A program made the position numbers and the translations under genes. DNA of 64,000 nt from Deltaproteobacteria bacterium (GTDB lineage Bacteria > Desulfobacterota > Desulfobaccia > Desulfobaccales > 0-14-0-80-60-11), in NCBI GenBank assembly GCA_030018495.1, contig JASEFS010000003.1, forward strand, positions 1 to 64,000, read 5' to 3'. The notes below the pieces were generated by a model. That model made no database searches and had not been told where the DNA came from. It saw nothing but the letters and a program-made list of their open reading frames with translations. This document shows positions 1-64,000 of the stretch, piece after piece (positions within the stretch are counted from its first letter, which is position 1; each line of letters starts with the position of its first letter).

Positions 1-1368
1 ACCAAGAAAAAGGAAAAAACCCCGGAAGGCGGCAAAGACGAAAACGTCTTCGATATCGAACAGGGCGTGTGCATTTCTCTCATGGTGCGCCAGCCGGGGT
101 TGGAGCAGAAAGTCTTTCATGCCGATCTGTGGGGCAAACGGCAGGGCAAATATCGCACTTGTATGGAGATGGAGTTTGGAGAAGTTTCCTGGAATCAAAT
201 ACAGCCGAAAAGCCCTTTTTATCTGTTTGTTCCCCAGGATGAATCATTGCGCGCCGAATACGAGAAGGGGTGGAAGATTACGGATATTTTTCCGATTAAT
301 TCGGTGGGGATTGTTACTGCCCGGGATGAATTGACCATTCAATTCACCCGCAAAGAACTGCGAAAGGTTATTGATGACTTTTCGAGTCTGCCCGCAGAGG
401 AGGCCCGTAGAAAATATGATTTGGGCTCCGACGTTAGAGACTGGAAAGTGCATCTTGCGCAGGAAGATTTGAAAAATAGCGGCTTAAAAGACGATAATAT
501 AGTTTTTCTAACTTACCGTCCTTTTGATATTCGCTTCACATATTATACGGGCAAATCCCGAGGATTCCATTGCATGCCGCGCGGTGAAGTGATGCGACAC
601 ATGCTGGCTGGGAAAAACATGGGTATTTGCTGTCCTCGGGGTCAAGAGATCCGCGGTGGTTGGGAGCATGTATTCATAACCGAACAAATTATTCAACATC
701 ATACTGTATCCATGAAAGAGGTGAATTATCTTTTCCCCCTCTACCTTTACAACAACCCCGTATATAAAGAACAAAATATGAACCAGAATAAATATCTTTT
801 CGTTGATGAACCCCAGGCTCAATACAAGCTGCGCCGAGAGAACTTTAAGACTGAGTTCCGTCAATTCATCGATGAAAAATACGGTCATCATTACGAGCCG
901 GAGGAAATTCTGGGCTATATCTACGCGGTGCTGCACAGTCCCGCCTACCGGCAGAAGTATGCCGAGTTTCTGAAGAATGATTTTCCTCGAATTCCTTTTG
1001 TAGACGGCCGCCGGATATTCGAGACACTTGCCGGGCTGGGCTGGAGGCTGGTGCAGGCGCATTTGCTGAAAGACGTCCCCGAGACCTTGAAGGTGGACAT
1101 CACCAAGGGCTCCGATGCGGTGGAGAAGCCTTTGTATGATGGGGCCAGGCAAAGGCTTTATATCAACGCGGAACAATATTTCGAGCCGGTGCCGGAGGAC
1201 GTCTGGAACTTTCACATCGGCGGCTACCAAGTCCTGGACAAATACCTGAAGTCCCGCAAAGGCCGCCGGGTTTCTTTGGATGAAAAGGAAAACATCATCA
1301 ACGTGGTCAACGCGCTGCGCTTCACCATTGACGCGATGCAGCAAATTGACGAAATTTGGCGGCAGTAA
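1..1368 (+). CDS. Type ISP restriction-modification enzyme, C-terminal part (5' end outside window)
   Basis: The frame is open from base 1 to the TAA at 1366-1368, so the gene enters from the left; only about 455 C-terminal codons are present. The text around NVFDIEQGV, followed by a long target-recognition-like region (LTYRPFDIRFTYY near base 510) and a C-terminal helix-rich end (NVVNALRFTIDAMQQ), resembles the C-terminus of single-chain type ISP (LlaBIII-like) enzymes, where helicase and methyltransferase domains lie upstream. In that family this part contributes to DNA sequence recognition. The internal GTG at 67 is not a believable start. Whether the full enzyme is intact cannot be judged here. 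The family assignment rests on remembered motif patterns. Confidence 0.75.
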   Translation, partial: TKKKEKTPEGGKDENVFDIEQGVCISLMVRQPGLEQKVFHADLWGKRQGKYRTCMEMEFGEVSWNQIQPKSPFYLFVPQDESLRAEYEKGWKITDIFPINSVGIVTARDELTIQFTRKELRKVIDDFSSLPAEEARRKYDLGSDVRDWKVHLAQEDLKNSGLKDDNIVFLTYRPFDIRFTYYTGKSRGFHCMPRGEVMRHMLAGKNMGICCPRGQEIRGGWEHVFITEQIIQHHTVSMKEVNYLFPLYLYNNPVYKEQNMNQNKYLFVDEPQAQYKLRRENFKTEFRQFIDEKYGHHYEPEEILGYIYAVLHSPAYRQKYAEFLKNDFPRIPFVDGRRIFETLAGLGWRLVQAHLLKDVPETLKVDITKGSDAVEKPLYDGARQRLYINAEQYFEPVPEDVWNFHIGGYQVLDKYLKSRKGRRVSLDEKENIINVVNALRFTIDAMQQIDEIWRQ

Positions 1369-1497
1369 ACCGCATATCGAGGCCGCGAGGGAGCTAAATC
1401 CAGTTATTTTTTAATGGCCGTGTGCCGGTTTGAACAGCTTGACAACCCGCGGCCTTAATGGTAGCTAGCAACAGAATCCAGGAGCGAGAAGTGCGCC

Positions 1498-1989
1498 ATG
1501 GCTGCTGATGACCGGATAAAGCGAGCGGCTGAAGAAGACGAGGATATCATCCTTCTCACCGATATCGTGGAAGAGCCTCCCAGCGAAGTGGTCCTGGAAA
1601 TCGAGCCCGGTGAGGCAAAGCTGGACTCTCTTTTTCTCGGGGAATCGGCTTCCGAGGTGCCTTCGGGCCCGGCGGCCCCGGACGAAGACCTGGATGATTT
1701 TCTGGCTTCCCTGAAAGACGATGGCTTGAGCGCGCCGGCCCCTGTCGGGAGCTCCCCTGCCGCGCCGGCTGCCCAGTCGCCGCTTTTTTCCCAAGCCGAA
1801 CTTGAGGAAGCCGTGCGCCGGGAGGCGGCCTCATTTCTAAGCGAAGACCGCCTCAACGCCATCCTCCGGCAGGTGATTCAGGAAAAGGTGGAAAATTTGA
1901 GCGAGGCGCTGCTGGCCCAGGTGGCCCGGGAAGTGATGGAACGGAAAGTGTCCGGTCTTCTGAAGCAATTGGCCGCCGCAGAGGAGTAG
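1498..1989 (+). CDS. Acidic hypothetical protein upstream of valS
   Basis: A 163-aa protein of unrecognised function. The first ~100 residues are acidic and Pro/Ala-rich (EEDEDIILLTDIVEEP near the N-terminus) and look disordered. The last ~60 residues (from about LFSQAELEEAV) are predicted helical with hydrophobic heptads, ending ...GLLKQLAAAEE. This disordered-acidic plus C-terminal helix plan is reminiscent of PopZ-like pole-organising proteins, but only as an architectural analogy. ATG at 1498 follows GGAGCG. It lies about 100 bp before valS, separated by a hairpin with a T-run, so it is probably a separate transcript. Confidence 0.6.
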   Translation: MAADDRIKRAAEEDEDIILLTDIVEEPPSEVVLEIEPGEAKLDSLFLGESASEVPSGPAAPDEDLDDFLASLKDDGLSAPAPVGSSPAAPAAQSPLFSQAELEEAVRREAASFLSEDRLNAILRQVIQEKVENLSEALLAQVAREVMERKVSGLLKQLAAAEE

Positions 1990-2037
1990 CGATTGCCGGG
2001 AAAAATTGTATAATTCCTTGACTTGAGAGTTATCGGG

Positions 2038-2056
2038 GCACCCTTGGTGCTTTTTT
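2038..2056 (+). terminator. Rho-independent terminator
   Basis: GCACC, a 3-nt loop, GGTGC, then six T residues, about 50 bp after the acidic-protein gene and 35 bp before valS. The stem is short (5 bp), so strength is uncertain. Confidence 0.55.
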
Positions 2057-2091
2057 CATTTACACCGTTTTCATGAAGAACATTGACTGAT

Positions 2092-4788
2092 ATGTCCGAT
2101 TTTCTGGAAAAGGTCTACGACCCTCAGCGCATTGAAGAAAGGTGGTATAAATTCTGGGAAGAGGCCGGCTTTTTCAGGGCCGCGGCCGACGGCAGCAAGC
2201 CTCCCTATTGCATCGTCATCCCCCCGCCCAATGTCACCGGTTCCCTGCACATGGGCCATGCCTTGAACAACACCCTCCAGGACATCCTCATCCGCTTCAA
2301 GCGCATGCAGGGCTTTGACGCCCTGTGGATGCCGGGCACCGACCACGCGGGCATCGCCACCCAGAACGTGGTGGAGCGGATGCTGGCCGCGGAAGGCAAG
2401 GACCGCCATGAGCTCGGCCGGGAAGCCTTCATAGAGAGGGTTTGGAAGTGGAAAGAGGAATCCGGCGGCACCATTATCAAGCAGCTCAAACGGCTGGGCT
2501 GCTCCTGCGATTGGTCCCGGGAGCGCTTCACCATGGACGAAGGCCTCTCCCGGGCGGTGCGCGAGGTCTTTGTGCGCCTCTACGAAGAGGGCCTCATCTA
2601 TAAAGGGGATTACATCATCAACTGGTGTCCCCGCTGCCAGACGGCTCTGGCCGACCTGGAAGTGGAGCATGACCCGCATGAGGGCTTCCTCTACCATATA
2701 AGGTACCCGCTGGTGGGGCGGGAAGGCGCCATAACGGTGGCCACCACCCGTCCGGAAACATTGCTGGGGGACACCGCGGTGGCGGTGAATCCCGAAGATA
2801 AGCGCTATAAGCCTTTCCATGGGGCCTCTGTGCGCCTGCCGGTCTTGGGCCGCATAATTCCTGTGATCACCGACCCGTATGTCTCCATGGAGTTCGGCAC
2901 CGGGGCCTTGAAAATCACCCCGGCCCACGATTTGAATGACTTCGAAGTAGCCCGGCGCCATGGTTTGCCGGCGGTCAGGGTCATTGACGAGAGGGGGGTC
3001 ATGACCGGAGAAGCCGGGAAGTACGCGGGAATGGACCGCTTCGGCTGCCGGGAAAAGATCGTCAAAGAACTGAAGGGCGACGGCCTCCTGGAAAAAACGG
3101 AACGCTACCATGTTCCCGTAGGGCACTGCTACCGTTGCCGCACTATCGTGGAGCCCATGCTCTCCAAGCAGTGGTTCGTTGCCGTCAAGAGTCTGGCCGA
3201 GCCGGCCATGGCCGCAGTGCGGGAAGGCAGAATCAGACTTATCCCCCCCGCCTGGGAGAACAGCTTCTTTGACTGGATGACCAACATCAGGGACTGGTGC
3301 ATATCGCGGCAGATTTGGTGGGGCCACCGCATCCCGGCCTGGACCTGCGCCGCGTGCGGCAAGGAAATCGTCGCCCGGCAAGAGCCCAAGGTGTGCCCCG
3401 GCTGCGGCGCCGCCGACCTAAACCAGGAAACCGACGTGCTGGATACCTGGTTCTCCTCGGCCCTGTGGCCGTTTTCCACCCTGGGTTGGCCCGACGATAC
3501 TCCTGAATTGAAACTGTTTTATCCCACCTCCGTCCTGGTCACTGCGTTCGACATCCTGTTTTTCTGGGTGGCCCGCATGATGATGATGGGCCTGCATGTG
3601 ATGGAAGAGGTGCCTTTCCGGGAGGTGTACATTCACGCCCTGGTGCGCGACCCGGAAGGCCAGAAGATGAGCAAATCCAAAGGCAATATCATTGACCCCC
3701 TGGATTTGATGGATCAATACGGCACCGACGCGTTCCGCTTTTCCCTGGCCGCGTTCGCGGCCATGGGCCGGGATATCCGTCTGTCCGAAGAGCGCATCAC
3801 CGGCTACCGGAATTTCGTCAACAAGGTCTGGAACGCCAGCCGTTTCACTTTGATGAACTTGGGGGATTTTGACCCCGAGGCGGGCCCGGATGACCTGCCC
3901 CTGACTACCACAGAGGCCTGGATCACCAGCCGCCTGCAGCAGGTGAGCGCCGCTGCGGTCAGGCACCTGGACGCTTATGACTTCGACCAGGCGGCGCATG
4001 TGCTTTATCAATTTACCTGGCACGAGTTCTGCGACTGGTACCTGGAATTCATCAAGCCGGAATTGGCCGCGGCTGACGACCCACAGGCGCGCCGCCATAC
4101 CCAGCGTGTCCTGGTGGAAGTTCTGGGGAACATTTTGAGGCTCCTGCATCCCTTTATGCCCTTTATTACCGAAGAGATCTGGCATAAGCTGCCCGGCGCC
4201 CAAGGCAGCATCATGGTGGCCCCGTTTCCGAGCCCGGATGACAGCCTGGTGAACCCTGAAGCCGAGGCCGAAATGGAGCTGGTCATGGCCTGCATCACCA
4301 GCATCCGCAACATGCGGGCCGAAATGAACGTGCCGCCGGCCTCACAGGTGAAGATCCTGGTTTACAGCCCTGACCGGAAGCTTTTGGAGATCTTGCAGGG
4401 GCATGCCCGCGTCATGGGGCTCCTGGCCCGGGTGAACGCCATGGAGTTTGCCCCCGGCCAGCCGCCTCCGCCGGCCTCCGCCACTGCGGTTATTGCCGTG
4501 CCTGAAGCCATGCAGGACAGGCTGGAAGGAGGCACCAAAAGTCTGGAGCTTGTCATGCCCCTGGCCGGTATCATTGATTTCCGGGAGGAGGAGCGCCGTC
4601 TGAACCGGGAAATGGACAAGCTCTCCCGGGATCTGGCCCAGGCCCAGAAAAAGCTCGCCAATGAGGACTTCCTGGCCAAGGCCCCTCCCGACGTGGTGGA
4701 AAAGGAAAAAGAACGCCTCCAGACCTGCACGGAAAAACTCACCAAGCTGAAAAACCACCAGAAGCGCCTGCGGGAGTTTGCGCCCTAA
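2092..4788 (+). CDS. valS: Valine-tRNA ligase
   Basis: Charges tRNA-Val with valine in the cytosol. About 898 aa, the normal length. The class I signature appears as PPPNVTGSLHMGHAL (HMGH form of HIGH, about residue 48) and KMSKS at about residue 524. Zinc-type cysteine pairs are visible in the middle of the protein (CxxC near residues 180 and 420), and the C-terminal ~70 residues form the Lys/Glu-rich coiled coil typical of ValRS. The start is taken at ATG 2092 (MSDFLEKVYDP); an in-frame TTG at 2083 would add three residues. No strong Shine-Dalgarno is seen. No T-box leader was recognised. Confidence 0.97.
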   Translation: MSDFLEKVYDPQRIEERWYKFWEEAGFFRAAADGSKPPYCIVIPPPNVTGSLHMGHALNNTLQDILIRFKRMQGFDALWMPGTDHAGIATQNVVERMLAAEGKDRHELGREAFIERVWKWKEESGGTIIKQLKRLGCSCDWSRERFTMDEGLSRAVREVFVRLYEEGLIYKGDYIINWCPRCQTALADLEVEHDPHEGFLYHIRYPLVGREGAITVATTRPETLLGDTAVAVNPEDKRYKPFHGASVRLPVLGRIIPVITDPYVSMEFGTGALKITPAHDLNDFEVARRHGLPAVRVIDERGVMTGEAGKYAGMDRFGCREKIVKELKGDGLLEKTERYHVPVGHCYRCRTIVEPMLSKQWFVAVKSLAEPAMAAVREGRIRLIPPAWENSFFDWMTNIRDWCISRQIWWGHRIPAWTCAACGKEIVARQEPKVCPGCGAADLNQETDVLDTWFSSALWPFSTLGWPDDTPELKLFYPTSVLVTAFDILFFWVARMMMMGLHVMEEVPFREVYIHALVRDPEGQKMSKSKGNIIDPLDLMDQYGTDAFRFSLAAFAAMGRDIRLSEERITGYRNFVNKVWNASRFTLMNLGDFDPEAGPDDLPLTTTEAWITSRLQQVSAAAVRHLDAYDFDQAAHVLYQFTWHEFCDWYLEFIKPELAAADDPQARRHTQRVLVEVLGNILRLLHPFMPFITEEIWHKLPGAQGSIMVAPFPSPDDSLVNPEAEAEMELVMACITSIRNMRAEMNVPPASQVKILVYSPDRKLLEILQGHARVMGLLARVNAMEFAPGQPPPPASATAVIAVPEAMQDRLEGGTKSLELVMPLAGIIDFREEERRLNREMDKLSRDLAQAQKKLANEDFLAKAPPDVVEKEKERLQTCTEKLTKLKNHQKRLREFAP

Positions 4789-4825
4789 GCGGCTCCCAGG
4801 CCAGGCTAAGACGCGGGAGGCCTTT

Positions 4826-5017
4826 ATGCCGGATAACCGCAGCGTTTGCCCGATTCCCTATTTGGGCTATTGCGTTTATGAGCGCTGCAATTTCTGGGAC
4901 GAAGAAGCCAAGGAGTGCACCGGCCTTTGTTTTTCGGACTATTCTCCGGCTGACGACCAGAACCGGCATTGGTTGGACAGCCCCTGCACCATTTACTGGA
5001 CTGAAGACAACGATTAA
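4826..5017 (+). CDS. Small cysteine-rich hypothetical protein
   Basis: 63 aa with six cysteines (CPIPYLGYC, ERC, ECTGLC, SPC) and an acidic C-terminus. Function unknown; the cysteine spacing suggests metal binding or a compact disulfide/zinc fold. ATG 4826 is preceded by GGGAGG at 4815-4820 with proper spacing. An upstream in-frame ATG-less extension exists but has no ribosome site. It is 37 bp after valS and likely cotranscribed with it. Confidence 0.6.
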   Translation: MPDNRSVCPIPYLGYCVYERCNFWDEEAKECTGLCFSDYSPADDQNRHWLDSPCTIYWTEDND

Positions 5018-5053
5018 TTTAAATGCGGGCAATGGCCCACCGCTCGACTTTAA

Positions 5054-5081
5054 CCAAAAACCAGAAACCAAAAACCAAAAA
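5054..5081 (+). repeat. Heptamer array upstream of nadC
   Basis: Four 7-bp units of the CCAAAAA type (one is CCAGAAA), ending 11 bp before the nadC ATG in a CTGTTCTAAAT tail. There is no Shine-Dalgarno sequence between the array and the start codon. One of a set of related arrays in this window. Confidence 0.8.
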
Positions 5082-5092
5082 CTGTTCTAAAT

Positions 5093-5962
5093 ATGTGCGT
5101 CATAGATTTTTCGCTTAAAACCTCTGCAGAGTTCACCCCTCAGGTGGACCGCCTTATTCAACTGGCCCTGGAGGAGGACATCGGCCGGGGCGACGTTACC
5201 ACTCAGGCTCTGATTCCGCCGGAAAAGAAGGGTGCGGCCCAAGTCCGGGCCAAGGAGCGGCTGGTGGCGGCGGGTCTGCCGGTGGCCGCCCGGGTCTTCA
5301 TGAAGCTGGACCGGGAGGTGCATTTCCTGCCCATGGTCCGGGAAGGCCAGGAGGTGGAGGCCGGCGCGGTGCTGGCCCAACTCAGGGGGCCGGTGGCCTC
5401 CATCCTCACGGGCGAGCGGGTGGCCCTGAATTTTCTCATGCGCCTATCGGGCATCGCTACCTACACCCGCCAAGTGGTGGCTGCGGTTCAAGACTTTCCC
5501 GTCGCCGTGGTGGATACCCGCAAAACCACCCCCGGTTGGCGCGTCCTGGAAAAGTACGCGGTCAAAGTGGGCGGGGCCAAGAATCACCGCTTCGGCCTTT
5601 TTGACGGGGTGCTTATCAAGAACAATCACCTCACCGCGGTGGGGTCCATCACCGAGGCCGTGCGCCGGGCCCGGCAACAAACCCACCAACTCCTCAAGAT
5701 CGAAGTGGAGGTCGCCGATCTGAAGGGGCTGGCCGAAGCCTTGGCCGCGGGCGCGGATATCATTATGCTGGACAACATGGCCGACGCTGACCTGCTGGAG
5801 GCCGTCAAGCTTACCCAAGGCCGGGCCCTGCTGGAAGCTTCCGGTGGCATGACCCTAGAGCGCCTCCCCCAAGTGGCGGCCACGGGGGTCAACTGCATTT
5901 CCATGGGCGCCCTGACTCACAGCGCCCCCGCGGTTGATATCCATCTGCTGCTCGTCAGCTGA
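5093..5962 (+). CDS. nadC: Nicotinate-nucleotide pyrophosphorylase (quinolinate phosphoribosyltransferase)
   Basis: Converts quinolinate and PRPP to nicotinate mononucleotide, CO2 and PPi in de novo NAD synthesis. 289 aa, family-typical. The N-terminal domain contains EEDIGRGDVTTQAL and the ALNFLMRLSGIAT segment. The barrel domain contains DTRKTTPGWR, KVGGAKNHRFGLFDG and IKNNHL (substrate-binding Arg/Lys/His), then IEVEV and IMLDNM near the C-terminus. ATG 5093 is the only sensible start. nadA and nadB are not in the window. The gene is preceded by a CCAAAAA heptamer array rather than a ribosome binding site. Confidence 0.96.
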   Translation: MCVIDFSLKTSAEFTPQVDRLIQLALEEDIGRGDVTTQALIPPEKKGAAQVRAKERLVAAGLPVAARVFMKLDREVHFLPMVREGQEVEAGAVLAQLRGPVASILTGERVALNFLMRLSGIATYTRQVVAAVQDFPVAVVDTRKTTPGWRVLEKYAVKVGGAKNHRFGLFDGVLIKNNHLTAVGSITEAVRRARQQTHQLLKIEVEVADLKGLAEALAAGADIIMLDNMADADLLEAVKLTQGRALLEASGGMTLERLPQVAATGVNCISMGALTHSAPAVDIHLLLVS

Positions 5963-6289
5963 ACTTCCCCCGGCTCGCCCGTCTAAGCATCCAATCTCAA
6001 ATCCAGCCGCCGGTTTCCCTTTCGTCAATTTTGCCGCTTCAGCGGCACCGTTGAGAGCTTATGCTCATTTCAATCATTGATTTAAGTCTCTGGAAGAGTT
6101 GTAAAATTTGGGCCTAAGCCCTTTCCTGCCTATTGACAGATTTTTTTTGGGGCTTAATGAATTTTTGTCTGAAGGCAAAGAAGTGAAAACTTCTTTACGA
6201 ATTTTGCATTAAAGGAGGAATTCTTAAAGATTTTAGGAGGATACTACCTCTTTCAAAAGATTTCACTTGGAGATTATGGGGGATGCTTT
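5963..6289 (+). other. Intergenic leader of the beta-barrel protein gene
   Basis: 327 bp without a gene. TTGACA at 6133-6138 is followed 16 bp later by TAATGA, a possible but weak sigma70-like promoter. Two AGGAGG-type stretches (about 6213 and 6235) precede no credible reading frame. The real ribosome site of the next gene is GGGGGAT just before 6290. Nothing else was recognised. Confidence 0.35.
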
Positions 6290-7003
6290 ATGAAAAAATC
6301 AGGTGCGGTAGCGGTAATGGTGCTTTTGGCGGCCCTGTCGGTCTTGCCGGGTTCAGCCGAAAGCGATGTGTACATCGAAGGCTACATGGGGGGCGGGACG
6401 GTGCACGATACTTCCACTCCCATTGGTATCGGCGGAGCCTTCCCTGATACGCCCGGGAAAATTAACTCCTTTTTTACGGGCGGCGTAAAACTGGGGACCT
6501 GGTTTGACCGCACCGGCTTCATGGCCGGTAGTAATTGGCCGGAATGGACCAAATACCTGGGCTTCTATTTCGATTTCAATTATCACAACATCGATTTTGA
6601 CACGCAAACCCTCGGCGGCATTCCCGGCGTTGATTGGAGCAGCAGGGGCAGAGCGGCCACTTTGGCTTTCATGTTTGCCGCCCGTTACGGGTTCATGCCT
6701 GATTCCGCAGTGCCTTTCGGCCGCGTCCAACCCTATCTGGCAGTGGGCCCAGCCGTGGTCTTTTCCTGGCAGGAACCGACGATTGTGGGTTTGTCTGCGG
6801 GAAATAAATCCTCTACCGACCTCGCGCTGGCAGTCGAAGCAGGGATTCGCTTTATGGCCCTTAAGAACGTTTCCCTTGACCTGTCCTTCAAGTACCGTTG
6901 GGTCGAACCGAAGTACGACTATGATTTTGGGGGAATCCCGGTGACGCTGGACCCCACCTACCACATTTTCATCGGCGCGCTGGGTGCAGCCTATCACTTC
7001 TAA
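6290..7003 (+). CDS. Exported outer-membrane beta-barrel protein
   Basis: 237 aa. A signal peptide is evident (MKK, then a hydrophobic stretch ending ...PGSAES, cleavage near residue 24). The mature protein has alternating Gly/aromatic strands (YIEGYMGGG, YLGFYFDFNYH, FMFAARYGF, YLAVGPAVVFSW, IFIGALGAAYHF) and ends in phenylalanine, as expected for an eight-stranded OmpA/OmpW-like barrel inserted by BAM. Strong spaced GGGGGAT and an ATG at 6290. It is a single-gene unit with its own terminator at 7030. No substrate can be assigned. Confidence 0.8.
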   Translation: MKKSGAVAVMVLLAALSVLPGSAESDVYIEGYMGGGTVHDTSTPIGIGGAFPDTPGKINSFFTGGVKLGTWFDRTGFMAGSNWPEWTKYLGFYFDFNYHNIDFDTQTLGGIPGVDWSSRGRAATLAFMFAARYGFMPDSAVPFGRVQPYLAVGPAVVFSWQEPTIVGLSAGNKSSTDLALAVEAGIRFMALKNVSLDLSFKYRWVEPKYDYDFGGIPVTLDPTYHIFIGALGAAYHF

Positions 7004-7029
7004 AATCCGATCCTGCCCCCCGACTTGTC

Positions 7030-7060
7030 AAGGCGGCCTCCGGGCCGCCTTTTGTTTTTT
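7030..7060 (+). terminator. Rho-independent terminator
   Basis: Perfect GC-rich stem AGGCGGCC / GGCCGCCT with a TCCG loop, followed by TTTGTTTTTT. It lies 27 bp after the barrel-protein stop codon. Confidence 0.9.
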
Positions 7061-7197
7061 GATTTCGGATCCTTCGTCGGTTGGAATCACACCGTCTGCT
7101 TGTCTAAGCCTCGCAAAAAATGATATGGTGTGAGCCGTGCTTTCTGGTGAAAGCCCAGGTTTTGGCCTTTTTATAGAGCATTTTTCTGCTCGATTGA

Positions 7198-7232
7198 CCG
7201 AAAACCGAAAACTGAAAACTGAAAACCAAAAA
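7198..7232 (+). repeat. Heptamer array upstream of livH
   Basis: Five 7-bp units (CCGAAAA, CCGAAAA, CTGAAAA, CTGAAAA, CCAAAAA) followed by ACCGTCTTTAA directly before the livH ATG at 7244. No Shine-Dalgarno sequence is present. Confidence 0.85.
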
Positions 7233-7243
7233 ACCGTCTTTAA

Positions 7244-8107
7244 ATGTTTTTCCAGCAGCTCATCAACGGCCTCACCACCGGCTCGGCCTATGCCCTGATC
7301 GCCCTGGGCTACACCATGATTTACGGTATCCTGGGCTTGATCAACTTCGCCCAGGGTGAAATCTACATGTGCGGGGCCTTTGTCGCGGTACTGCTTTTGG
7401 CCACCGGAAAGGTGAATTTCATCACGGCCTTTGCCGCCGGCATGGGGTCCGCGGCCCTCCTGGGTGTGGTGCTGGAGCGGGTGGCCTTCCGCCCGCTGCG
7501 CGGCGCTCATCCCCTGGTGCCGCTCATCAGCGCCATCGGCGCCTCCATCTTCCTCCAGAGTCTGGCGCTGCTCCTCTTCGGTCCCAACAACCGGCCCTTT
7601 CCGGTGCAGTTTGAGTTCCACACCATAACTGTCGGAGACGTGGTGATCTCCGCGCTGCAAGGGGCCATTCTCCTGGCGGCCCTGATTTTAATGGCCCTGT
7701 TGATGCTTTTTGTGCGCTATACCAGGTATGGCAAGGCCATTGTGGCCTGCGCCCTGGACCGGGACACGGCCCGCCTCATGGGCATCAATGTAGACCGCAT
7801 GGTGGCCTTGACCTTCTTAATCGGCAGCGCCTTGAGCGGGGCCGCCGGAATTATGATGGCCATTTACTACAACGCCACCTACCCCCGCATGGGCCTGTTG
7901 CCCGGCCTCAAGGCCTTCAGCGCCGCCATCCTGGGCGGGGTGGGCAACATCCCTGGCGCCATCCTGGGGGGCCTGCTCCTGGGTGTGGCCGAAAGCCTGG
8001 GGGCCGGTTATCTGTCCTCAGGCTATAAGGACGCCATTGCTTTTGTCATCCTGATCCTCGTCCTGTTGATCCGACCTCAGGGCATTTTAAAGGGGAAGGG
8101 CCATTAA
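7244..8107 (+). CDS. livH: Branched-chain amino acid ABC transporter permease LivH
   Basis: Inner-membrane permease of a hydrophobic amino acid/amide (HAAT) importer. 287 aa with about eight hydrophobic segments and family hallmarks GLTTGSAYALIALGYTMIYG at the N-terminus and ARLMGINVDRM in the middle; AAILGGVGNIPGAILGG lies near the C-terminus. First gene of livH-livM-livF-livG-paaK, all on the plus strand. The substrate is uncertain: HAAT systems carry Leu/Ile/Val, amides, urea or aromatic acids, and the neighbouring phenylacetate-CoA ligase makes an aromatic acid possible (inference). No periplasmic binding protein gene is present in the cluster. Confidence 0.93.
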   Translation: MFFQQLINGLTTGSAYALIALGYTMIYGILGLINFAQGEIYMCGAFVAVLLLATGKVNFITAFAAGMGSAALLGVVLERVAFRPLRGAHPLVPLISAIGASIFLQSLALLLFGPNNRPFPVQFEFHTITVGDVVISALQGAILLAALILMALLMLFVRYTRYGKAIVACALDRDTARLMGINVDRMVALTFLIGSALSGAAGIMMAIYYNATYPRMGLLPGLKAFSAAILGGVGNIPGAILGGLLLGVAESLGAGYLSSGYKDAIAFVILILVLLIRPQGILKGKGH

Positions 8108-8308
8108 ATGCGGTTTTCAGTTTTCAGTTGTCAGTTTTCGGTTAAAAAATCAGGAGCAGCCCTAAGCCTGTGGTCATATTCATTTTTGCCTTTTGCGCCT
8201 TTCCCCTTTTCGCCCTTGGTAAAACTATCTACTCGTTCCCAAGTCGCCCATGGGAACGAGACTAAAACTGAAAACGGAAAACCGAAAACTGAAAACTGTC
8301 TTTAAGAA
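8108..8308. repeat. livH-livM spacer with inverted heptamer arrays and palindrome
   Basis: The spacer begins with four TTTTCAG-type heptamers (8114-8141), the reverse complement of the array at its other end (8268-8295: CTGAAAA, CGGAAAA, CCGAAAA, CTGAAAA). Between them are a CCTTTTCGCC-rich stretch and a perfect 10-bp palindrome (CTCGTTCCCA ... TGGGAACGAG, 8232-8260). A related palindrome with CGTTCCCAA arms is at about 27022. The livM ATG follows the tail CTGTCTTTAAGAA and has no ribosome binding site. No convincing gene is encoded here. Confidence 0.8.
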
Positions 8309-9181
8309 ATGACTGCCTACATCCTGCACCTGGCCATCATGGCCGGCATTTACATCATCCTGACCATCAGCCTGAACCTGATAATCGGCTACGCGGGCCA
8401 GGTATCCTTGGGCCATGCCGCTTTTTACGGTATCGGCGCGTACGTCTCCACCCTGGCGGCCCTCAACTGGGGGCTGCCGTTCCCCGTAGCCCTGGTCCTG
8501 GCCATCCTGTTGGCAGGCGCCTGTGGTTTGGCCCTGGGCCTGCCCACCCTCCGGCTGAAAGAGGACTACCTGGCCATCGTCACTTTAGGATTCGGCGTCA
8601 TTGTGGACCTTATCCTCCTTAACCTGGACATCACCGGCGGGCCGGACGGCATCGGCGGCATTCCGGCCCCCGTGTTTTTCGGCGTGAGCTTCCGGGCCAA
8701 ACCCCTCTACCTCATCCTGGTGGGACTGATGGTCTTATTCACCCTGGTCCTCACCCTCCGCCTGGTGCACTCTTACCACGGGCGGGCTCTCAGGGCCATC
8801 CGGGACCACGAAGTCACCGCCCAGGTCATGGGCGTCAACACGCCGGCTTATAAAATCGCGGTGTTCACCCTGGCCGCGGGCCTGGCCGGCCTGGCGGGCT
8901 CGCTGTATGCCCACTACATCAGCTTTATCAACCCGGAAACCTTCGGGCTGCATACTTCCATCCTGGTGCTGTCCATGGTCATCCTGGGAGGCATGGGCTC
9001 CATTGTCGGCTCTTTGTTGGGAGCGGTGACCCTGACCGTGGTCCCGGAACTCTTCCGCCGCTTCCACGATTACCAGGATTTGGCCTATGGCGCGCTCCTG
9101 GTGGCTCTCCTCATCTGGCGGCCCCAGGGACTCCTGGGAGGCGGCAAAATGAGTTTGAAATTTATTACCAGGAGAGAATAG
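8309..9181 (+). CDS. livM: Branched-chain amino acid ABC transporter permease LivM
   Basis: Second permease of the HAAT importer, pairing with LivH. 290 aa with about eight membrane segments. Typical LivM text: ISLNLIIGYAGQVSLGHAAFYGIGAY near the N-terminus (split here for brevity into its GYAGQ and SLGHAAF parts), RAIRDHEVTAQVMGVN in the cytoplasmic loop, and GGMGSIVGSLLGA near the C-terminus. Spacing to livH is 200 bp of repeat DNA and to livF 75 bp. Confidence 0.93.
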   Translation: MTAYILHLAIMAGIYIILTISLNLIIGYAGQVSLGHAAFYGIGAYVSTLAALNWGLPFPVALVLAILLAGACGLALGLPTLRLKEDYLAIVTLGFGVIVDLILLNLDITGGPDGIGGIPAPVFFGVSFRAKPLYLILVGLMVLFTLVLTLRLVHSYHGRALRAIRDHEVTAQVMGVNTPAYKIAVFTLAAGLAGLAGSLYAHYISFINPETFGLHTSILVLSMVILGGMGSIVGSLLGAVTLTVVPELFRRFHDYQDLAYGALLVALLIWRPQGLLGGGKMSLKFITRRE

Positions 9182-9220
9182 TTTTAAAATTCAAGGTGCT
9201 AAACAGGCCATGGTTTTTCA

Positions 9221-9248
9221 CCGAAAACCGAAAACCGAAAACCGAAAA
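9221..9248 (+). repeat. Heptamer array upstream of livF
   Basis: Four exact CCGAAAA units, followed by CGGTTTTT and the livF ATG at 9257. No Shine-Dalgarno sequence. Confidence 0.85.
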
Positions 9249-9256
9249 CGGTTTTT

Positions 9257-9982
9257 ATGCTGACCCTGAAAAGCGTCCAAGCCGGGTATGGCCGCCTGCC
9301 GGTGCTGAAGGGCATTTCCCTGCACGTCCGGGCCGGCGAAGTGGTGACCCTGATCGGGGGCAACGGCGCCGGCAAGTCCACCACTTTGCGGGCCATATCG
9401 GGCCTGCTGCCCATCTGGCGCGGCTCTGTGGAATTTAATGGCCTTAACCTGGCGCGCCTTACCCCTGAAAAAGTCGTCGCCCAGGGCTTGGCTCTTGTGC
9501 CGGAGGGCCGCCGGGTTTTCGCCACCCTGAGCGTCAACGCCAACCTGGAGCTGGGGGCCTTTCACCGCCATGACAAAAAGCAGGTGCGCCGGGATTTGGA
9601 AGAGGTCAAGGAGCGCTTCCCCATCCTGCGGGACCGGGCGCACCAGGCGGCCGGGACCTTAAGCGGCGGGGAGCAGCAGATCCTCGCCATAGGCCGGGCC
9701 CTGATGGCGAGGCCCAAGCTCTTGATGCTGGATGAACCCTCCATGGGCCTGGCCCCGCGCATGGTGGCCCAGGTCTATGCCATTCTCCGGAAACTGAAAG
9801 CCGACGGCACCACCATCCTGCTGGTGGAACAAAACGCCCGGGCCGCGCTGAAGCTGGCCGACCGGGGCTATGTCATTGAAACCGGGCGCATTATTTTGCA
9901 GGGGCCCGCCGCGGAACTTCAGGAAGACCCGGAAATGCAGCGGGCCTACCTGGGCAAGGGCTATCGCGAGGTGTGGGAATGA
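9257..9982 (+). CDS. livF: Branched-chain amino acid ABC transporter ATPase LivF
   Basis: One of two ATPase subunits of the HAAT importer. 241 aa. Walker A GGNGAGKST (about residue 35), Q-loop region, ABC signature LSGGEQQ, Walker B LLMLDEPSMGLAP and the His-loop-equivalent LLVEQNA are all visible. The short C-terminal domain of LivF (without the LivG extension) fits. It precedes livG here, so the order is H-M-F-G. Confidence 0.94.
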   Translation: MLTLKSVQAGYGRLPVLKGISLHVRAGEVVTLIGGNGAGKSTTLRAISGLLPIWRGSVEFNGLNLARLTPEKVVAQGLALVPEGRRVFATLSVNANLELGAFHRHDKKQVRRDLEEVKERFPILRDRAHQAAGTLSGGEQQILAIGRALMARPKLLMLDEPSMGLAPRMVAQVYAILRKLKADGTTILLVEQNARAALKLADRGYVIETGRIILQGPAAELQEDPEMQRAYLGKGYREVWE

Positions 9983-9989
9983 ATCTAAG

Positions 9990-10090
9990 GAGAAAAGGGG
10001 AAAAGGGCAAAAGGCGAAAGGGAAACTTTTTTCTTTCCAAGCCTAAACCTTTCCCCTTTTCCCCTTTTCGCCTTTTCCCCCTTTCTTCCA
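9990..10090. repeat. Inverted purine/pyrimidine repeat between livF and livG
   Basis: A GAAAAGG/GGCGAAA-type run (9990-10023) is mirrored by its complement (CCCCTTTT/CGCCTTTT, 10050-10084), which could fold into a long imperfect hairpin. The unit is related to the CCTTTTCGCC stretch in the livH-livM spacer. No gene is encoded. Confidence 0.65.
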
Positions 10091-10106
10091 GTGGCGGTGT
10101 TGCCTC

Positions 10107-10880
10107 ATGAGCCTCCTAACCGTCGACTCCCTTTGCAAATACTTCGGCGGCGTCAAGGCCGTGGACGGTGTGAGTTTTGAGGTGGAGAAAGGCGAAATCC
10201 TGGCCCTCATCGGCCCCAACGGCGCGGGCAAGACCACCTGTTTCAACGTGGTCAACGGCCTCCTGCCGCCTTCGGCCGGCCGGGTGTTCCTGGAGGGGGA
10301 AGACCTCACAACCCTGCCTCCTTATCGCCGGGCCCGGCTGGGCTTGGCCCGGACTTTCCAGAACATCCAGCTCTTCGGCGGCATGAGCGTCATGGAAAAT
10401 GTGCTGGCCGGCGGGCATTTGCGCCGCCGGACCGGCACGCTTGCGGCCCTGCTGCCTCTGCCGGGGGTCCGCCAGGCCGAAGCCCGGGCCCGGGAGCAGG
10501 CGCAAGAGTGGCTTAATCTGGTGGGGCTGGCGGACAAGGCCGATTGGCCCGCCGACGCCCTGGCTTACGGCGAGCAGCGCCGCCTGGAAATCGCCCGGGC
10601 CCTGGCGCAGCAGCCCAAACTTCTGCTTCTTGATGAACCCGCGGCCGGCCTCAATCCCCGGGAGACCGAAGACCTGATGGCCCTGCTTGCCAGCCTTCGG
10701 GACCTGGGCATCACCCTGTTCATCATCGAACATGATATGAACCTGGTCATGGGGCTCAGCGACCGCATCGTGGTTCTGGACCAAGGCCGGATCATAGCCG
10801 CCGGTGTGCCCAAAGAGATCAGAAACAACCCCCGGGTTATCGAGGCTTACCTGGGGCGGGAAGAGGAAGAGGAGACTTAG
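10107..10880 (+). CDS. livG: Branched-chain amino acid ABC transporter ATPase LivG
   Basis: Second ATPase of the HAAT importer. 257 aa. Walker A GPNGAGKTT, TFQNIQLF Q-loop, a divergent signature LAYGEQRRLEIARAL as is usual for LivG, Walker B LLLLDEPAAGLNP, and FIIEHDMNLVM. The C-terminus (VIEAYLGR) is the LivG tail. The ATG at 10107 follows a T/C-rich stretch with no clear ribosome site. Confidence 0.94.
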   Translation: MSLLTVDSLCKYFGGVKAVDGVSFEVEKGEILALIGPNGAGKTTCFNVVNGLLPPSAGRVFLEGEDLTTLPPYRRARLGLARTFQNIQLFGGMSVMENVLAGGHLRRRTGTLAALLPLPGVRQAEARAREQAQEWLNLVGLADKADWPADALAYGEQRRLEIARALAQQPKLLLLDEPAAGLNPRETEDLMALLASLRDLGITLFIIEHDMNLVMGLSDRIVVLDQGRIIAAGVPKEIRNNPRVIEAYLGREEEEET

Positions 10881-10892
10881 TCCTTGCTAGGA

Positions 10893-10937
10893 CTAAGACC
10901 GCTAAACGCCCTTGGCGTTCTTAGCGTCTTGGCGTGA
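10893..10937. repeat. Imperfect palindrome between livG and paaK
   Basis: CGCTAAACGCC, a short loop, GGCGTTCTTAGCG, then TCTTGGCGTGACC. It matches a widely dispersed class of intergenic repeat. A related CTTTGTG/CGTCTTGGTGG element is at 43998-44067. Confidence 0.5.
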
Positions 10938-10955
10938 CCCCTTACCGGAGGAACC

Positions 10956-12254
10956 ATGTCAATTTACGATCCGGAAGCCGAACAGGCAGACCGTGGGGAA
11001 CTTTCCCAGATCCAGTTGGAGCGCCTCCAGGCCACCCTCCACCGGGTGTATAAGAATGTCAAATTTTATAAAAAGCGCTTCGACGCTCTGGGGTTCCTGC
11101 CGGAGGACTGCCAGTCGCTGGAGGACTTGAGCCGCCTGCCCTTCACCACCCGGCATGACCTGGCGGCCAGCTATCCCTACGAAATGTTTGCCGTGCCCTT
11201 AAGGGAGGTGGTGCGCATCCATTCCTCCACCGGCAGCCCCGGCAACCCCATCGTCATGGGCTACACCTGCCGGGACTTGCGCCATTGGGCCAAGCTTGCG
11301 GCCCGGGTCATCACCGCCGCGGGGGTGGACCGGGACGACGTCGTCCAGGTGACGTTAAGCTACGGCTTGCTCACCAGCGCCTTCGGCCTGCACTACGGGG
11401 TGGAGCTTCTGGGCGCTTCCGTCATCCCCACCGGCCCCGGCTCCACCGCCCGCCAGGTCCAGATCATGCGGGATTACCGCACCACCGTCCTGGTCAGCAC
11501 CCCCGGCTATGCCCTGGTCATCGCCGACATGCTGGATGAAATGGGGGTGGACGCCAAAAACCTCCACCTCAAGGTGGGTATGTTTGCGGGCGAACCCTGG
11601 ACCGAGGACATGCGCCGGGAGATCGAGGCCCGCCTCTTTCTCACCGCGGCGGACAATTACGCCTTGAGCGAAGCCATGGGGCCGGGCGTGGCCGGCGAGT
11701 GCCAGCACCGCGCCGGCATGCATATCAACGAGGACCACTTCTTCCCGGAAATCATCAATCCGCGCACCGGCGAACTCCTGCCCGCCGGGGAGCTGGGCGA
11801 GCTGGTGCTCACCACCATCTCCCGGGAGGCCACCCCTCTGGTGCGCTTCCGCACCGGGGACCTGACCCGCCTGGATTACGCCCCCTGCCCCTGCGGCCGC
11901 ACCCTGGCCCGCATGAGCCGCATCGCCGGGCGCTGCGATGAAGTGGTCGTGGTCAAGGGCATCGCCATCTTCCCGGAGCGGGTGGGCCAGATCATCAAAG
12001 GCTTTTCCGGGGATGAGCCGGTCTACCAACTGGTGATCACCCGGGAAGGCCCGGTGGATAAACTGGCGATCAAGGTGGAGGTCCGGGAGTCCCTGTTTTT
12101 TGACAAAATGACCCTGCAGCGGGAACTGGTGCACAAGCTCACCCAGCGCCTCACCCAGGGCATCGGCGTCCAGCCCCAGGTGAAACTCGTGGAGCCCAAC
12201 TCCATCACCAGGGAACAGGAGACCTCGCCGTTGGTGATTGATTTGCGGCAATAG
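10956..12254 (+). CDS. paaK: Phenylacetate-CoA ligase family protein
   Basis: Adenylate-forming ligase that activates phenylacetate (or a related aryl acid) to its CoA thioester using ATP. 432 aa, matching PaaK. The adenylation loop reads HSSTGSPGNPIVMGYT (about residue 88), an SSGTTG variant. VLTTISREATPLVRFRTGDLT and CPCGRTLARM (Cys pair) lie in the C-terminal half, and VVVKGIAIFPERV is also family-typical. Clear Shine-Dalgarno GGAGG before ATG 10956. Placed after livHMFG, it may act on an imported substrate. In organisms with IorAB it can also serve amino-acid-derived aryl acids (inference from 21897-24681). Confidence 0.92.
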   Translation: MSIYDPEAEQADRGELSQIQLERLQATLHRVYKNVKFYKKRFDALGFLPEDCQSLEDLSRLPFTTRHDLAASYPYEMFAVPLREVVRIHSSTGSPGNPIVMGYTCRDLRHWAKLAARVITAAGVDRDDVVQVTLSYGLLTSAFGLHYGVELLGASVIPTGPGSTARQVQIMRDYRTTVLVSTPGYALVIADMLDEMGVDAKNLHLKVGMFAGEPWTEDMRREIEARLFLTAADNYALSEAMGPGVAGECQHRAGMHINEDHFFPEIINPRTGELLPAGELGELVLTTISREATPLVRFRTGDLTRLDYAPCPCGRTLARMSRIAGRCDEVVVVKGIAIFPERVGQIIKGFSGDEPVYQLVITREGPVDKLAIKVEVRESLFFDKMTLQRELVHKLTQRLTQGIGVQPQVKLVEPNSITREQETSPLVIDLRQ

Positions 12255-12289
12255 AATCTCGAACCTCAGAGCCAATCCTTTATTTTTCT

Positions 12290-12505
12290 TGAGTCCATGA
12301 GCGGCAAGAAGTCAACCGATTCAACAAATATTTTACCGAAGCCAAAAAAGCCAAGTGGCACAGGCGTCCCGCCTGCGGAAAGGACCCACAGTGCCAACCC
12401 TTTTCTCTTTGAGTCCATGACCGGCAAGAGACCGACCAATGCCCCAAAAAATTTGCCGGAGGCAAAGAAGTCAGATGGCACAGGCGTCCCGCCTGTGCAA
12501 ACTTT
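12290..12505. repeat. Imperfect ~125-bp tandem duplication
   Basis: Two successive copies share GAGTCCATGA-CGGCAAGA at their start (about 12290 and 12412) and TGGCACAGGCGTCCCGCCTG at their end (12356 and 12476). The middle parts are diverged but alignable (CCAAAAAAG / CCAAAAAAT). Each ends in a REP-like palindrome, so this is probably duplication of REP-bounded DNA. Confidence 0.75.
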
Positions 12506-12970
12506 TCAAGCCACCCGAAGAAACCTCCCCCATCTCCAGGAACCCGGCAGCGTATACTTCATCACCTGGCGCTGCCGGGGTGGCCAACTTCTCTCCCCCG
12601 ATGCACCACTGCATTGGATGCCCTTCTTTATTGGGATGATAAAAAATGGCGGGTGTATGTGGCAGTCATTATGCCTGACCATGTCCACCTCCTGGCCCAG
12701 CCACTCCCCAGTCCTCAGGGCGGGGCTTTCAACCTGGCCGAGATAATCCACAGTGTGAAAAGGTTCAGCACTCACCAAATCAATAAATACCGGGGCGGCC
12801 ATGGCTCCCTCTGGCAGGATGAACGCTATGATAGAATTGTCCGGGATGATGCGGAATTCCTGGAGAAATGGAACTACATCAGGAGCAATCCAGTGAAAGC
12901 CGGTCTGGCTGAACACCCCGGAGATTACCCCTGGCTCTATGAGCGGGGCCAGGAAAAGGGGCACAGGTGA
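12495..12970 (+). pseudogene. Frameshifted REP-associated tyrosine transposase (RAYT, IS200-like Y1 fold)
   Basis: The N-terminal part (RRNLPHLQEPGSVYFITWRC) is in one frame up to about 12600. The remainder (DALLYWDDKKW, MPDHVHLLAQP with the HUH His pair, KRFSTHQINKYRG, LWQDERYDRIVRD, YIRSNPVKAGL) is in another frame to the TGA near 12970. Together they make one standard RAYT of about 155 residues with a frame break near 12600, most easily explained by a small deletion there. These enzymes mobilise REP palindromes, and REP-like GGCACAGGCGTCCCGCCTG elements flank it on both sides. Presumably inactive unless recoded. Confidence 0.8.
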
Positions 12971-13180
12971 GGACACCTGTGCCACCAGGCTCTCTTGATT
13001 ATTGTTGACTTGCTTTGCTCTTGAGACTTTGTTAGCATGTGATAGGGGGAGAAAAAATCCGCAACCTTATTCCCCTTTTGAATTTATTAAACCAAAACAA
13101 TCGGCGCAGACATTCAAGTAACAGAGCAAGATGCCAAATAACAAATAGCCCCGGTGGCACAGGTGTCCTCACCTGTGCTC
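12955..13180. repeat. Pair of REP-like palindromes downstream of the RAYT
   Basis: GCACAGGTGAGGACACCTGTGC at 12960-12981 and GCACAGGTGTCCTCACCTGTGC at 13157-13178 are near-perfect palindromes with inverted centres. They bracket a stretch with no gene. The second one overlaps the 5' side of the AT-rich gene at 13196. Confidence 0.8.
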
Positions 13181-13195
13181 TATGTAGGAAACATA

Positions 13196-13858
13196 ATGGT
13201 AGATTTAATAGATGATGATAAATTGACCCCAAGAGATAAAATTGAAATTGCCTTTCAGGCTGGTCTTCAATTAATCCCTTGTGGATTAGGAGGAGCACTT
13301 TCAAGCATATATTTTGGAATAAAACAAGAAAAGCGGTTCAAAAGAATTGAACTTTTTTATTCTGAAGTTGCAAATGAATTAATAAAATTAAAGGAAAATG
13401 ATTTAAAGGAAATTAGAGATAGAATTGACTCTTTAAATATTTATGAAAAAGAATCTCTCTCTGCAATTATTGAGGAATTAAACGATAAAATTGAGAGGGA
13501 GCACATATTTATTAAAATAACGTATTTCAAGCAATATTTCTTAAATATATTAAAAAATCCAAACTTCCATGATGAATTTGATGAAAAAAAATATTTTCTT
13601 AATATTATTAGTTCAATGACTATAATTGAATTTAATGTCTTAGCATTTCTCTATACTCAAAAAGAAAAAGTAAACGTTGGGGATATACCGATGGGAAAAG
13701 TTGATCCCTTCGCAATAATTGGAGCTGTCGAAAGGTTGAAATCTTTTGGGTTTATAAAGTCATACCCAACCTATAGTTCTCTTGCTGGTGATTTATTTAA
13801 GGAACAAATACAAATAAGTTCTTTTGGGCTGAAATTTGGCAGACTATGTCTCCACTGA
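13196..13858 (+). CDS. AT-rich orphan protein of unknown function
   Basis: 220 aa from ATG 13196 (preceded by TAGGAA). Base composition is strikingly AT-rich compared with every neighbour, and lysine/isoleucine codons dominate (AAA, ATT, AAT), which suggests recent transfer. The N-terminus has a short hydrophobic stretch (LQLIPCGLGGALSSIYFGI, about residues 21-39), then long charged helices (ELIKLKEND, EESLSAIIEELNDKIE). The C-terminal third looks like a winged-helix-like fold (MTIIEFNVLAFLY ... AVERLKSFGFIKSYP) by eye only. I do not recognise the family. It sits between REP elements and a dCMP deaminase. Confidence 0.6.
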   Translation: MVDLIDDDKLTPRDKIEIAFQAGLQLIPCGLGGALSSIYFGIKQEKRFKRIELFYSEVANELIKLKENDLKEIRDRIDSLNIYEKESLSAIIEELNDKIEREHIFIKITYFKQYFLNILKNPNFHDEFDEKKYFLNIISSMTIIEFNVLAFLYTQKEKVNVGDIPMGKVDPFAIIGAVERLKSFGFIKSYPTYSSLAGDLFKEQIQISSFGLKFGRLCLH

Positions 13859-13867
13859 GTATCAACC

Positions 13868-14470
13868 ATGCGACCATCCTGGAATGAATACTTCATGCTC
13901 ATCGCCAAGCTGGTGAGCACCCGGAGCACCTGCAACTCCCGCCCCACGGGCGCGGTGCTGGTGAAGGAGCGCCAGATCCTGGCCACGGGGTACAACGGCA
14001 GTATGCCGGGCGCGCCTCACTGCATCGACCAAGTGATGCCCGACGGCAGCCCCTACTGCCACCGGCGGGCCTTGCAGATCGCGGATATGGACAAGTACAA
14101 CTTCTGCCGGGCCTCCCACGCCGAAGCCAACGCCATCGCCCAGGCGGCCAAACACGGCATCGCCATCAAAGGGGCGAGCCTCTACGTCACCCTGGAGCCC
14201 TGCTACGTCTGCATCAAGCTCCTGGCCACCGCGCAGATCGAGCGGGTCTTCTTTGAGCTCTCCTACGATTCCCGGGACGAAGTCAGGGACAAATACTGGA
14301 AACAGGCCGTGGAGGAGGCGGGCTTCAAGGAGTACCGGCAGCTTGCCATCACCCCCGAAGCCCTGGCCTTTGTGCTGCCGAATCTCAAGCAGGTGACTTC
14401 GACCAGGCGGCTGCCCGCCACCGAGAGCGTCAGCGAGCGCCGCCTTATCGGCGCGGTGGAGTCGGATTAA
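13868..14470 (+). CDS. Deoxycytidylate (dCMP) deaminase family protein
   Basis: Zinc-dependent deamination of dCMP to dUMP for dTTP synthesis. 200 aa. The catalytic zinc site is seen as SHAEANAI (His, Glu proton shuttle) and LEPCYVCIKLL (two Cys), with the family's Cys/His-rich second site (HCIDQVMPDGSPYCHRRAL) between strands. The C-terminal ~50 residues (VTSTRRLPATESVSERR) extend beyond the core. ATG at 13868 is 7 bp after the AT-rich gene's stop. It resembles ComEB-type enzymes. Confidence 0.9.
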   Translation: MRPSWNEYFMLIAKLVSTRSTCNSRPTGAVLVKERQILATGYNGSMPGAPHCIDQVMPDGSPYCHRRALQIADMDKYNFCRASHAEANAIAQAAKHGIAIKGASLYVTLEPCYVCIKLLATAQIERVFFELSYDSRDEVRDKYWKQAVEEAGFKEYRQLAITPEALAFVLPNLKQVTSTRRLPATESVSERRLIGAVESD

Positions 14471-14714
14471 GCGCTGGCGCGGCAATTTCGATATTGGTAT
14501 GGTGTTCCGGAAATCGGGCAGCCCACAAAATCTCTTGAATTATCAATGCATTTGTGCTTATCATAGGAACATAACCTATGGGCACAGAGGAGAGAGCAAC
14601 GCCCGCTTGCTGAGTTAACGAGTCTCGGGGGAGATTCTTGGAGGCGCTCGGCTTGGCCGAAACGGCCGTCTGAGCCCTAACGCACCGGCCTGAACCGATC
14701 TATCACCGAAAACT

Positions 14715-16964
14715 GTGAGCCGAAACAACGCCACCAAAAAGGGTGCCAATTCCCGCAAAGGGAAACAGAAGGCCTCGCCGGAAACCCTTGAGCCTGCGTC
14801 CTGGCAGCGGCGCCTGGGCCAGGAGATGGCCGCGCTGCTGCTTCTGGGGCTGGGGGTGTTCTGTTTTTTGGCCCTGATCACCCATAATACCGAGGACGCT
14901 TGGGGCCTCCTGTCGGTGTGGTCCGCTCCCGGTGTGCACAACGGCGCGGGGAAGGCCGGGGCCGTGGCTTCTGGCGCCCTGATTTGGCTGCTGGGTTTGG
15001 CCGCGTTCTGGACGCCCCTGATTTTTGTGGGCCTGGCCTGGCAGTCCCACCGCGCCGGCCTGGAAGAGCTCCGCTGGCTCCAGGGGCTGGCCGGAGCCGG
15101 GGTCCTGGTGGCCAATTCCGGCTTGCTGGCCCTGGTGCGGCCGCGGCTTCTTTGGGACAGCGGCTGGATTCATACCGGCGGCCGTCTCGGCGACCTGGCG
15201 GCCGTTAATTTGACCGGACTGCTGAACCGCCCCGGCGCATCCCTGGTACTGATTCTGCTTCTGCTCGTTGGTTTTATGGGCGCCACTCGGCTTTCTTATG
15301 CAGCCCTGTTAAGCCTCATCGGCCGGCAACTCAAACAGGCCTGGTTTCTGCTGCGGCAGCCGCGGCAGGAATGGGAGCCCGTCCCCGACCTGCCGCAGCA
15401 AGGCAGGGCCAGACAGCCGCTGATCGCCAAACCTCGCACTTTGGCCGATGAACCCGCGATCTCCCCGACCCCTCCGACAGGGGAGGCCGCGGCCGAGGCG
15501 GCCGCGCCCGCCCGGCGCAAGGCCGCGTCCGGCGGGAAATTCTCTCTTCCGCCCCTCGACCTCCTGGACCCGCCCGCACCCTGGAATCAGCAGGCGCAGG
15601 AAGGCCAGATGGTGGCCCAGGCCGAAAAGCTGGAGGACACCCTGCGCCATTTCGGGGTGGAGGGCAAAGTCACCGCCATCATTCCCGGCCCGGTGGTGAG
15701 CCGCTTTGAGTTGGAGCCCGCGCCGGGGGTCAAAATCAGCCGGGTGACCAATCTCGCCGATGACCTGGCCCTGGCCCTGAAAGCCCTGTCCATCCGCATT
15801 GTGGCCCCGGTGCCCGGCAAGGCGGTCATCGGCATCGAGGTGCCCAATCCCAAGCGCCAGGTAGTGGCCCTCCGGGAAATCCTGTCCGATTCAGCCTATC
15901 AAAAATCCGCCTCCCGGCTCACCATCGCCCTGGGCAAAGACATCATGGGCATGCCGGTGGTGACCGACCTGGCCCGGATGCCCCACCTTCTCATCGCGGG
16001 CGCCACCGGCAGCGGCAAGAGCGTGGGGCTCAATGCCATGATTCTCAGCATCCTCTACAAGGCCACCCCTGAGGAGGTGCGGTTTCTCCTGGTGGACCCC
16101 AAGCGCATCGAGCTTTCCACTTACGAAGGCATCCCGCATCTGCTGCATCCCGTAGTGGTGAGCCCCAAAGAGGCCACCACCGCGCTGCACTGGACGGTCA
16201 TGGAGATGGAGCGGCGCTATGCGCTTCTGTCCGATATGGCGGTGCGCAATATCGACAATTACAATCAGAAGGTCCGGACCCTCAAGCCGGGACCCGGCGA
16301 GAGCAAGGACGATTTGCCCCGGCCCATGCCCTATATCGTGGTGGTCATCGACGAGCTGGCCGACCTGATGTTGGTGTCCTCCCGGGACACGGAAGAATAC
16401 CTCATCCGGCTGGCCCAAAAAGCCCGGGCATCGGGCATCCACCTCCTGGTGGCCACCCAGCGTCCTTCCGTGGACGTCATCACCGGCCTCATCAAGGCCA
16501 ATTTCCCCACCCGGGTTTCCTTCCAGGTGTCCTCCAAGGCCGATTCCCGGGTCATCCTGGACTTCGTGGGAGCCGAGCGCCTGCTGGGCATGGGCGATAT
16601 GCTCTTCATCCCCCCCGGCACCTCCCGCCTGAAGCGCATCCACGGCGCCTTTGTCACCGAGGACGAGGTGGTGCGGGTGGCGGAATTCCTCAAAACCCAA
16701 GCCGCGCCGGAGTTCGAGCCGGGCATCACGGAGATGAAGGAAAAAGAGCAGGAAGCCGAGGAGCTGGGCGACAAGGATGAGAAATACCAGGAGGCCGTGG
16801 AGCTGGTGGCCGAAACCCGCAACGCCTCCATTTCCATGCTCCAGCGCCGCCTGCGCATCGGCTACAACCGGGCCGCCCGCATCATCGAAATCATGGAGAA
16901 AGAGGGCCTGGTGGGCCCCTCCGACGGCGTCAAAGCCAGAGAAGTGTACGTTCCCCGCCGCTGA
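14715..16964 (+). CDS. ftsK: DNA translocase FtsK/SpoIIIE
   Basis: Septal DNA pump that clears chromosome termini and activates dif recombination. 749 aa from GTG 14715. The N-terminus carries about four hydrophobic segments within residues 35-200, then a Pro/Ala-rich linker (~230-285). The motor has Walker A GATGSGKSVGL (about residue 431) and Walker B YIVVVIDELADLM. A C-terminal winged-helix gamma domain (SMLQRRLRIGYNRAARIIEIMEKEG) reads KOPS. The start has no clear Shine-Dalgarno, but an upstream CCGAAAACT motif resembles the tails of the heptamer arrays. The 14471-14714 gap shows no gene. Confidence 0.95.
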   Translation: MSRNNATKKGANSRKGKQKASPETLEPASWQRRLGQEMAALLLLGLGVFCFLALITHNTEDAWGLLSVWSAPGVHNGAGKAGAVASGALIWLLGLAAFWTPLIFVGLAWQSHRAGLEELRWLQGLAGAGVLVANSGLLALVRPRLLWDSGWIHTGGRLGDLAAVNLTGLLNRPGASLVLILLLLVGFMGATRLSYAALLSLIGRQLKQAWFLLRQPRQEWEPVPDLPQQGRARQPLIAKPRTLADEPAISPTPPTGEAAAEAAAPARRKAASGGKFSLPPLDLLDPPAPWNQQAQEGQMVAQAEKLEDTLRHFGVEGKVTAIIPGPVVSRFELEPAPGVKISRVTNLADDLALALKALSIRIVAPVPGKAVIGIEVPNPKRQVVALREILSDSAYQKSASRLTIALGKDIMGMPVVTDLARMPHLLIAGATGSGKSVGLNAMILSILYKATPEEVRFLLVDPKRIELSTYEGIPHLLHPVVVSPKEATTALHWTVMEMERRYALLSDMAVRNIDNYNQKVRTLKPGPGESKDDLPRPMPYIVVVIDELADLMLVSSRDTEEYLIRLAQKARASGIHLLVATQRPSVDVITGLIKANFPTRVSFQVSSKADSRVILDFVGAERLLGMGDMLFIPPGTSRLKRIHGAFVTEDEVVRVAEFLKTQAAPEFEPGITEMKEKEQEAEELGDKDEKYQEAVELVAETRNASISMLQRRLRIGYNRAARIIEIMEKEGLVGPSDGVKAREVYVPRR

Positions 16965-17024
16965 TTTGCTGTCCCGAATTCAAGTTTCAGAATTCCCCCA
17001 AAAATTTAATCCTTAACTATTTTA

Positions 17025-17056
17025 ATGTAAACCATGCTTAATTGATTGGTTGACAA
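17025..17056. promoter_or_regulatory. BirA-type biotin operator
   Basis: Inverted half-sites ATGTAAACC (17025-17033) and GGTTGACAA (17048-17056) separated by 14 bp, close to the known BirA operator TTGTAAACC-N14-16-GGTTTACAA. A TTTAAT at 17021-17026 could be the -10 box of a promoter overlapped by the operator. The second half also contains TTGACA with GATAAC 17 bp on. The position, directly before bioB, fits biotin-dependent repression by biotinyl-AMP-BirA. Confidence 0.85.
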
Positions 17057-17087
17057 TTGTCTGGCGGTAGGAGATAACTTGTCAGCC

Positions 17088-18080
17088 ATGCACTATTCGG
17101 ATTGGGAAGAGATTTTTGGCTTAAGTTGGGCCGAACTGTGGCCCTGGCTGGGAAAAGCCAGCCGGGCCAGGGAAGCCTATTTCGGCCGCCGGGTGAGCCT
17201 TTGTGTCATCATCAACGCCAAGAGCGGCCTGTGCTCCGAGGACTGCGCCTTTTGCTCGCAAGCCGCCACCTCCAAAACAGAGGTTGCCAAGTACCCCCTG
17301 CTCTCCAAGGAAAGGTTGGTGGACGCGGCGCGAGCAGCTCACGCCCAGGGCGCAGCCCGGTTCTCCATCGTCACTTCGGGTAAAGGGGTGGTTTCCGTCA
17401 GAGAACAAGGCGAGATTCTCGCCGCGGTGGCCGCCATCCGGGAAGCCGCGCCCATCCGCGTCTGCGCCTCCCTGGGTTTGGCGGACCGCTCATTCCTTGA
17501 GGAATTGCAGGCCGCGGGGCTGTATCGCTTCCATCACAACCTGGAAACCGCGGCCTCCTTTTATCCCCGGATCTGTTCAACCCATGCGTATCAGGACCGG
17601 GTGGCCACCATCGCCGCGGCCAAAGACGCGGGCCTTAAGGTCTGCGTGGGGGGAATTTTTGGCCTGGGCGAAACCGTGGCCCAGCGCTATGAAATGGCTG
17701 AGGCTATAAAAGAATTGGGAGTTGACGCCATTCCCCTCAATTTCCTGCACCCCCTGCCGGGCACCCGGCTGGCGGACCGGCCCTTGCTGTCGCCCCTGGA
17801 GGCCCTGAAAATCATCATCGCCTTCCGCCTGATGTTCCCGGACAAGACCATCATTATCTGCGGCGGGCGGCAGCCGACCCTGCGGTCGCTGGCCCCTCTC
17901 GTCTTTGCGGCCGGGGCCAACGCCCTCATGACCGGGGACTATCTGACCACCAAGGGCCGCCTGCCGGAAGAGGACCGGCACATGCTGGCGGATATTGAGT
18001 TAGAGTTGGATATCGGGGAAGGGGACCAGGGGCCGACGGCCCCTGCCCCCTCCCCCGAACCCCCTCCCCCAACCCCGTAA
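17088..18080 (+). CDS. bioB: Biotin synthase
   Basis: Radical-SAM enzyme that inserts sulfur into dethiobiotin. About 330 aa. The SAM cluster motif reads CSEDCAFCSQ (about residue 48). Further family marks are YHHNLETA-like RFHHNLETAASFY, GGIFGLGET, and IPLNFLHPLPGT, which are followed by a short extra acidic/Pro-rich C-terminal tail. ATG 17088 begins MHYSDWEEIF; a TTG at 17079 has better spacing to AGGAG (17069-17073), so the true start may be three codons earlier. First gene of bioB-bioD-bioF-bioH-bioC. Confidence 0.96.
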   Translation: MHYSDWEEIFGLSWAELWPWLGKASRAREAYFGRRVSLCVIINAKSGLCSEDCAFCSQAATSKTEVAKYPLLSKERLVDAARAAHAQGAARFSIVTSGKGVVSVREQGEILAAVAAIREAAPIRVCASLGLADRSFLEELQAAGLYRFHHNLETAASFYPRICSTHAYQDRVATIAAAKDAGLKVCVGGIFGLGETVAQRYEMAEAIKELGVDAIPLNFLHPLPGTRLADRPLLSPLEALKIIIAFRLMFPDKTIIICGGRQPTLRSLAPLVFAAGANALMTGDYLTTKGRLPEEDRHMLADIELELDIGEGDQGPTAPAPSPEPPPPTP

Positions 18081-18140
18081 GGAAGGGGTTGGGAGGGGAG
18101 CTTGAGGGGAGGGCAAGTGATTTGCTATCCCTTAAAAAGT

Positions 18141-18893
18141 ATGATGCTGCCAACTTTACCAAAACTCAGGGGCCTCTTCGTCACCGGCACTGACACCAAT
18201 GTGGGTAAAACCTGGGTGGCCGCGGGGTTGACGACGATTTTGCGCCAAAGGGGAGTCAAGGCAACCTATTTTAAACCCATCCAGAGCGGCTGCCGCGAGG
18301 AGGCGGGCCGCCTGGTGCCCACGGACGCCGGGCTGGCGAAAGAACTGGCAAGTCTACCGGAATCGCTGGAAGTACTCACGCCCGTCTGCCTGCGCCTTCC
18401 CCTGGCCCCCGGAGTGGCCGCCGGGCAGGAGGGGAAAAGCATCGATTTGGAGGCCGCGGCCGCGGCCTTGCGGGCGCTGGCCGGGCGCTACGATTTCCTG
18501 GTGGTGGAAGGCGCCGGTGGCCTTTATGTGCCCTTGGTCGGTACGGAATTCCTGGTTCTCGACATGATCCGCTGGCTGGGCCTGCCTCTCCTGGTGGTGG
18601 CCCGCGCGGGTCTGGGGACTATCAACCATTCAGCCCTCACCGTCAAGGCGGCGCAGCAGGCAGGAATTTCCGTGGCCGGGGTCGCCATCAACCGCTATCC
18701 TGCCAAGCCCTCTTTGGCCGAACAGACCAATCCAGGGGTGATAGAAGCGCTCACCGGCGTGCCTATCCTGGGACTTATCCCGGAAATTGCAGATCTGGAC
18801 ACTCCGGCGGGTCGGGCGCGTTTTCTTGCGGCGCTGGGGGAAATATGCTCACAGCCGGCTTGGGAGGAAGTTTTCGGAACCGCGGCGACTTGA
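18141..18893 (+). CDS. bioD: ATP-dependent dethiobiotin synthetase
   Basis: Forms the ureido ring of dethiobiotin from DAPA, CO2 and ATP. About 250 aa. P-loop GTDTNVGKTW at the N-terminus, KPIQSG, and the VVEGAGGLYVPL motif are diagnostic. I take ATG 18141 (MMLPTLPKLRG). A GTG at 18117 directly after GAGGGGAGGG is a strong alternative that would add eight residues. The end of the gene lies 16 bp before bioF. Confidence 0.95.
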   Translation: MMLPTLPKLRGLFVTGTDTNVGKTWVAAGLTTILRQRGVKATYFKPIQSGCREEAGRLVPTDAGLAKELASLPESLEVLTPVCLRLPLAPGVAAGQEGKSIDLEAAAAALRALAGRYDFLVVEGAGGLYVPLVGTEFLVLDMIRWLGLPLLVVARAGLGTINHSALTVKAAQQAGISVAGVAINRYPAKPSLAEQTNPGVIEALTGVPILGLIPEIADLDTPAGRARFLAALGEICSQPAWEEVFGTAAT

Positions 18894-18909
18894 AAGAACC
18901 TTAGCACGC

Positions 18910-20097
18910 ATGACTGAACACGAATTCGCCAGGCTGGCGGCGGAAATGGCGGCCCTGGAGGCCCGGGCCTTGAGACGGCGGCTCACGGCCATCGATGAAG
19001 TATTGCCGGGAGGCCGGGTGCGGGTGGGCGGCCAAGTCCTGTTAAACCTCTCGTCCAATGATTACTTGGGCCTGGCCCAGGACTCCCGCCTCGTTGCGGC
19101 GGCTCAGGCTGCCGCGGAACATTGGGGAGTCGGGGCCGGGGCCTCCCGCCTGGTCACCGGGCATCTGGCCTTGCACGAAGCCGTGGAAGCGAAGCTGGCG
19201 GAATTTAAGGGCACCGGGGCCGCGGTTATCTTCAGCACCGGCTACATGACCAACCTGGGGGTGATTGCCGCGCTGGTGGGGCCGGGGGATCTGGTCTTTG
19301 GCGACCGCCTCAACCACGCCAGCATCTATGACGGCATCAAGCTCTCGGGGGCTGAACTCCGGCGCTTTCCTCATCGGGACATGGACCGCCTGGAAAACTT
19401 GCTCAAAGACGCGCCGGCAAAAAGAAAGCGGCTGATTATCACTGATTCCGTCTTTTCCGTGGATGGAGACCTGGCGCCGCTCAAAGACCTGGTGGAGTTG
19501 AAAGAACGTTACGGAGCTCTGTTGATGGTGGACGAGGCCCATGCCACCGGGGTTTTGGGACCCCGGGGCGCGGGCTTGGCGGAAGCCTTGGGTCTGACCG
19601 CCGGGGTGGACGTGCACATGGGCACCTTTTCCAAAGCTTTGGGCTCCCTGGGCGGCTATGTCGCAGGAGAACGGCGGCTGATCGACTACCTGCACAATAA
19701 GGCCAGGGCTTTCATTTATTCCACGGCCCTGCCGCCGCCGGTGCTGGGAGCCATTGACAAAGCCCTGGACATCGTGGCTAAGCATCCGGAAAAGCGGCAT
19801 TACCTCCTGGATCAGGCGGAAATTTTCCGTCATGAGCTCACAATGGCGGGCTTTGATACTTTGGGGAGTGAAACCCAGATTATTCCGGTGCTTGCAGGCG
19901 ACAACCCCCGGACCCTGGACTTCGCCGCCCGCCTGCGGGAGGAAGGCCTGATGGCGGTGGCGCTGAGGCCCCCCACCGTGCCCGTCGGGAAGGCCCGGGT
20001 GCGTTTCTCCCTGTCTGCGGCGCACTCCGTCCAGGATTTGACTCGCGCCAGGGAGACCATCGTCCGGGTGGGTCGGGGCATGGGCCTGATTTTATGA
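18910..20097 (+). CDS. bioF: 8-amino-7-oxononanoate synthase
   Basis: PLP enzyme condensing pimeloyl-ACP/CoA with alanine. 395 aa from ATG 18910 (MTEHEFARLAAEM). A longer frame upstream would overlap bioD by over 100 bp and is rejected. Motifs: NLSSNDYLGLA, GAGASRLVTG, FGDRLNHASIYDGI, VDEAHATG, and the PLP lysine in GTFSKALGSLGG. The final bases overlap bioH by ATGA, implying translational coupling. Confidence 0.96.
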   Translation: MTEHEFARLAAEMAALEARALRRRLTAIDEVLPGGRVRVGGQVLLNLSSNDYLGLAQDSRLVAAAQAAAEHWGVGAGASRLVTGHLALHEAVEAKLAEFKGTGAAVIFSTGYMTNLGVIAALVGPGDLVFGDRLNHASIYDGIKLSGAELRRFPHRDMDRLENLLKDAPAKRKRLIITDSVFSVDGDLAPLKDLVELKERYGALLMVDEAHATGVLGPRGAGLAEALGLTAGVDVHMGTFSKALGSLGGYVAGERRLIDYLHNKARAFIYSTALPPPVLGAIDKALDIVAKHPEKRHYLLDQAEIFRHELTMAGFDTLGSETQIIPVLAGDNPRTLDFAARLREEGLMAVALRPPTVPVGKARVRFSLSAAHSVQDLTRARETIVRVGRGMGLIL

Positions 20098-20792
20098 CCC
20101 ACCTGGTCCTGTTGCACGGCTGGGGCGCCACCGGCGCGGTTTGGCGGCGCCAGGCGGAGGCTTTGGGGAAAACCTGCAACATACACTCCCCGGACATCCC
20201 GGCCTGGAACGCTGCCTGGATACAGGATTTTTTGGGAAAGCTCCCCTTGCATCGCACGGTGGCTGTGGGCTGGTCCCTGGGCGGGATGCTGCTCTTGGAA
20301 GCCCTGGCTTGCAGCCGGCAACAACTGGCCGGCCTGATATTGACGGGAGTTCCGGCGGTTTTTTGTCGGCAGGAAGACCATCCCTGGGGCCAGCCCCCTG
20401 CCGCGGTGCGGGCCATGCGCCGGGGATTGAAGATGAATGTCCGTAAAGTTCTGGAAGATTTTGCCGGAGCCTGCCTGGCGGCCCAAGAGGCTGAATTCAA
20501 AGACGAGGTGAAGGCCCTGTTCGCCTCGGATGCCGCGGCAGATCATCTCGCCGCGGGCCTGGATTATCTGCTGGCCGCGGATTTGCGAAGCAGGCTGCCC
20601 AAAATTGCCAACGAGCCGGTTTTGGTGCATGGCGATATGGACGCCATAGTTCCGGCGGATCAGGCCGTTTATTTAAGCAAGCGCCTGCCCGGCTCCCGGC
20701 TGATTTTGCTGCCCGGCGTCGGCCACCTGCCGTTTGTTACGCAATGGTCGAGGTTTAATGAAATTTTAATAGAAACATTGGAAGCAGAATAA
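20094..20792 (+). CDS. bioH: Pimeloyl-ACP methyl ester esterase-like alpha/beta hydrolase
   Basis: Likely removes the methyl ester from pimeloyl-ACP methyl ester, the step between BioC and BioF. 232 aa. Oxyanion-side HGWGATG at the N-terminus, nucleophile elbow GWSLGG (Ser about residue 62), acid DMDAIVPAD and catalytic His in PGVGHLPF. The ATGA overlap with bioF and the bioC neighbour support a BioH/BioG-type role over a generic hydrolase. The exact subfamily name is inferred from context. Confidence 0.85.
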   Translation: MTHLVLLHGWGATGAVWRRQAEALGKTCNIHSPDIPAWNAAWIQDFLGKLPLHRTVAVGWSLGGMLLLEALACSRQQLAGLILTGVPAVFCRQEDHPWGQPPAAVRAMRRGLKMNVRKVLEDFAGACLAAQEAEFKDEVKALFASDAAADHLAAGLDYLLAADLRSRLPKIANEPVLVHGDMDAIVPADQAVYLSKRLPGSRLILLPGVGHLPFVTQWSRFNEILIETLEAE

Positions 20793-20835
20793 CGGGGGTG
20801 ATCTCCCCCCAATTCCTCTGCCAGCACGTTAATGC

Positions 20836-20886
20836 GGGAACACAGGCATCTTGCCTGTGAAGCACAGGCTGGAAGCCTGTGCTCCC
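20836..20886. repeat. REP-like double palindrome between bioH and bioC
   Basis: Two adjacent palindromes: ACAGGCATCTTGCCTGT and GCACAGGCTGGAAGCCTGTGC. Same family as the elements at 12358, 23910 and 26946. Confidence 0.8.
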
Positions 20887-20947
20887 GGTCTTTTGGAAGA
20901 GGGACAGAGATTTACGATCCTGACATAGTCCCCAAAATCAAAGAACT

Positions 20948-21733
20948 ATGCATACCAAGCACGGCATCCGACGAAATTTTGCCCGGCGGGCGGCCACCTA
21001 TGACGCCCATGCCCGGGTGCAGCGGCTTATGGCCGATGAACTCCTGCGCCTGATCGGTGACGCAGTGACCCAGGCCCAAAAAATTTTAGAGATCGGCTGC
21101 GGCACCGGCTATCTGACCAGGGCCTTACGCTGCCTGAATCCTCAGGCCTGGCTGGTGGCGGTGGATCTGGATGGGAGGCTGATTCGAACCGCCAGGAATA
21201 AACTGAACGGCGACCACCGCACCACCTGGCTGGTGGCCGACGGCGAGACCATGACCAGAGGCGCATTCAATCTGATCATCTCCAACTCCACTTTCCAGTG
21301 GTTCTGCCAGCCGGGCGAAACTCTGAAAACATGTGCAGAACGCCTGACTCCGGGAGGCACGCTGGCTTTCGCGGCCATGGGCCCCCGGACTTTCCACGAA
21401 CTGGGCGCCTCGCTCAAAATTGCCGAGGCCGGGCGCGCAAGCCCCGTCGATATTCCCGCGGCCGGTTTTTTAGGCCGGGATGCTTGGGAGGACTTGCTTA
21501 AGCAAGCGGGCTTCGTCGAGGTCTGCACCGCCGGCCGGTTACTGGTCCTTGACTTTCCTTCGGTGCGGGACTTCCTCAAATCCATCCAGGCCACCGGGGC
21601 CACCAACCCTCACCCCCGGCCCTTTTCTAGCCGCGTGTTTCAGGCCATGCTGGCCGCATACCAGGAGCGCTTCGCCAAGAACGGCTCTATTCCCGCCTCC
21701 TATGAACTCATATGGGCCCTGGCCCGGAAGTAA
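20948..21733 (+). CDS. bioC: Malonyl-ACP O-methyltransferase
   Basis: SAM-dependent methyltransferase that starts pimelate synthesis by methylating malonyl-ACP. 261 aa. The N-terminus (IRRNFARRAATYDAHARVQ) is the BioC signature. SAM motif I is EIGCGTGYLT, then AVDLDGRLI and SNSTFQWF, with PGGTLAFAAMGPRTFHEL and ATGATNP near the C-terminus. Separated from bioH by a 155-bp REP-containing gap, but still most likely part of the BirA regulon by readthrough. Confidence 0.93.
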   Translation: MHTKHGIRRNFARRAATYDAHARVQRLMADELLRLIGDAVTQAQKILEIGCGTGYLTRALRCLNPQAWLVAVDLDGRLIRTARNKLNGDHRTTWLVADGETMTRGAFNLIISNSTFQWFCQPGETLKTCAERLTPGGTLAFAAMGPRTFHELGASLKIAEAGRASPVDIPAAGFLGRDAWEDLLKQAGFVEVCTAGRLLVLDFPSVRDFLKSIQATGATNPHPRPFSSRVFQAMLAAYQERFAKNGSIPASYELIWALARK

Positions 21734-21896
21734 ATGGGCCGGGAAAAGTCTTCGACATAAATTTGCAGGCGAATTTGTGAGAAATTTCTGAAAATGTGGT
21801 AAAAATAATTTTTCGAACGCATTCACTCTTAACTAGCTGGGGCGGCTTCGCAAAGCCGACACCTTTTGCATAGAGGACACAAGGCGCATCTAAGAC

Positions 21897-23777
21897 ATGT
21901 CTGAGTTGCTCGCAGATCAGCCGGGAGAGCGCCGGCTTTTTTTAGGAAATGAGGCCATTGTGCGGGGGGCTCTGGAGGCCGGCGTGAGACTCGCGGCCAC
22001 CTACCCGGGCACTCCGGCCTCTGAAATCGGGGACCGCCTGTATGTCGTTTCCCGGCAAACGGACCTTTACTTCGAGTATTCCACCAATGAAAAAGTGGCC
22101 CTGGAAGTGGCGGCCGGGGCCGCGGCTTCGGGGTGGCGGGCTTTGTGCTCCATGAAGCACGTGGGCCTGAATGTGGCCGCGGACGCGCTCATGACCCTGG
22201 GATATGTGGGTGTCAAAGCAGGCATGGTCATCGTCAGCGCCGACGACCCGTCGCTCTTTTCCAGCCAGAACGAGCAGGACAACCGCTATTACGCCAAATT
22301 GGCGGGCCTCCCCATGCTGGAGCCGGCCTCGCCCCAGGAAGCCAAGGACATGACCAGGGCGGCCTTCGAGCTCTCGGAAGAACTGGGGCTGCCCGTCATG
22401 CTGCGTACCACCACCCGCATCAACCACACCCGGGGCGCGGTGACCCTGGGACCATTGCCGTCAGCGCCGGGTAAAGCCGGGCGCTTCCAGAAAGACCCCT
22501 TCAATTTGGTGATGGTGCCCGCGGTGGCCCGCAAGGCCCATGCCAGGCTGGTGGAAAAGTATGACAGGGCCAGGGAGCAGGCTGAGGCTTCGCGGTTCAA
22601 TACCATAACCGGTGAAGGCCCATGGGGCATCGCGGCCAGCGGCGTGGCCGCGGCCTACGTGCAGGACGCCCTCCTGGAGTTGGGCCTTAAGGATAAGGTG
22701 ACGTTCCTGAAACTTGGTTTTACCCATCCGCTGCCCGCAAAGCTCGTAGGGGAGTTTTTGGCCCGGGTGGAAAAAGTCCTGGTGGTGGAGGAGCTGGAGC
22801 CTTTTTTAGAGGAGCATATCAAGGCAGTTGCTCAAGAGAGCGGCCTCACCCTGCCCATTCACGGCAAAGGCCGGGAGCTGTTCTCCCGCCTGTACGAGTA
22901 CGACCCGGCCCTGGTGCGCGGGGTGGTGGCCCGATATTTCGGGGTTCCCGATGAACCCGGGAAGGCTTTGGCTCCGGCCGGGATTTTCGGGCAACCTTTG
23001 CCGGACCGGCCCCCCAATCTTTGCCCGGGCTGCCCGCACCGGGCCATGTATTACGCCGTCAAAATCGCCTTGCAGGAGCTGGGGGTGGAGGGGATTTTCC
23101 CCACGGACATCGGCTGTTACACCCTGGGGCTGCTGCCGCCGCTGTCCATGGCGGATTTTCTCATCTGCATGGGCTCGAGCATCACCACCGCCTGCGGCAT
23201 CGCCCGGGCCACGGGCCGGAAAGTGGTGGCCTTCATCGGCGACTCCACCTTTTTCCACGCCGGCCTCACAGGCTTGGCCAATGCGGTGCACAACAATCAT
23301 GATGTGCTCCTTATTATTCTGGATAACGGCACCACCGCCATGACCGGCCACCAGCCTCACCCGGGGGTCACCCTGACGCCGCCCGACTATCCGGGGCGGC
23401 CCATTGATATCGCCGGGGTGGTTAAGGCCCTGGGCGTGGAGCAGAGCCGGGTGGTGAACCCCTTTAAATACAAGGAATCTTTGGCGGCCACCAAGGAGGC
23501 CATCGCCGCCCGCGGCGTCAGGGTGCTCATCTCCCAGGCCCCTTGCCACCTTTACGTGCAAAGAATCAAAGGCAAAAAGTCCAAGGCCCGCTTCCAGGTG
23601 GTGGACGCGTGCGGCGACTGCCGCCACTGCCTGGACTACTTCGGCTGCCCGGCCATGTATGTGAAGCCCGATGCCGGTGTCTCCCAAATGTTCATTGACC
23701 ATGACCTTTGCGCCGGCTGCGCCTTTTGCGTCCAGTTTTGCGAGTGCATCCGGCCGGTGAAAGGCAGTGCGCGGTAG
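21897..23777 (+). CDS. iorA: Indolepyruvate ferredoxin oxidoreductase, alpha subunit
   Basis: Thiamine-diphosphate subunit of IOR, which oxidatively decarboxylates aryl 2-oxoacids to aryl-CoA while reducing ferredoxin. 626 aa. N-terminal pyrimidine-binding domain (GNEAIVRGALEAGV ... ATYPGTPASEI); TPP domain with CPGCPHRAMYY and GDSTFFHAGL ... DNGTTAMTGHQPHPG. C-terminal ferredoxin domain with CGDCRHC and CAGCAFCVQFC clusters. Its partner iorB is 256 bp downstream. The paaK at 10956 could handle related aryl acids. Confidence 0.96.
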   Translation: MSELLADQPGERRLFLGNEAIVRGALEAGVRLAATYPGTPASEIGDRLYVVSRQTDLYFEYSTNEKVALEVAAGAAASGWRALCSMKHVGLNVAADALMTLGYVGVKAGMVIVSADDPSLFSSQNEQDNRYYAKLAGLPMLEPASPQEAKDMTRAAFELSEELGLPVMLRTTTRINHTRGAVTLGPLPSAPGKAGRFQKDPFNLVMVPAVARKAHARLVEKYDRAREQAEASRFNTITGEGPWGIAASGVAAAYVQDALLELGLKDKVTFLKLGFTHPLPAKLVGEFLARVEKVLVVEELEPFLEEHIKAVAQESGLTLPIHGKGRELFSRLYEYDPALVRGVVARYFGVPDEPGKALAPAGIFGQPLPDRPPNLCPGCPHRAMYYAVKIALQELGVEGIFPTDIGCYTLGLLPPLSMADFLICMGSSITTACGIARATGRKVVAFIGDSTFFHAGLTGLANAVHNNHDVLLIILDNGTTAMTGHQPHPGVTLTPPDYPGRPIDIAGVVKALGVEQSRVVNPFKYKESLAATKEAIAARGVRVLISQAPCHLYVQRIKGKKSKARFQVVDACGDCRHCLDYFGCPAMYVKPDAGVSQMFIDHDLCAGCAFCVQFCECIRPVKGSAR

Positions 23778-24033
23778 TCAGTGGTTAGTGGTCAGCGGCC
23801 GGTCTGATAAATTTTGGGCGGGCGGTGCCAGCCCTACGACCCGTATAAAGTTTAGGGGGAACCCAAACCTTTTTTGAAAAATCAAGGTGAAGAAAAAGTA
23901 AAGATTGGTGGCACAGACTCCCGCCTGTGCAAATAATGCGGTTATAGAAGAAATTCAAATAGATATCTTCTAGCAATGTTTTGCTGGAGGACAAAATTTC
24001 AAATTATCGTCAGTGGTCGTAAGGTCTTAGGTG
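23778..24033. other. iorA-iorB spacer with repeat remnants
   Basis: Begins with TGGTTAG/TGGTCAG-type heptamers straight after the iorA stop, then a GGGCGGGCGGTGCCAGCCC element and, at about 23910, GGCACAGACTCCCGCCTGTGC (REP-like). The rest is AT-rich without a believable gene. Confidence 0.6.
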
Positions 24034-24681
24034 ATGAGCACTACAGAAAACAGAAAACAGAAAACAGAAAACGTACGCATCTATCTCACCGGCGTCGGCG
24101 GACAGGGGACTTTGCTGGCCAGCCGTCTGCTGGGGGAAGCCGCGCTGGCCGCAGGATTTGAGCCCCTGGTCAGTGAAACCCACGGCATGGCCCAGCGGGG
24201 GGGCATCGTGGTCTCCACGGTGGTGTTGGGGGACCTGAAAAGCCCCATCATTTCTCCGGGCGAGGCCGACGTGCTTCTGGGCTTCGAGGCCCTGGAGACC
24301 TTCCGGGCCTTAAACTTCTGTAATCGCCGGACCCTGGTCATCGCCAACACCGGGGTCATTCCGCCCTATACTGTAGCCGTCGGCCAAGCCCAGTATCCGC
24401 CGGTCAGTCGGCTGGTGGCCCTCATGAGCGAAGCGGTGGACTCCCTTCTGGCCTTTGACGCGGGAGTTTTGGCCCGGGAGGCCGGCAGCCCTCTGGCGGT
24501 AAACATGGTGCTTTTAGGCGCGCTGGCGGCCACTGATTATCTGCCCCTTTCCCGGGAATCGCTCCTGGAGGTGATTCGGACCCGCACCAACCCCAAATTT
24601 TTAGACGCCAATCTTACGGCTTTCCAGAAGGGCGCCGAGGTTGCCGAAAATCCCGGCGGGTGGCTTGGAGCAATCCCGTGA
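24034..24681 (+). CDS. iorB: Indolepyruvate ferredoxin oxidoreductase, beta subunit
   Basis: Small (gamma-domain type) subunit of IOR. About 215 aa. GVGGQGTLLASRLLGEA at the N-terminus, ETHGMAQRGGIVVSTV, and LLGFEALE are family-typical. The N-terminal residues ENRKQKTEN are read directly from a CAGAAAA heptamer array (24044-24071). No later ATG/GTG/TTG allows the conserved VRIYLTGVGGQG to be complete, so the repeat appears to be translated. ATG 24034 is preferred to GTG 24031. Confidence 0.94.
   Translation: MSTTENRKQKTENVRIYLTGVGGQGTLLASRLLGEAALAAGFEPLVSETHGMAQRGGIVVSTVVLGDLKSPIISPGEADVLLGFEALETFRALNFCNRRTLVIANTGVIPPYTVAVGQAQYPPVSRLVALMSEAVDSLLAFDAGVLAREAGSPLAVNMVLLGALAATDYLPLSRESLLEVIRTRTNPKFLDANLTAFQKGAEVAENPGGWLGAIP
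24044..24071 (+). repeat. Heptamer array inside the 5' end of iorB
   Basis: Four exact CAGAAAA units beginning 10 bp after the iorB ATG. Because 7 is not a multiple of 3, gain or loss of one unit would shift the frame. Confidence 0.85.
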
Positions 24682-24856
24682 ATTTAAAAAAGCCGGAGGT
24701 AAAATAACCATAGAGCAAAATAAATCGGAACCCGCTTCCCAGAAACAGCAAGCCTTCCGTCTATTTCCCGAAAACCTCTATACCCGCCGCGCCATTTAAA
24801 GCATTGCAAGGCCGGGATAATTCTGTACATTATTACAAACGGTGATTTATGTCCGC

Positions 24857-25303
24857 ATGAAACGGGATCTTGATTCAAAACCGGAGCATCAAAAATATCG
24901 GACACTGTCCCATACCGCGGACTTGGGCCTGCGCATTTGGGGCGCCACCCTGGAAGATTTGTACGCCAACGCGGGTGAAGCCCTTACGGCCACCATCACC
25001 GACCGCCGGGGATTAAGGCTCAAAGAATCTAAAGAAATCACGGTCGAAGCCCCTGATCGGGAAGCTCTCCTAGTTGCCTGGCTCAATCATCTGCTTTACC
25101 TTTATGACATAGATGGGTTTTTAGGCCGGGAGTTCAAGGTGCGGGAGCTGAGCCCTGAGCGTCTGACCGCCACCGCGCGAGGCGATATTTTCGACCCCGA
25201 CCGCCACGTCGGCAAAACCGCGGTCAAGGCGGCCACCTATCACCAACTGGAAATAACCAGGACGAAGGACGGCTGGCAGGCCACGGTGATTCTTGACCTT
25301 TAG
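24857..25303 (+). CDS. Archease
   Basis: Activator of the RNA ligase RtcB: promotes guanylylation turnover. 148 aa from ATG 24857 (a GTG 15 bp upstream is possible). Family text: SHTADLGLRIWGATLEDLYANAGEAL at the N-terminus (split: HTADLGL and ANAGEAL), LVAWLNHLLYLYD in the middle and GDIFDPDRHVGKTAVKAATYH, with the C-terminal Asp-Leu end DL expected. The partner rtcB begins 53 bp downstream. Confidence 0.95.
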   Translation: MKRDLDSKPEHQKYRTLSHTADLGLRIWGATLEDLYANAGEALTATITDRRGLRLKESKEITVEAPDREALLVAWLNHLLYLYDIDGFLGREFKVRELSPERLTATARGDIFDPDRHVGKTAVKAATYHQLEITRTKDGWQATVILDL

Positions 25304-25320
25304 CGGTCAGCAATTTTTAC

Positions 25321-25348
25321 CTGACTGCTGACTGCCGACTGCTGACTG
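25321..25348 (+). repeat. Heptamer array upstream of rtcB
   Basis: Four CTGACTG-type units (the third is CCGACTG), then CTAAATGA and the rtcB ATG at 25357. No Shine-Dalgarno sequence. Confidence 0.85.
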
Positions 25349-25356
25349 CTAAATGA

Positions 25357-26805
25357 ATGGCTGACCAGATAAAACTTAGACAAGTGGATGAGTACCGCTG
25401 GGAGATTCCCCAGGAGGGGAAAATGCGCACCCGCGGCCTCATCTTCGCGTCCAAGGAAATGCTCCCCAAAATCCGGGAGGACAAGTCCCTGGAGCAGGTG
25501 GCCAACGTGGCCACCCTGCCCGGCATCGAAGGCCCGTCCATGGCCATGCCCGACATCCACTGGGGCTACGGCTTTCCCATCGGCGGGGTGGCCGCCTTCA
25601 ACCTGGAGGAAGGCGTCGTCTCTCCCGGCGGTGTAGGCTACGATATCAACTGCGGCGTGCGGCTCCTGCGCACCAATCTGGAGCGGGCTGATATCGAAAG
25701 CCGGATGGAAACGCTGGTCGACACCCTGTTCGGCAACATTCCCTCAGGGGTGGGCTCCCGGCGCAAGGAGTTGAAGCTCACCGTACCCACGCTGAAGCAG
25801 GTGCTGCGCTATGGCGCGGAGTGGGCCGTGAAAAACGGCTACGGCAGCGCCGACGACCTGGCTCATATCGAGGCCGGGGGCCGGATCGAAGGGGCCGACC
25901 CCGAGATGGTCAGCCAGTTCGCCATGGACCGGGGCAAGGACCAGTTGGGCACCCTGGGCTCAGGCAACCACTTTACGGAGGTAGGCTACGTCGCGGAAAT
26001 TTTCGACGAGGCGCTGGCTGCGGCCCTGGGGCTTTTCAAGGGCCAGGTCACCGTCATCGTGCATACCGGCTCCCGGGGCTTGGGGCACCAGGTGTGCGAC
26101 GACTTTATCAAGGTAATGCTCAAGGCCAGCGCCAAGTACGGCATCTGGCTGCCGGACCGTCAGTTGTGCTCCGCGCCCATTCAATCGCCCGAAGGCCGGC
26201 AGTATTTGGGGGCCATGGCCGCGGCGGCCAACTTTGCGTTCGCCAACCGCCAGATGATCACCCACTGGGTGCGGGAGTCCTTTGAGCAGGTCTTCAAAAT
26301 GGGGCCCCGCCAGTTGGGGCTGGAATTGATTTACGACGTGGCCCACAACATCGCCAAGATAGAAAAGCACCTGATCAACGGCAAAGAAAAAACCGTGTGC
26401 GTGCACCGGAAAGGCGCCACCCGGGCCTTTCCGCCGGGCCATCCGGAAACGCCCCAAGCTTATAAGGAAACGGGCCAGCCGGTGCTCATCCCCGGGGACA
26501 TGGGGCGCTACTCCTACGTGCTGGTGGGCACCCAAAAAGCCCTGGAGGAGACCTTCGGCAGCACCTGCCACGGCGCCGGCCGGGAGATGTCCCGGCACAT
26601 GGCCCTCAAAGCCGCCAAGGGCCGGGACATCATCAAGGAACTGGCCAAGCAGGGCATCATCGTCCGGGGAGCCGGCAAGCGCACCGTGGACGAGGAAATC
26701 TCCGAAGCTTACAAGGACGTCAGCGACGTGGTGGAGGTGACCCACGGCGCGGGGATTTCTCGCAAAGTCGCCAAGCTCAAACCATTGGGGGTGATTAAGG
26801 GTTAG
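25357..26805 (+). CDS. rtcB: RNA-splicing ligase RtcB
   Basis: GTP/Mn-dependent ligase that joins 2',3'-cyclic phosphate (or 3'-phosphate) and 5'-OH RNA ends, for RNA repair. 482 aa, normal length. Family marks: MPDIHWGYGFPIGGVAAF near residue 65, GGVGYDINCGVRLLRTN (metal-binding Cys/Asp), GTLGSGNHFTEV, HTGSRGLGHQV, and the guanylylated His region YDVAHNIAKIE plus CVHRKGATRAFPPG. SVLVGT-like YSYVLVGT lies near the C-terminus. Pairs with the archease gene upstream. Confidence 0.97.
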   Translation: MADQIKLRQVDEYRWEIPQEGKMRTRGLIFASKEMLPKIREDKSLEQVANVATLPGIEGPSMAMPDIHWGYGFPIGGVAAFNLEEGVVSPGGVGYDINCGVRLLRTNLERADIESRMETLVDTLFGNIPSGVGSRRKELKLTVPTLKQVLRYGAEWAVKNGYGSADDLAHIEAGGRIEGADPEMVSQFAMDRGKDQLGTLGSGNHFTEVGYVAEIFDEALAAALGLFKGQVTVIVHTGSRGLGHQVCDDFIKVMLKASAKYGIWLPDRQLCSAPIQSPEGRQYLGAMAAAANFAFANRQMITHWVRESFEQVFKMGPRQLGLELIYDVAHNIAKIEKHLINGKEKTVCVHRKGATRAFPPGHPETPQAYKETGQPVLIPGDMGRYSYVLVGTQKALEETFGSTCHGAGREMSRHMALKAAKGRDIIKELAKQGIIVRGAGKRTVDEEISEAYKDVSDVVEVTHGAGISRKVAKLKPLGVIKG

Positions 26806-27152
26806 CACCCTCAATCATTAAGTTAAAATGTAGTGCGCATGCGCACCAAAAAATGCAGCCGCAAGCTTTAGCTTGCGCTTTACCATCCTGCCGGGAGAAT
26901 GATTTGGCGCCGGCTAAAGCCTGCGGCTCCAGAATAAAATATTGACAGCACAGGCTGGAAAGCCTGTGCCACCGGGTGTGATGAGGTAATGCGGCGGGCA
27001 GTGCCCGCCCTACATAAAACGGTTCGTTCCCAATACAACTTGGGAGCGAAGTTGAGGGATACACGGCACTGGCAAACGTGGTGAGCCATGCGCACCCTAC
27101 CCAGGGCCGCCAAGGCGACATCAATAAAACCAAAACCTAATCAAAAACCAAA
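26806..27152. repeat. Intergenic REP cluster between rtcB and the ffh array
   Basis: No gene seen. It holds GCCGCAAGCTTTAGCTTGCG (about 26855) and a partly inverted GGCTAAAGCCTGCGGC (about 26918), then CACAGGCTGGAAAGCCTGTG (about 26946), GGCGGGCAGTGCCCGCCC (about 26993) and a CGTTCCCAA/TTGGGAGCG palindrome (about 27022). These are at least four different REP-like classes packed in 250 bp. A bacterial SRP RNA was looked for near ffh and not recognised. Confidence 0.75.
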
Positions 27153-27222
27153 AGCTGACTGCTGACTGCTGATAGCTGACAGCTGACAGCTTAAAGCTTA
27201 AAGCTTACAGCCTATAGCTAAA
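27153..27222 (+). repeat. Ten-unit heptamer array abutting the ffh start codon
   Basis: Exactly ten consecutive 7-bp units of the type AGCTGAC, AGCTTAA, AGCCTAT, AGCTAAA. The last base of unit ten is the base before the ffh ATG. No Shine-Dalgarno sequence is present. Confidence 0.9.
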
Positions 27223-28554
27223 ATGTTCGACCGCCTGTCCGACAAACTGGCCGAGGTCTTCAAGAAGCTCAAAGGCCGGGGCAAGCTCACCGAAGAGGAC
27301 GTCAACGCGGCCTTGCGCGAGGTGCGCCTGTCGCTGCTCGAAGCCGACGTCAACTACAAGGTGGCCAAGGCCTTTATCGACCGGATCAAGGGCCGGGCCG
27401 TGGGCGAAGAGGTTATGGGGAGCCTCACGCCGGCCCAACAGGTCATCAAGATCGTCCATGAGGAACTGACCAGCCTTTTGGGCGGGGAATCCCCCAAGCT
27501 GGACCTTTCCGGCCGTCCTCCGGTGGCCATCATGCTGGTGGGGCTGCAAGGTTCGGGCAAAACCACCACCTGCGCCAAGTTGGCCAAACGCCTCAAATCC
27601 CAGGGGCGCCAGCCCTATCTCGTGCCCGCGGACGTGCAGCGGCCCGCAGCCATCGAACAGCTCAAACGCCTGGCCGCGGAGGTGCAGGTGGGCGTCTATC
27701 CCTCGGAGGCGACCCAAAACCCCGTGGCCATCGCCGATGCCGGCATGGAGGCGGCATACAGCGCCGGCTATGACACGGTGATCTTGGACACCGCCGGGCG
27801 GCTGCACATCGATGCGCCTCTCATGGAGGAACTTAAGGCCATCCGGGAGAGAGTGGAGCCGAACGAGATTTTGTTGGTGGCCGACGCCATGACCGGCCAG
27901 GACGCGGTGCAAGTGGCCCAAAAATTTCATGATCTGCTCAAGCTCACCGGGGTGATCCTCACCAAGGTGGAGGGCGACGCCCGGGGCGGTGCGGCCCTGT
28001 CCATGCGCGCCGTCATCGGCCAGCCCATAAAATTCCTGGGCGTGGGCGAAAAGCTGGACGCCCTGGAACTCTTCCACCCGGACCGGCTGGCCTCCCGCAT
28101 CCTGGGCATGGGGGATGTGCTTACCCTCATTGAGAAGGCCCAGGAAACCTTCGATGAAGCGCAGGTCAAGGCGCTGGAAAAGAAGATCCGGGAAGAGGCC
28201 TTCACCCTGGAAGACTTCCGCGACCAGATCCGGCAGATGCAAAAAATGGGGTCCCTGGAATCGCTCATCGACATGATTCCGGGCATGAAAAAGCTCAAGG
28301 CCTTGAAAAACGCCAAGCCGGACGAACGCGAACTGAAAAAGGTGGAGGCCATTATCTGCTCCATGACCCCGGCGGAGCGGGCCGATTACACCATCATCAA
28401 CGGCAGCCGGCGCCGCCGCATCGCCCGCGGCAGCGGCACCAGCGTGGAAGAAGTGAACCGGCTTCTGAAAAATTTCGCCATGACCCAAAAAATGATGAAG
28501 CAGATGGGCAAGGCGGCCAAACGGGGCAGACTTTCATTCCCCGGATTGTTTTAA
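27223..28554 (+). CDS. ffh: Signal recognition particle protein Ffh (SRP54)
   Basis: GTPase that binds signal peptides and 4.5S RNA and targets nascent membrane proteins to FtsY. 443 aa. N domain helices, then the G domain with GLQGSGKTTTCAKLA (about residue 105), DVQRPAAIEQL, DTAGRLHID and TKVEGDARGGAALS. The methionine-rich M domain (RQMQKMGSLESLIDMIPGM, MTQKMMKQMGKA) follows. Heads the rpsP-khpA-rimM-trmD-rplS cluster, a common arrangement. Translation start has no ribosome binding site but follows a heptamer array. Confidence 0.97.
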   Translation: MFDRLSDKLAEVFKKLKGRGKLTEEDVNAALREVRLSLLEADVNYKVAKAFIDRIKGRAVGEEVMGSLTPAQQVIKIVHEELTSLLGGESPKLDLSGRPPVAIMLVGLQGSGKTTTCAKLAKRLKSQGRQPYLVPADVQRPAAIEQLKRLAAEVQVGVYPSEATQNPVAIADAGMEAAYSAGYDTVILDTAGRLHIDAPLMEELKAIRERVEPNEILLVADAMTGQDAVQVAQKFHDLLKLTGVILTKVEGDARGGAALSMRAVIGQPIKFLGVGEKLDALELFHPDRLASRILGMGDVLTLIEKAQETFDEAQVKALEKKIREEAFTLEDFRDQIRQMQKMGSLESLIDMIPGMKKLKALKNAKPDERELKKVEAIICSMTPAERADYTIINGSRRRRIARGSGTSVEEVNRLLKNFAMTQKMMKQMGKAAKRGRLSFPGLF

Positions 28555-28646
28555 AAAATTTTTGGGAGGAGACAGAGCGCCGCTCTCAGCCGGTGGTCAC
28601 CACCTCAGCCCTTTAAATCTATCCTAAGGAGGATTAAACGACAAAC

Positions 28647-28904
28647 ATGGCACTACGCATTCGGTTGGCCCGCTATGGGGCCAAAAAACGCCCGTTCTAT
28701 CGAATTGTGGTATCCAACAGCGAAGCCCCCCGGGACGGCAGGTTTCTGGAGATTGTCGGCACCTATGATCCGCGCCAGGACCCCGCAGCGATCACCATTA
28801 AGGAGGAACTTCTCTCCCATTGGGAAAGCCGCGGCGCCAAGCCCACGGACACGGTGGCCAATCTCTTGAAGCAATGGCGGGCCAAGTCCGCCTCAACGGC
28901 CTGA
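28647..28904 (+). CDS. rpsP: 30S ribosomal protein S16
   Basis: 85 aa, complete. [23 protein letters not shown] at the N-terminus (split [10 protein letters not shown] and [10 protein letters not shown]) and VGTYDP are diagnostic. Strong AAGGAGG ribosome site about 14 bp upstream. Part of the ffh-rpsP-khpA-rimM-trmD-rplS cluster. Confidence 0.97.
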
Positions 28905-29021
28905 GCCGCCGTGAAGGAGATTCCGGGACAGGGTTCAACCTGAGTTAATGGACATTATCTGACTTATGACCGCGCAAGCGCTCCTGTGATCCGCCCCATT
29001 CCAGATCGGAGGTGGCAGAGC

Positions 29022-29252
29022 ATGAAGGAATTGATCAAGTTCATCGCGCAGGCTCTGGTGGACCATCCGGACCAGGTACAGGTTAAGGAGATCGAAGGTG
29101 AACAGACCTCGGTCATTGAATTGAAGGTGGCCAAAGAAGACCTGGGCAAGGTGATCGGCAAGCAGGGCCGCACGGCCCGGGCCATGCGCACCATACTGAG
29201 TGCGGCGTCCACCAAAATTCGTAAGCGGTCGGTGCTGGAGATCATTGAGTAG
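29022..29252 (+). CDS. khpA: KH domain RNA-binding protein KhpA
   Basis: Small single-KH RNA-binding protein (YlqC/KhpA family) encoded between rpsP and rimM in many bacteria. 76 aa. The KH motif reads [19 protein letters not shown] (GxxG = GKQG). ATG 29022 ([13 protein letters not shown]) follows CGGAGGTGG. An earlier in-frame start near 28986 is less likely. Confidence 0.95.
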
Positions 29253-29772
29253 AGCCTGCCAAAGCCGCTCCCGGTTGATCTCCTTGGGAAAAATAGTCGG
29301 CGCCCACGGCCTCAAAGGTGCGCTCAAAATCGGGGCGGCCGCAGCCCCTGAAGTATTTCTCGCGGTGGCGGAAGTGGACATCAACGGTGACCGCTACGCC
29401 GTAATAGCAGCGGAACCCAGGAAAAATCAGTTATTGCTCCGCCTGGAGGGTATTGCTACCCGCGACCAGGTGGAGCAGTTGGTCGGCCGCGAAATCAGGG
29501 GAGAAAGCAGCCGCTTTCCGCCTCTGCCGGAAGGCGAATATTACTGGTTTCAGCTTGAGGGGTTGCCGGTGCGCCATGCCGAGAGCGGGGAGCTGCTGGG
29601 CAAGCTGACGGAGATCATTTCCACGCCGGCCCATGATGTTTATGTGGTCCATAAAGGGGAACGGGAACTCTTGCTGCCCGCGGTGGAAGAAGTAATAATC
29701 GAAATTAATCTTGACGAGGGGGTAATCAAGGCCCTGCCGCCTGAAGGACTCCTGGAAATTTATGCGGATTGA
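29245..29772 (+). CDS. rimM: Ribosome maturation factor RimM
   Basis: 16S rRNA/30S assembly factor. About 175 aa. [19 protein letters not shown] at the N-terminus begins the RimM domain; [17 protein letters not shown] opens the PRC-barrel domain. The start is unclear: TTG 29245 overlaps the khpA stop and has GGAG at the right distance, and TTG 29275 lies directly before the conserved ISLGKIVG. I chose 29245. No ATG is available in this region. Confidence 0.9.
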
Positions 29773-30466
29773 TGTTGTCACTCTGTTTCCGGAGTTTTTC
29801 ACTTCGCCGTTGAGTCAAAGCATGCTGCGCCGGGCTCAGGAACTGGGGGCGGTGACCTTCCGGATTATCAACCTGCGGGACTTCGCGCCTGACCGCCACA
29901 AAGTGTGCGATGACCGCCCGTTCGGCGGCGGCCCCGGCATGGTCATGAAAATCGAGCCGCTGGTGGCGGCCATCCGGGCCCTGCGGCAGGAAGACCCCGA
30001 TACCTGGGTCATTTTGCTGTCGCCCCAGGGCCGGCTCTTTGATCAGGGAAAAGCGGGCGAACTGGCGGCGCGTAAGCATATCGCGCTCATTTGCGGCCAT
30101 TATGAAGGGGTGGACGACCGCATCCGGTTTTACCTTGACGAAGAGCTCTCCATAGGTGATTACATACTTACCGGGGGGGAAATACCGGCCTTGGCGGTGG
30201 CGGATGCCGTAACCCGGCTGGTGCCCGGCGTCCTGGGTGGGGCAGGCGCGGCCGCCGAGGAGTCCTTCCAAACCGGTTTGCTGGAATATCCGCAGTTCAC
30301 CCGCCCCCGGGTCTTTGAGGGCCACGAGGTTCCGGAGGTGCTTCTGTCCGGGGATCACGCGGCCATCGCCCGCTGGCGCCGGCAGCAGGCCCTGAAAAAA
30401 ACGGCCGCCGCGCGGCCTGATTTGCTTAAAAAAGCAAAAATTACTCCCGAAGACGAGGAAATCTGA
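29762..30466 (+). CDS. trmD: tRNA (guanine37-N1)-methyltransferase
   Basis: SpoU-TrmD trefoil-knot methyltransferase that makes m1G37 and prevents frameshifting. 234 aa. [38 protein letters not shown] and GDYILTGGEIPAL are diagnostic. Its ATG overlaps the end of rimM. Confidence 0.97.
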   Translation: MRIDVVTLFPEFFTSPLSQSMLRRAQELGAVTFRIINLRDFAPDRHKVCDDRPFGGGPGMVMKIEPLVAAIRALRQEDPDTWVILLSPQGRLFDQGKAGELAARKHIALICGHYEGVDDRIRFYLDEELSIGDYILTGGEIPALAVADAVTRLVPGVLGGAGAAAEESFQTGLLEYPQFTRPRVFEGHEVPEVLLSGDHAAIARWRRQQALKKTAAARPDLLKKAKITPEDEEI

Positions 30467-30506
30467 TATTATTTCATGATTATTCGACAAGGACAGGTGA
30501 TGTGAA

Positions 30507-30860
30507 ATGGAACGGCTGACACAATTATCCCGGGAGCAAATGCGCGCCGATTTGCCGGATTTTCGCCCGGGCGATACCGTGGAAGTGCATGTCCGCATTG
30601 TGGAAGGCGACAAAGAGCGCATTCAGGTGTTCAAAGGGGTGGTCATCAGAAAGCGGGGAGGGCTCACCGGGGCCACCTTCACGGTGCGCAAGGTGTCCTA
30701 CGGCGTGGGCGTGGAGCGCATCTTTCCCCTCCATTCCCCCAATATCGAGCAGGTGAAAATCCTTTTCCGGGGCAAGGTGCGCCAAGGGCGCCTCTATTAC
30801 CTCCGGCAGCGCTACGGCAAAGCCGCCCGCATCAGGGAGAAGCGGAGACAGACGGCATGA
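30507..30860 (+). CDS. rplS: 50S ribosomal protein L19
   Basis: 117 aa. [24 protein letters not shown]-type text ([25 protein letters not shown]), [13 protein letters not shown] and [13 protein letters not shown] are diagnostic of L19. Its stop overlaps the rnhB ATG (ATGA). Confidence 0.97.
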
Positions 30861-31510
30861 AGGAGCTCCGGGGCGGCAACGCGGTGTGTGCTGACCCGGA
30901 GAACTTTTGGCGCGAGCAAGGGCTCGCATATATAGCCGGTGTGGATGAGGCCGGCCGCGGTCCCCTGGCCGGCCCGGTGGTGGCGGCGGCGGTGGTTTTG
31001 CCTCATTCCGCCTCTATTTCCGGCCTGAAAGACAGCAAACTTCTGACGCCCGAAATCAGGGCAGCTCTGGCTGAAGAAATCCGAGAGAAGGCGCTGGCCT
31101 TTGCCATCCGGGAAGTAGGTGTGCGCCACATCGAACGCCTGGGGATTCTGGCCGCCAGCCTCAAGGCCATGGCCTTGGCGGTCCAGGCTCTGACCGTGGC
31201 GCCTCACATTGTCCTCATCGACGGCCGTGAACCCTTACCCCTGGCGCTTCCCCAACAACCGGTGATAGACGGCGACGATTGCTGCCCTTCCATCGCCGCG
31301 GCTTCGATTCTCGCCAAGGTGCACCGGGACCGGTGCATGGAGGCCTACCACCGCCAGTACCCGCAATATAATTTCGCCCGCCATAAAGGCTATGCCACCC
31401 GTGAGCACCTGGAGGCGCTGCGCGCCTGGGGCCCCTGCGCCTTGCACCGGCGCACCTTCAAACGAGTGCGGGAATGGCTTGCGGCTAATGGCGGCGATGA
31501 GGAGATGTAA
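30857..31510 (+). CDS. rnhB: Ribonuclease HII
   Basis: Cleaves RNA in RNA/DNA hybrids, including single ribonucleotides in DNA. 217 aa. The catalytic core [20 protein letters not shown] includes the DEAGRGP motif. LIDGREPLP, a further Asp/Ser-rich [10 protein letters not shown] and HKGYATREH also match. Overlaps rplS by ATGA. Confidence 0.96.
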
Positions 31511-31541
31511 GGCCAAGGCGACGCCCCTCACGGAGAAACGG

Positions 31542-31910
31542 ATGTCCACGGGCATGAAGACCATCAGGCAGGAATTGGGGGGCAGGGGCGAAGAGCTGGC
31601 CGCGGCGGCCTTGAAGAAGCAGGGCTATAAAATAATCGAACGCAATTATGTCACGCCGCTGGGGGAAATTGATCTCATTGCCAAACAAAAAGGGCTGCTG
31701 GTTTTTATTGAAGTCAAGACCCGGCAAAGCGAGCGGTTCGGGACCCCCGCGGAGGCGGTGCACCCGGCCAAGCAGGCCAAACTGCGCCGGCTGGCGGATT
31801 ATTATTTGAAACAAAAGCGCCTGGGCGAAATGCCGGTTAGATTTGATGTGGTGGGGATTACTTTTAGCGCAGGCACTCCGGCGATAGAAATTATTGTTAA
31901 TGCCTTTTAG
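31542..31910 (+). CDS. UPF0102 (YraN) family nuclease-like protein
   Basis: 122 aa with the endonuclease-like fold of the YraN family: GRGEELAAAALKKQGYKI at the N-terminus, GEIDLIAKQKGLLVFIEVKTR (Asp and E-x-K of a restriction-nuclease-type site) and FDVVGI. The biochemical role is not established. ATG 31542 follows CGGAGAAACG. Location beside rnhB is usual. Confidence 0.93.
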   Translation: MSTGMKTIRQELGGRGEELAAAALKKQGYKIIERNYVTPLGEIDLIAKQKGLLVFIEVKTRQSERFGTPAEAVHPAKQAKLRRLADYYLKQKRLGEMPVRFDVVGITFSAGTPAIEIIVNAF

Positions 31911-31934
31911 TATCGAACCGTTCCTCGGGCTTTT

Positions 31935-32765
31935 ATGCTGTACGTCGTCGCCACGCCCATCGGCAACCTGGAGGACATCACCTTAAGGGCTCTCAGGGTG
32001 CTCAAGGAGGTGGACCTCATCGCCTGTGAAGACACCCGGCGCACCCGGAAGCTCCTGAGCCATTACGGGTTTAAGAAGCCTCTCGTCAGCTACCACGCCC
32101 ACAATCAAAAAACCCGGGGGCCGGAGCTGATCGCGCGCTTAAAGCGGGGCGAGACCATCGCCCTGGTGAGCGACGCCGGCACGCCGGGCTTCTCCGACCC
32201 GGGCGCGGACCTGGTGGCCGCGGCCTGGGACGCGGGCATTCAGGTGCAGGCGGTTCCCGGCCCCGCCGCGGGCGTCGCGGCTTTATCCATGAGCGGTTTC
32301 AAAGGCGACGTCGCCTTTGTGGGCTTTCTGCCCCGGCGGGCGGGGAAGCGCCGGGACCTGTTGACAGCGCTGGCCAACGAACCCCGGGTCCTCATCTTCT
32401 ATGAAGCCCCGGGACGGCTGGCGGAGACGCTCGCTGAAATCGCGTCGGCCATGCCGGACCGCCAGGTGCTGGTGGTGAGGGAATTGACCAAGCTTTATGA
32501 AGAGAGCTGGCGGGGACCGGTGACCGAAGTGGCCCAGCGGCTCGCCGGACGGGACATCAAGGGGGAATGCACCCTGATTCTCTCCATGCCGGCAGACCGC
32601 GACAGGGGGAAGGTGAATGTGGCCGAGGAGCTTTTGAAAACCGCCCGGGAAAGCCGGCTGACCGGACGCCGGTTAGCGGAAGCGGTGGCTGCTGATTTGA
32701 AGCTCCCCAGGCGGCGGGTGTACCAGACTTATTTGGAGCTGAAGGGCCAAAACCGCCTTCCCTGA
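31935..32765 (+). CDS. rsmI: 16S rRNA (cytidine1402-2'-O)-methyltransferase
   Basis: Tetrapyrrole-methylase-fold enzyme acting on C1402 of 16S rRNA. 276 aa. LYVVATPIGNLEDITLRAL, IACEDTRRTRKLL, LVSDAGTPGFSDPG, AVPGPAAGVAAL, VGFLPRR and VVRELTKLYEE are diagnostic. Confidence 0.96.
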   Translation: MLYVVATPIGNLEDITLRALRVLKEVDLIACEDTRRTRKLLSHYGFKKPLVSYHAHNQKTRGPELIARLKRGETIALVSDAGTPGFSDPGADLVAAAWDAGIQVQAVPGPAAGVAALSMSGFKGDVAFVGFLPRRAGKRRDLLTALANEPRVLIFYEAPGRLAETLAEIASAMPDRQVLVVRELTKLYEESWRGPVTEVAQRLAGRDIKGECTLILSMPADRDRGKVNVAEELLKTARESRLTGRRLAEAVAADLKLPRRRVYQTYLELKGQNRLP

Positions 32766-32907
32766 AAGGTGAGAGATTTCACCGCGGCTGCGGGGCTCCT
32801 GCCCGGTTTGATTTTCCGGCGCTCCGGTATAAGATTAATTGAGCTTTGTATCTGAAGGAAAGATCGAAACCCGTTAACTTCTCATCTCTTTTCAAAAACT
32901 GTTATTT

Positions 32908-33207
32908 ATGCACGGGAAACATCAGGAGTCGGAACCTTACGAAGTGGAATGGGAAATTTGGGTGGAAAACCGGCTGGGTATTCATGCCCGGCCGGCCGCC
33001 CAAATAATGAACCTGGCGGCCCAATTCGATGCCACTTTGATCCTGGAAAAGGACGGTTTGCAGGCTAATACCAGGGAGCTTCTGGCCCTTCTGGCTTTGG
33101 ATTGCCCCCAGGGCACCCGGCTGGTGATCAAGGCGAGCGGCGCCGAAGCCTGGCAGGCCGCCCAGGCTCTGGCCGGCCTGTTTGCCCGCAAATTCGGGGA
33201 GACATGA
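32908..33207 (+). CDS. ptsH: HPr family phosphocarrier protein
   Basis: Phosphocarrier receiving phosphate from enzyme I on His26 (GIHARPAA). 99 aa with a ~14-residue acidic N-terminal extension. Aligning against Bacillus HPr from His15, the regulatory Ser46 position falls on Glu57 here (NTRELLALL replaces the LKSIMGVM-type helix), so HPr kinase control of the classical type is absent or different. The ATGA overlap couples it to ptsI. No sugar-specific EII gene is in view. Its leader ends CAAAAACTGTTATTT-ATG, like the tails of the heptamer arrays. Confidence 0.9.
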   Translation: MHGKHQESEPYEVEWEIWVENRLGIHARPAAQIMNLAAQFDATLILEKDGLQANTRELLALLALDCPQGTRLVIKASGAEAWQAAQALAGLFARKFGET

Positions 33208-34988
33208 GCGAGCAGAATCGCATCCTCAAGGGAATTCCAGCTTCTCCGGGCATTGTGATAGGACGGGCTCGGGTGCTGAGCGATCTCGGCGATTTCAGGG
33301 CCTCCTACCGCCTCCTCTTCACCGAAGAGGAGAAGATCGCCGAAATCAAGCGGTTTGAAAGCGCGGTGGACCAGGCCCATGCCGACTTGACCAGGCTGAA
33401 AGAGAAAATAGCGGCCGAGTTTCCGGAACATACCCACCTCTTGGAATTGCATTTGCTCATCCTCAAGGACCAGATGCTCTATGATGAGCCCCTGCGTTTC
33501 ATCAAAGAAAGCAACCTTAATGCCGAGTGGGCCCTTTACCGGGCCTTTGAGCGGGTAAGGGAGTTGTTCAACCGCATTGAGGACCCGTACATCAAGGGGC
33601 GCATTCAGGATGTGGAGTCGGTCTACCGGCGCTTGCTGGGCAACCTGAGCGGCAAAAGTTCGGGGCGGTATTATTATTCCTCTGAACCGTTGATTTTGGT
33701 CGCCAGAGACTTGTCCCCCGCGGAAACTTCGCAGATGGCCGGCTCCAAGGTGCTGGGTTTTATCACGGAACGGGGCGGCAAAACTTCTCATACGGCCATC
33801 ATGGCCCAGTCTTTGGAAATTCCCGCGGTGGTGGGGCTGGACAACGCCACCCGCGAAATCATTCCGGGCGACGAACTTATCCTGGACGGCTTGACAGGGA
33901 GGGTCATCCTGTCGCCGGGTAACGGCGTCATTAAAAAGTACCGGGCCCGCAAACAGGAATTCGAAGCCTTCAAGGACGCCGTGACCAGGAGCAGTTCGGC
34001 GCCGGCCGTGACCCTTGACGGCCATCCTGTACAGGTGCTGGCTAATATCGAATTGCCCGAAGAGGTGCAGTTGGCGCAAAAATACGGCGCTGACGGCGTC
34101 GGACTCTATCGCACCGAATTCCTCTACATGCGCCAGCCCCGCATGCCCACGGAGGCTGAGCTGTTCGAGGATTACCGGCGGGTGGTGGAAGCCATGCAAC
34201 CTCGCCAGGTGACCATCCGCACTTTGGATATCGGCGGGGACAAATTCATTTCCAGGCTGGAGTATGCGCCGGAGATGAATCCGGCTCTAGGGTTGAGAGC
34301 CATCCGCTTCTGCCTGAGAGAGCAGGAAATCTTCCGCACGCAGCTCAGGGCCATTTTGCGGGCTTCGGCTTTCGGCCAGGTGCGCATCATGTTCCCGCTT
34401 ATTTCCAGCGTTCAGGAAATGCGAACGGCTCGCGAACTTCTCCAGGCAGCCGCGCAGGAATTGGCTGAGCAGGACATCCCGTTTGATCCCAATCTGCCCG
34501 TCGGCGCCATGATCGAAGTGCCGGCGGCCGTGACCCTGTGCCGGGTTTTGGCCCGAGAAGCGGATTTCTTCAGCATCGGCACCAACGACCTGATTCAATA
34601 TGCTCTGGCCATCGACCGCGGCAACAAAATGGTGGCCTCCATGTATCAGCCGCTGCACCCGGCGGTCATGCACATGATCCAGCAGGTGGTCGCGGCCGGG
34701 CGGGAGGCCGGCATCCCGGTGGCCATGTGCGGCGAAATGGCCGGAGACCCCCTGCACATCCCCATCCTGTTGGGTTTGGGGGTTGACGAGTTGTCCATGA
34801 ACGCCATGGCGATTCCCGTGATCAAAAGCGTCATTCGCCAGTTCAATCTGGATGAGGCCCGGGAAATGGCCGCAAAGGCTTTAGATATGGTAACCGTGGA
34901 GGAAATCAACGATTTCGCCTCCCAGAAAATGAGCGAACGTTTTCCGGAAATTTTCCGGTTCGGCTCAGCCCTGGCGGGTATTCAATAA
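33204..34988 (+). CDS. ptsI: Phosphoenolpyruvate-protein phosphotransferase (enzyme I)
   Basis: Transfers phosphate from PEP to HPr. 594 aa from ATG 33204, overlapping ptsH. LKGIPASPGIVIGRA at the N-terminus, active-site His in GGKTSHTAIMAQSLEIPAVVG (split: GGKTSHTAIM and LEIPAVVG; about residue 195), GVGLYRTEFLY, and IGTNDLIQYALAIDRGN in the PEP domain near the C-terminus. Complete by length. Without EII genes nearby, a regulatory PTS role is possible (inference). Confidence 0.96.
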   Translation: MSEQNRILKGIPASPGIVIGRARVLSDLGDFRASYRLLFTEEEKIAEIKRFESAVDQAHADLTRLKEKIAAEFPEHTHLLELHLLILKDQMLYDEPLRFIKESNLNAEWALYRAFERVRELFNRIEDPYIKGRIQDVESVYRRLLGNLSGKSSGRYYYSSEPLILVARDLSPAETSQMAGSKVLGFITERGGKTSHTAIMAQSLEIPAVVGLDNATREIIPGDELILDGLTGRVILSPGNGVIKKYRARKQEFEAFKDAVTRSSSAPAVTLDGHPVQVLANIELPEEVQLAQKYGADGVGLYRTEFLYMRQPRMPTEAELFEDYRRVVEAMQPRQVTIRTLDIGGDKFISRLEYAPEMNPALGLRAIRFCLREQEIFRTQLRAILRASAFGQVRIMFPLISSVQEMRTARELLQAAAQELAEQDIPFDPNLPVGAMIEVPAAVTLCRVLAREADFFSIGTNDLIQYALAIDRGNKMVASMYQPLHPAVMHMIQQVVAAGREAGIPVAMCGEMAGDPLHIPILLGLGVDELSMNAMAIPVIKSVIRQFNLDEAREMAAKALDMVTVEEINDFASQKMSERFPEIFRFGSALAGIQ

Positions 34989-35141
34989 GGAAGGCTCTCC
35001 ACCTCAGGCGCAGGGTCCCGGGTTGGCATTCTCCGGGGCAGATGCCGACTTGCCGATTCAGGCCAAACCATGGAAAAAATCAAAATATTTGATAATCTAT
35101 ACAGGTATGTTTACACTTGACGCCGGGGGCCGGCAGCTTTT

Positions 35142-35603
35142 ATGACGGAAGAACGCATCAAACTCATTTGCCGGAACCGCAAGGCCTATTTTGATTATCA
35201 AATTGATGCGCTGTACGAGGCCGGCATGGTTCTGAAAGGCACCGAAGTCAAATCCCTGAGACTGGGTCGCGCCAATATTGAGGACGCCTATGCCCGTTTC
35301 CGGAATGGCGAGGTTTATCTTATTAATGCCCACATCAGTCCTTATCCCCATGCAGCCGGCGAGAACCACGACCCCGACCGCCCCCGCAAGCTCCTTTTGC
35401 AAGCGCGTGAGCTCAAACGCCTGTCAGGCAAGCTCCAGGAGCGGGGCTACACCCTGATACCCCTGAAACTTTATTTCAAGAATCAACATGCCAAAGTGGA
35501 GCTGGGACTGGCCAAGGGCAAGAAAAAGCATGACAAAAGGGAAACTATCCGCCGGCGCGAAGAGCAGCGGGAACTGGAACGCGCCCGCAAACGGCGGCAT
35601 TAA
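35142..35603 (+). CDS. smpB: SsrA-binding protein SmpB
   Basis: tmRNA partner in trans-translation. 153 aa. CRNRKAYFDYQIDALYEAG, GTEVKSLRLGRANIEDAYA and the Lys/Arg-rich C-terminal tail (KGKKKHDKRE) are typical. No tmRNA (ssrA) gene was recognised in the flanking ~500 bp. Confidence 0.96.
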   Translation: MTEERIKLICRNRKAYFDYQIDALYEAGMVLKGTEVKSLRLGRANIEDAYARFRNGEVYLINAHISPYPHAAGENHDPDRPRKLLLQARELKRLSGKLQERGYTLIPLKLYFKNQHAKVELGLAKGKKKHDKRETIRRREEQRELERARKRRH

Positions 35604-35626
35604 GTGATTGCACCTGTTTAGGAACT

Positions 35627-36034
35627 ATGGATTTTTTGCACAAGATCGCGGAGAATCGCATTCTGGAAGCCCTTGAGGGCGGCTTTTTCGATGACTTGCC
35701 GGGCAAAGGCCGACCCCTTAAGCTGGAAGATGACAGCCACATCCCCCCTGAACTGCGCATGGCCTATAAAATTCTGAAGATGGCTGATTGTCTCCCTCCG
35801 GAGCTGGAAGTAAAAAAAGAAATCGTCCGCCTCCAGGACTTGGTGGCCTCTATGCCGGATGAGGCGGAAAAGCTCAAGCACATGCGCCGCCTCAACTTTT
35901 ACGTGATGAAGCTGAGCATGATGCGCAAAGTATCGCCTCTGCTTGAGGAGCATGAACTGTATGCCCCCAAGATCCTGGAGCGGCTGGAGGCCGCTCAGAA
36001 AAGCGGCAAACAGGAACCAAAAGCCGGCACATGA
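35627..36034 (+). CDS. DUF1992 (DnaJ-like subfamily C member 28 domain) protein
   Basis: 135 aa. The N-terminal text IAENRILEALEGGFFDDLPGKGRPL is the DUF1992 signature (here shortened: ENRILEAL and DLPGKGRPL). The family's function is unknown. The rest is helical. Its stop overlaps the next gene's ATG by ATGA. Confidence 0.85.
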   Translation: MDFLHKIAENRILEALEGGFFDDLPGKGRPLKLEDDSHIPPELRMAYKILKMADCLPPELEVKKEIVRLQDLVASMPDEAEKLKHMRRLNFYVMKLSMMRKVSPLLEEHELYAPKILERLEAAQKSGKQEPKAGT

Positions 36035-36699
36035 AGCTTCGCCTGGATCATCCGGCTTGGCGGCGCTTCGCCCCCAGGCTGGCTAAGACCATAGTCAAGA
36101 GTTATCTGCGCACCTGCCTGCATGAAGTCTCAGCCAGTCCAGCAGCCCTAGCGCTTGTAAAGTCGGGCAAGCCGGTCCTGTTCACCACCTGGCACTGTCA
36201 TCTGATGTCCCCGTTGTTTTACCGTCATTTATATTACGGCCACCTGCCTCCCCTGGTGCTCATGGCCAGTCCCAGCCGGGACGGGGAATTTATCAGCGAG
36301 GTGGCTCGGGGATTGGGGTTCATTGTCTGTCAGGGGTCCCGGCGCAAGGGCGGCGTGCAGGCCCTTCAGGAAATGGCCAAGTATATGCATCAGGGCCATA
36401 GTGCTGGCATTATCGCCGACGGCTCCCGGGGGCCGGCCCGGGTGGCCCAGAAGGGTGTGCTTTTTTTGGCCCGGGAAGCCCGGGCTCCCATTATCCCTCT
36501 GGCGGTCGCGGCCAGCCGCAGAATTACTTTCAACACCTGGGACCGCTTTGAGTTGCCGCTGCCTTTCAGCAAATTGGCCTTTCTGGCGGCGGAACCTTTG
36601 TGGGTGGAGCCGCGTCGCGCCTCTTCCCTTGAACCGCTCCGACAGGAACTGGAAGCCCGCCTGAATCAGCTCTACAATTTGAGTCATCGCTACTTTTAG
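36031..36699 (+). CDS. DUF374 family lysophospholipid acyltransferase-like protein
   Basis: 222 aa. TTWHCHLMSPLFYRH, LMASPSRDGEFISEVARGLGF, GSRRKGGVQAL and IIADGSRGPARVAQKGVLFLAREA are the DUF374 family patterns, related to acyltransferases of lipid A and phospholipids. An N-terminal basic amphipathic stretch could touch the membrane. Substrate unknown. Coupled to the DUF1992 gene by ATGA. Confidence 0.85.
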   Translation: MKLRLDHPAWRRFAPRLAKTIVKSYLRTCLHEVSASPAALALVKSGKPVLFTTWHCHLMSPLFYRHLYYGHLPPLVLMASPSRDGEFISEVARGLGFIVCQGSRRKGGVQALQEMAKYMHQGHSAGIIADGSRGPARVAQKGVLFLAREARAPIIPLAVAASRRITFNTWDRFELPLPFSKLAFLAAEPLWVEPRRASSLEPLRQELEARLNQLYNLSHRYF

Positions 36700-36808
36700 C
36701 CGCGGTAAACTTTTTTCTCCAATGTTCCGAAAATTCGCTAAAACAGGTTGCTATGTCCTTTTGATATGGTAAATTTTAAGAAAAGTTTAGGTAATAATAG
36801 GGATTATC

Positions 36809-37612
36809 ATGCGTTTCGATGAACTGCAGCCCCAAACTCTGGAGCAGATCGGCTCTCCTGAAGCCAATGCTCTGGCCCGGACCTTAGTGGAAGAGCATCA
36901 CTTCCATCACGGCTATCGCTCCCCCGATCGCCTGCAGGGAGTGGTGGAAGACGGCGAGGCCCTCCAGGTTGAGGTTAAAATCAAAAACGATCAAATGTCT
37001 TATATGTGTTCCTGTCCTCAATCCGAAGCGGGTGAAATATGCCCCCATGTTTTGGCGCTTCTGCGGGCCTGGCTGGATCAGCCGCAGGCCTTCCTGAACC
37101 GGGTTGAATTAGGAGATCGGCTGAGAAAGTATTCCAAGAAAGACTTGGTTGATATAATCGTCGATTTGGCGGATCGGGTTCCCGAAGTCCGGGGCGTTTT
37201 GAAAGAGGAAGAGCAGGGTCTGGACGAAATTCTGGAATCCATCGATACGGTCATTGAGGATGTGGCGGAAGACTCTTTAGACCCTGCTGAAGCTGAACGT
37301 AAACTGCGCCGAGCCCAAGCCCAGGCCGATCGCCTGGCCCAAAGCGGCCGCCTGGCCGAAGCCCGTTCCATTTACTTCTATCTGCTGGATAACATCCTGG
37401 GTCTGGAGGAACAGGTGGATAATCCCACTTTGTTTCCTGAAGATTTCAAAGGTGAGCTTTTCGAGGAATATTGCCAGTTCATTCATGAGGACCGGCACCT
37501 GGAGCGGGAATTGGTGAAGCAGGAATTGGAGCAGTTGGAAAACCGCGCCGCCTTCTCCAGGGGAGAACTGGATTTGTCCGAAGTAAAGCAGGAATTACAG
37601 GGGGCTGCTTAG
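36809..37612 (+). CDS. SWIM zinc-finger protein of unknown function
   Basis: 267 aa. A SWIM-type finger, C-x-C followed by C-P-H (YMCSCPQSEAGEICPHVLAL, about residues 70-90), lies in the N-terminal third. After it come acidic helices and a repeated helix-pair region (AERKLRRAQAQADRLAQSGRLA) that resembles TPR-like packing. SWIM fingers commonly bind DNA or protein. TTGCTA (36748) and TAAATT (36770) spaced 16 bp form a weak candidate promoter. No partner gene is evident. Confidence 0.75.
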   Translation: MRFDELQPQTLEQIGSPEANALARTLVEEHHFHHGYRSPDRLQGVVEDGEALQVEVKIKNDQMSYMCSCPQSEAGEICPHVLALLRAWLDQPQAFLNRVELGDRLRKYSKKDLVDIIVDLADRVPEVRGVLKEEEQGLDEILESIDTVIEDVAEDSLDPAEAERKLRRAQAQADRLAQSGRLAEARSIYFYLLDNILGLEEQVDNPTLFPEDFKGELFEEYCQFIHEDRHLERELVKQELEQLENRAAFSRGELDLSEVKQELQGAA

Positions 37613-37643
37613 GAACTAAAGCCAGGCTTAAATCCAAATACCG

Positions 37644-38885
37644 TCAATCATTATGGCCCATCGCCGGCTGCGGCGGTGGGTCTTCTTTTTCTGGTTCAGT
37701 AGCCAGCGGCGCCGGAACCGGGGCCAGGATGGTGCTCTGGTAGATATGCAGCAACGACAGCAGAAACGAAAGGATGAGAGGACCCAGAATGAAGCCCACT
37801 ATGCCGAAATAGGATATCCCTCCCAGGATCGCAAAAAACATGAAGACGGTCGGAATATAACGGGTTCCTTTAGTCAGAACAGGTCTCAGGACATTGTCCA
37901 CTGAGCCGACGATAATCACAAAATAGATGGTTAGGGCGATGCCTTTGAAAATCAGGCCGTTAAGAAATAGATAGATAACCCCCGGAATCCAGATGAGGGA
38001 GGCCCCCACCACCGGAATAACCGAGGCCGGGATCATGACGGTGCCCCAAAAGGCCGCCTGGGGGATTCCCGCCATATAAAAGCCTATTCCCCCCAGCATC
38101 CCCTCAATTAGGGCCACCACCACGGTGCTCCACATGGTGGCCTTTATGACAGACTCCATTTCCCCCAAAATTTCGTCGTTGTGAGCCGCGTCTAAAGGAG
38201 ATAATTTTTTAACCTCCCTAATGAATTTATCTCCCTGCAAGAACATGAAGAAGGTGACAAAAAGAATAATAACGATGTCCATCACCAGGTAGGTGAAGCC
38301 TTTGACCAAATTGATGGTGTTCGTATAGATGAATTCACTGCCCCGGGAGAGAACGGTCTGAACCATATTTTCCAGCTTGATCTGTTCCGGTGGCAGGGGG
38401 AGGCGAAGAGTTTGAAAATACGTCTTGAGCCAATTGGTTTTGACATCAACCCATTGCCAGAGTTGCCCGGTTTTCAAACCTTCCCTGATGAATTCGGAGA
38501 ATTCCAGAGCCTGATTGGCGATAATGCCGGCCAGGGTCAAAAGCGGGATTATTATAAAAAGAGCCAATATCAGACAAGTCGCCACGGAAGCAATAATTTT
38601 TTTGCGAAAAAAGACCTTGGTAAGCGCCCGATACAGGGGCCTGGCGGTGATAAACAAAACAAAGGCCAGGAAGATATCTATAAGGTAAGGCTTGATTATT
38701 ACATAAGAATAGTAAAGGACAATAAGAGTAATAACTCCCAAAAACATCCGGGCTAAGCGTGTACGCACGCTTTGTCCATCTTCCAGGGAGGGCTGAAGGA
38801 TAGAAGCTGATCGCATTTCCGGGGGTTCGGATTCCCTGGACGAAGCTTTAAGTTCAAGACCTTGGGGGAATTCAGGTTCCGGCAT
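37644..38885 (-). CDS. AI-2E family transporter (permease-like, DUF20)
   Basis: 413-aa polytopic membrane protein with about seven hydrophobic segments; a 40-residue soluble N-terminal extension precedes the first. VALIEGMLGGIGFYMAGIPQAAFWG and PVVGASLIWIPGVIYL (about two-thirds in) are typical of the PerM/YhhT-like AI-2E superfamily. Name does not prove autoinducer transport; members transport diverse solutes. Convergent with the SWIM gene, with only 31 bp between their stops. Confidence 0.88.
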   Translation of the reverse strand: MPEPEFPQGLELKASSRESEPPEMRSASILQPSLEDGQSVRTRLARMFLGVITLIVLYYSYVIIKPYLIDIFLAFVLFITARPLYRALTKVFFRKKIIASVATCLILALFIIIPLLTLAGIIANQALEFSEFIREGLKTGQLWQWVDVKTNWLKTYFQTLRLPLPPEQIKLENMVQTVLSRGSEFIYTNTINLVKGFTYLVMDIVIILFVTFFMFLQGDKFIREVKKLSPLDAAHNDEILGEMESVIKATMWSTVVVALIEGMLGGIGFYMAGIPQAAFWGTVMIPASVIPVVGASLIWIPGVIYLFLNGLIFKGIALTIYFVIIVGSVDNVLRPVLTKGTRYIPTVFMFFAILGGISYFGIVGFILGPLILSFLLSLLHIYQSTILAPVPAPLATEPEKEDPPPQPAMGHND

Positions 38886-39083
38886 TATGCCCTAAATATA
38901 GGGGAAAAAATCGGTTTTGCAAAGATCAAGGCGGGGGAGCAGAAAGAAATCTCTGGGCTGAGGCTAAAATCCCGGGCCTTGGGGTTTATGACGGCATCAT
39001 TGTTAGCCGACCGCTGCAACCGACGCGCCGCCTCTTCTTTTAGCGTTGCCGGCGGCGCTGAAACCCTCAGGCTTCCGCCTCAC

Positions 39084-39323
39084 TTAGGTTCTGCATGACC
39101 CTTTTTTTTGCCTGATCTCCTGCACGCCTCGCCAGGATTTGCGTATTTCCCGCCGGGCCTGCACAATATTTCTCATCAACCGGGCGGCATTGCAGTTTTT
39201 TAAATGCCGCGCCGCTTCATGCAAATTGGCAACCGCCGCGGCGATGTAGTTGATGGCCTGATCAAGGTCCGTAAGGCCTGCCTCGGACTGGCGGTTGGAA
39301 TCGAAAGTTTTATCCGTCTGCAT
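39084..39323 (-). CDS. Small hypothetical protein
   Basis: 79 aa, helical, with Ala- and Asn-rich middle (LHEAARHLKNCNAAR) and a basic C-terminus (KKGSCRT). No family recognised. No clear Shine-Dalgarno sequence upstream of the start at 39323. Coding potential is moderate and the call rests on its orientation, length and isolation. Confidence 0.4.
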   Translation of the reverse strand: MQTDKTFDSNRQSEAGLTDLDQAINYIAAAVANLHEAARHLKNCNAARLMRNIVQARREIRKSWRGVQEIRQKKGSCRT

Positions 39324-39590
39324 AATTCAACCAGGTTGTTACGGTTTATCTTTCTTATAACGCTATCCAGCGCCTCATTAGCTTTGGTTCTGCCCGAAAG
39401 ACATTCAATGATCGTGCCATATTGGATATAATAGTAATATCAAAGACTTTTAAAAATAAAGCAGCTTTCGTCTTCGTATTGCAGGAGAAAAGTAATTACT
39501 TTTGAAGAGTAAAGTATAGGGATAGAGAACTTTGGCAGACTGTTTCAAGAGGAAGGGAGAGGGGGCTTTCGCCCCGCTGCTCCCCTTTTG

Positions 39591-40256
39591 TCACTTCCCC
39601 AGGCGGCTTTCCACCGCGGCCCAATCCACGTTGGCAAAAAAGGCCTCGATGTAATCGCCCCTTTTGAGGCCGTAATCCGGGATGTAAGCGTGCTCGAAGA
39701 CGTCCATGATGAGGAGGGGATTGCCCCCTGACAGGTGCCCCAGGTCGTGCTCGTTTATCCAGACGTTCATCAGGCGGCCGGTCTTGACGTCCTCATAGAG
39801 CACCACCCAGCCGATGCCCCGCATGTTGCCGGTGGCCTTGAACTCTGTCAGCCATTTGTCATAACTCCCGAAACTTGACTCAATCTGCTTCATAAGCTTG
39901 CTCTCTTTTTTGAGGGGCTCCTTGCCGCCGAGATTGCCGAAGTACAGCTCATGCAGGCGCATGCCGTTCCACTCCCAGCCGAAGCGGCGCTTGAGTTCCG
40001 CAAATGCCGGGGTGCCCGCCTGGCCCTGGCCCGCCAATTGGCCGAGTTGCTCCAGGAGCAGATTGGTATTCTTGACATAGCCCTGGTACAGGGAAAAATG
40101 CATGTCCAGCAGCTTATCACTGAAACCCTTCATCCCTTTGAGCTTGCTGAAGTCCTGGGCCTGATAGGGTGAAACCGCCTGGCCCCCGGCCCCCCCGGCC
40201 AAAAGTAAAACAACCAGCAAAGCCCCGATTGCCTTCCATACCCGGTTTGGTTGCAT
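39591..40256 (-). CDS. Exported Fe/Mn superoxide dismutase family protein
   Basis: 221 aa with a clear N-terminal signal peptide (MQPNRVWKAIGALLVVLLLAGG, then GQAVS), unlike cytosolic SodA/SodB. The fold's metal ligands can be placed: His in LDMHFSLYQGYVKN, His in WNGMRLHELYF, and Asp plus His in MDVFEHAYIPDYG. The active-site surroundings are non-standard (for example the usual HHxxYV is MHFSLYQGYV). Likely a periplasmic superoxide dismutase or a related metalloprotein. A GAAA-loop stem (GGGGGCTTTCGCCCC on the plus strand) lies just beyond its stop. Confidence 0.8.
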   Translation of the reverse strand: MQPNRVWKAIGALLVVLLLAGGAGGQAVSPYQAQDFSKLKGMKGFSDKLLDMHFSLYQGYVKNTNLLLEQLGQLAGQGQAGTPAFAELKRRFGWEWNGMRLHELYFGNLGGKEPLKKESKLMKQIESSFGSYDKWLTEFKATGNMRGIGWVVLYEDVKTGRLMNVWINEHDLGHLSGGNPLLIMDVFEHAYIPDYGLKRGDYIEAFFANVDWAAVESRLGK

Positions 40257-40318
40257 ATGACCCTCCGTGCCTAAGGTATTTCTTGTCCGGTAATCATCTT
40301 CGCGGCGGTTGTAAAGGC

Positions 40319-40609
40319 TATCTCCTGTAGGGGCGCAATTTATTGCGCCCTTAAAGGGCTCGATAAATCGAGCCCCTACAAAAAATTCTTGCTTTGGCGG
40401 GAATGAACTATAGGGCGGCCTGTGGCCGCCGTGCCCAAGAGGCGGCGGCCGCGGCCCGCCCTATTAAAAATTCGAACCGCTTTTAAATTGAAAATCATAA
40501 GGTCCGGCAACTTTAATGTATCTGCAAAAATCCGAGGTGTATCTGCAAAAATTTGATAGGCCAGGCATCCCGCCCGGCGTACACGGGCTGGCAGCCCGTG
40601 CTGCCGGAA
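40319..40609. repeat. 291-bp direct repeat, copy A
   Basis: Identical by eye over 291 bp to copy B at 41180-41470 (offset 861). It contains a REP-like palindrome (TGTAGGGGCGC ... GAGCCCCTACA), a second long palindrome framed by ATAGGGCGG and CCGCCCTAT, a duplicated GTATCTGCAAAAAT, and a terminal CACGGGCTGGCAGCCCGTG palindrome. It carries no gene. The pair flanks the small protein gene at 40667. Confidence 0.95.
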
Positions 40610-40623
40610 AAATCAAGCTGATT

Positions 40624-40650
40624 TAAAAAGCGGGCCCGAAGGCCCGCCCA
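40624..40650 (-). terminator. Terminator for the 40667-40969 gene
   Basis: On the minus strand a stem with GGCCTTCGGGCC centre is followed by a run of T residues (AAAAAG on the plus strand at 40625-40630). Immediately downstream of the small minus-strand gene. Confidence 0.8.
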
Positions 40651-40666
40651 AGAAACCTCGGCGCAG

Positions 40667-40969
40667 CTAATCTCGTTTTTGCATTTCTTCCCAGTGCCTT
40701 CTTTCTTCTTTTTCCATTTCCTGCCAATGCTTACGGTCTTCGCGCTCCATTTCCCGCCAGTGCTTGTACTGCTCGCGCTGAAACTCTGCAGCCCGTTTTC
40801 GGTCCTCCTTAGCCAGCTTCCTCTGGTCCTTGAAATATTTCCGCTCCTGTTTCAGCCGCTTTTCCTGCGATTTTAACGCCTCTTCCCAGAGCGAATCAGC
40901 CGAAACGGGAGCCGCAAAAGGCATCATCAAAGCAAGCCCCGTGAGAGCCGCCAATATGGATTTTTTCAT
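40667..40969 (-). CDS. Small exported charged-repeat protein
   Basis: 100 aa. Signal peptide MKKSILAALTGLALMMPFAAPVSA, then about 75 residues of almost pure charged alpha-helix with three imperfect 10-11-residue repeats ending HWREMEREDR, HWQEMEKEER, HWEEMQKRD. Function unknown; a periplasmic coiled-coil spacer is plausible. No family recognised. Lies between two identical 291-bp repeats. Confidence 0.7.
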   Translation of the reverse strand: MKKSILAALTGLALMMPFAAPVSADSLWEEALKSQEKRLKQERKYFKDQRKLAKEDRKRAAEFQREQYKHWREMEREDRKHWQEMEKEERRHWEEMQKRD

Positions 40970-41179
40970 TAAGTGATTCCTTTTTCAAATAAGGGTGCGG
41001 ACTTCTTTGCAAATCGGCAATCAGGGGAAAAATCCGCTCGGAACCTGTATGTTTGATTCCCACCGGAGCCGGGACGTTAAAGAATAATCTGCAGAACAGG
41101 GTGCAAGTCATGACGATCCCAACCTGCCGACCCCCTCGCTAATCAACCGGGCAGAAAGGCTCTGTTTATCGGATGGAAA

Positions 41180-41470
41180 TATCTCCTGTAGGGGCGCAAT
41201 TTATTGCGCCCTTAAAGGGCTCGATAAATCGAGCCCCTACAAAAAATTCTTGCTTTGGCGGGAATGAACTATAGGGCGGCCTGTGGCCGCCGTGCCCAAG
41301 AGGCGGCGGCCGCGGCCCGCCCTATTAAAAATTCGAACCGCTTTTAAATTGAAAATCATAAGGTCCGGCAACTTTAATGTATCTGCAAAAATCCGAGGTG
41401 TATCTGCAAAAATTTGATAGGCCAGGCATCCCGCCCGGCGTACACGGGCTGGCAGCCCGTGCTGCCGGAA
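41180..41470. repeat. 291-bp direct repeat, copy B
   Basis: Second copy of the 40319-40609 repeat with no base difference found by eye. It lies between the small exported protein gene and nrdJ. The sequence just beyond both copies is also similar (GCTGATT plus an A-run and a GC-rich hairpin), so the original duplication may have been slightly longer. Confidence 0.95.
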
Positions 41471-41483
41471 TAGTAAGGCTGAT

Positions 41484-41510
41484 TAAAAAGGCGGGCCGTT
41501 GCAGCCCGCC
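41484..41510 (-). terminator. nrdJ terminator
   Basis: Minus-strand stem GGCGGGC / GCCCGCC followed by TTTTTA. It is about 65 bp after the nrdJ stop codon. Confidence 0.8.
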
Positions 41511-41571
41511 CCAGGTCTTGGAGCCCCCTCCGCTATCGTGGAAAAATTTTTGAGGGCGAGGGGCGCGCCCT

Positions 41572-43785
41572 TTAACTACACTTCGAAAACCCGCAACTCT
41601 TGCACACCAAGCAGCCGGATTCGTGCTCCATGGTGGAGCCGCAGTCCGGGCACAGGCCCATGGCGTCCGCGACCTTGGGGGTGTCCACTTCCGCGACCCG
41701 GGCCAGCACCTGGGCGATGGCGTCCGGGCAGGACAGCACCTGCTTGCCGTTTTGCCAGATGGGGCTGGGGCAGCGGATGCCGGTGATCTGCTTGATGATG
41801 GACTCGATCTTGACGCCGGAGCGCAGGGCCAGGGAAATCAGGCGGCCCGTGGACTCGATCTGGCTGGAGGCGCAGCCCCCGGTCTTGCCCATCTGGGCGA
41901 AGACCTCGCAGAACCCCAGGTCGTCCTGGTTCACGGTGACGTAAAGCTTGCCGCAGCCCGTGGTGATGAGGCGGGTGACCCCCACGGTGGTTTCGGGCCG
42001 GGGCCGGGGCTCGATGTAGTGCAGCTCCTTGGCCTTGGCGTCGGGCTTGCCGCCGATGTTCAGGACCTGGCTTTCCCGGCTGCCGTCCCGGTAGATGGTG
42101 ACGCCCTTCAGGCCCATGTCGTAGGCCATCAGATAGACCTGGCGCACGTCCTCCACCGTGGCTTGGTTGGGGAAGTTCACGGTCTTGCTCACCGCGTTGT
42201 CCGTGTGCTTCTGGAACGCGGCCTGGATTTTGGCGTGCCAGACCGGCGAGACTTCGTGCGCGGTGACGAACAGTCGGCGGATGTCCTTGGGGATTTCCTT
42301 GAAGTCCCGGATGGAGCCGGTGCTCGCCAGGGCGCGCATGAGCTCCGGGGAATAAAAGCCCCGGCGCCTGGCGATCTCCTCGAAATAGGGGTGCACTTCC
42401 ACCAGTTCGGTGCCTTCCAGGACCCGCCGGATGTAGGACACCGCGAACAGGGGCTCGATGCCGGAGCTGGCGCCGGCGATGATGCTGATGGTGCCGGTGG
42501 GCGCGATGGTGGTGACCGTGGCGTTGCGCATGCGCCCGAAGCCGTTGCCGTCGTACTTGCTGCCCGGATAGGAGGGGAAATTGCCCCGCTTGACGGCCAG
42601 CGCTGCGGACGCGGCCTTGGCTTCCTTGTCGATGAAGGCCATGACCTCTTCGGCCGTCTGCACCGCGTCCTCGGAATTATAGGGAATGCCGAGTTTCAGG
42701 AGGAGATCGGCGAAGCCCATGACGCCCAGGCCGATCTTGCGGTTGGCCTTGGTGTTTGCGGCAATGCTTTCCAGAGGGAAGTTGTTGGCGTCGATGACGT
42801 TGTCCAGGAAGTGCACCGCGGTGTGCACCATGTCCTTGAGCCTGGTGTAGTTGATGCTGCCGTCGTCGGCCACTTTGCCCAGGTTGAGGGACCCCAGGTT
42901 GCAGGACTCGTAGGGCAGCAGGGGCTGCTCGCCGCAGGGGTTGGTGGCTTCGATCTGTCCCAGGTGGGGCAGGGGGTTGTCCCGGTTGATGGCGTCCAGA
43001 AAGATGACGCCGGGCTCGCCGGTGGCCCAGGCGCTTTTGACGATGAGGTCGAAGAGGTCCGCGGCCCTGACCCGCTGCACTTCCCGACCGTTTCGGGGAT
43101 TGACCAGCGCAAAGGTCTTGTCCGCTTTGACCGCTTCCATGAACGCGTCGGTGAGGCCTACCGAAATGTTGAAATTGGTGAGCTTCTTGGTGTCGTTCTT
43201 ACAGGTGATGAATTTTTCGATATCCGGGTGGTCGACCCGCAACAGCCCCATGTTGGCGCCCCGGCGGGTGCCGCCCTGCTTGATGGTCTCGGTGGCCACG
43301 TCAAAGATGTTCATGAAGGAAATGGGCCCCGACGCCACGCCCTTGGTGGACATTACGGGATCGTTTTCCGGGCGGATGCGGGAGAAGGAAAAGCCGGTGC
43401 CGCCGCCGGACTTGTGGATCATGGCGGTGTGCTTGATGGCTTCGAAGATGCTGTCGATGCTGTCCTCCACAGGCAGCACGAAGCAGGCGGAAAGCTGGCC
43501 CAGTTCGCGCCCCGCGTTCATGAGGGTGGGGGAGTTGGGCATGAACGCCAGGGAGGCCATGAGGTCGTAGAACTTTTTGGCGGTGGCGGTGATATCCGCG
43601 TCGGGATCATACAACAGGTCAATCTTGGCGATGGTCTCGGCCACCCGGCGGAACATGTCGGGCGCGGCCTCGGTGGGTTCGCCCTGCTCGTCCTTCTTGA
43701 GGTAGCGGCGCTTGAGGACCACCGCGGCGTTTTGGCTCAGCGGCAGGTCACCGGTGATTTCTCTTGTCTCCGTATGCATATCCAT
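41572..43785 (-). CDS. nrdJ: Class II (adenosylcobalamin-dependent) ribonucleoside-diphosphate reductase
   Basis: Reduces ribonucleotides to deoxyribonucleotides using B12 radical chemistry. 737 aa. RNR landmarks: [21 protein letters not shown] (split: NPCGEQPLL and [10 protein letters not shown]), [18 protein letters not shown]. The C-terminal ~45 residues carry a CPDCGSTME and [10 protein letters not shown] zinc-ribbon/thiol tail as in B12-dependent NrdJ. Strong GGGGAGAAG ribosome site. Promoter region has two NrdR boxes. A second, shorter class II paralogue lies at 63004. Confidence 0.96.
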
Positions 43786-43827
43786 CTTCTCCCCCTGATT
43801 TCACCGAGTTGCCAAAAAAGGCTTATA

Positions 43828-43875
43828 ATTCAATATATTGTATTTAATTATATGGTAAAGCACTATATGTTGAGT
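43828..43875 (-). promoter_or_regulatory. Tandem NrdR boxes upstream of nrdJ
   Basis: Box 1, 43828-43843 (core CAATATATTG), and box 2, 43860-43875 (core CTATATGTTG), both fit the NrdR consensus ACACWATATATWGTGT (12-13 of 16 and about 11 of 16 by eye). They are separated by 16 bp so the repeat distance is 32 bp, three helical turns, which is the spacing described for NrdR operators. They lie 43-90 bp upstream of the nrdJ start. NrdR represses nrd genes when dATP is high. Confidence 0.85.
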
Positions 43876-43997
43876 GTCAAGCAAATTTTTTCTCCTCATG
43901 AAAATATGCCGGTCACTCCGTGACAGTGCGGCTTGGCGGCGTTTGCCTCATCATTTGTATAGTATACCAATTAAAATTTTTTTGAAAAGATACAGGA

Positions 43998-44067
43998 AAC
44001 CACAAAGACACAAAGACACGCAGGGTCACCAAGTTTTCTTTGTGCCTTTGCGTCTTGGTGGTGCAGC
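43998..44067. repeat. Dispersed-type inverted repeat before fabH
   Basis: CACAAAGACACAAAGACACG on one side and CTTTGTGCCTTTGCGTCTTGGTGG on the other form an imperfect inverted repeat of a class often found between genes. The 43786-44187 gap otherwise carries only the NrdR region. Confidence 0.6.
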
Positions 44068-44187
44068 CGAAGTCCGGAACCGCGATTAACTCAGAGTTTG
44101 CAAAGATGCCTGCCGGTCATTGCCTTTTCCTACCTCTTGAGTTATATATGAGTCTCTAATCGTGCCCTGTTCAGGAGGGGATTGGTT

Positions 44188-45174
44188 TTGCCTGAGAATA
44201 AGATCGGCATCCTGGGCACCGGCTCCTTTACGCCGGAGATGGTGCTCACCAATGAAGACCTGGAAAAGCTGGTGGAGACCAACGACCAGTGGATCAAGGA
44301 GCGCACCGGCATTGCCGAGCGCCGCGTCTGCGGCCCGGACGAAGGCGTGGCCACCATGGCTGTTGCGGCCGCGGAGCGCGCCCTGGCGTCGGCCGACATC
44401 GCCCCCGACCGGTTGAGCTACATTATTGTAGGCACCAACACCCCCGATTATTTTTTCCCATCCATCGCCATCCGGGTCCAGGACCATTTGGGACTGAATT
44501 CCACCCTGGCCGCGTTCGACCTCCAGGCCGGCTGCAGCGGCTTCAATTACGGCCTGTACATCGCCGAACGCCTGGTGGCTCCCGAAGGCAAGTATGCCCT
44601 GGTCATCGGCAGCGACGCCTCCTCCCGCTTTACGGACTGGACGGACCGCTCCACCTGCGTGCTTTTCGGGGACGGGGCCGGCGCGGTGGTGCTGGGGCCG
44701 GTGGCCAAGGGGGGCATTATTGCCCAGTTCGTGGCCTCCAGCCTGAACATGAAGCTTTACTGCGAAACGGAATTCAACGCCGAAAACAGTCCCTTCCTGC
44801 CGCCGCAGACCACCACGACCCGGCATTTTTTGAAGATGGACGGGCCGGAGATTTTCAAGTTCGCGGTCAAGGCAGTAAAAGAGAGCATCCAGCGCATCTC
44901 CGAGATTACCGGCGTTGCCAAGGAAGAGTTCGACTATCTCATCATCCACCAGGCCAACAACCGCATCATCGAGGCCGCGGCCAAATTTGCCCGGGTGCCC
45001 ATGGAGAAGGTCTATGTCAACGTGCACCGCTACGGCAATACCTCTGCTGCCTCGGTGCCCCTCGCCCTGGACGAAGCCGTCAAGGCAGGCAAGCTCAAGC
45101 CCGGCGACAAGGTGTTTTTGTGCAGCTTCGGGGCCGGGGTTACCTGGAGCGCCGCGCTGTTGGAGTGGGGCTAA
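44188..45174 (+). CDS. fabH: Beta-ketoacyl-ACP synthase III
   Basis: Condenses acetyl-CoA (or branched/other acyl-CoA) with malonyl-ACP to start fatty acid synthesis. 328 aa. Catalytic triad Cys (LQAGCSGFNYG), His (IIHQANNRII) and Asn (YGNTSAAS) are all present; WIKERTGIAERR is in the N-terminal part. TTG 44188 is chosen because AGGAGGGG lies 7 bp upstream; TTG 44182 is too close to it. Confidence 0.95.
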   Translation: MPENKIGILGTGSFTPEMVLTNEDLEKLVETNDQWIKERTGIAERRVCGPDEGVATMAVAAAERALASADIAPDRLSYIIVGTNTPDYFFPSIAIRVQDHLGLNSTLAAFDLQAGCSGFNYGLYIAERLVAPEGKYALVIGSDASSRFTDWTDRSTCVLFGDGAGAVVLGPVAKGGIIAQFVASSLNMKLYCETEFNAENSPFLPPQTTTTRHFLKMDGPEIFKFAVKAVKESIQRISEITGVAKEEFDYLIIHQANNRIIEAAAKFARVPMEKVYVNVHRYGNTSAASVPLALDEAVKAGKLKPGDKVFLCSFGAGVTWSAALLEWG

Positions 45175-45181
45175 GAGCGTT

Positions 45182-45216
45182 AAGCTTTAGGCTGTAGGCT
45201 GTAAGCCTAAAGCCTG
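45182..45216 (+). repeat. Short heptamer array after fabH
   Basis: Five units: AAGCTTT, AGGCTGT, AGGCTGT, AAGCCTA, AAGCCTG. Same family as the array at 45327. Confidence 0.8.
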
Positions 45217-45253
45217 AAGTTGTTAAGCAACTCTTTCCCAAATCTCATAAACA

Positions 45254-45286
45254 AAAAGGACGGTGACGGACTGTTCCGCCCTTTTA
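45254..45286 (+). terminator. Possible fabH terminator
   Basis: AAAAGG-A-CGG pairs with CCG-C-CCTTTT around a 12-nt loop and ends in TTTTAT. About 80 bp after the fabH stop. Confidence 0.55.
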
Positions 45287-45326
45287 TCAGCCCACGCAGG
45301 TTTTTTTCTGAAATGCCCTAATCTTA

Positions 45327-45438
45327 AAACCTAAAGCCTAAAGCTTAAAGCTTAAAGCCTAAAGCTTAAAGCCTAAAGCCTAAAGCTTAAAGCTTAAAGC
45401 CTAAAGCCTAAAGCCTAAAGCTTAAGGCTTACTGCTTA
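45327..45438. repeat. Sixteen-unit heptamer array
   Basis: Sixteen consecutive 7-bp units, mostly AAGCCTA and AAGCTTA, between the convergent fabH and 45422-45775 genes. The right end runs into the last codons and stop of the minus-strand gene. The longest array in this window. Confidence 0.92.
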
Positions 45439-45775
45439 TAGCCTGGATTTTCTCCAGGCACTCCTCGGCCGTGAGGCGTCCCGCGAAAAATTCCGTCAGG
45501 GCAAAGGCAAAGGGGTTTTCCACGAAAAAGCGCTGTAACGCCAGCCGGTCGCCTTGGCTGGGGAATGCCAAGTCGATCTGGAAGTGTTTGGCCGCCTGGA
45601 GAAAAACGTCCTGTTGCAGGACTTCCGTCTGGCGCATCTGCCCTTCTATCTGAAAAAGGAGCCGGCGCAGGCGGGTGAGATAATCTTCCCGCTCCTGATA
45701 TTCCCGCCGCTTGTGCTCCAAAAAGTGAAGATGCTGGGCCCTGGCCAGTTGGCTGAAGGGAATGATTTTGCTCAA
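45422..45775 (-). CDS. Hypothetical helical protein
   Basis: 117 aa, predicted mostly helical (HLHFLEHKRREYQEREDYLTRLRRLL) with a C-terminal motif FAGRLTAEECLEKIQAI. No family recognised. Its last six codons fall in the heptamer array, so its natural C-terminus may have been set by repeat growth. The start at 45775 is preceded on its strand by AAGGAGAT, a good ribosome site. Divergent from hisI. Confidence 0.6.
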   Translation of the reverse strand: MSKIIPFSQLARAQHLHFLEHKRREYQEREDYLTRLRRLLFQIEGQMRQTEVLQQDVFLQAAKHFQIDLAFPSQGDRLALQRFFVENPFAFALTEFFAGRLTAEECLEKIQAISSKP

Positions 45776-45848
45776 TTGAAGATCTCCTTAAAGAAATTTA
45801 TCATCTGGCCTTGTCGATTTATAGAAAAAAGGATAATTATTTTTGGTT

Positions 45849-46238
45849 ATGGAAAAAGAAGCATCGCTCGATTTTGCCAAACTGGGGGGCCTGGTGCCGG
45901 CCATCGTGCAGGACGCGGTTACAGGAGATGTGCTGATGGTGGCCTTTATGAACCAGGAGGCCTGGGAGCAAACCCTCAAAACCGGGGAAGCCCACTACTT
46001 CAGCCGCAGCCGCCAAACCCTCTGGCACAAGGGCGGCACCAGCGGCCACGTGCAGCGAGTCAGGGAGATTTTTCTGGACTGCGACGCGGATACCGTGCTC
46101 CTCAAAGTGGAGCAGGTGGGCGGCGCGGCCTGCCATACCGGCCACCGGAGCTGTTTTCATCGCCGCTGGCGGGGCGACGGCTGGCAGGAAGTGGGCGAGA
46201 AGGTCTTTGATCCCAAGGAGGTTTACGGAAGTGGATAA
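45849..46238 (+). CDS. hisI: Phosphoribosyl-AMP cyclohydrolase
   Basis: Opens the purine ring of PR-AMP in histidine synthesis, using zinc. 129 aa, HisI-only form (no HisE domain). [34 protein letters not shown] and the Cys/His zinc ligands [13 protein letters not shown] are all present. Overlaps hisG by 8 bp. Confidence 0.96.
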
Positions 46239-47106
46239 GCTGCGCCTGGGGATTCCCAAGGGAAGCCTGGAGAAAGCGACCATCGACCTGTTCCGCCGGG
46301 CCGGGTGGAACATCAAGATAAACGGCCGGAGCTACTTCCCGGACATTGACGACCCGGAGATCACCTGCTCCATGTGCCGGGCCCAGGAAATGAGCCGCTA
46401 TGTGGAAAACGGCACCCTGGACTGCGGCCTCACCGGCAAAGACTGGATCATGGAGAACGACTCCGACGTCATGGTGGTGACGGACCTGATGTACTCCAAG
46501 GCCTCCACCAACCCGGTGCGGTGGGTGCTGGCGGTGCCCGCGGCTTCGCCCATCACTTCCCTGCATGACCTGGCGGGCAAAAAAATTGCCACCGAATTGG
46601 TGAATTACACCCGGCGCTTTTTTGCCTCCAAGAACATCCCGGTGACCGTGGAGTTTTCCTGGGGGGCCACCGAAGCCAAGGTGGCCGCGGGTCTCGTTGA
46701 CGCCATCGTGGAGGTGACGGAAACCGGAAGCACCATCCGGGCCCATGGCTTAAAGATTATCCACGAGTTTTTCCAATCCAACACGCAGTTCATCGCCAAC
46801 CGCCGGGTTTGGGAAACGGATATGGCGAAGCGGGAAAAAATCGGCAATATTATGGTGCTGCTCCTGGGCGCGCTTCGGGCCGAAAAGATGGTGGGCCTGA
46901 AAATGAACATCCCTGAAAAGCAGTTAAGGGAAATTGTGGACTTGCTGCCTTCGCTGCTCGCGCCCACTATCGCACCCCTTTATGAAACCGACTGGTACTC
47001 CGTGGAAGTGGTGGTTAACGCCTCTGAAGTGCGGGTCCTGATTCCGCGGCTGGTGGCCGTGGGCGCCCAGGGCATCGTGGAGTATCCCCTCCATAAAGTG
47101 ATTTAA
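46231..47106 (+). CDS. hisG: ATP phosphoribosyltransferase (long form)
   Basis: First step of histidine synthesis; feedback inhibited. 291 aa from GTG 46231, which has AAGGAGG nine bases upstream. [38 protein letters not shown] and [15 protein letters not shown] are typical. The C-terminal ~75 residues after [12 protein letters not shown] form the regulatory ACT-like domain of long HisG, so no HisZ is needed. Confidence 0.96.
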
Positions 47107-47120
47107 CCTTGATTGAGGCA

Positions 47121-47143
47121 GTGGGAGCAGTTACCGCTCCCAC
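47121..47143 (+). terminator. Hairpin after hisG
   Basis: Perfect GTGGGAGC / GCTCCCAC stem, 7-nt loop, with a weak pyrimidine run (CCTTCCTTTATTCC) afterwards. Probable terminator. Confidence 0.6.
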
Positions 47144-47401
47144 AGCCCTTCCTTTATTCCTTTTTCAATCTTTGCCATAAGAGGCGGGGGCTGCCGGCAT
47201 CGCAAACCTAGGCTGGAAGCCCGTGCTATCAGTCGTTTGCATATCTGGCCAAGATGCCGAAGGTTGTCAAAGCTGGAACAAGGGGTCTGAGAGGAGGGCG
47301 CCGGGCCGTTTAAAAAGAGCGCAGGTGCGTTTGTCTTGGCTTTTCGCTGCCGGATTGGTCTAAAATATAGCAAGTCCAGTTTATCAGGCGGAGGTGGAAC
47401 C

Positions 47402-49138
47402 GTGCATCGCGAGCTGACCCAGGAGCTGCCCCGGGTGGCCTATTTTTCCATGGAAATCGGGCTTACCCCTGAGATTCACACCTATAGCGGAGGCTTGGGG
47501 GTTCTGGCCGGGGACACCTTGCGGGCCGCCGCGGATTTGGGCTTGCCCATGATGGGGCTCACGCTGCTCTACCGGGAGGGCTATTTCCGCCAGGAAGTGA
47601 ATGCCGCGGGCCGCCAGATTGAAAACCCGGACCGCTGGACCCCCGAAGATTTGCTGACGCCCCTGAATCCCCGGGTGCAGATTATTTTGGAGGGGCGCCC
47701 GGTGCAGGTGCGGGCCTGGCGCTATGAGGTGACCGGGATCGACGGCCATGTGGTGCCGGTTTATTTCCTGGACACGGACCTGCCGGAGAATACCCCGTGG
47801 GACAGAACCCTGACGCATAACCTCTATGGTGGGGATAATCATTACCGCCTGTGCCAGGAAATGGTCCTGGGCTTCGGAGGGGTGGCACTCCTCGAGGCCT
47901 TGGGCCAGGACCATAATATTTTTTACCACATGAATGAAGGTCATTCCGCGCTCCTCACCTTGGCGCTCCTCACCCGGCGCCTGGAAGAATCCGGCCGCGA
48001 GCGGCCCACCGGCGAGGATGTGGAAGCTGTGCGGCAGCAGTGCGTGTTCACCACCCATACGCCGGTGCCTGCAGGCCATGACCAGTTTCCTCCGGAATTG
48101 GTGGAGCAGGTGTTAGGGCGGCGGCTTACGGACCTGATGCTGCTCACCGATTGCTGCCTGGACCGGCACTTGAACATGACCTTTCTGGGTCTCAGGTTCG
48201 CCCGCTATATCAACGGGGTCTCCATGCGCCATGACGAGATTTCCACCGGCATGTTCCCCGGCTATCCCATCAACGCCATTACCAACGGAGTGCATGCCCC
48301 CACCTGGACGGCTCCGCCTTTTCAAGACCTTTATAACCGGCGTATCCCGGAGTGGCGCCAGGATAACTTTTACCTGCGCTACGCGGTGGGCATTCCCCAC
48401 CATGAGATTGAACAGGCCCACGCCGAAGCCAAAAGGCTTCTTTTGCAGGAGGTGGCCAGGACCACCGGCGAACGGCTGGACGAGCGCACCTTGACCATCG
48501 GCTTTGCCCGGCGGGCCACGCGTTACAAGAGAATTGACTTGCTGTTCTCCAACCTGGAACGGCTGAAACAAATCGCCAAGACGGTGGGGCCCATCCAGGT
48601 GATATATGGCGGCAAGGCCCATCCTCGGGACGAAGGCGGCAAAGACATGATTCAGAGCGTCTTCGCGGCCAAAAAGGCCCTCGCAGGCCACATCCCGGTG
48701 GTGTTTGTGGAAAATTACGACATGGCTTGGGGCAAACTCATTACTTCCGGGGTGGATTTGTGGCTCAATACCCCCCAGCGCCCGCAGGAAGCCTCGGGCA
48801 CCAGCGGCATGAAGGCGGCTCTGAACGGGGTTCCCAGTTTAAGCATCCTGGACGGCTGGTGGGTCGAAGGCCACGTGGAGAATGTCACCGGTTGGGCTAT
48901 AGGAGACGACAAGGAAGCCGTGGCGGATGAAGCAGGCGAAATTGCTTCGCTCTACGACAAGCTGGAACGGGTGATTCTGCCCATGTTTTACGGCCGGCCC
49001 CGGGCCTTTGCAGAGGTGCAGCGCGCCGCCATCGCGCTGAACGGCTCCTTTTTTAATACCCAGCGGATGCTATCGCAATATGTCATCAATGCCTACCGCT
49101 TCGCGCCGCGCCTGGAGCGGCTTAAAACTAGCCGTTGA
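47402..49138 (+). CDS. glgP: Alpha-glucan phosphorylase (short GlgP form)
   Basis: Phosphorolysis of glycogen/maltodextrin to glucose 1-phosphate. 578 aa from GTG 47402 with GGCGGAGG upstream. It has no DUF3417 N-terminal domain. RVAYFSMEIGLTPEIHTYSGGLGVLAGD (split: FSMEIGLTPEI and YSGGLGVLAGD) at the N-terminus, HMNEGHSALL, TTHTPVPAGHD, NGVHAPTW, RRATRYKRIDLL and the PLP-binding SGTSGMKAALNGVPSLSILDG (split: SGTSGMKAALNG). The heptamer-free gap before the next operon is 182 bp. Confidence 0.95.
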   Translation: MHRELTQELPRVAYFSMEIGLTPEIHTYSGGLGVLAGDTLRAAADLGLPMMGLTLLYREGYFRQEVNAAGRQIENPDRWTPEDLLTPLNPRVQIILEGRPVQVRAWRYEVTGIDGHVVPVYFLDTDLPENTPWDRTLTHNLYGGDNHYRLCQEMVLGFGGVALLEALGQDHNIFYHMNEGHSALLTLALLTRRLEESGRERPTGEDVEAVRQQCVFTTHTPVPAGHDQFPPELVEQVLGRRLTDLMLLTDCCLDRHLNMTFLGLRFARYINGVSMRHDEISTGMFPGYPINAITNGVHAPTWTAPPFQDLYNRRIPEWRQDNFYLRYAVGIPHHEIEQAHAEAKRLLLQEVARTTGERLDERTLTIGFARRATRYKRIDLLFSNLERLKQIAKTVGPIQVIYGGKAHPRDEGGKDMIQSVFAAKKALAGHIPVVFVENYDMAWGKLITSGVDLWLNTPQRPQEASGTSGMKAALNGVPSLSILDGWWVEGHVENVTGWAIGDDKEAVADEAGEIASLYDKLERVILPMFYGRPRAFAEVQRAAIALNGSFFNTQRMLSQYVINAYRFAPRLERLKTSR

Positions 49139-49208
49139 AACGGCCTTTTGTCCGACTTCAGCAGATAAGCAATGATATTAATAAGTTGCCTTTACGCTTA
49201 AAAAACTC

Positions 49209-49238
49209 TTGACACTTCCAGGTCTATACGTTTATGTA
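49209..49238 (+). promoter_or_regulatory. Candidate promoter of the Hdr/Nuo/Mvh operon
   Basis: TTGACA at 49209-49214 followed after 18 bp by TATGTA (49233-49238). Good -35 and weak -10; about 80 bp before the first ATG. No operator was recognised. Confidence 0.4.
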
Positions 49239-49320
49239 GTAAGAGCTTAATATTAATTGAGGGAAACCCCTGGAGATGCCCTTCCAAAATCATTTCACCT
49301 AGATACTGCCGAGGTTGTAA

Positions 49321-50214
49321 ATGGCCACTGACATGCTTGGCTCGGTAATGGTTGTGGGCGGCGGCATTGCCGGTATGCAGGCAGCTCTGGACCTCGCCAA
49401 CTCTGGTTATTACGTACATTTGGTGGAGAAAAGCGCCGCCATCGGCGGCACTATGGCGCAGATCGACAAGACCTTTCCTACCAATGACTGCGCCATGTGA
49501 ATTATCTCCCCCAAGCTGGTCGAGGTCGGCCGGCACACCAACATCGAAATCCACACTTTAAGCGAACTCAGGGACCTTTCCGGCGAGCCGGGGAGGCTGA
49601 CGGCGCGTCTGGAAAAGCGGGCCCGCTTTGTGGACCCCGACAAGTGCACCGGCTGCGGCACTTGTTTGGAGGTCTGCCCCATCCGCTATGAAGTCCAACT
49701 GCCTCCGGAGGAAGAAGCCAAGGCCCGCGCGGCATACGCTGAAGCTACCGAAGAAGAGGCCGTGGCGGACATCATTGCGCGGCACCGGGACGAACCCGGC
49801 AACCTCCTGCCAATCCTTCTGGACATCAACCGCCACTTCAATTGGCTGCCGCGCCCGGCCCTGGAGCACGTGGCCGGCGACCTGGGGATGCCCCTCACAG
49901 AGATTCTCAGGGTGGCCAGCTTCTATAACGCCTTTTCCCTGGTGCCCAGGGGCAAGCACATCATCAATGTCTGCCTGGGGACGGGCTGTTTTGTGAAAGG
50001 TTCGCCGCGTCTGTTGGAGGGGCTGGAGCGCAAGCTGGGCATTGCCCACGGCCAGACCACCGACGACATGCTTTTCACTCTTGAGGTAGTGCGGTGCATC
50101 GGCTGCTGTGCCCTGGCTCCGGCTCTGCGCATCGACGACGCCACCTTCGGGCGGGTGACTCCGGGTCAGGTGGGCAAGATCATCGACTCCTACACCAAGG
50201 CGGCGGGCCAATGA
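49321..50214 (+). CDS. Selenocysteine HdrA N-terminal half fused to NuoE
   Basis: 297 aa if the in-frame TGA at 49498-49500 (codon 60) is read as selenocysteine. Residues 1-120 match the start of HdrA: FAD dinucleotide fold ([17 protein letters not shown]), then [19 protein letters not shown], where other HdrA proteins have Cys, then a 4Fe-4S motif [12 protein letters not shown] (109-120). There the HdrA text stops; residues ~145-297 are a full NuoE/HndA 2Fe-2S domain ([32 protein letters not shown]). The missing HdrA continuation (IYKLYPQAVP onward) is found in the protein at 52375. Overlaps nuoF by ATGA. Confidence 0.9.
49515..49534 (+). promoter_or_regulatory. SECIS-like hairpin of the HdrA UGA
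   Basis: Seven-pair stem GCUGGUC / GGCCGGC (two G-U pairs) with loop GAGGUC at +22 to +27 after UGA. The GGUC loop matches that of E. coli fdhF. GG falls at +24/+25. Confidence 0.8.
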
Positions 50215-52121
50215 AGATCAGCAGTCTCACCCAGTTAATGGCGGTCAAGGAAAAAGGCCTGGCCCAGACCTATCCGAACAAAATCAAACTCATGGTGGGC
50301 CTGGCCACCTGCGGCATCTCCGCGGGGGCTGATGAGGTGTACCGCTGTCTGAGCCAAAAACTGGCGGAAGCCGGGCTGGATGTCGTTCTGGCCAAGACCG
50401 GCTGCATCGGCTTCTGTCAGAAAGAGCCGCTGGTGGATGTGGTATACCCCGGCAAGGTCCGTTTGACTTACCAGAGCATGACCCCGGAGAAAGCCGCAGA
50501 ACTGGTAAGCTCCCTGAAAGACCGCAGAATCATGGATGACAATCTCCTGTGCCGCATCGATCAGGATGAATTTCTGGTGGAGGGCGTGGTCAGGCCCTAT
50601 GCCAATCCCCACCCGCCGGCGCTGCCGGCCCAGGTTCCCCGCTATAACGAACTCCCCTTTTTCAACAAGCAGGTGAAAATATCGCTCCGCAATTGCGGGT
50701 TTATCAACCCGGAAAGCATTGAGGAGTACATCGGCCGGGGCGGCTATCGGGCTTTGCATAAGGCCGTCACCATGCTGACGCCGGAAGAGGTCATTGAGCA
50801 AATCAAGGCCTCGAAGCTAAGGGGCCGGGGCGGCGCAGGGTTCCCCACCGGCCTCAAGTGGGAATTCGCCAGAAAGGCCGAGGGTGATATCAAGTACCTC
50901 ATCTGCAACGCGGATGAAGGCGATCCCGGCGCCTTCATGGACCGCGGCATCCTGGAAGGCGACCCCCACGCGGTGCTGGAGGGCATGGCCATCGGCGCCT
51001 ACGCCATCGGCGCGAGCGTCGGCTACATCTACTGCCGGGCCGAATACCCCCTGGCCATCGAACGCCTGAAGATCGCCATCTCCCAGGCAGAGGCTTACGG
51101 CCTGCTGGGAGAAAACATTTTCGGCGCGCCCTTCTCTTTCAAGCTCAAAATCCGGGAAGGCGCCGGCGCGTTTGTCTGCGGCGAGGAAACCAGCCTCATC
51201 GCCAGCATCGAAGGCAAAGTGGGCGAGCCCCGGCCGCGGCCTCCTTTTCCGGCCCAAAGCGGCCTGTGGGGCAAACCGACGGTCATCAACAACGTCAAAA
51301 CCTGGTCCCACATCGCCCCCATCATCGCCCGGGGGCCTGAGTGGTACGCCAACTACGGCCAGGGCGAATCCAAAGGCACCACCGTGTTTTCCCTGGTGGG
51401 CAAAATCAACAACTCGGGCCTGGTCGAAGTCCCCCTGGGCATCAGCTTGAGAGAGATGATCTACGACGTGGGGGGCGGCATCGCCAAAGGCCGGGAGTTC
51501 AAGGCGGTGCAGACAGGCGGGCCGTCCGGAGGCTGCATCCCGGCTCAGTATCTGGACACGCCGGTGGACTACGAGTCCCTGGCCGCGTTGGGGTCCATCA
51601 TGGGCTCCGGCGGCATGATCGTCATGGACGAAGCGGACTGCATGGTGAACGTGGCCAAATATTTTCTGGAATTCACCATGGACGAGTCCTGCGGCAAGTG
51701 CACCCCCTGCCGCGAAGGCACCATGAGGCTCATGCAGATGCTGGATGCCATCACCGCGGGCCGGGGCCAGGAAGGGGATCTCGAGAAGCTGGAAAAGATG
51801 AGCCGGCTTATCAAAAAAACCTCATTGTGCGGCCTGGGGGCCACCGCGCCCAACCCGGTGCTCACCACCTTGAAATATTTCCGGGACGAATACGTCGCCC
51901 ACATCCGGGACAAGAAATGCCCGGCCAAGGTCTGCAAGGAGCTCATAACCTTCAGCGTGGTCGCGGACAACTGCACCGGCTGCCAGCTTTGCCGCCTCAG
52001 ATGCCCGGCGGAGGCCATTGCCGGCGCCAAGAAGGAAGTGCACCGCATCATCCAGGACAAATGCATCAAGTGCGGCACCTGCTATGATGCCTGTAAGTTT
52101 GATGCCATTGCGGTGGAATGA
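50211..52121 (+). CDS. NADH-binding NuoF/HndC-like flavoprotein with extra ferredoxin domains
   Basis: 636 aa, the NAD(H) gateway. Residues ~1-120: thioredoxin-like 2Fe-2S domain (C34, C65, C69 region: ATCGISAGA, KTGCIGFCQ). Then the NuoF core: GRGGAGFPTGLKWEFA, CNADEGDPGAFMDR, GAGAFVCGEETSLIASIEG (FMN and NADH sites) and the 4Fe-4S motif CGKCTPCREGT (about residue 493). The last ~55 residues add two 4Fe-4S motifs (CTGCQLCRLRCP, CIKCGTCYDACK). This is the HndC/bifurcating-hydrogenase architecture. ATG 50211 overlaps the previous stop. Confidence 0.93.
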   Translation: MKISSLTQLMAVKEKGLAQTYPNKIKLMVGLATCGISAGADEVYRCLSQKLAEAGLDVVLAKTGCIGFCQKEPLVDVVYPGKVRLTYQSMTPEKAAELVSSLKDRRIMDDNLLCRIDQDEFLVEGVVRPYANPHPPALPAQVPRYNELPFFNKQVKISLRNCGFINPESIEEYIGRGGYRALHKAVTMLTPEEVIEQIKASKLRGRGGAGFPTGLKWEFARKAEGDIKYLICNADEGDPGAFMDRGILEGDPHAVLEGMAIGAYAIGASVGYIYCRAEYPLAIERLKIAISQAEAYGLLGENIFGAPFSFKLKIREGAGAFVCGEETSLIASIEGKVGEPRPRPPFPAQSGLWGKPTVINNVKTWSHIAPIIARGPEWYANYGQGESKGTTVFSLVGKINNSGLVEVPLGISLREMIYDVGGGIAKGREFKAVQTGGPSGGCIPAQYLDTPVDYESLAALGSIMGSGGMIVMDEADCMVNVAKYFLEFTMDESCGKCTPCREGTMRLMQMLDAITAGRGQEGDLEKLEKMSRLIKKTSLCGLGATAPNPVLTTLKYFRDEYVAHIRDKKCPAKVCKELITFSVVADNCTGCQLCRLRCPAEAIAGAKKEVHRIIQDKCIKCGTCYDACKFDAIAVE

Positions 52122-52374
52122 CAAGGCTGTCAGCTATCTGCTGTCAGCAATCAGCCAGGAAAAAATAGGGAAGGTCCGAAAAAGCGGACCCGGCGGGCAG
52201 TGCCCGCCTTAATCGAATAATCATGGTCATGCTGAAAGCTGAAAGCTGACGGCTGATAGCTATAGGGCGTGCCGGGCACGCCGTTTCCTGGCCGACTGGC
52301 GGCCACGGGCCGCCCTATTTTTGAAAAGCTTAAAGCCTAAGGCCTAAAGCTTATAGCTTCCAAATGGACACGAC
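52122..52374. repeat. Heptamer/REP spacer between nuoF and the NuoG-HdrA gene
   Basis: Three heptamer clusters: GCTGTCA type (52126-52153), GCTGAAA type (about 52231-52252) and GCTTAAA/GCCTAAG type (52328-52362). Between them are a GGCGGGCAGTGCCCGCC palindrome (about 52191) and a long palindrome framed by ATAGGGCG and CGCCCTAT (52262-52318), the same class as part of the 291-bp repeat. No gene is encoded. Confidence 0.85.
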
Positions 52375-55300
52375 ATGGTGAAACTGACCATCAACGACCG
52401 GCCTGTGGTGGTTTCCGAAGGAACGACGGTATTGGAGGCGGCCCGCCATTTGGGGGTGAATATTCCCACCCTCTGCCATTTTGAGGGCTTGACCCCTTAC
52501 GGCGGCTGCCGCGTCTGCCTGGTGGAGGTGACCGCGGGAACCCGCACCCAGCTCACTGCGTCCTGTACCTATCCCGTGAGCGACGGCTTGGCGGTGCGGA
52601 CGGATACGGACGAGGTGCTGGAGGCCCGCCGCTTTGTCATGGACCTCCTGCTCTCCCGCTGCCCGGAGGTGCCGGCCTTGCAGGAAATGGCCCGGCAGAT
52701 GGGGCTCACGGAGCCGGGCTTCTCCGGAGGCGAGAGTGACTGCATCCTGTGCGGCAAGTGCGTGCGCATGTGCCATGAGCTGCAGCACGTGGGCGCCATC
52801 GGCGTTATGGGCCGGGGCATCAAGCGGGATATCGTCACCCCCTTCGGCGAGTTCTCCAAAGTCTGCCGCACCTGCGGGGCCTGCGCTTTCGTCTGCCCCA
52901 CCGGGCATATCGCGGACATCGCCAAAATCAGCGGCAAAACCCCGCGGCCCAAGCTCAACGAATTCAACGTGGGCCTTAACACCCGGGGCAACATCTACAA
53001 GCTTTATCCCCAGGCCGTGCCCGCGGCTCCGGCCATCGACCGGAACAATTGCATCCAGCTCCTGACCGGCGACTGCGGCCTGTGCGCCCAGAGCTGCACC
53101 GCAGGGGCCATCGATTACAGCCAGAAGGACGAAACCGTTGACCTGGATGTGGGCGCGGTCATCCTGGCCCCCGGCTACAAGCCCTTCGACCCCTCCGGCC
53201 TGGAGGTTTACGGCTACGGGCACCTCCCCAATGTTTACACCAGCCTGGAGTTCGAGCGCATGCTCTCCCCGGGAGGCCCCTTCGGCGGACACATCCAGCG
53301 GCGCTCCGACGGCCGGGAGCCCAAAAAGATCGCCTGGGTTCACTGCGTCGGCATGCGCAGCGAAAAGGAAGGCGCCCACCCGTATTGTTCCAACTTCTGC
53401 TGCATGGCCTCCCTGAAGCAGGCCATCATCGCCCGGGAGCACATCGGCCCGGACCTGGATATGGCGCTCTTTTACATGGACATGCGCACCCCCCGCAAAG
53501 ACTTTGAAAAGTATTCGGTGCGCATCAAGGACCAAGGCGCCCGCCTCATCCGCTCCCGGGTGCACAGCATCACTCCCGCCGGCCCGGACGGCGACCTGGA
53601 AATCCGCTACGTCACCGAAGAAGGCGGCGTCAATGATGAAACCTTTGATTTGGCGGTCCTGTCCGTGGGCGGTGTGGTCACCCCGGAGGTCATCGCGCTG
53701 GCGAACAGGCTAGGAGTCAAGCTCAGCCACAACCGCTTCATGGATACGGAATGCTTCAAACCGGTGACCACCTCCCGGCCGGGGGTCTATTCCTGCGGCT
53801 TCTTCAACGGCCCTAAGGATATTCCCCAGACGGTGATGGAGGGGAGCGCCGCCGCGGCGGCCGCAGCCCAACCCCTGGCCCCGGTCCGGGGCACCCTCAT
53901 GCGAAAAAAGGAATTTCCACCGGAAGCGGACGTGGCCGAGGCAGAACCCCGGATAGGCGTGTTTGTCTGTCACTGCGGCATGAACATCGGCGGGGTGGTG
54001 GATATCCCCGATATCGTGCAATATGTGCAGGGCATCCCGAATGTGGAGTATGTCCAGGCCAACCTCTTTTCCTGCTCCCAGGACGCGACCAGCGCCATGG
54101 TGGAGAAAATCAAGGAGCACGGCTTGAACAGGGTGGTGGTGGCGGCCTGCACCCCCTCCACGCACCAGCCCATTTTTCAGGACATGCTCAGGACCGCGGG
54201 GTTGAACAAGTATCTTTTTGAAATGGCCAATATCCGCAATCAGTGCTCCTGGGTGCACCAAGCCGAGCCCGAGGCGGCCACCTTAAAGTGCAAGGACCTG
54301 ATCCGCATGGCGGTTGCCAAGGCCCGGCTGCTGGAGCCCCTGGAATACATAGAGGTGCCGGTGAACAAAACGGCCTTGGTGGTGGGGGGCGGCGTCACCG
54401 GCATGACCGCGGCCCTGGGTCTGGCCGACCAGGGCTACCGCGTCCACCTGGCCGAGCGCAAGGCCCGCCTGGGCGGCAACGCCCTGCGGCTCCATTCCAC
54501 CTGGCGGGGCGGCTTGGTGGGCCCACGGGTGGACCTGCTTATCGCCAAGGTCATGAGCCACCCCAACATCACGGTGCACTACAAGGCCATTGTCGAGAAG
54601 GTGAGCGGTGTGGTGGGGAACTTCCGGACCACCCTGTCCCGCAACCAGGTGATTGAGCACGGTATTGTGGTCATCGCCATCGGCGCTGAGCCCTACCGCC
54701 CCAAGGGCGAATTTCTCTATGGCGAGCATCCCAACGTGCTTCTGGCCCTGGACCTGGACCAGGAAATTTCCGAAGAAACCGAGAGGGTCAAAAACGCCCA
54801 AGCCGTGGCCTTCATTCAATGCGTGGGCTCCCGGAACCCCGAACGCCCTTATTGCAGCAAAGTATGCTGCTCCCATTCCGTGGAAAACGCCCTGAAACTC
54901 AAAGAGCTGAACCCTGACATGGAGGTGTACGTCCTCTACCGGGATATGCGCACCTATGGCGAGCGGGAGATGTTCTATACTTTGGCTCGGGAGCAGGGGG
55001 TGATTTTCATCCGCTACAAGGCCGCTGATCCCCCCAAAGTAGCCGAAGCCAACGGCCGTCTCAAAATTGAAGTCAGGGACCATATCCTGGGAAAGCCCGT
55101 GGACCTGGAGGTGGACCTTCTCACCCTGGCTACGGCCATTGTCCCGCACCAGAATGCCCCCCTGGCCGAGCTCTATAAGGTGCCGTTGAATGCCGAAGGG
55201 TTCTTCACCGAGGCTCATGCCAAAATCAGGCCGGTAGACGCGCCCACCGACGGCATCTATTTGGCGGGCTTGTGCCATTACCCCAAGCCCTTGCAGGAGT

Positions 55301-55626
55301 CGGTGGCCGAAGCCCTGGCCACTTCAGCCCGGGCCGCCACCATTCTTTCTAAAGACTCACTGATGCTGGAATCCACCATTTCCCGGGTCATAGACGAGAA
55401 CTGCGACGGCTGCGCTTTCTGCATCGACGCCTGCCCGTTCAAGGCGATCACTTTGATCGAATACATGAAGGACGGCGGCGTCAAGAAAACCGTGGAAGTG
55501 AGCGAGGTGCTTTGCAAAGGCTGCGGCTCCTGCATGGCCACCTGTCCCAAGCGGGGCATCATGGTGGCGGGCTTTACTCTGGACCAGTTGGCCGCCCAAG
55601 TGGACGCGGCGTTGGAGGTGGCTTAA
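52375..55626 (+). CDS. NuoG N-terminal domain fused to HdrA C-terminal half and to a second HdrA
   Basis: 1083 aa. Residues 1-~190: NuoG-type domain with a 2Fe-2S site (Cys34, 45, 48, 64) and two 4Fe-4S motifs (CILCGKCVRMC, CRTCGACAFVCP). At ~195 it changes to FNVGLNTRGNIYKLYPQAVP, which in ordinary HdrA directly follows the ferredoxin that ends in the 49321 protein; a Cx7CxxCxxxC cluster (226-241) and the HdrA C-terminal FAD half run to ~510. From ~525 (VFVCHCGMNIGG) a second HdrA-like unit follows, with FAD fold VVGGGVTGMTAALGL (~665) and C-terminal ferredoxins (CDGCAFCIDACP, CKGCGSCMATCP). Unit 2 has no CAMC motif. Expected role: flavin-based electron bifurcation hub. Confidence 0.92.
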   Translation: MVKLTINDRPVVVSEGTTVLEAARHLGVNIPTLCHFEGLTPYGGCRVCLVEVTAGTRTQLTASCTYPVSDGLAVRTDTDEVLEARRFVMDLLLSRCPEVPALQEMARQMGLTEPGFSGGESDCILCGKCVRMCHELQHVGAIGVMGRGIKRDIVTPFGEFSKVCRTCGACAFVCPTGHIADIAKISGKTPRPKLNEFNVGLNTRGNIYKLYPQAVPAAPAIDRNNCIQLLTGDCGLCAQSCTAGAIDYSQKDETVDLDVGAVILAPGYKPFDPSGLEVYGYGHLPNVYTSLEFERMLSPGGPFGGHIQRRSDGREPKKIAWVHCVGMRSEKEGAHPYCSNFCCMASLKQAIIAREHIGPDLDMALFYMDMRTPRKDFEKYSVRIKDQGARLIRSRVHSITPAGPDGDLEIRYVTEEGGVNDETFDLAVLSVGGVVTPEVIALANRLGVKLSHNRFMDTECFKPVTTSRPGVYSCGFFNGPKDIPQTVMEGSAAAAAAAQPLAPVRGTLMRKKEFPPEADVAEAEPRIGVFVCHCGMNIGGVVDIPDIVQYVQGIPNVEYVQANLFSCSQDATSAMVEKIKEHGLNRVVVAACTPSTHQPIFQDMLRTAGLNKYLFEMANIRNQCSWVHQAEPEAATLKCKDLIRMAVAKARLLEPLEYIEVPVNKTALVVGGGVTGMTAALGLADQGYRVHLAERKARLGGNALRLHSTWRGGLVGPRVDLLIAKVMSHPNITVHYKAIVEKVSGVVGNFRTTLSRNQVIEHGIVVIAIGAEPYRPKGEFLYGEHPNVLLALDLDQEISEETERVKNAQAVAFIQCVGSRNPERPYCSKVCCSHSVENALKLKELNPDMEVYVLYRDMRTYGEREMFYTLAREQGVIFIRYKAADPPKVAEANGRLKIEVRDHILGKPVDLEVDLLTLATAIVPHQNAPLAELYKVPLNAEGFFTEAHAKIRPVDAPTDGIYLAGLCHYPKPLQESVAEALATSARAATILSKDSLMLESTISRVIDENCDGCAFCIDACPFKAITLIEYMKDGGVKKTVEVSEVLCKGCGSCMATCPKRGIMVAGFTLDQLAAQVDAALEVA

Positions 55627-55903
55627 GAGCTTTAAGCCATAGGCTATAAGCTTAAAGCTGAAAGTCTTTAATCGGTAGAATAGGCGCCAAATTGGGCAGG
55701 GCGAAAAAAAAAGGAAAAGGCGAATAAAGCCGGTAGCGGGCAGTGCCCACCCCGCATTTAAAATGGGGACGCCGCCCTCGACTGTCCGCAAAAGTGTAGC
55801 GCCGCCGCCCCGGCGGCGACTAAAAGAAGGAAATGTAGCCGCAGGCTTTAGCCTGCGCCAGGCTTACAGCTTATTGCTTATTGCCTTTTTTAAAGGACTT
55901 TTT
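55627..55903. repeat. Repeat spacer before mvhD
   Basis: GCTATAAGCTTAAAGC-type heptamers after the stop (to about 55664), a REP palindrome GCCGCAGGCTTTAGCCTGCG (about 55838), and GCTTACA/GCTTATT heptamers (55862-55885) about 20 bp before the mvhD ATG. No gene. Confidence 0.8.
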
Positions 55904-56326
55904 ATGAGCGATTACGACTACGAACCCTTAATCCTCGCATTCCTGTGCAACTGGTGTTCGTACGCCGGTGCGGACCTGGCCGGAGTGTCCCGCATCCAGT
56001 ACCCACCCACTGCCAGGATTATCCGGGTGATGTGCTCCGGCATGGTGCATCCCAACCTCATTATCGACGCCCTGACCAAAGGCGCGGACGGGGTGCTGGT
56101 CTGCGGCTGACACCTGGGTGAGTGCCATTACCTGGAAGGTAATGTCAAAGCCCAAGGCAGAGCGGAAGCCGTAGATATGATGCTGGAGGACTTCGGCCTG
56201 GAGCCGGAGCGCTTCCGGCTGGAGTGGATTTCGTCCTCGGAAGCCCAAAAGTTCGCAGACGTCGTCACCGACATGACCGAGACTTTAAGGGCCCTGGGCC
56301 CCAGCCCTTACAGCACCAGGGCGTGA
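55904..56326 (+). CDS. mvhD: Selenocysteine MvhD (methyl viologen-reducing hydrogenase delta subunit)
   Basis: 2Fe-2S protein that carries electrons from hydrogenase (or another donor) to HdrA. 140 aa with in-frame TGA at 56108-56110 (codon 69) read as Sec. LAFLCNWCSYAGADLAG and RVMCSGMVHP precede it; the motif that is normally GCHxGxCHY is U-HLGECHYLEGN. The frame continues to TGA 56324-56326 with conserved FGLEPERFRLEWISSSEAQKF (split: LEPERFRLEWISS). A GGAC ribosome-like site precedes ATG 55904. Without Sec, the gene would lose half its length. Confidence 0.93.
56126..56144 (+). promoter_or_regulatory. SECIS-like hairpin of the mvhD UGA
   Basis: Perfect 7-bp stem CAUUACC / GGUAAUG with loop UGGAA at +23 to +27 after UGA, GG at +24/+25. 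Confidence 0.85.
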
Positions 56327-56459
56327 GGCAGGGGCCGGGTTTTAGTGTCAGGTGCCAGGATTTTTGGACAGGATGATCTTTATCCAGCCATGAAAGCAAC
56401 CGATTAGCTCAACGGGAGCATAAACTTCCAGCCTTGGCTTCACAGGCAAGATGCCGTTT

Positions 56460-56499
56460 GAACTTTGAACCTTGAACCTTGAACTTTGAACTGAACTTA
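56460..56499 (+). repeat. Heptamer array before the 63-aa gene
   Basis: GAACTTT, GAACCTT, GAACCTT, GAACTTT, then GAACT-GAACTTA. Different unit from the AAGCCTA arrays but the same 7-bp period. Ends 16 bp before the ATG at 56515. Confidence 0.8.
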
Positions 56500-56514
56500 G
56501 GGGAACCGTAAAGC

Positions 56515-56706
56515 ATGACCATACCGCTGTTCCGCAAGGTTGATGGCAAAAAATTCATGTGGGACGGGGGCACTTACGAGACCCAGGAAGAAGCCACCCA
56601 AGTGATGGAGTCTTATGCCAAGGACGGTTTCGAAGTGCGTCAGTTCGAACACCAAGGCCAATTCCTGGTTTATTCCAGGCGGGTGGCCGAAGTGCAGTCG
56701 GCCTGA
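56515..56706 (+). CDS. Small conserved-looking protein between mvhD and mvhG
   Basis: 63 aa (IPLFRKVDGKKFMWDGGTYET, VMESYAKDGFEVRQFEHQ, FLVYSRRV). Cysteine-free, compact alpha/beta pattern. I do not recognise it. Its place inside the hydrogenase/Hdr operon and good codon use argue that it is real and possibly an assembly or accessory factor (inference). Confidence 0.6.
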   Translation: MTIPLFRKVDGKKFMWDGGTYETQEEATQVMESYAKDGFEVRQFEHQGQFLVYSRRVAEVQSA

Positions 56707-56793
56707 TTGGAGCTTTCCTTTATACGGCCATTATATTTTTAATCAAGATGGGCAGCTGAAGCTGCTCTTTACCTCTCGGAGGAGGAGGAGCGT

Positions 56794-57738
56794 ATGCCGG
56801 TCAAAGTAGTGGAGGATTGGTTGAATGCCTGCTCCGGTTGCGAGATCTCCATTTTGAATATCGGCGATCCGCTGCTGGACCTCTTGCCCCAACTGGAATT
56901 TGTCCACATGACCGCCCTGGTGGACCACAAATTCTTCGGGCAGGTAGGCGATAAAATGACTATGGAGATTCCGGAAGCCGATGTGGCCATCGTTTCGGGC
57001 GGCGTGCGCAACGAAGAGCACAAGCACGAACTGGAGGAGATCAGGAAAAAAGCCAAGTTTCTCATTGCCCTGGGCAGTTGCGCGGCGTACGGCGGCATCC
57101 CGGCCCAGGCCAACATGTGGAAGAATGAGGAGGTTTTTGAAAAAGTCTTCCGGCATTCGCCCTCCACCGACCCGGCTCCCGACCCCGCGGATCCCAACAT
57201 CCCCAAGTGGACCGATTCCTGTATGGCCGTGGATGAGGTAGTAAAAGCGGATATCGTCATCCCCGGCTGTCCGCCGCACCCGGACTGGATTGTGGAGGCA
57301 TTATCCGCGCTGCTGGCGGGCAAGACCTCCTGGAGCCTGCCGGAGCGCAGCGTGTGCGACACCTGTCCCGTAATCCGGGAGAAAAAGGCCGCCGGCGGCG
57401 CCGTCAAGCGGTGCTTCGAGAACGCCGAATTCAACCCGAATGAAGGCCTTGACAAGATGCGGTGCCTCAACGAGCAAAACATCCTGTGCCTGGGCCCGGT
57501 GACTCTGGCGGGCTGCGCCGGCAAAACCGGGGTGCCCCGCTGCATCCAGGCCCGCACGCCCTGCCGGGGCTGCTTCGGCCCCATCCGCAAGGGCGCCAAA
57601 CCCATGGTGGACATGATGGGCGCGCTCACTTCGGTGGGGCTGGACCCCAAGACCATTGTGGACCGCCGGGCCATTATGAACCGCTACATCGGCGGGCACA
57701 AATTCCTGACGCCGCTCCCGGCCAGGCCGGCGAGATAA
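56794..57738 (+). CDS. mvhG: [NiFe] hydrogenase small subunit MvhG (group 3c type)
   Basis: Electron-transfer subunit with three Fe-S clusters linking MvhA to MvhD. 314 aa. Proximal cluster motif DWLNACSGCEISIL, LGSCAAYGGIP, PGCPPHPDWIVEAL, and a C-terminal ferredoxin-like Cys set (CDTCPVI, CLGPVTLAGCAGKTGVPRC, CRGCFGPI) fit MvhG. No Tat signal, so cytosolic. GGAGGAGGAG ribosome site. Stop is 12 bp before mvhA. Confidence 0.95.
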   Translation: MPVKVVEDWLNACSGCEISILNIGDPLLDLLPQLEFVHMTALVDHKFFGQVGDKMTMEIPEADVAIVSGGVRNEEHKHELEEIRKKAKFLIALGSCAAYGGIPAQANMWKNEEVFEKVFRHSPSTDPAPDPADPNIPKWTDSCMAVDEVVKADIVIPGCPPHPDWIVEALSALLAGKTSWSLPERSVCDTCPVIREKKAAGGAVKRCFENAEFNPNEGLDKMRCLNEQNILCLGPVTLAGCAGKTGVPRCIQARTPCRGCFGPIRKGAKPMVDMMGALTSVGLDPKTIVDRRAIMNRYIGGHKFLTPLPARPAR

Positions 57739-57750
57739 GGGGGTGAGATA

Positions 57751-59193
57751 ATGGGCAAAGTCATCAATATTCAGCCGGTGACCCGCATTGAAGGCCATGC
57801 CAAGGTGGCCATTCACCTGGACGATGCCGGCAATGTGGCGGACACCAAATTCCACGTACAGACCTTGCGGGGCTTTGAGAAATTCTGCGAGGGCCGACCC
57901 GCGGAGGAAATGCCCCGCATCGTCTGCCACATCTGCGGCATCTGCCCCTGGGCCCACCATCTGGCTTCCAGCAAGGCCGGGGACGCGGTCTTCGGCGTGA
58001 CGCCGCCTCCTGCTGCGGTCAAACTCAGGCGCCTCATGCAGAACATCGCCTATGTCAGCGACAAGATTTTGCACTTCTATTTTCTGGCCGCGCCCGACTT
58101 CGTCATCGGCCCCGACGCCGACTATTCCGTGAGAAACGTGGTGGGCATCGTCGGCGCCGCCCCGGATATCGCCAAGCAGGTGGTGCATTACCGCCACCTG
58201 GGGGCTCAGATGCTGGAGCACTTCGCGGGCCGGGCCATCCACCCCACTTTCTCTTTGCCCGGCGGGGTGAGCAAGCCCATGAATGAAGCCGAGCGCCAGG
58301 AAATGCTGCCCCAAGCCAAAGAGCTCCTGGAGTTTGCCAAATTCACCATCAAGTTTGCCAAGGAAAACGTCTTTCCCAAGTACCTGGACGCCATCCAGAA
58401 GCTGGGCGTCATCAAGGTGGGATACCTGGGCACGGTGAACGACGAAGGCGCCCTGGACTTCTATGACGGCAAACTTCGCCTCATGCAGCCCGACGGGGCC
58501 TTTGAAGAATTCACCTACGAGCAGTACACGGACTTCATCGGCGAGCACGTAGAGCCCTGGTCCTATCAGAAATTCCCCTATGCCAAAAAATGGGGCGGGT
58601 TTGCCTTGGACTTGGAGAACCCCAAAGGAGTGTACCGCACCAATACGCTGGCCCGCATCAATGTGGCCGACAAGATGAAGACGCCGCTGGCCCAGGCCGA
58701 ATTGGAGGAGTTCCGGGCCGCGTTCGGCCGCCCGGCCCACCAGACGCTACTTTATCATTACGCCCGCTTGATCGAGCTGGTGCAGTGCGCCGAAGAGGCC
58801 GTGCAGCTCCTGGAGGACCCGGAAATCACCAGCCCGGAGGTGCGCACCAAGATCGAGCCGCGGGAGGCCAGGGGCGTGGGCTGCGTGGAGGCCCCCCGGG
58901 GCACCCTGATTCACGACTATGAGACCGATAAAGACGGCTTGATCAAGAGCGTCAACCTCATCGTGGGCACCACCCACAACAACGCCGCCATCAATTTGTC
59001 CGTCAACCAGGCGGCCAAGGAGACGATCAAAGGAGGCAACTACGACCAGGGGATCTTGAACAAGGTGGAAATGGCCGTACGCGCCTACGACCCCTGACTG
59101 AGCTGCGCCACCCACCGCCTGGACGGCGGTGTTGCGGTGGAGGTTACCATTGTCGGCCCTGATGGGCAGGTGGTGGAAACCCTCAGGAATTAG
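57751..59193 (+). CDS. mvhA: Selenocysteine [NiFeSe] hydrogenase large subunit MvhA
   Basis: Catalytic H2-oxidising subunit. 480 aa with TGA at 59095-59097 (codon 449) read as Sec. N-terminal nickel motif is HICGICPWAHH. The C-terminal motif is DP-U-LSCATH, where the Sec replaces the first Cys ligand of nickel; the frame then continues RLDGGVAVEV... to TAG 59191-59193. That leaves a ~25-residue tail after CATH of the kind removed by a maturation protease (gene at 59848). RVTRIEGHAKVAIHLD-type text (TRIEGHAKVAIHLD) begins the protein. Same design as the selenium-containing Vhu enzyme of methanogens, but fused in one chain. Confidence 0.95.
59113..59131 (+). promoter_or_regulatory. SECIS-like hairpin of the mvhA UGA
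   Basis: Perfect 7-bp stem CACCGCC / GGCGGUG with loop UGGAC at +23 to +27 after UGA, GG at +24/+25. Confidence 0.85.
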
Positions 59194-59205
59194 CTAAGTC
59201 TTAGG

Positions 59206-59265
59206 CTGTCAGCTCTCAGCTCTCAGCTTTCAGTCAAAAAACTACAGCCGCAGGCTTTAGCCTGC
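59206..59265. repeat. Heptamer array plus REP palindrome after mvhA
   Basis: CTGTCAG, CTCTCAG, CTCTCAG, CTTTCAG (59206-59233), then GCCGCAGGCTTTAGCCTGCG. A GGGTGGGC...GCCCACCC hairpin follows at about 59292-59312. Confidence 0.8.
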
Positions 59266-59370
59266 GCAACTGAGTTTACCGAAAGAGGCGCAGGGTGGGC
59301 TTTTCGCCCACCCTGCTTGTCCCTTGAACCAGGTTAAGAACGACCTTCCTCAGATTGTCTGCGTAATGCG

Positions 59371-59790
59371 ATGCCGATGAAGCCCCGGTTTCTATGGATT
59401 ATGGTGCTGGCGGCTGTGTTTATCGCCGGCATGACGAACGCGGCCTCAACGCCGCCCAAGGGCAGCGCCGAGCGCCGGGAGATTTTGGCTGCTTTGCGGC
59501 AGGAGCTTAAAACCTGGACTAAGCTCGACGTCATCTTCGTGGTAAAATATCTTAAAGTGAAGGATGGCTGGGCCTGGGTGACGGCCTTCCCTGAATCACC
59601 TGATGGAAAGAGCAAATATGAGCCGGTGGAAGCTCTGTTGCATAAAAAGGCCGGCGCCTGGCAGGTGATGGAGATGCGGCCCGGAGGGGCGGAATGCGAG
59701 GAAGACCCGGACTGCGCCGATGATACGCGCTATTTCCGGAAGCTCAAGGATCGGTTTCCGGCCGTGAACGCAGAAATCTTCCCGCATTGA
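59371..59790 (+). CDS. Small exported protein of unknown function
   Basis: 139 aa. Signal peptide MKPRFLWIMVLAAVFIAG then TNAAS. The mature part has an NTF2/PepSY-like alternation (FVVKYLKVKDGWAWVTAFP, YEPVEALLHKKAGAWQVMEM, CEEDPDCADD, two Cys). No family recognised with confidence. It is between mvhA and the maturation protease but its export makes a direct role in the cytosolic complex unlikely. Confidence 0.65.
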   Translation: MPMKPRFLWIMVLAAVFIAGMTNAASTPPKGSAERREILAALRQELKTWTKLDVIFVVKYLKVKDGWAWVTAFPESPDGKSKYEPVEALLHKKAGAWQVMEMRPGGAECEEDPDCADDTRYFRKLKDRFPAVNAEIFPH

Positions 59791-59847
59791 TTGAAGCAGG
59801 GAAGGCGGGCACGGAGGCCCGTCCTACGATTGCTGTCAGGATAACTG

Positions 59848-60330
59848 ATGCTCAGCGAAATTTTCGACAAATCCATCCTTATCTTCGGCTGCGGCAACAT
59901 CCTGTTGGGGGACGACGGCTTCGGGCCGGCGGTGGTCAAGCGCCTCAATGACAACCATGCCCTGCCGGAGCACGCCCTGGCGCTGGACATGGGCACCGGT
60001 GTGCGGGAGGTGCTCTTTGACCTGATCCTGAGCGAGTCAAAGCCGGAGAAAATCATCATCGTGGACGCGGTGGACCACCCGGGTCGCCAGCCCGGTGAAG
60101 TCTTTGAGATCGCGGTGGAAGACATTCCGGCCAAAAAAATCGCCGATTTTTCCTTGCACCAGTTCCCCACGGTGAATATGCTGAAAGAACTGAAAGACCA
60201 TACGGGCATTGACATCACCATTTTGGCGGCCCAGGTCCAGGAAATTCCGGAGGAACTCAGAGAGGGCCTGACGCCGCCCCTGGCCGCGGCGGTGGAGGAG
60301 GCCTGCCGGCGGATTTTGAGAAATATTTAA
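59848..60330 (+). CDS. Hydrogenase maturation protease
   Basis: Removes the C-terminal peptide of the large subunit after nickel insertion. 160 aa. FGCGNILLGDDGFGPAVV at the N-terminus (nickel-sensing Asp/Glu in GDDGFG), DMGTG, IIVDAVDHPGRQPG, and LHQFPTV with the second metal His are typical of the HycI/FrcD family. Close to mvhA, whose predicted tail starts after CATH. Confidence 0.94.
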   Translation: MLSEIFDKSILIFGCGNILLGDDGFGPAVVKRLNDNHALPEHALALDMGTGVREVLFDLILSESKPEKIIIVDAVDHPGRQPGEVFEIAVEDIPAKKIADFSLHQFPTVNMLKELKDHTGIDITILAAQVQEIPEELREGLTPPLAAAVEEACRRILRNI

Positions 60331-60434
60331 TTTTCTCTTGATAAAATTTCTGGTACAATTATATTTGAATAAATTTTCACATATAACCGGTAATCCCCAG
60401 AAATCCAGAACCCTTTCACATATCTGGAGGAACA

Positions 60435-61790
60435 ATGGCTGAAGAAGCAAAACCCATGGAAATTCATATTGACCGGAAGAACCGGAAAATCGGGGGCATC
60501 GCCCCTGAGCTGGCTGACCGCTGCTTCACCTGCGGCACCTGCAGCGGCGGCTGTCCGGCCACCGGTCTTGTCCCCATGGAAGGTGCTGAAGGAGTCACCT
60601 GGGACGCCCGCAAGGCCATCCGGGCCATCGTCTTCGGCATGGAGCAGGAGGTGGTGGATTCCAAATGGCCCTGGGTTTGCACCCTGTGCGGCCGCTGCGA
60701 GTACGCCTGCCCCATGGGCATCAAGCTGATGCGCTCCTTCCGCGCCGCCCGGACTCTGAGGGAGCGGGACAAGGTGCCCGGCCCCATCCACAAGGGCACC
60801 ATGATGAATCTGGAGCGCGGCAATAACCTGGGCATCCCCAAAGAAGACTTCCTTTACCTCCTGGCTGATTTGGGCAAGGAACTGGAAGAGGAATGCTGCC
60901 CCGGCTTTTACGTTCCGGTGGACAAGGAAGGGGCCAACCTCATCGTCACTATTAACTCCAAGGAGCCTTTCGGCGAACCCGATGACATGAAGTTCTGGTG
61001 GAAGATCTTCTATGCCGCCAAAGAGGACTGGACCGTGTCTTCGGTGAACTGGGAAGGCGTCAACTGGGGCCTGTTCTCCGGTGACGATCCGGCTTGGAAG
61101 GAGCAGGTACGCCGGATCATCGAGAATGCCCGACGATTAAAGGTGAAAACCATCTTGTACCCGGAATGAGGGCACGCTTACTATGCAACCCGGGCCGGGT
61201 TCAAAAATTGGTTTCCCGAAGTTTATGACGAATTCAAGGTGGTGAGCGTCCAGGAACTGCTCAAGGAATACATCGACGAGGGTCGCATCAAGCTGGACCC
61301 CTCCGTCAACCACCACACCATCACCGTGCACGACCCCTGCAACTACGTGCGCAAGTCCCAGATGGCCTTCGGCGACCATATGGGCGATCTTAACCGCTGG
61401 ATCACCATGCAGTGCGTCGACCCCTCCCTGTACCGGGAGATGTGTGACGACCCGATGAACAATTTTTGCTGCGGTGCGGGCGGCGGCGCCTGGGCCATGC
61501 CCTATGATGAAGAGCGCCTGGCCTACGGCAAGATAAAGGCCGACCAGATCAAAGCCACCGGCGCCGAGATCGTCATGGCTCCCTGCCATAACTGCCGCGA
61601 CCAGATCATGAAGGGGCTGCCCAAAGTGCATGACATGGGCAATTATAAGGAAACCCTTTATCTTTGGGAGCTGGTGGCCAACACTCTGGTCATCGAGCCC
61701 TGGAGCGAGGAAGAGATCGAAAAAGCCCACGCCGCACGTGACGCCCAGTTCGAGCGGGACGGCATTGAAATGGAAGAGGAAGAAGAGTAA
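60435..61790 (+). CDS. HdrC-HdrB fusion with selenocysteine
   Basis: 451 aa with TGA at 61167-61169 (codon 245) read as Sec. N-terminal HdrC part: two 4Fe-4S motifs, CFTCGTCSGGCP and CTLCGRCEYACP. Then ~120 residues lacking the usual first CCG cysteines, leading to LYPE-U-GHAYYATRAG, where relatives read PECGHAY. The HdrB/DsrK-like second CCG domain is complete: HDPCNY, FCCGAGGGAW, PCHNCRDQI. Likely the terminal disulfide-reducing (or thiol-oxidising) subunit. GGAGG ribosome site. Last gene before a terminator. Confidence 0.92.
61187..61201 (+). promoter_or_regulatory. SECIS-like hairpin of the hdrCB UGA
   Basis: AACCC / GGGUU stem with loop GGGCC at +23 to +27 after UGA (or a 6-bp stem with GGC loop), GG at +24/+25. 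Confidence 0.75.
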
Positions 61791-61830
61791 GCAAGCCGGA
61801 ATTTCCACCGGCCCATGACTCTGGTTATTC

Positions 61831-61868
61831 GCCTGGCAGGCCCGCTTGGGCTTGCCAGGCTTTTTTTT
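61831..61868 (+). terminator. Terminator of the Hdr/Nuo/Mvh operon
   Basis: GCCTGGCA / TGCCAGGC stem, GC-rich loop, eight T residues. About 40 bp after the hdrCB stop. Confidence 0.9.
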
Positions 61869-61903
61869 GCCGTTTAAGCCTTGGGTTGCATGCCGAAGCA
61901 AAT

Positions 61904-62116
61904 TTAATAATGAGAAAAATCTTTAAGCTTTTCCTCATCTTCGGGGTTAAGGCGACGTTTTCCCCCATGGCTCTCAAAATGGGCGCAATCATGCTCGTCC
62001 TGGGCGAATTGCATTTCACTTCCATCCCAGGGTTCGGGGTGAATACAGGCTCCCGTACGCAGCGAAGCCGGGTCGGGTTTAAAATGCTTGCACTCCACGC
62101 AACGAATTAACGGCAT
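61904..62116 (-). CDS. Small Cys/His-rich putative zinc protein
   Basis: 70 aa. MPLIRCVECKHFKPD, TGACIHPEPW and HDCAHF place four to five Cys and several His as a likely zinc-binding knuckle. Function unknown. Convergent with the Hdr operon. Good ribosome site AGGAGG upstream of its start at 62116. Confidence 0.65.
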   Translation of the reverse strand: MPLIRCVECKHFKPDPASLRTGACIHPEPWDGSEMQFAQDEHDCAHFESHGGKRRLNPEDEEKLKDFSHY

Positions 62117-62462
62117 AAAACCTCCTCAACTTTGCATAGTTTCACCGGGGCAGACGCCCCGTTTGCAGAATTTTGATGCAACGGCGACCCCTGCTTCTTC
62201 AGCAGGATTATTCAGTGAACAGCCAATATGGCCAGCGCCTTCAGACTTCATTCCATTTAAGCTATAGTGAAAAATTCATGAATATTCACTTATTTTTAAA
62301 GAAATTTCAAGAAAGGATTGAATTCCCGGTACAAAAAAAAATTTCGGGAAGAGAATGGCTCAGCAACCCCTGTCAGGGGCGGTTAAGGATGTAACCGCCC
62401 CGGCAGGGTTTTAATGAAAGGTGGGGAAAAACCTAAGATAATCGGCGGCTCGGCCGGTTTGC
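62117..62462. other. Intergenic region with strong nested hairpin
   Basis: 346 bp without a convincing gene. At 62366-62412 a perfect 10-bp GGGGCGGTTA / TAACCGCCCC stem is nested in CCCTGTC / GGCAGGG and ends in TTTT on the plus strand; an AT-rich tract with poly-A (62330-62341) lies beside it, which on the minus strand is T-rich, so it could terminate the minus-strand TPR gene. The remaining sequence shows nothing recognisable. Confidence 0.55.
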
Positions 62463-62903
62463 CTACTTGTGCCTTTCCCTGACACGTTTTTCCACGAGCT
62501 TCATATAGTCGGCGTCCACTTTGAATCCCAGCTTTTTGGCTTTCTGCAAGTCCTCCAGGGCCTGATGGAAATCCTCCAGGCTAAAATACACCTGGGCCCG
62601 GGTGTTATAGGCTTGGGCAAAGTCGGGGTCGACTTTCAAAGCCTGATTGAGGTCGGCAATGGCTTCATTATTCAGGTTTTTGGCATACTTGGCTCTGGCC
62701 CGATAAACATACAAGGCCGGGTTGTCGGGTTGAGATTTCATGGCCCGGTTAAACGCGGTGATGGCCTCGTCAAACTTGCCGTTGTTGGAAAGTTCTATGC
62801 CCTGCTCCACCAAGGCCTGGACGTTTTCCTGGGCCGAAATTCCGGCCAACGGCAGCAGACCGAGGGAAACTGTCAAAAAAAACGTGAAAACCCGCTTCAT
62901 CAA
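62463..62903 (-). CDS. Exported tetratricopeptide repeat protein
   Basis: 146 aa. Signal peptide MMKRVFTFFLTVSLGLLPLAG then ISAQE. Three TPR units follow (ALVEQGIELSNNGKFDEAI, ALYVYRARAKYAKNLNNEAI, AQAYNTRAQVYFSLEDFHQAL). A protein-binding periplasmic scaffold; partner unknown. AGGAGG ribosome site on its strand. Confidence 0.85.
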   Translation of the reverse strand: MMKRVFTFFLTVSLGLLPLAGISAQENVQALVEQGIELSNNGKFDEAITAFNRAMKSQPDNPALYVYRARAKYAKNLNNEAIADLNQALKVDPDFAQAYNTRAQVYFSLEDFHQALEDLQKAKKLGFKVDADYMKLVEKRVRERHK

Positions 62904-63003
62904 ACCTCCTAAAGATATCGCCCTGACAGTTTAATTATTTGCCTTGCTCGATAAATCCTGAAAAAAACTGAGACAAGCTTAACCATAATCCTGGTTCAGC
63001 CGG

Positions 63004-64000
63004 TTAAACTGAACACTGGCGGCACTCTTCCGTAAATTCCTGGGAAACTTCCACCCTCTCAGGGGCGATGCTCAACACCTGGCCGGGCCGGGAGCCGTAG
63101 CGATATACCGTGATGCCCTTGAGGCCCAGACGCCAGGCAAGCAGGTAAGCCTCGGCGACATCATCCGCGGTAGCCTCAGGGGCCAGGTTGATGGTTTTGG
63201 AAACCGCGTTCTCAACGTGGCGCTGAAACGCGGCCTGCATCTTTACCTGATATTCCACACTCACTTCGAAAGTGGTGGGAAACAGACGCCGGAGCCCTTC
63301 CGGAAGTTCAAGGATGTGGCGCACCCTCCCGGTTTCCCTTAGCCGCGGCAGCCATTCCTCCTTGCTTAGACCGAACTCTGCCAGTTTTTGTAAAAACAGA
63401 GGGTGCACCTCATCGAATTCCTCTCCTTCCAGGGTCCGGCGGCGGTAAGCCAGGGCGAACAGGGGTTCGATGCCGCTGGAGGCCCCGGCGATCAAGCTGA
63501 TGGTACCGGTGGGGGCAATGGTGGTGACAGTGGCGTTGCGCCGGGGCGGCCGGCCCTCCTGGTGGTAGCGGCTGAAGTAGAAATTCGGGAAAGGCCCTCT
63601 TTCTGCGGCTAAGATTTCAGACTGGCGCACGGCCTGATCCTGAATGCGGGTCATGATTTTCTCCGCCAGTTCCAGGGCCTCAGGCGAATCATAGGCAATC
63701 CCCAGTTCGATGAACATGTCGGCCAGGCCCATAATACCCAGGCCTATCTTGCGATTGGCCCGGGTGATGGCGGTAATTTGCGCCAGAGGGTAATGGCTCT
63801 GGTCGATGCAGTCATCCAAAAACGAGACCCCTAGTCGCACCAGGCGGTCCAACTCCGCCCAATCCAGATCGCGGTTTTTGACGAGCTTGGCCAGATTGAT
63901 GGAGCCCAGGTTGCAGGATTCAAAGGGCAACAGGGGCTGTTCGCCGCAGGGGTTGGTAGCTTCCAGGCGTCCGAGCTCCGGGGTGGGGTTGGCCCTTTCA
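63004..64000 (-). CDS. Class II ribonucleotide reductase, second copy (5' end outside window)
   Basis: The frame is open through base 64000. 332 codons of the C-terminal half are present: [21 protein letters not shown] (split: [19 protein letters not shown]), [26 protein letters not shown] (split: APTGTISLI) and VYRYGSRPGQVL. It is clearly homologous to the gene at 41572 but diverged and ends with a short EECRQCSV tail instead of the zinc-ribbon extension, so it is a distinct paralogue of NrdJ type. Whether it is active or has NrdR boxes lies beyond the edge. Confidence 0.93.
   Translation of the reverse strand, partial: ERANPTPELGRLEATNPCGEQPLLPFESCNLGSINLAKLVKNRDLDWAELDRLVRLGVSFLDDCIDQSHYPLAQITAITRANRKIGLGIMGLADMFIELGIAYDSPEALELAEKIMTRIQDQAVRQSEILAAERGPFPNFYFSRYHQEGRPPRRNATVTTIAPTGTISLIAGASSGIEPLFALAYRRRTLEGEEFDEVHPLFLQKLAEFGLSKEEWLPRLRETGRVRHILELPEGLRRLFPTTFEVSVEYQVKMQAAFQRHVENAVSKTINLAPEATADDVAEAYLLAWRLGLKGITVYRYGSRPGQVLSIAPERVEVSQEFTEECRQCSV

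Follow-up and report, generated by a model that had tools for sequence, protein, structure and literature searches.

BirA of Escherichia coli is an HTH-bearing Group II biotin protein ligase that also acts as a biotin-dependent repressor, and its dimerisation and DNA binding upon accumulation of biotinoyl-AMP are established (PMC4016012). BirA of Bacillus subtilis is likewise a Group II ligase. Its binding to operator DNA requires biotin as well as ATP, and its operators (bioW, yuiG and yhfU) differ in sequence and spacing from that of E. coli (PMC4016012). BirA regulons have been described to occur in the gamma and delta subdivisions; for alpha- and betaproteobacteria they are described as apparently nonexistent, the DNA-binding domain of BirA having been lost (PMC5343134). 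In 2004 candidate BirA sites before bioB were published for six delta-proteobacterial genomes, with the consensus TTGTAAACC-[N14/15]-GGTTTACAA. Several of the right halves given there read GTTgACA, and birA is reported to lie apart from the bio genes outside Desulfovibrio (PMC545781).

The locus analysed here is situated in the first 64,000 nucleotides of contig JASEFS010000003.1 (GCA_030018495.1), from a member of the Desulfobaccales; this whole stretch is referred to as the window. An initial annotation of this DNA had proposed a BirA-type operator, consisting of two half-sites with a 14-bp gap, in front of a biotin operon. Both half-sites are indeed present as quoted (17025-17033 and 17048-17056), in inverted arrangement around the gap at 17034-17047, and 16 of their 18 letters are shared with the N14 form of the published consensus, the departure being one letter per half-site. 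The site is located just 5' of the biotin synthesis genes, its end lying 31 bp before the ATG of bioB at 17088. The following features were assigned.

17025 to 17056, forward strand: predicted BirA operator, ATGTAAACC and GGTTGACAA, 14 bp apart (consensus match, genome scan, relatives)
17050 to 17055, forward strand: putative -35 box TTGACA, lying in the right half-site (GGTTGACA in 18 of 18 operator-bearing family rows)
17068 to 17078, forward strand: putative extended -10 TAGGA-GATAAC at a 17-bp spacer (conserved box TRGGN-GATNYT)
17085 to 17087, forward strand: predicted transcription start with a leader of about 3 nt, placed from the -10 position
17088 to 18080, forward strand: bioB, biotin synthase, likeliest start ATG 17088, alternatives TTG 17046 and TTG 17079 (TIGR00433, 359.5 bits on 17079-18080)
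18141 to 18893, forward strand: bioD, dethiobiotin synthase; start taken by eye at the in-frame ATG 18141, the ORF beginning at TTG 18102 (TIGR00347, 166.2 bits, above cut-off)
18910 to 20097, forward strand: bioF, 8-amino-7-oxononanoate synthase; start taken by eye at the in-frame ATG 18910, the ORF beginning at TTG 18787 (TIGR00858, 470 bits, above cut-off)
20094 to 20792, forward strand: bioH-like esterase (TIGR01738, 107.4 bits, below cut-off 206.95)
20948 to 21733, forward strand: bioC, malonyl-ACP methyltransferase (TIGR02072, 181.5 bits, just below cut-off 184.95)

The operator of the window is a further case of the published delta-proteobacterial candidate sites, with which it shares the consensus, the position before bioB, the TTGACA of the right half and a birA located apart from the bio genes, from a lineage outside the six genomes listed (PMC545781). 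The short distance between promoter and bioB start is the addition of the present analysis. Unlike a mirrored site, the left half carries A or T in the window's family (18 rows) and never the C that would mirror TTGAC.

Open reading frames and family models gave the gene order bioB, bioD, bioF, bioH-like, bioC. Since the BioH and BioC scores are below the NCBIfam cut-offs, both names lean on context. The five genes thus stand in the order originally annotated, but the operon had also been called complete, which is too strong: bioA sits on contig C61 (565.7 bits, above cut-off), unlinked to bioB, so that the pathway is incomplete in bioBDFHC. The bioO operator of E. coli has similar gapped half-sites and is placed between the divergent bioA and bioBFCD. 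The window's genome differs in this respect, bioA being unlinked and the 500 bp before it holding no operator. Neither was an operator found before birA, in the bioH-bioC gap or in the bioB-bioD gap; 58-99 of 100 shuffles equalled the best scores in these four places (11-12/18).

A dispersed palindromic repeat with C/G runs (18015-18119) takes in the 3' end of bioB together with its stop codon. It has 21 matches in the genome at E <= 1e-5, itself included, and folds as a strong hairpin with the UAA in a loop (-68.6 kcal/mol, z -2.8). The last ~25 residues of BioB look repeat-derived, since relatives contain short stretches matching them at several places. Elsewhere in the window, the ORFs 12506-12985 (reverse strand) and 13154-13858 (forward strand) both start with MAQVSSPV, which suggests a small inverted repeat.

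With one letter in each half off the consensus, the palindrome might be a chance match, leaving the operon outside BirA control. However, a score of 16/18 was reached by none of 200 shuffles of the upstream region, the best of which scored 13. The genome searched comprises 3,457,605 bases in 63 contigs and is 99.97% complete. In it the 16-base core at N14 matches one place with 1 mismatch, which is the window site, and five others with 3 mismatches, while a backwards control pattern was found at 9 places. At N15 the core matched 8 places, all with 3 mismatches, and the control also 8. Apart from the window site, the 3.46-Mb genome therefore has no sequence within 2 core mismatches at either spacing. 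A looser model, which accepts N13-16 and three different bases at position five, gave the window site 17/18, against 15/18 for the runner-up in a 464-kb genome sample. This single strong site differs from the three BirA sites described for B. subtilis (PMC4016012).

The position of the site before bioB is also kept among relatives (genome counts include the window's own genome). Of 59 genomes, 54 gave a match to bioB, and in 47 the match was strong; the seven genomes with weak matches (best E 4.5e-8 to 1.5e-4) are not counted as having the gene. An operator (at least 14/18, equalled by at most 1 of 200 shuffles) precedes bioB in 25 of 28 loci, i.e. the 30 loci fetched minus two with almost no upstream sequence (L028, L038). 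When 17 further strong bioB matches were added, it was found in 32 of 45 genomes (at least 16/18, 0/100 shuffles, within 500 bp) with the looser model, which like its threshold was chosen after inspection of the earlier upstream scans. The exact degenerate pattern occurs in 16 of the 59 whole genomes, once in each and including the window's own, and its backwards control in none; 15 of the 16 matches lie just before bioB. Uniqueness, conserved position, the empty control and the co-occurrence with the HTH domain of BirA (see below) together make a chance match very improbable.

The one exact match elsewhere (G055; L091:1501-1530, C1:180068-180097) is a perfect BirA-type palindrome, TGTTAACC-N14-GGTTAACA, in a genome that has no clear bioB; the sole ORF of at least 100 aa at that locus resembles a peroxiredoxin by eye. 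In genus g10 of the sister family (L034, L035 and L036) the operator has the N15 form TTGTCAAC[CT]...AGTTGACAA. About 7 bp past it these three loci carry TACAAT, TAGAAT or TAAAAT, followed by a long leader, and the promoter there seems to overlap the operator in a different way.

From the half-sites a bifunctional BirA had been predicted for this genome, with inspection of birA for an N-terminal HTH as the check and an HTH-less ligase as the refuting outcome. At the level of domains the prediction holds. The genome contains one match to the biotin protein ligase family, on contig C14, with an ORF of 346 aa. It combines an N-terminal HTH_11 domain (PF08279, residues 25-75, 51.4 bits against a cut-off of 25) with the catalytic domain PF03099 (74.2 bits) and BPL_C (PF02237, 36.8 bits), both above their cut-offs, the architecture of a Group II ligase. 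The NCBIfam repressor-domain model TIGR00122 scored 58 bits, below its cut-off of 70, which counts against the assignment; this cut-off is a model threshold and no defining trait of Group II ligases, and the same stretch exceeds the HTH_11 cut-off in Pfam. The protein aligned to 1bia, the E. coli BirA chain, from residue 36 on. Its alignment to 4dq2, the Staphylococcus aureus ligase (PMC4016012), runs from residue 34 on.

Among relatives the operator tracks this HTH domain. Where BirA bears the HTH, the operator was found before bioB in 27 of 30 genomes; where it does not, in 0 of 8 (Fisher p = 3e-6, kinship uncorrected). With the window's own family and the sister family set aside, the figures are 7/9 and 0/7 (p = 0.003, kinship again uncorrected). 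The HTH was called present from how far the alignment reached, in a few cases also from Pfam; absence was judged by Pfam in seven of the eight genomes and for G041 from a 261-aa frame only. A second, divergent ligase in G044 was judged by reading, without a domain scan. Three HTH-bearing genomes missed the operator criterion: G024 has a 14/18 site farther away, at -530 (1/200 shuffles), G048 scored 14/18 (1/100 shuffles), and in G032 no operator was found before bioB. Seven genomes in which birA is missing, fragmentary or frameshifted (G014, G015, G016, G019, G030, G043, G045) were left out of this comparison; five of them have the operator by criterion. The HTH-less ligase that would have refuted the prediction does occur in a relative from the window's family: BirA of G006 (L069:1486-2310, reverse strand; bioB locus L015) has 274 aa and no HTH, and its bioB has no operator.

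Regulators of the BioR and BioQ type replace BirA in other lineages (PMC5343134), and such a regulator could bind the site; alternatively, the operon could be under riboswitch control. Either is highly unlikely here. The motif is the BirA consensus described for delta-proteobacteria (PMC545781) and is missing from all eight HTH-less genomes judged, and an Rfam scan of 14000-24500 found no family at gathering score.

With a probability of about 0.92, the palindrome at 17025-17056 would thus be a biotin operator through which an HTH-bearing BirA represses bioBDFHC at the -35 box. From the computed site, HTH-bearing ligase and co-occurrence we infer binding, biotin dependence and the place of the promoter as follows. 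Once the biotin acceptor proteins are satisfied, BirA would accumulate biotinoyl-AMP, dimerise and bind both half-sites. The right-hand subunit would then cover the putative -35 box, so that RNA polymerase is excluded and the operon stays silent. Under biotin shortage the dimer would leave the operator, allowing transcription of bioBDFHC. A transcription start within ~5 nt of ATG 17088 is a separate step with a lower probability, somewhat more likely than not.

The place of the promoter follows from comparison within the window's family, which comprises 22 genomes: 18 with the operator, G006 without it, two without readable upstream sequence (G008, G018) and one without a clear bioB (G017). 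The 18 rows are related, L029 and L031 being nearly identical downstream of the operator, and do not represent 18 independent events. All 18 contain GGTTGACA and, in the right half-site, a perfect TTGACA, a conservation which suggests that repression acts at the -35 box. Little information is contained in the operator spacer or in most of the columns flanking the site. What stands out is a single base next to the operator at each end and a box 12-24 bp past the right half-site, with conserved columns T 15, R 17, G 15, G 14, N, G 16, A 17, T 12, N, Y 17 and T 17. The consensus of an extended -10 element is TRTGN-TATAAT. Measured from TTGACA, a spacer of 17 bp puts the box in the place of such an element; position -13 is then free, and A at -11 and T at -7 are kept. 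In all 18 rows an in-frame ATG follows 30-34 bp past TTGACA, so transcription would start ~1-5 nt before it. This ATG was the one used, although L012, L014, L017 and L026 have a further in-frame ATG and several rows an in-frame GTG or TTG.

Shine-Dalgarno pairing of -3 kcal/mol or better at -15 to -4 was found in none of the 18 rows. By the same criterion it was found at 49% of 190 ORF starts of the own genome, at 28% in a control stretch and at five of seven sister-family loci, whose starts sit farther from the operator. Compared with what a leaderless bioB would show (a -10 some 7-11 bp before the start and no normal Shine-Dalgarno sequence), the spacing fits in 18/18 rows, SD-like letters occur farther back in 8/18, and the -10 of the window itself is weak: its hexamer GATAAC ends in C, against T in 17 of the 18 rows. 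A consensus promoter scan at the locus returned reverse-strand matches only. Before the starts of the own genome a crude profile showed a clear Shine-Dalgarno peak, and a genome-wide -10-like peak, the sign of leaderless messages, was absent in the 464-kb sample with crude gene calls. G006, which lacks the operator, carries TGATATAAT 10 bp before its bioB ATG; the predicted compact layout from promoter to start outlives the operator there.

The same BirA operator could also be combined with an ordinary leader. Transcription would then start farther upstream, with the role of Shine-Dalgarno sequence falling to the conserved GGNGA, ~15-20 nt before the ATG, or to the AGGAG 5 nt before TTG 17079. 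With the pairing window widened to -21, eight of the 18 rows pair at -6 kcal/mol or better, and the own-genome sample shows some excess of SD-like letters over background at -16 to -19 (5-9 against ~2 per position; 174 starts). On the other hand, GGNGA has no fixed middle base (C in six of 18 rows), the box keeps T, A and T bases that are needless for a Shine-Dalgarno sequence and needed for an extended -10, and the 16 bases upstream of the operator hold no other conserved promoter; the absence of pairing at normal spacing points the same way. An ordinary leader is accordingly a possibility of some weight, about one in three by our estimate, and the lesser one. The reading to which we lean, with some reserve, is that operator and bioB promoter form one merged element in the window's family, with a start within ~5 nt of the ATG and a near-leaderless bioB message.

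A near-leaderless message would make ATG 17088 the bioB start. The initial annotation had held that the promoter position fixes this start, naming no codon. That reasoning is plausible; the promoter spacing favours ATG 17088 over TTG 17046 and TTG 17079, and in a protein alignment four of five relatives have Met in the column of ATG 17088. The first Met of L012, however, aligns with TTG 17079, and this codon has its AGGAG, so that bioB probably starts at ATG 17088, a likely choice that falls short of settled. A literature search by title and abstract start, with subscription journals mostly outside its coverage, returned no leaderless bio operon and no merged -35 box and operator with a short leader.

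The operator and the HTH-bearing ligase provide whole-genome support for BirA control of biotin synthesis in a little-studied lineage of sulfate reducers. That one member of the family lacks both the BirA HTH and the operator supports the view that the two are one functional unit. If the near-leaderless reading is true, bioBDFHC would be an operon under metabolite control with a message that begins at its start codon, and promoter spacing could settle start codons that are over-extended by ORF callers.

Follow-up and report, generated by a model that had tools for sequence, protein, structure and literature searches.

The window analysed here, a 64,000-nucleotide stretch of the genome of a deltaproteobacterium, carries near its end a gene for an iron-sulfur selenoprotein in which an HdrC-like dicluster domain is joined to an HdrB-like domain with a single complete CCG motif. 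The selenocysteine, Sec245, stands in what remains of the first CCG motif, and the residue equivalent to it in mycobacterial EtfD is a ligand of an iron-sulfur cluster that should not be able to form in the selenoprotein. The Sec form has already been catalogued under the name "Fe-S oxidoreductase-like (GlpC)" selenoprotein, with the motif UGH, and the family and its operon have been known since 2006. The new part is the mapping of U245 and His247 onto EtfD ligands, a correspondence that we did not find stated in the open-licence literature searched. We propose, with confidence evenly balanced, that the protein is of the HdrD type and takes the place of HdrBC in an HdrA-[NiFeSe] hydrogenase complex, where it would reduce a disulfide by means of one noncubane cluster and a redox-active Sec245 that is not a cluster ligand.

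The gene and its selenocysteine

The features of the gene are as follows.

60435-61790, + strand: selenoprotein of 451 amino acids, HdrC-like dicluster and HdrB-like CCG domains (HdrD-type), "GlpC / Fe-S oxidoreductase-like (UGH)" family
60522-60710, + strand: two cubane [4Fe-4S] motifs, C30/33/36/40 and C82/85/88/92 (Pfam Fer4_17/Fer4_9; kept in 59/59 and 61/61 relatives)
60918-61250, + strand: first CCG region (CCG1) without its early cysteines, N174, W199 and T200 standing in their place (EtfD alignment, column counts)
61167-61169, + strand: TGA codon 245, selenocysteine in PE-U-GHAY (open reading frame, relatives, hairpin comparison)
61173-61175, + strand: codon of His247, the counterpart in the alignment of EtfD His583, which binds the second noncubane cluster (PMC13083937)
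61187-61201, + strand: SECIS-like hairpin AACCCG-GGC-CGGGUU, with the apical loop about 27 nt downstream of the first UGA base
61323-61607, + strand: complete second CCG motif (CCG2), C302, C345-C346-G347 and C384-x2-C387 (Pfam PF02754 and alignments of relatives)

Codon 245 is the only in-frame TGA of the gene. Under translation table 11 the locus yields an open reading frame of 244 amino acids that ends at this codon, as it would if the TGA were a genuine stop, or an error of sequencing, and the frame a pseudogene or a gene for a truncated protein. We regard this as scarcely credible, since dozens of independent genomes have the same TGA, a conserved protein downstream of it and a selected hairpin; the pseudogene reading was rejected on the conservation of the protein beyond the TGA. 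Of the 61 aligned relatives, 36 have U at residue 245, 25 have C and none has anything else, and the frame stays homologous across the TGA at identities of up to 87%. A strong match was present in 66 of 148 genomes (the host genome included), many with exactly one internal TGA, and the motif reads PEUGHAY in 74 of the 80 named loci, PECGHAY in five and has Ser in one. This last case, from a Desulfobulbaceae relative with the full operon (L144:2471-3625), reads PESGHAY and is either an error or an inactive variant. Some distant relatives carry "extra TAA/TAG" flags in the genome search.

The Sec genes share a hairpin whose loop starts about 26-27 nt from the UGA and which occurs in versions with compensating sequence (AACCCGG..CGGGTT, GACCAGG..TTGGTC, AACTAGG..TTAGTT). 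Measured against synonymous-codon randomisations that leave the protein unchanged, the mean hairpin score was 15.2 in the 82 Sec genes, compared with 7.9 in the randomisations, and 7.2 in the 11 Cys genes, compared with 7.1. Folded as a single sequence, the hairpin of the window showed no unusual stability (z = +1.05), and an Rfam scan of the window did not find a SECIS. The host genome has a SelB above the cut-off and a tRNA-Sec above the gathering score, and thus both marks of a bacterial selenoprotein, a selected hairpin downstream of the UGA and the Sec machinery, are present. Taken together with the restriction of residue 245 to U or C in all relatives, the Sec-specific hairpin and this machinery mean that the reading of the TGA as selenocysteine is well supported by sequence comparison. 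In a quick tree of 93 rows, which contains some long branches, seven changes between Sec and Cys were needed, at least six of them forced by well-supported branches. A 70-amino acid Cys-rich frame without a Pfam match lies downstream of the gene, at 61904-62116 on the - strand.

One complete CCG motif

Pfam recognizes only one CCG domain in the selenoprotein, at residues 297-391, along with a 4Fe-4S dicluster domain (Fer4_17/Fer4_9) at about 29-96. The cysteines of the chain are residues 30, 33, 36, 40, 82, 85, 88, 92, 154, 155, (U)245, 302, 327, 337, 345, 346, 384 and 387, and there are none in residues 156-244, the zone in which the early CCG1 cysteines would be expected. The preliminary description of this DNA had reported a fusion that lacks these cysteines and keeps the PE-U-GHAY end, together with a complete second motif, and on both points the residues agree with it. 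It was also right that the motif contains Sec, and mistaken in placing it at the last cysteine: Sec245 takes the position of the first Cys of the closing CxxC (EtfD C581), and the last (EtfD C584) is Ala248. Set against the two complete CX31-39CCX35-36CXXC motifs of HdrB, CCG1 of the selenoprotein retains one of the five positions.

A profile of 34 relatives aligns with mycobacterial EtfD (PDB 9ojn) at an E value of 3.6e-22, placing U245-G-H247-A248 on C581-P-H583-C584 and C302/345/346/384/387 on C637/672/673/709/712. In EtfD, C581 and C584 are ligands of the linear D1 cluster, and His583 is a ligand of the noncubane D2 cluster and is said to render that cluster non-catalytic (PMC13083937). 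The remaining D1 ligand positions correspond to W199 (C538), A248 (C584) and, less surely, N174 (C503), with T200 at T539; W199, T200 and above all N174 fall in a low-confidence stretch of the alignment. With residues 156-244 free of Cys and Ala at 248, the selenoprotein lacks counterparts of C503, C538 and C584. An internal profile alignment of CCG1 with CCG2 (hhalign) gave nothing significant, and the CCG1 register therefore rests on EtfD. The AlphaFold2 model (mean pLDDT 88.8, pTM 0.88) is closest to EtfD (E 9e-14, probability 1.00) and then to HdrB. The alignment, the fold match to EtfD and the absence of the early CCG1 cysteines support the single noncubane cluster that the preliminary description had suggested.

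That description spoke of cysteines that had been lost. Their absence stands, but the wording does not, because N174 and T200 are conserved in 61 of 61 relatives and W199 in 59 of 61, indicating an old and fixed state of the family; a recent loss of a cluster by an HdrC-HdrB fusion was considered and rejected, the state being common to DsrK and to sister clades. As judged from the alignments, the lack of a cluster predicted for the first CCG pocket is common to the family. Within this branch it is accordingly a mistake to treat the protein as a one-cluster oddity among two-cluster enzymes: the literature gives DsrK one CCG domain (PMC10504309), the DsrK of the host has the same CCG1 gap and keeps E-C-G-H, and FadF and DgcB are without D1 cysteines (PMC13083937). 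The host DsrK (G000:C10, L167) has Asp at the position of C387 of the selenoprotein, the equivalent of the bridging C234 of HdrB.

Cysteines from a partner subunit, or C154/C155 and C327 of the chain itself, could in principle rebuild an intact two-cluster, HdrB-type site. In favor of the chain's own residues, 32 of the 61 rows have Cys at 155 and 42 have it at 327; yet neither C154/C155 nor C327 is universal, whereas N174 and T200 are invariant, and C327 lies within CCG2. Given also that DsrK, with the same gap, is described as a one-CCG protein, we hold such a site to be very improbable, and the earlier observation survives the check for cysteines supplied by other parts of the chain.

His247 is less constant than its neighbors. 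In a sister clade with the motif PDCGG (L040, L044-L048, L060-L067), about 48% identical and sometimes found near MvhD/HdrA, residue 245 is Cys and Gly replaces the histidine (16 of 61 rows). Ligation by His is therefore not universal in the family, and the clade provides a natural test of His as a cluster ligand.

Relation to known families

A UGH selenoprotein encoded with an hdrA-mvhDGA operon was described in sulfate reducers in 2006 (PMC1794560), and the GlpC family (COG0247/PTHR43551) shares with the window both the UGH motif and the deltaproteobacterial operon, with four selenoproteins, that includes HdrA, FrhD/MvhD, FrhG and FrhA/MvhA (PMC1794560, PMC13188914; see also PMC9312934 on what is already known). 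The protein has Sec in a UGH motif and stands with hdrA, frhD/mvhD, frhG/mvhG and frhA/mvhA (49321-59193). Nothing essential differs from the catalogued operon; the window adds NuoF and has the gene last instead of first. A 2026 review lists the interactions of the GlpC/UGH family as unclear (PMC13188914).

The top NCBIfam matches, HmcF (NF045711, 188 bits against a cut-off of 750), the DsrK equivalog (NF045796, 149 against 400) and TmcB (NF045724, 143 against 735), all fall far below their curated cut-offs, and the true DsrK of the host scores 687 bits. The likeness consists in an HdrD-like architecture with one complete CCG and an E-C-G-H remnant of CCG1, whereas the operon of the window is without membrane partner genes and Sec replaces Cys. 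EtfD is the best structural match; the five cysteines of CCG2 are common to both proteins, and His247 aligns with the position of the EtfD His ligand. EtfD is membrane-bound, contains haem and has a linear [3Fe-4S] D1 cluster, the ligands of which are missing here. HdrB of HdrABC-MvhAGD (5odc) resembles the selenoprotein in fold, in its complete CCG2 and in the operon partners HdrA and MvhAGD, but its CCG motifs are both complete and each binds a noncubane cluster, whereas in the selenoprotein CCG1 is predicted to be empty and HdrC is fused. HdrD4 and HdrF2 of Desulfobacterium autotrophicum, two HdrC-HdrB fusions that were described in 2009 as selenoproteins (PMC2702500), are alike by description, HdrF2 having additional membrane and fumarate-reductase-like domains.

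Operon and substrate context

Upstream of the gene and on the same strand lie the following.

49321-50214, + strand: N-terminal piece of HdrA fused to a NuoE-like [2Fe-2S] domain, in-frame TGA in CAMU (about 49498)
50211-52121, + strand: NuoF-like NADH/FMN subunit
52375-55626, + strand: HdrA-type flavoprotein with a NuoG-like N-terminal Fe-S domain
55904-56326, + strand: MvhD (FlpD) selenoprotein, in-frame TGA at 56108 (CGUHLGEC)
56794-57738, + strand: MvhG/VhuG-like hydrogenase small subunit
57751-59193, + strand: MvhA/VhuA-like [NiFeSe] hydrogenase large subunit, in-frame TGA at 59095 (DPULSCATH)
59848-60330, + strand: hydrogenase maturation protease (HycI/FrhD family), directly upstream of the selenoprotein gene

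The order is thus HdrA-NuoE, NuoF, HdrA, MvhD, MvhG, MvhA, a small unknown frame and the protease, with further Sec codons in the first HdrA gene, mvhD and mvhA. HdrA appears to be split in two: a Sec-containing N-terminal piece is joined to NuoE, and beyond NuoF comes a second HdrA, whose N terminus is NuoG-like. In MvhA the Sec belongs to the nickel-ligand motif; readthrough extends to the TAG at 59191-59193, and table-11 calling truncates the gene at 59097. The small frame (59371-59790) encodes a protein with a signal-peptide-like N terminus and without a Pfam match. Elsewhere in the window are two genes for ribonucleotide reductase large subunits (41572-43785 and 63004-64000, both on the - strand).

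HdrA/NuoE occurs within 8 kb of the gene in 50 of the 80 named loci and MvhA in 26, a frequent order being protease, selenoprotein-family gene, NuoE, HdrA, MvhD, MvhG and MvhA. In one locus (L122) the gene follows HdrA-MvhD and lies beside AsrA/HydB- and AsrB/HydG-like NAD(P)H reductase subunits, and in another (L105) HdrA-MvhD and an AsrA/HydB-like gene precede it. Several near relatives (e.g. L080, L081) have no HdrA/Mvh-type partner within 8 kb. HdrA and MvhD as common partners fit a protein that would replace HdrBC.

DsrA is encoded on the contig of the window, and the host genome also has DsrC and DsrK. Among 118 sufficiently complete genomes, DsrC is present in all 27 that have a PE[U/C]GHAY form and in 43 of the 91 others (Fisher p 6e-8, uncorrected for ancestry), a co-occurrence confounded by ancestry and by a common sulfate-reducing lifestyle. 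This co-occurrence and the Dsr genes of the host point to a disulfide of sulfur metabolism, most probably on DsrC, as the substrate.

Proposed mechanism and alternatives

The mechanism that we propose takes its start from what can be read in the genomes, namely the Sec insertion, the one complete CCG motif, the operon and the co-occurrence with DsrC. In an HdrA-Mvh [NiFeSe] hydrogenase complex that also includes an NADH module of the NuoEF type, the soluble HdrD-type selenoprotein would take the part of HdrBC. MvhD/HdrA would receive electrons from H2 or NADH and the HdrA flavin would split them, the high-potential branch running through the two cubane clusters of the selenoprotein to its single noncubane [4Fe-4S] cluster. 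The predicted ligands of this cluster are C302, C345, C346, C384 and C387, with His247 as a probable sixth, and no cluster would occupy the first CCG pocket. Sec245 corresponds to C581, a ligand of the first cluster in EtfD, and would then be a non-ligand selenolate beside the noncubane cluster, where it may serve as nucleophile or redox partner. With the one-electron cluster it could reduce a disulfide or trisulfide in two steps, as in ferredoxin:thioredoxin reductase, the presumed substrate being the DsrC (di/tri)sulfide of sulfite reduction and the presumed direction its reduction.

We give about an even chance to the view that Sec245 works as a selenol beside the single cluster, the other roles to be weighed being those of a cluster ligand and of a protective residue. 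As a direct selenolate ligand of iron, Sec245 would complete or bridge the noncubane cluster, or bind a small one, and tune its potential in a subunit that only relays electrons. The equivalent EtfD C581 does ligate a cluster, and His247 aligns with a histidine whose ligation goes with a non-catalytic cluster, which counts against the catalytic model in that the selenoprotein might be a relay. The cluster of C581, however, cannot form where the other D1 ligands are missing, and the recurrent switches between Sec and Cys suit a residue with a redox or catalytic role no less well than a structural ligand; we consider ligation by selenium rather unlikely. Less likely again, in our judgement, is that Sec mainly guards against irreversible oxidation at a site that works alike with Cys and has no new chemistry. 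Cys versions in the same type of operon, from Desulfobulbus, Desulfogranum and Syntrophobacteraceae relatives (L139, L148, L154, L159), speak for such a role, but Sec is fixed across large clades. The suggestion in the preliminary description that a selenium-bearing one-cluster form would have different chemistry remains plausible, as far as the sequences can inform it.

Implications

The single-CCG proteins, among them DsrK, TmcB, HmcF and the UGH selenoproteins, stand at the thiol-disulfide step of sulfate respiration. The switch between Sec and Cys marks a single residue, besides the cluster ligands, that evolution has treated as redox-critical, and it offers a clean probe of the site. A more specific and tentative idea, which we think somewhat improbable, is that a noncubane [4Fe-4S] cluster and a free adjacent selenol make up a mixed catalytic site, with Sec245 in the place of the second, lost cluster and forming a selenenylsulfide intermediate with a protein disulfide such as that of DsrC. 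If this is true, the mixed site would be a third route of single-electron disulfide cleavage, besides those of the two-cluster Hdr and of ferredoxin:thioredoxin reductase.
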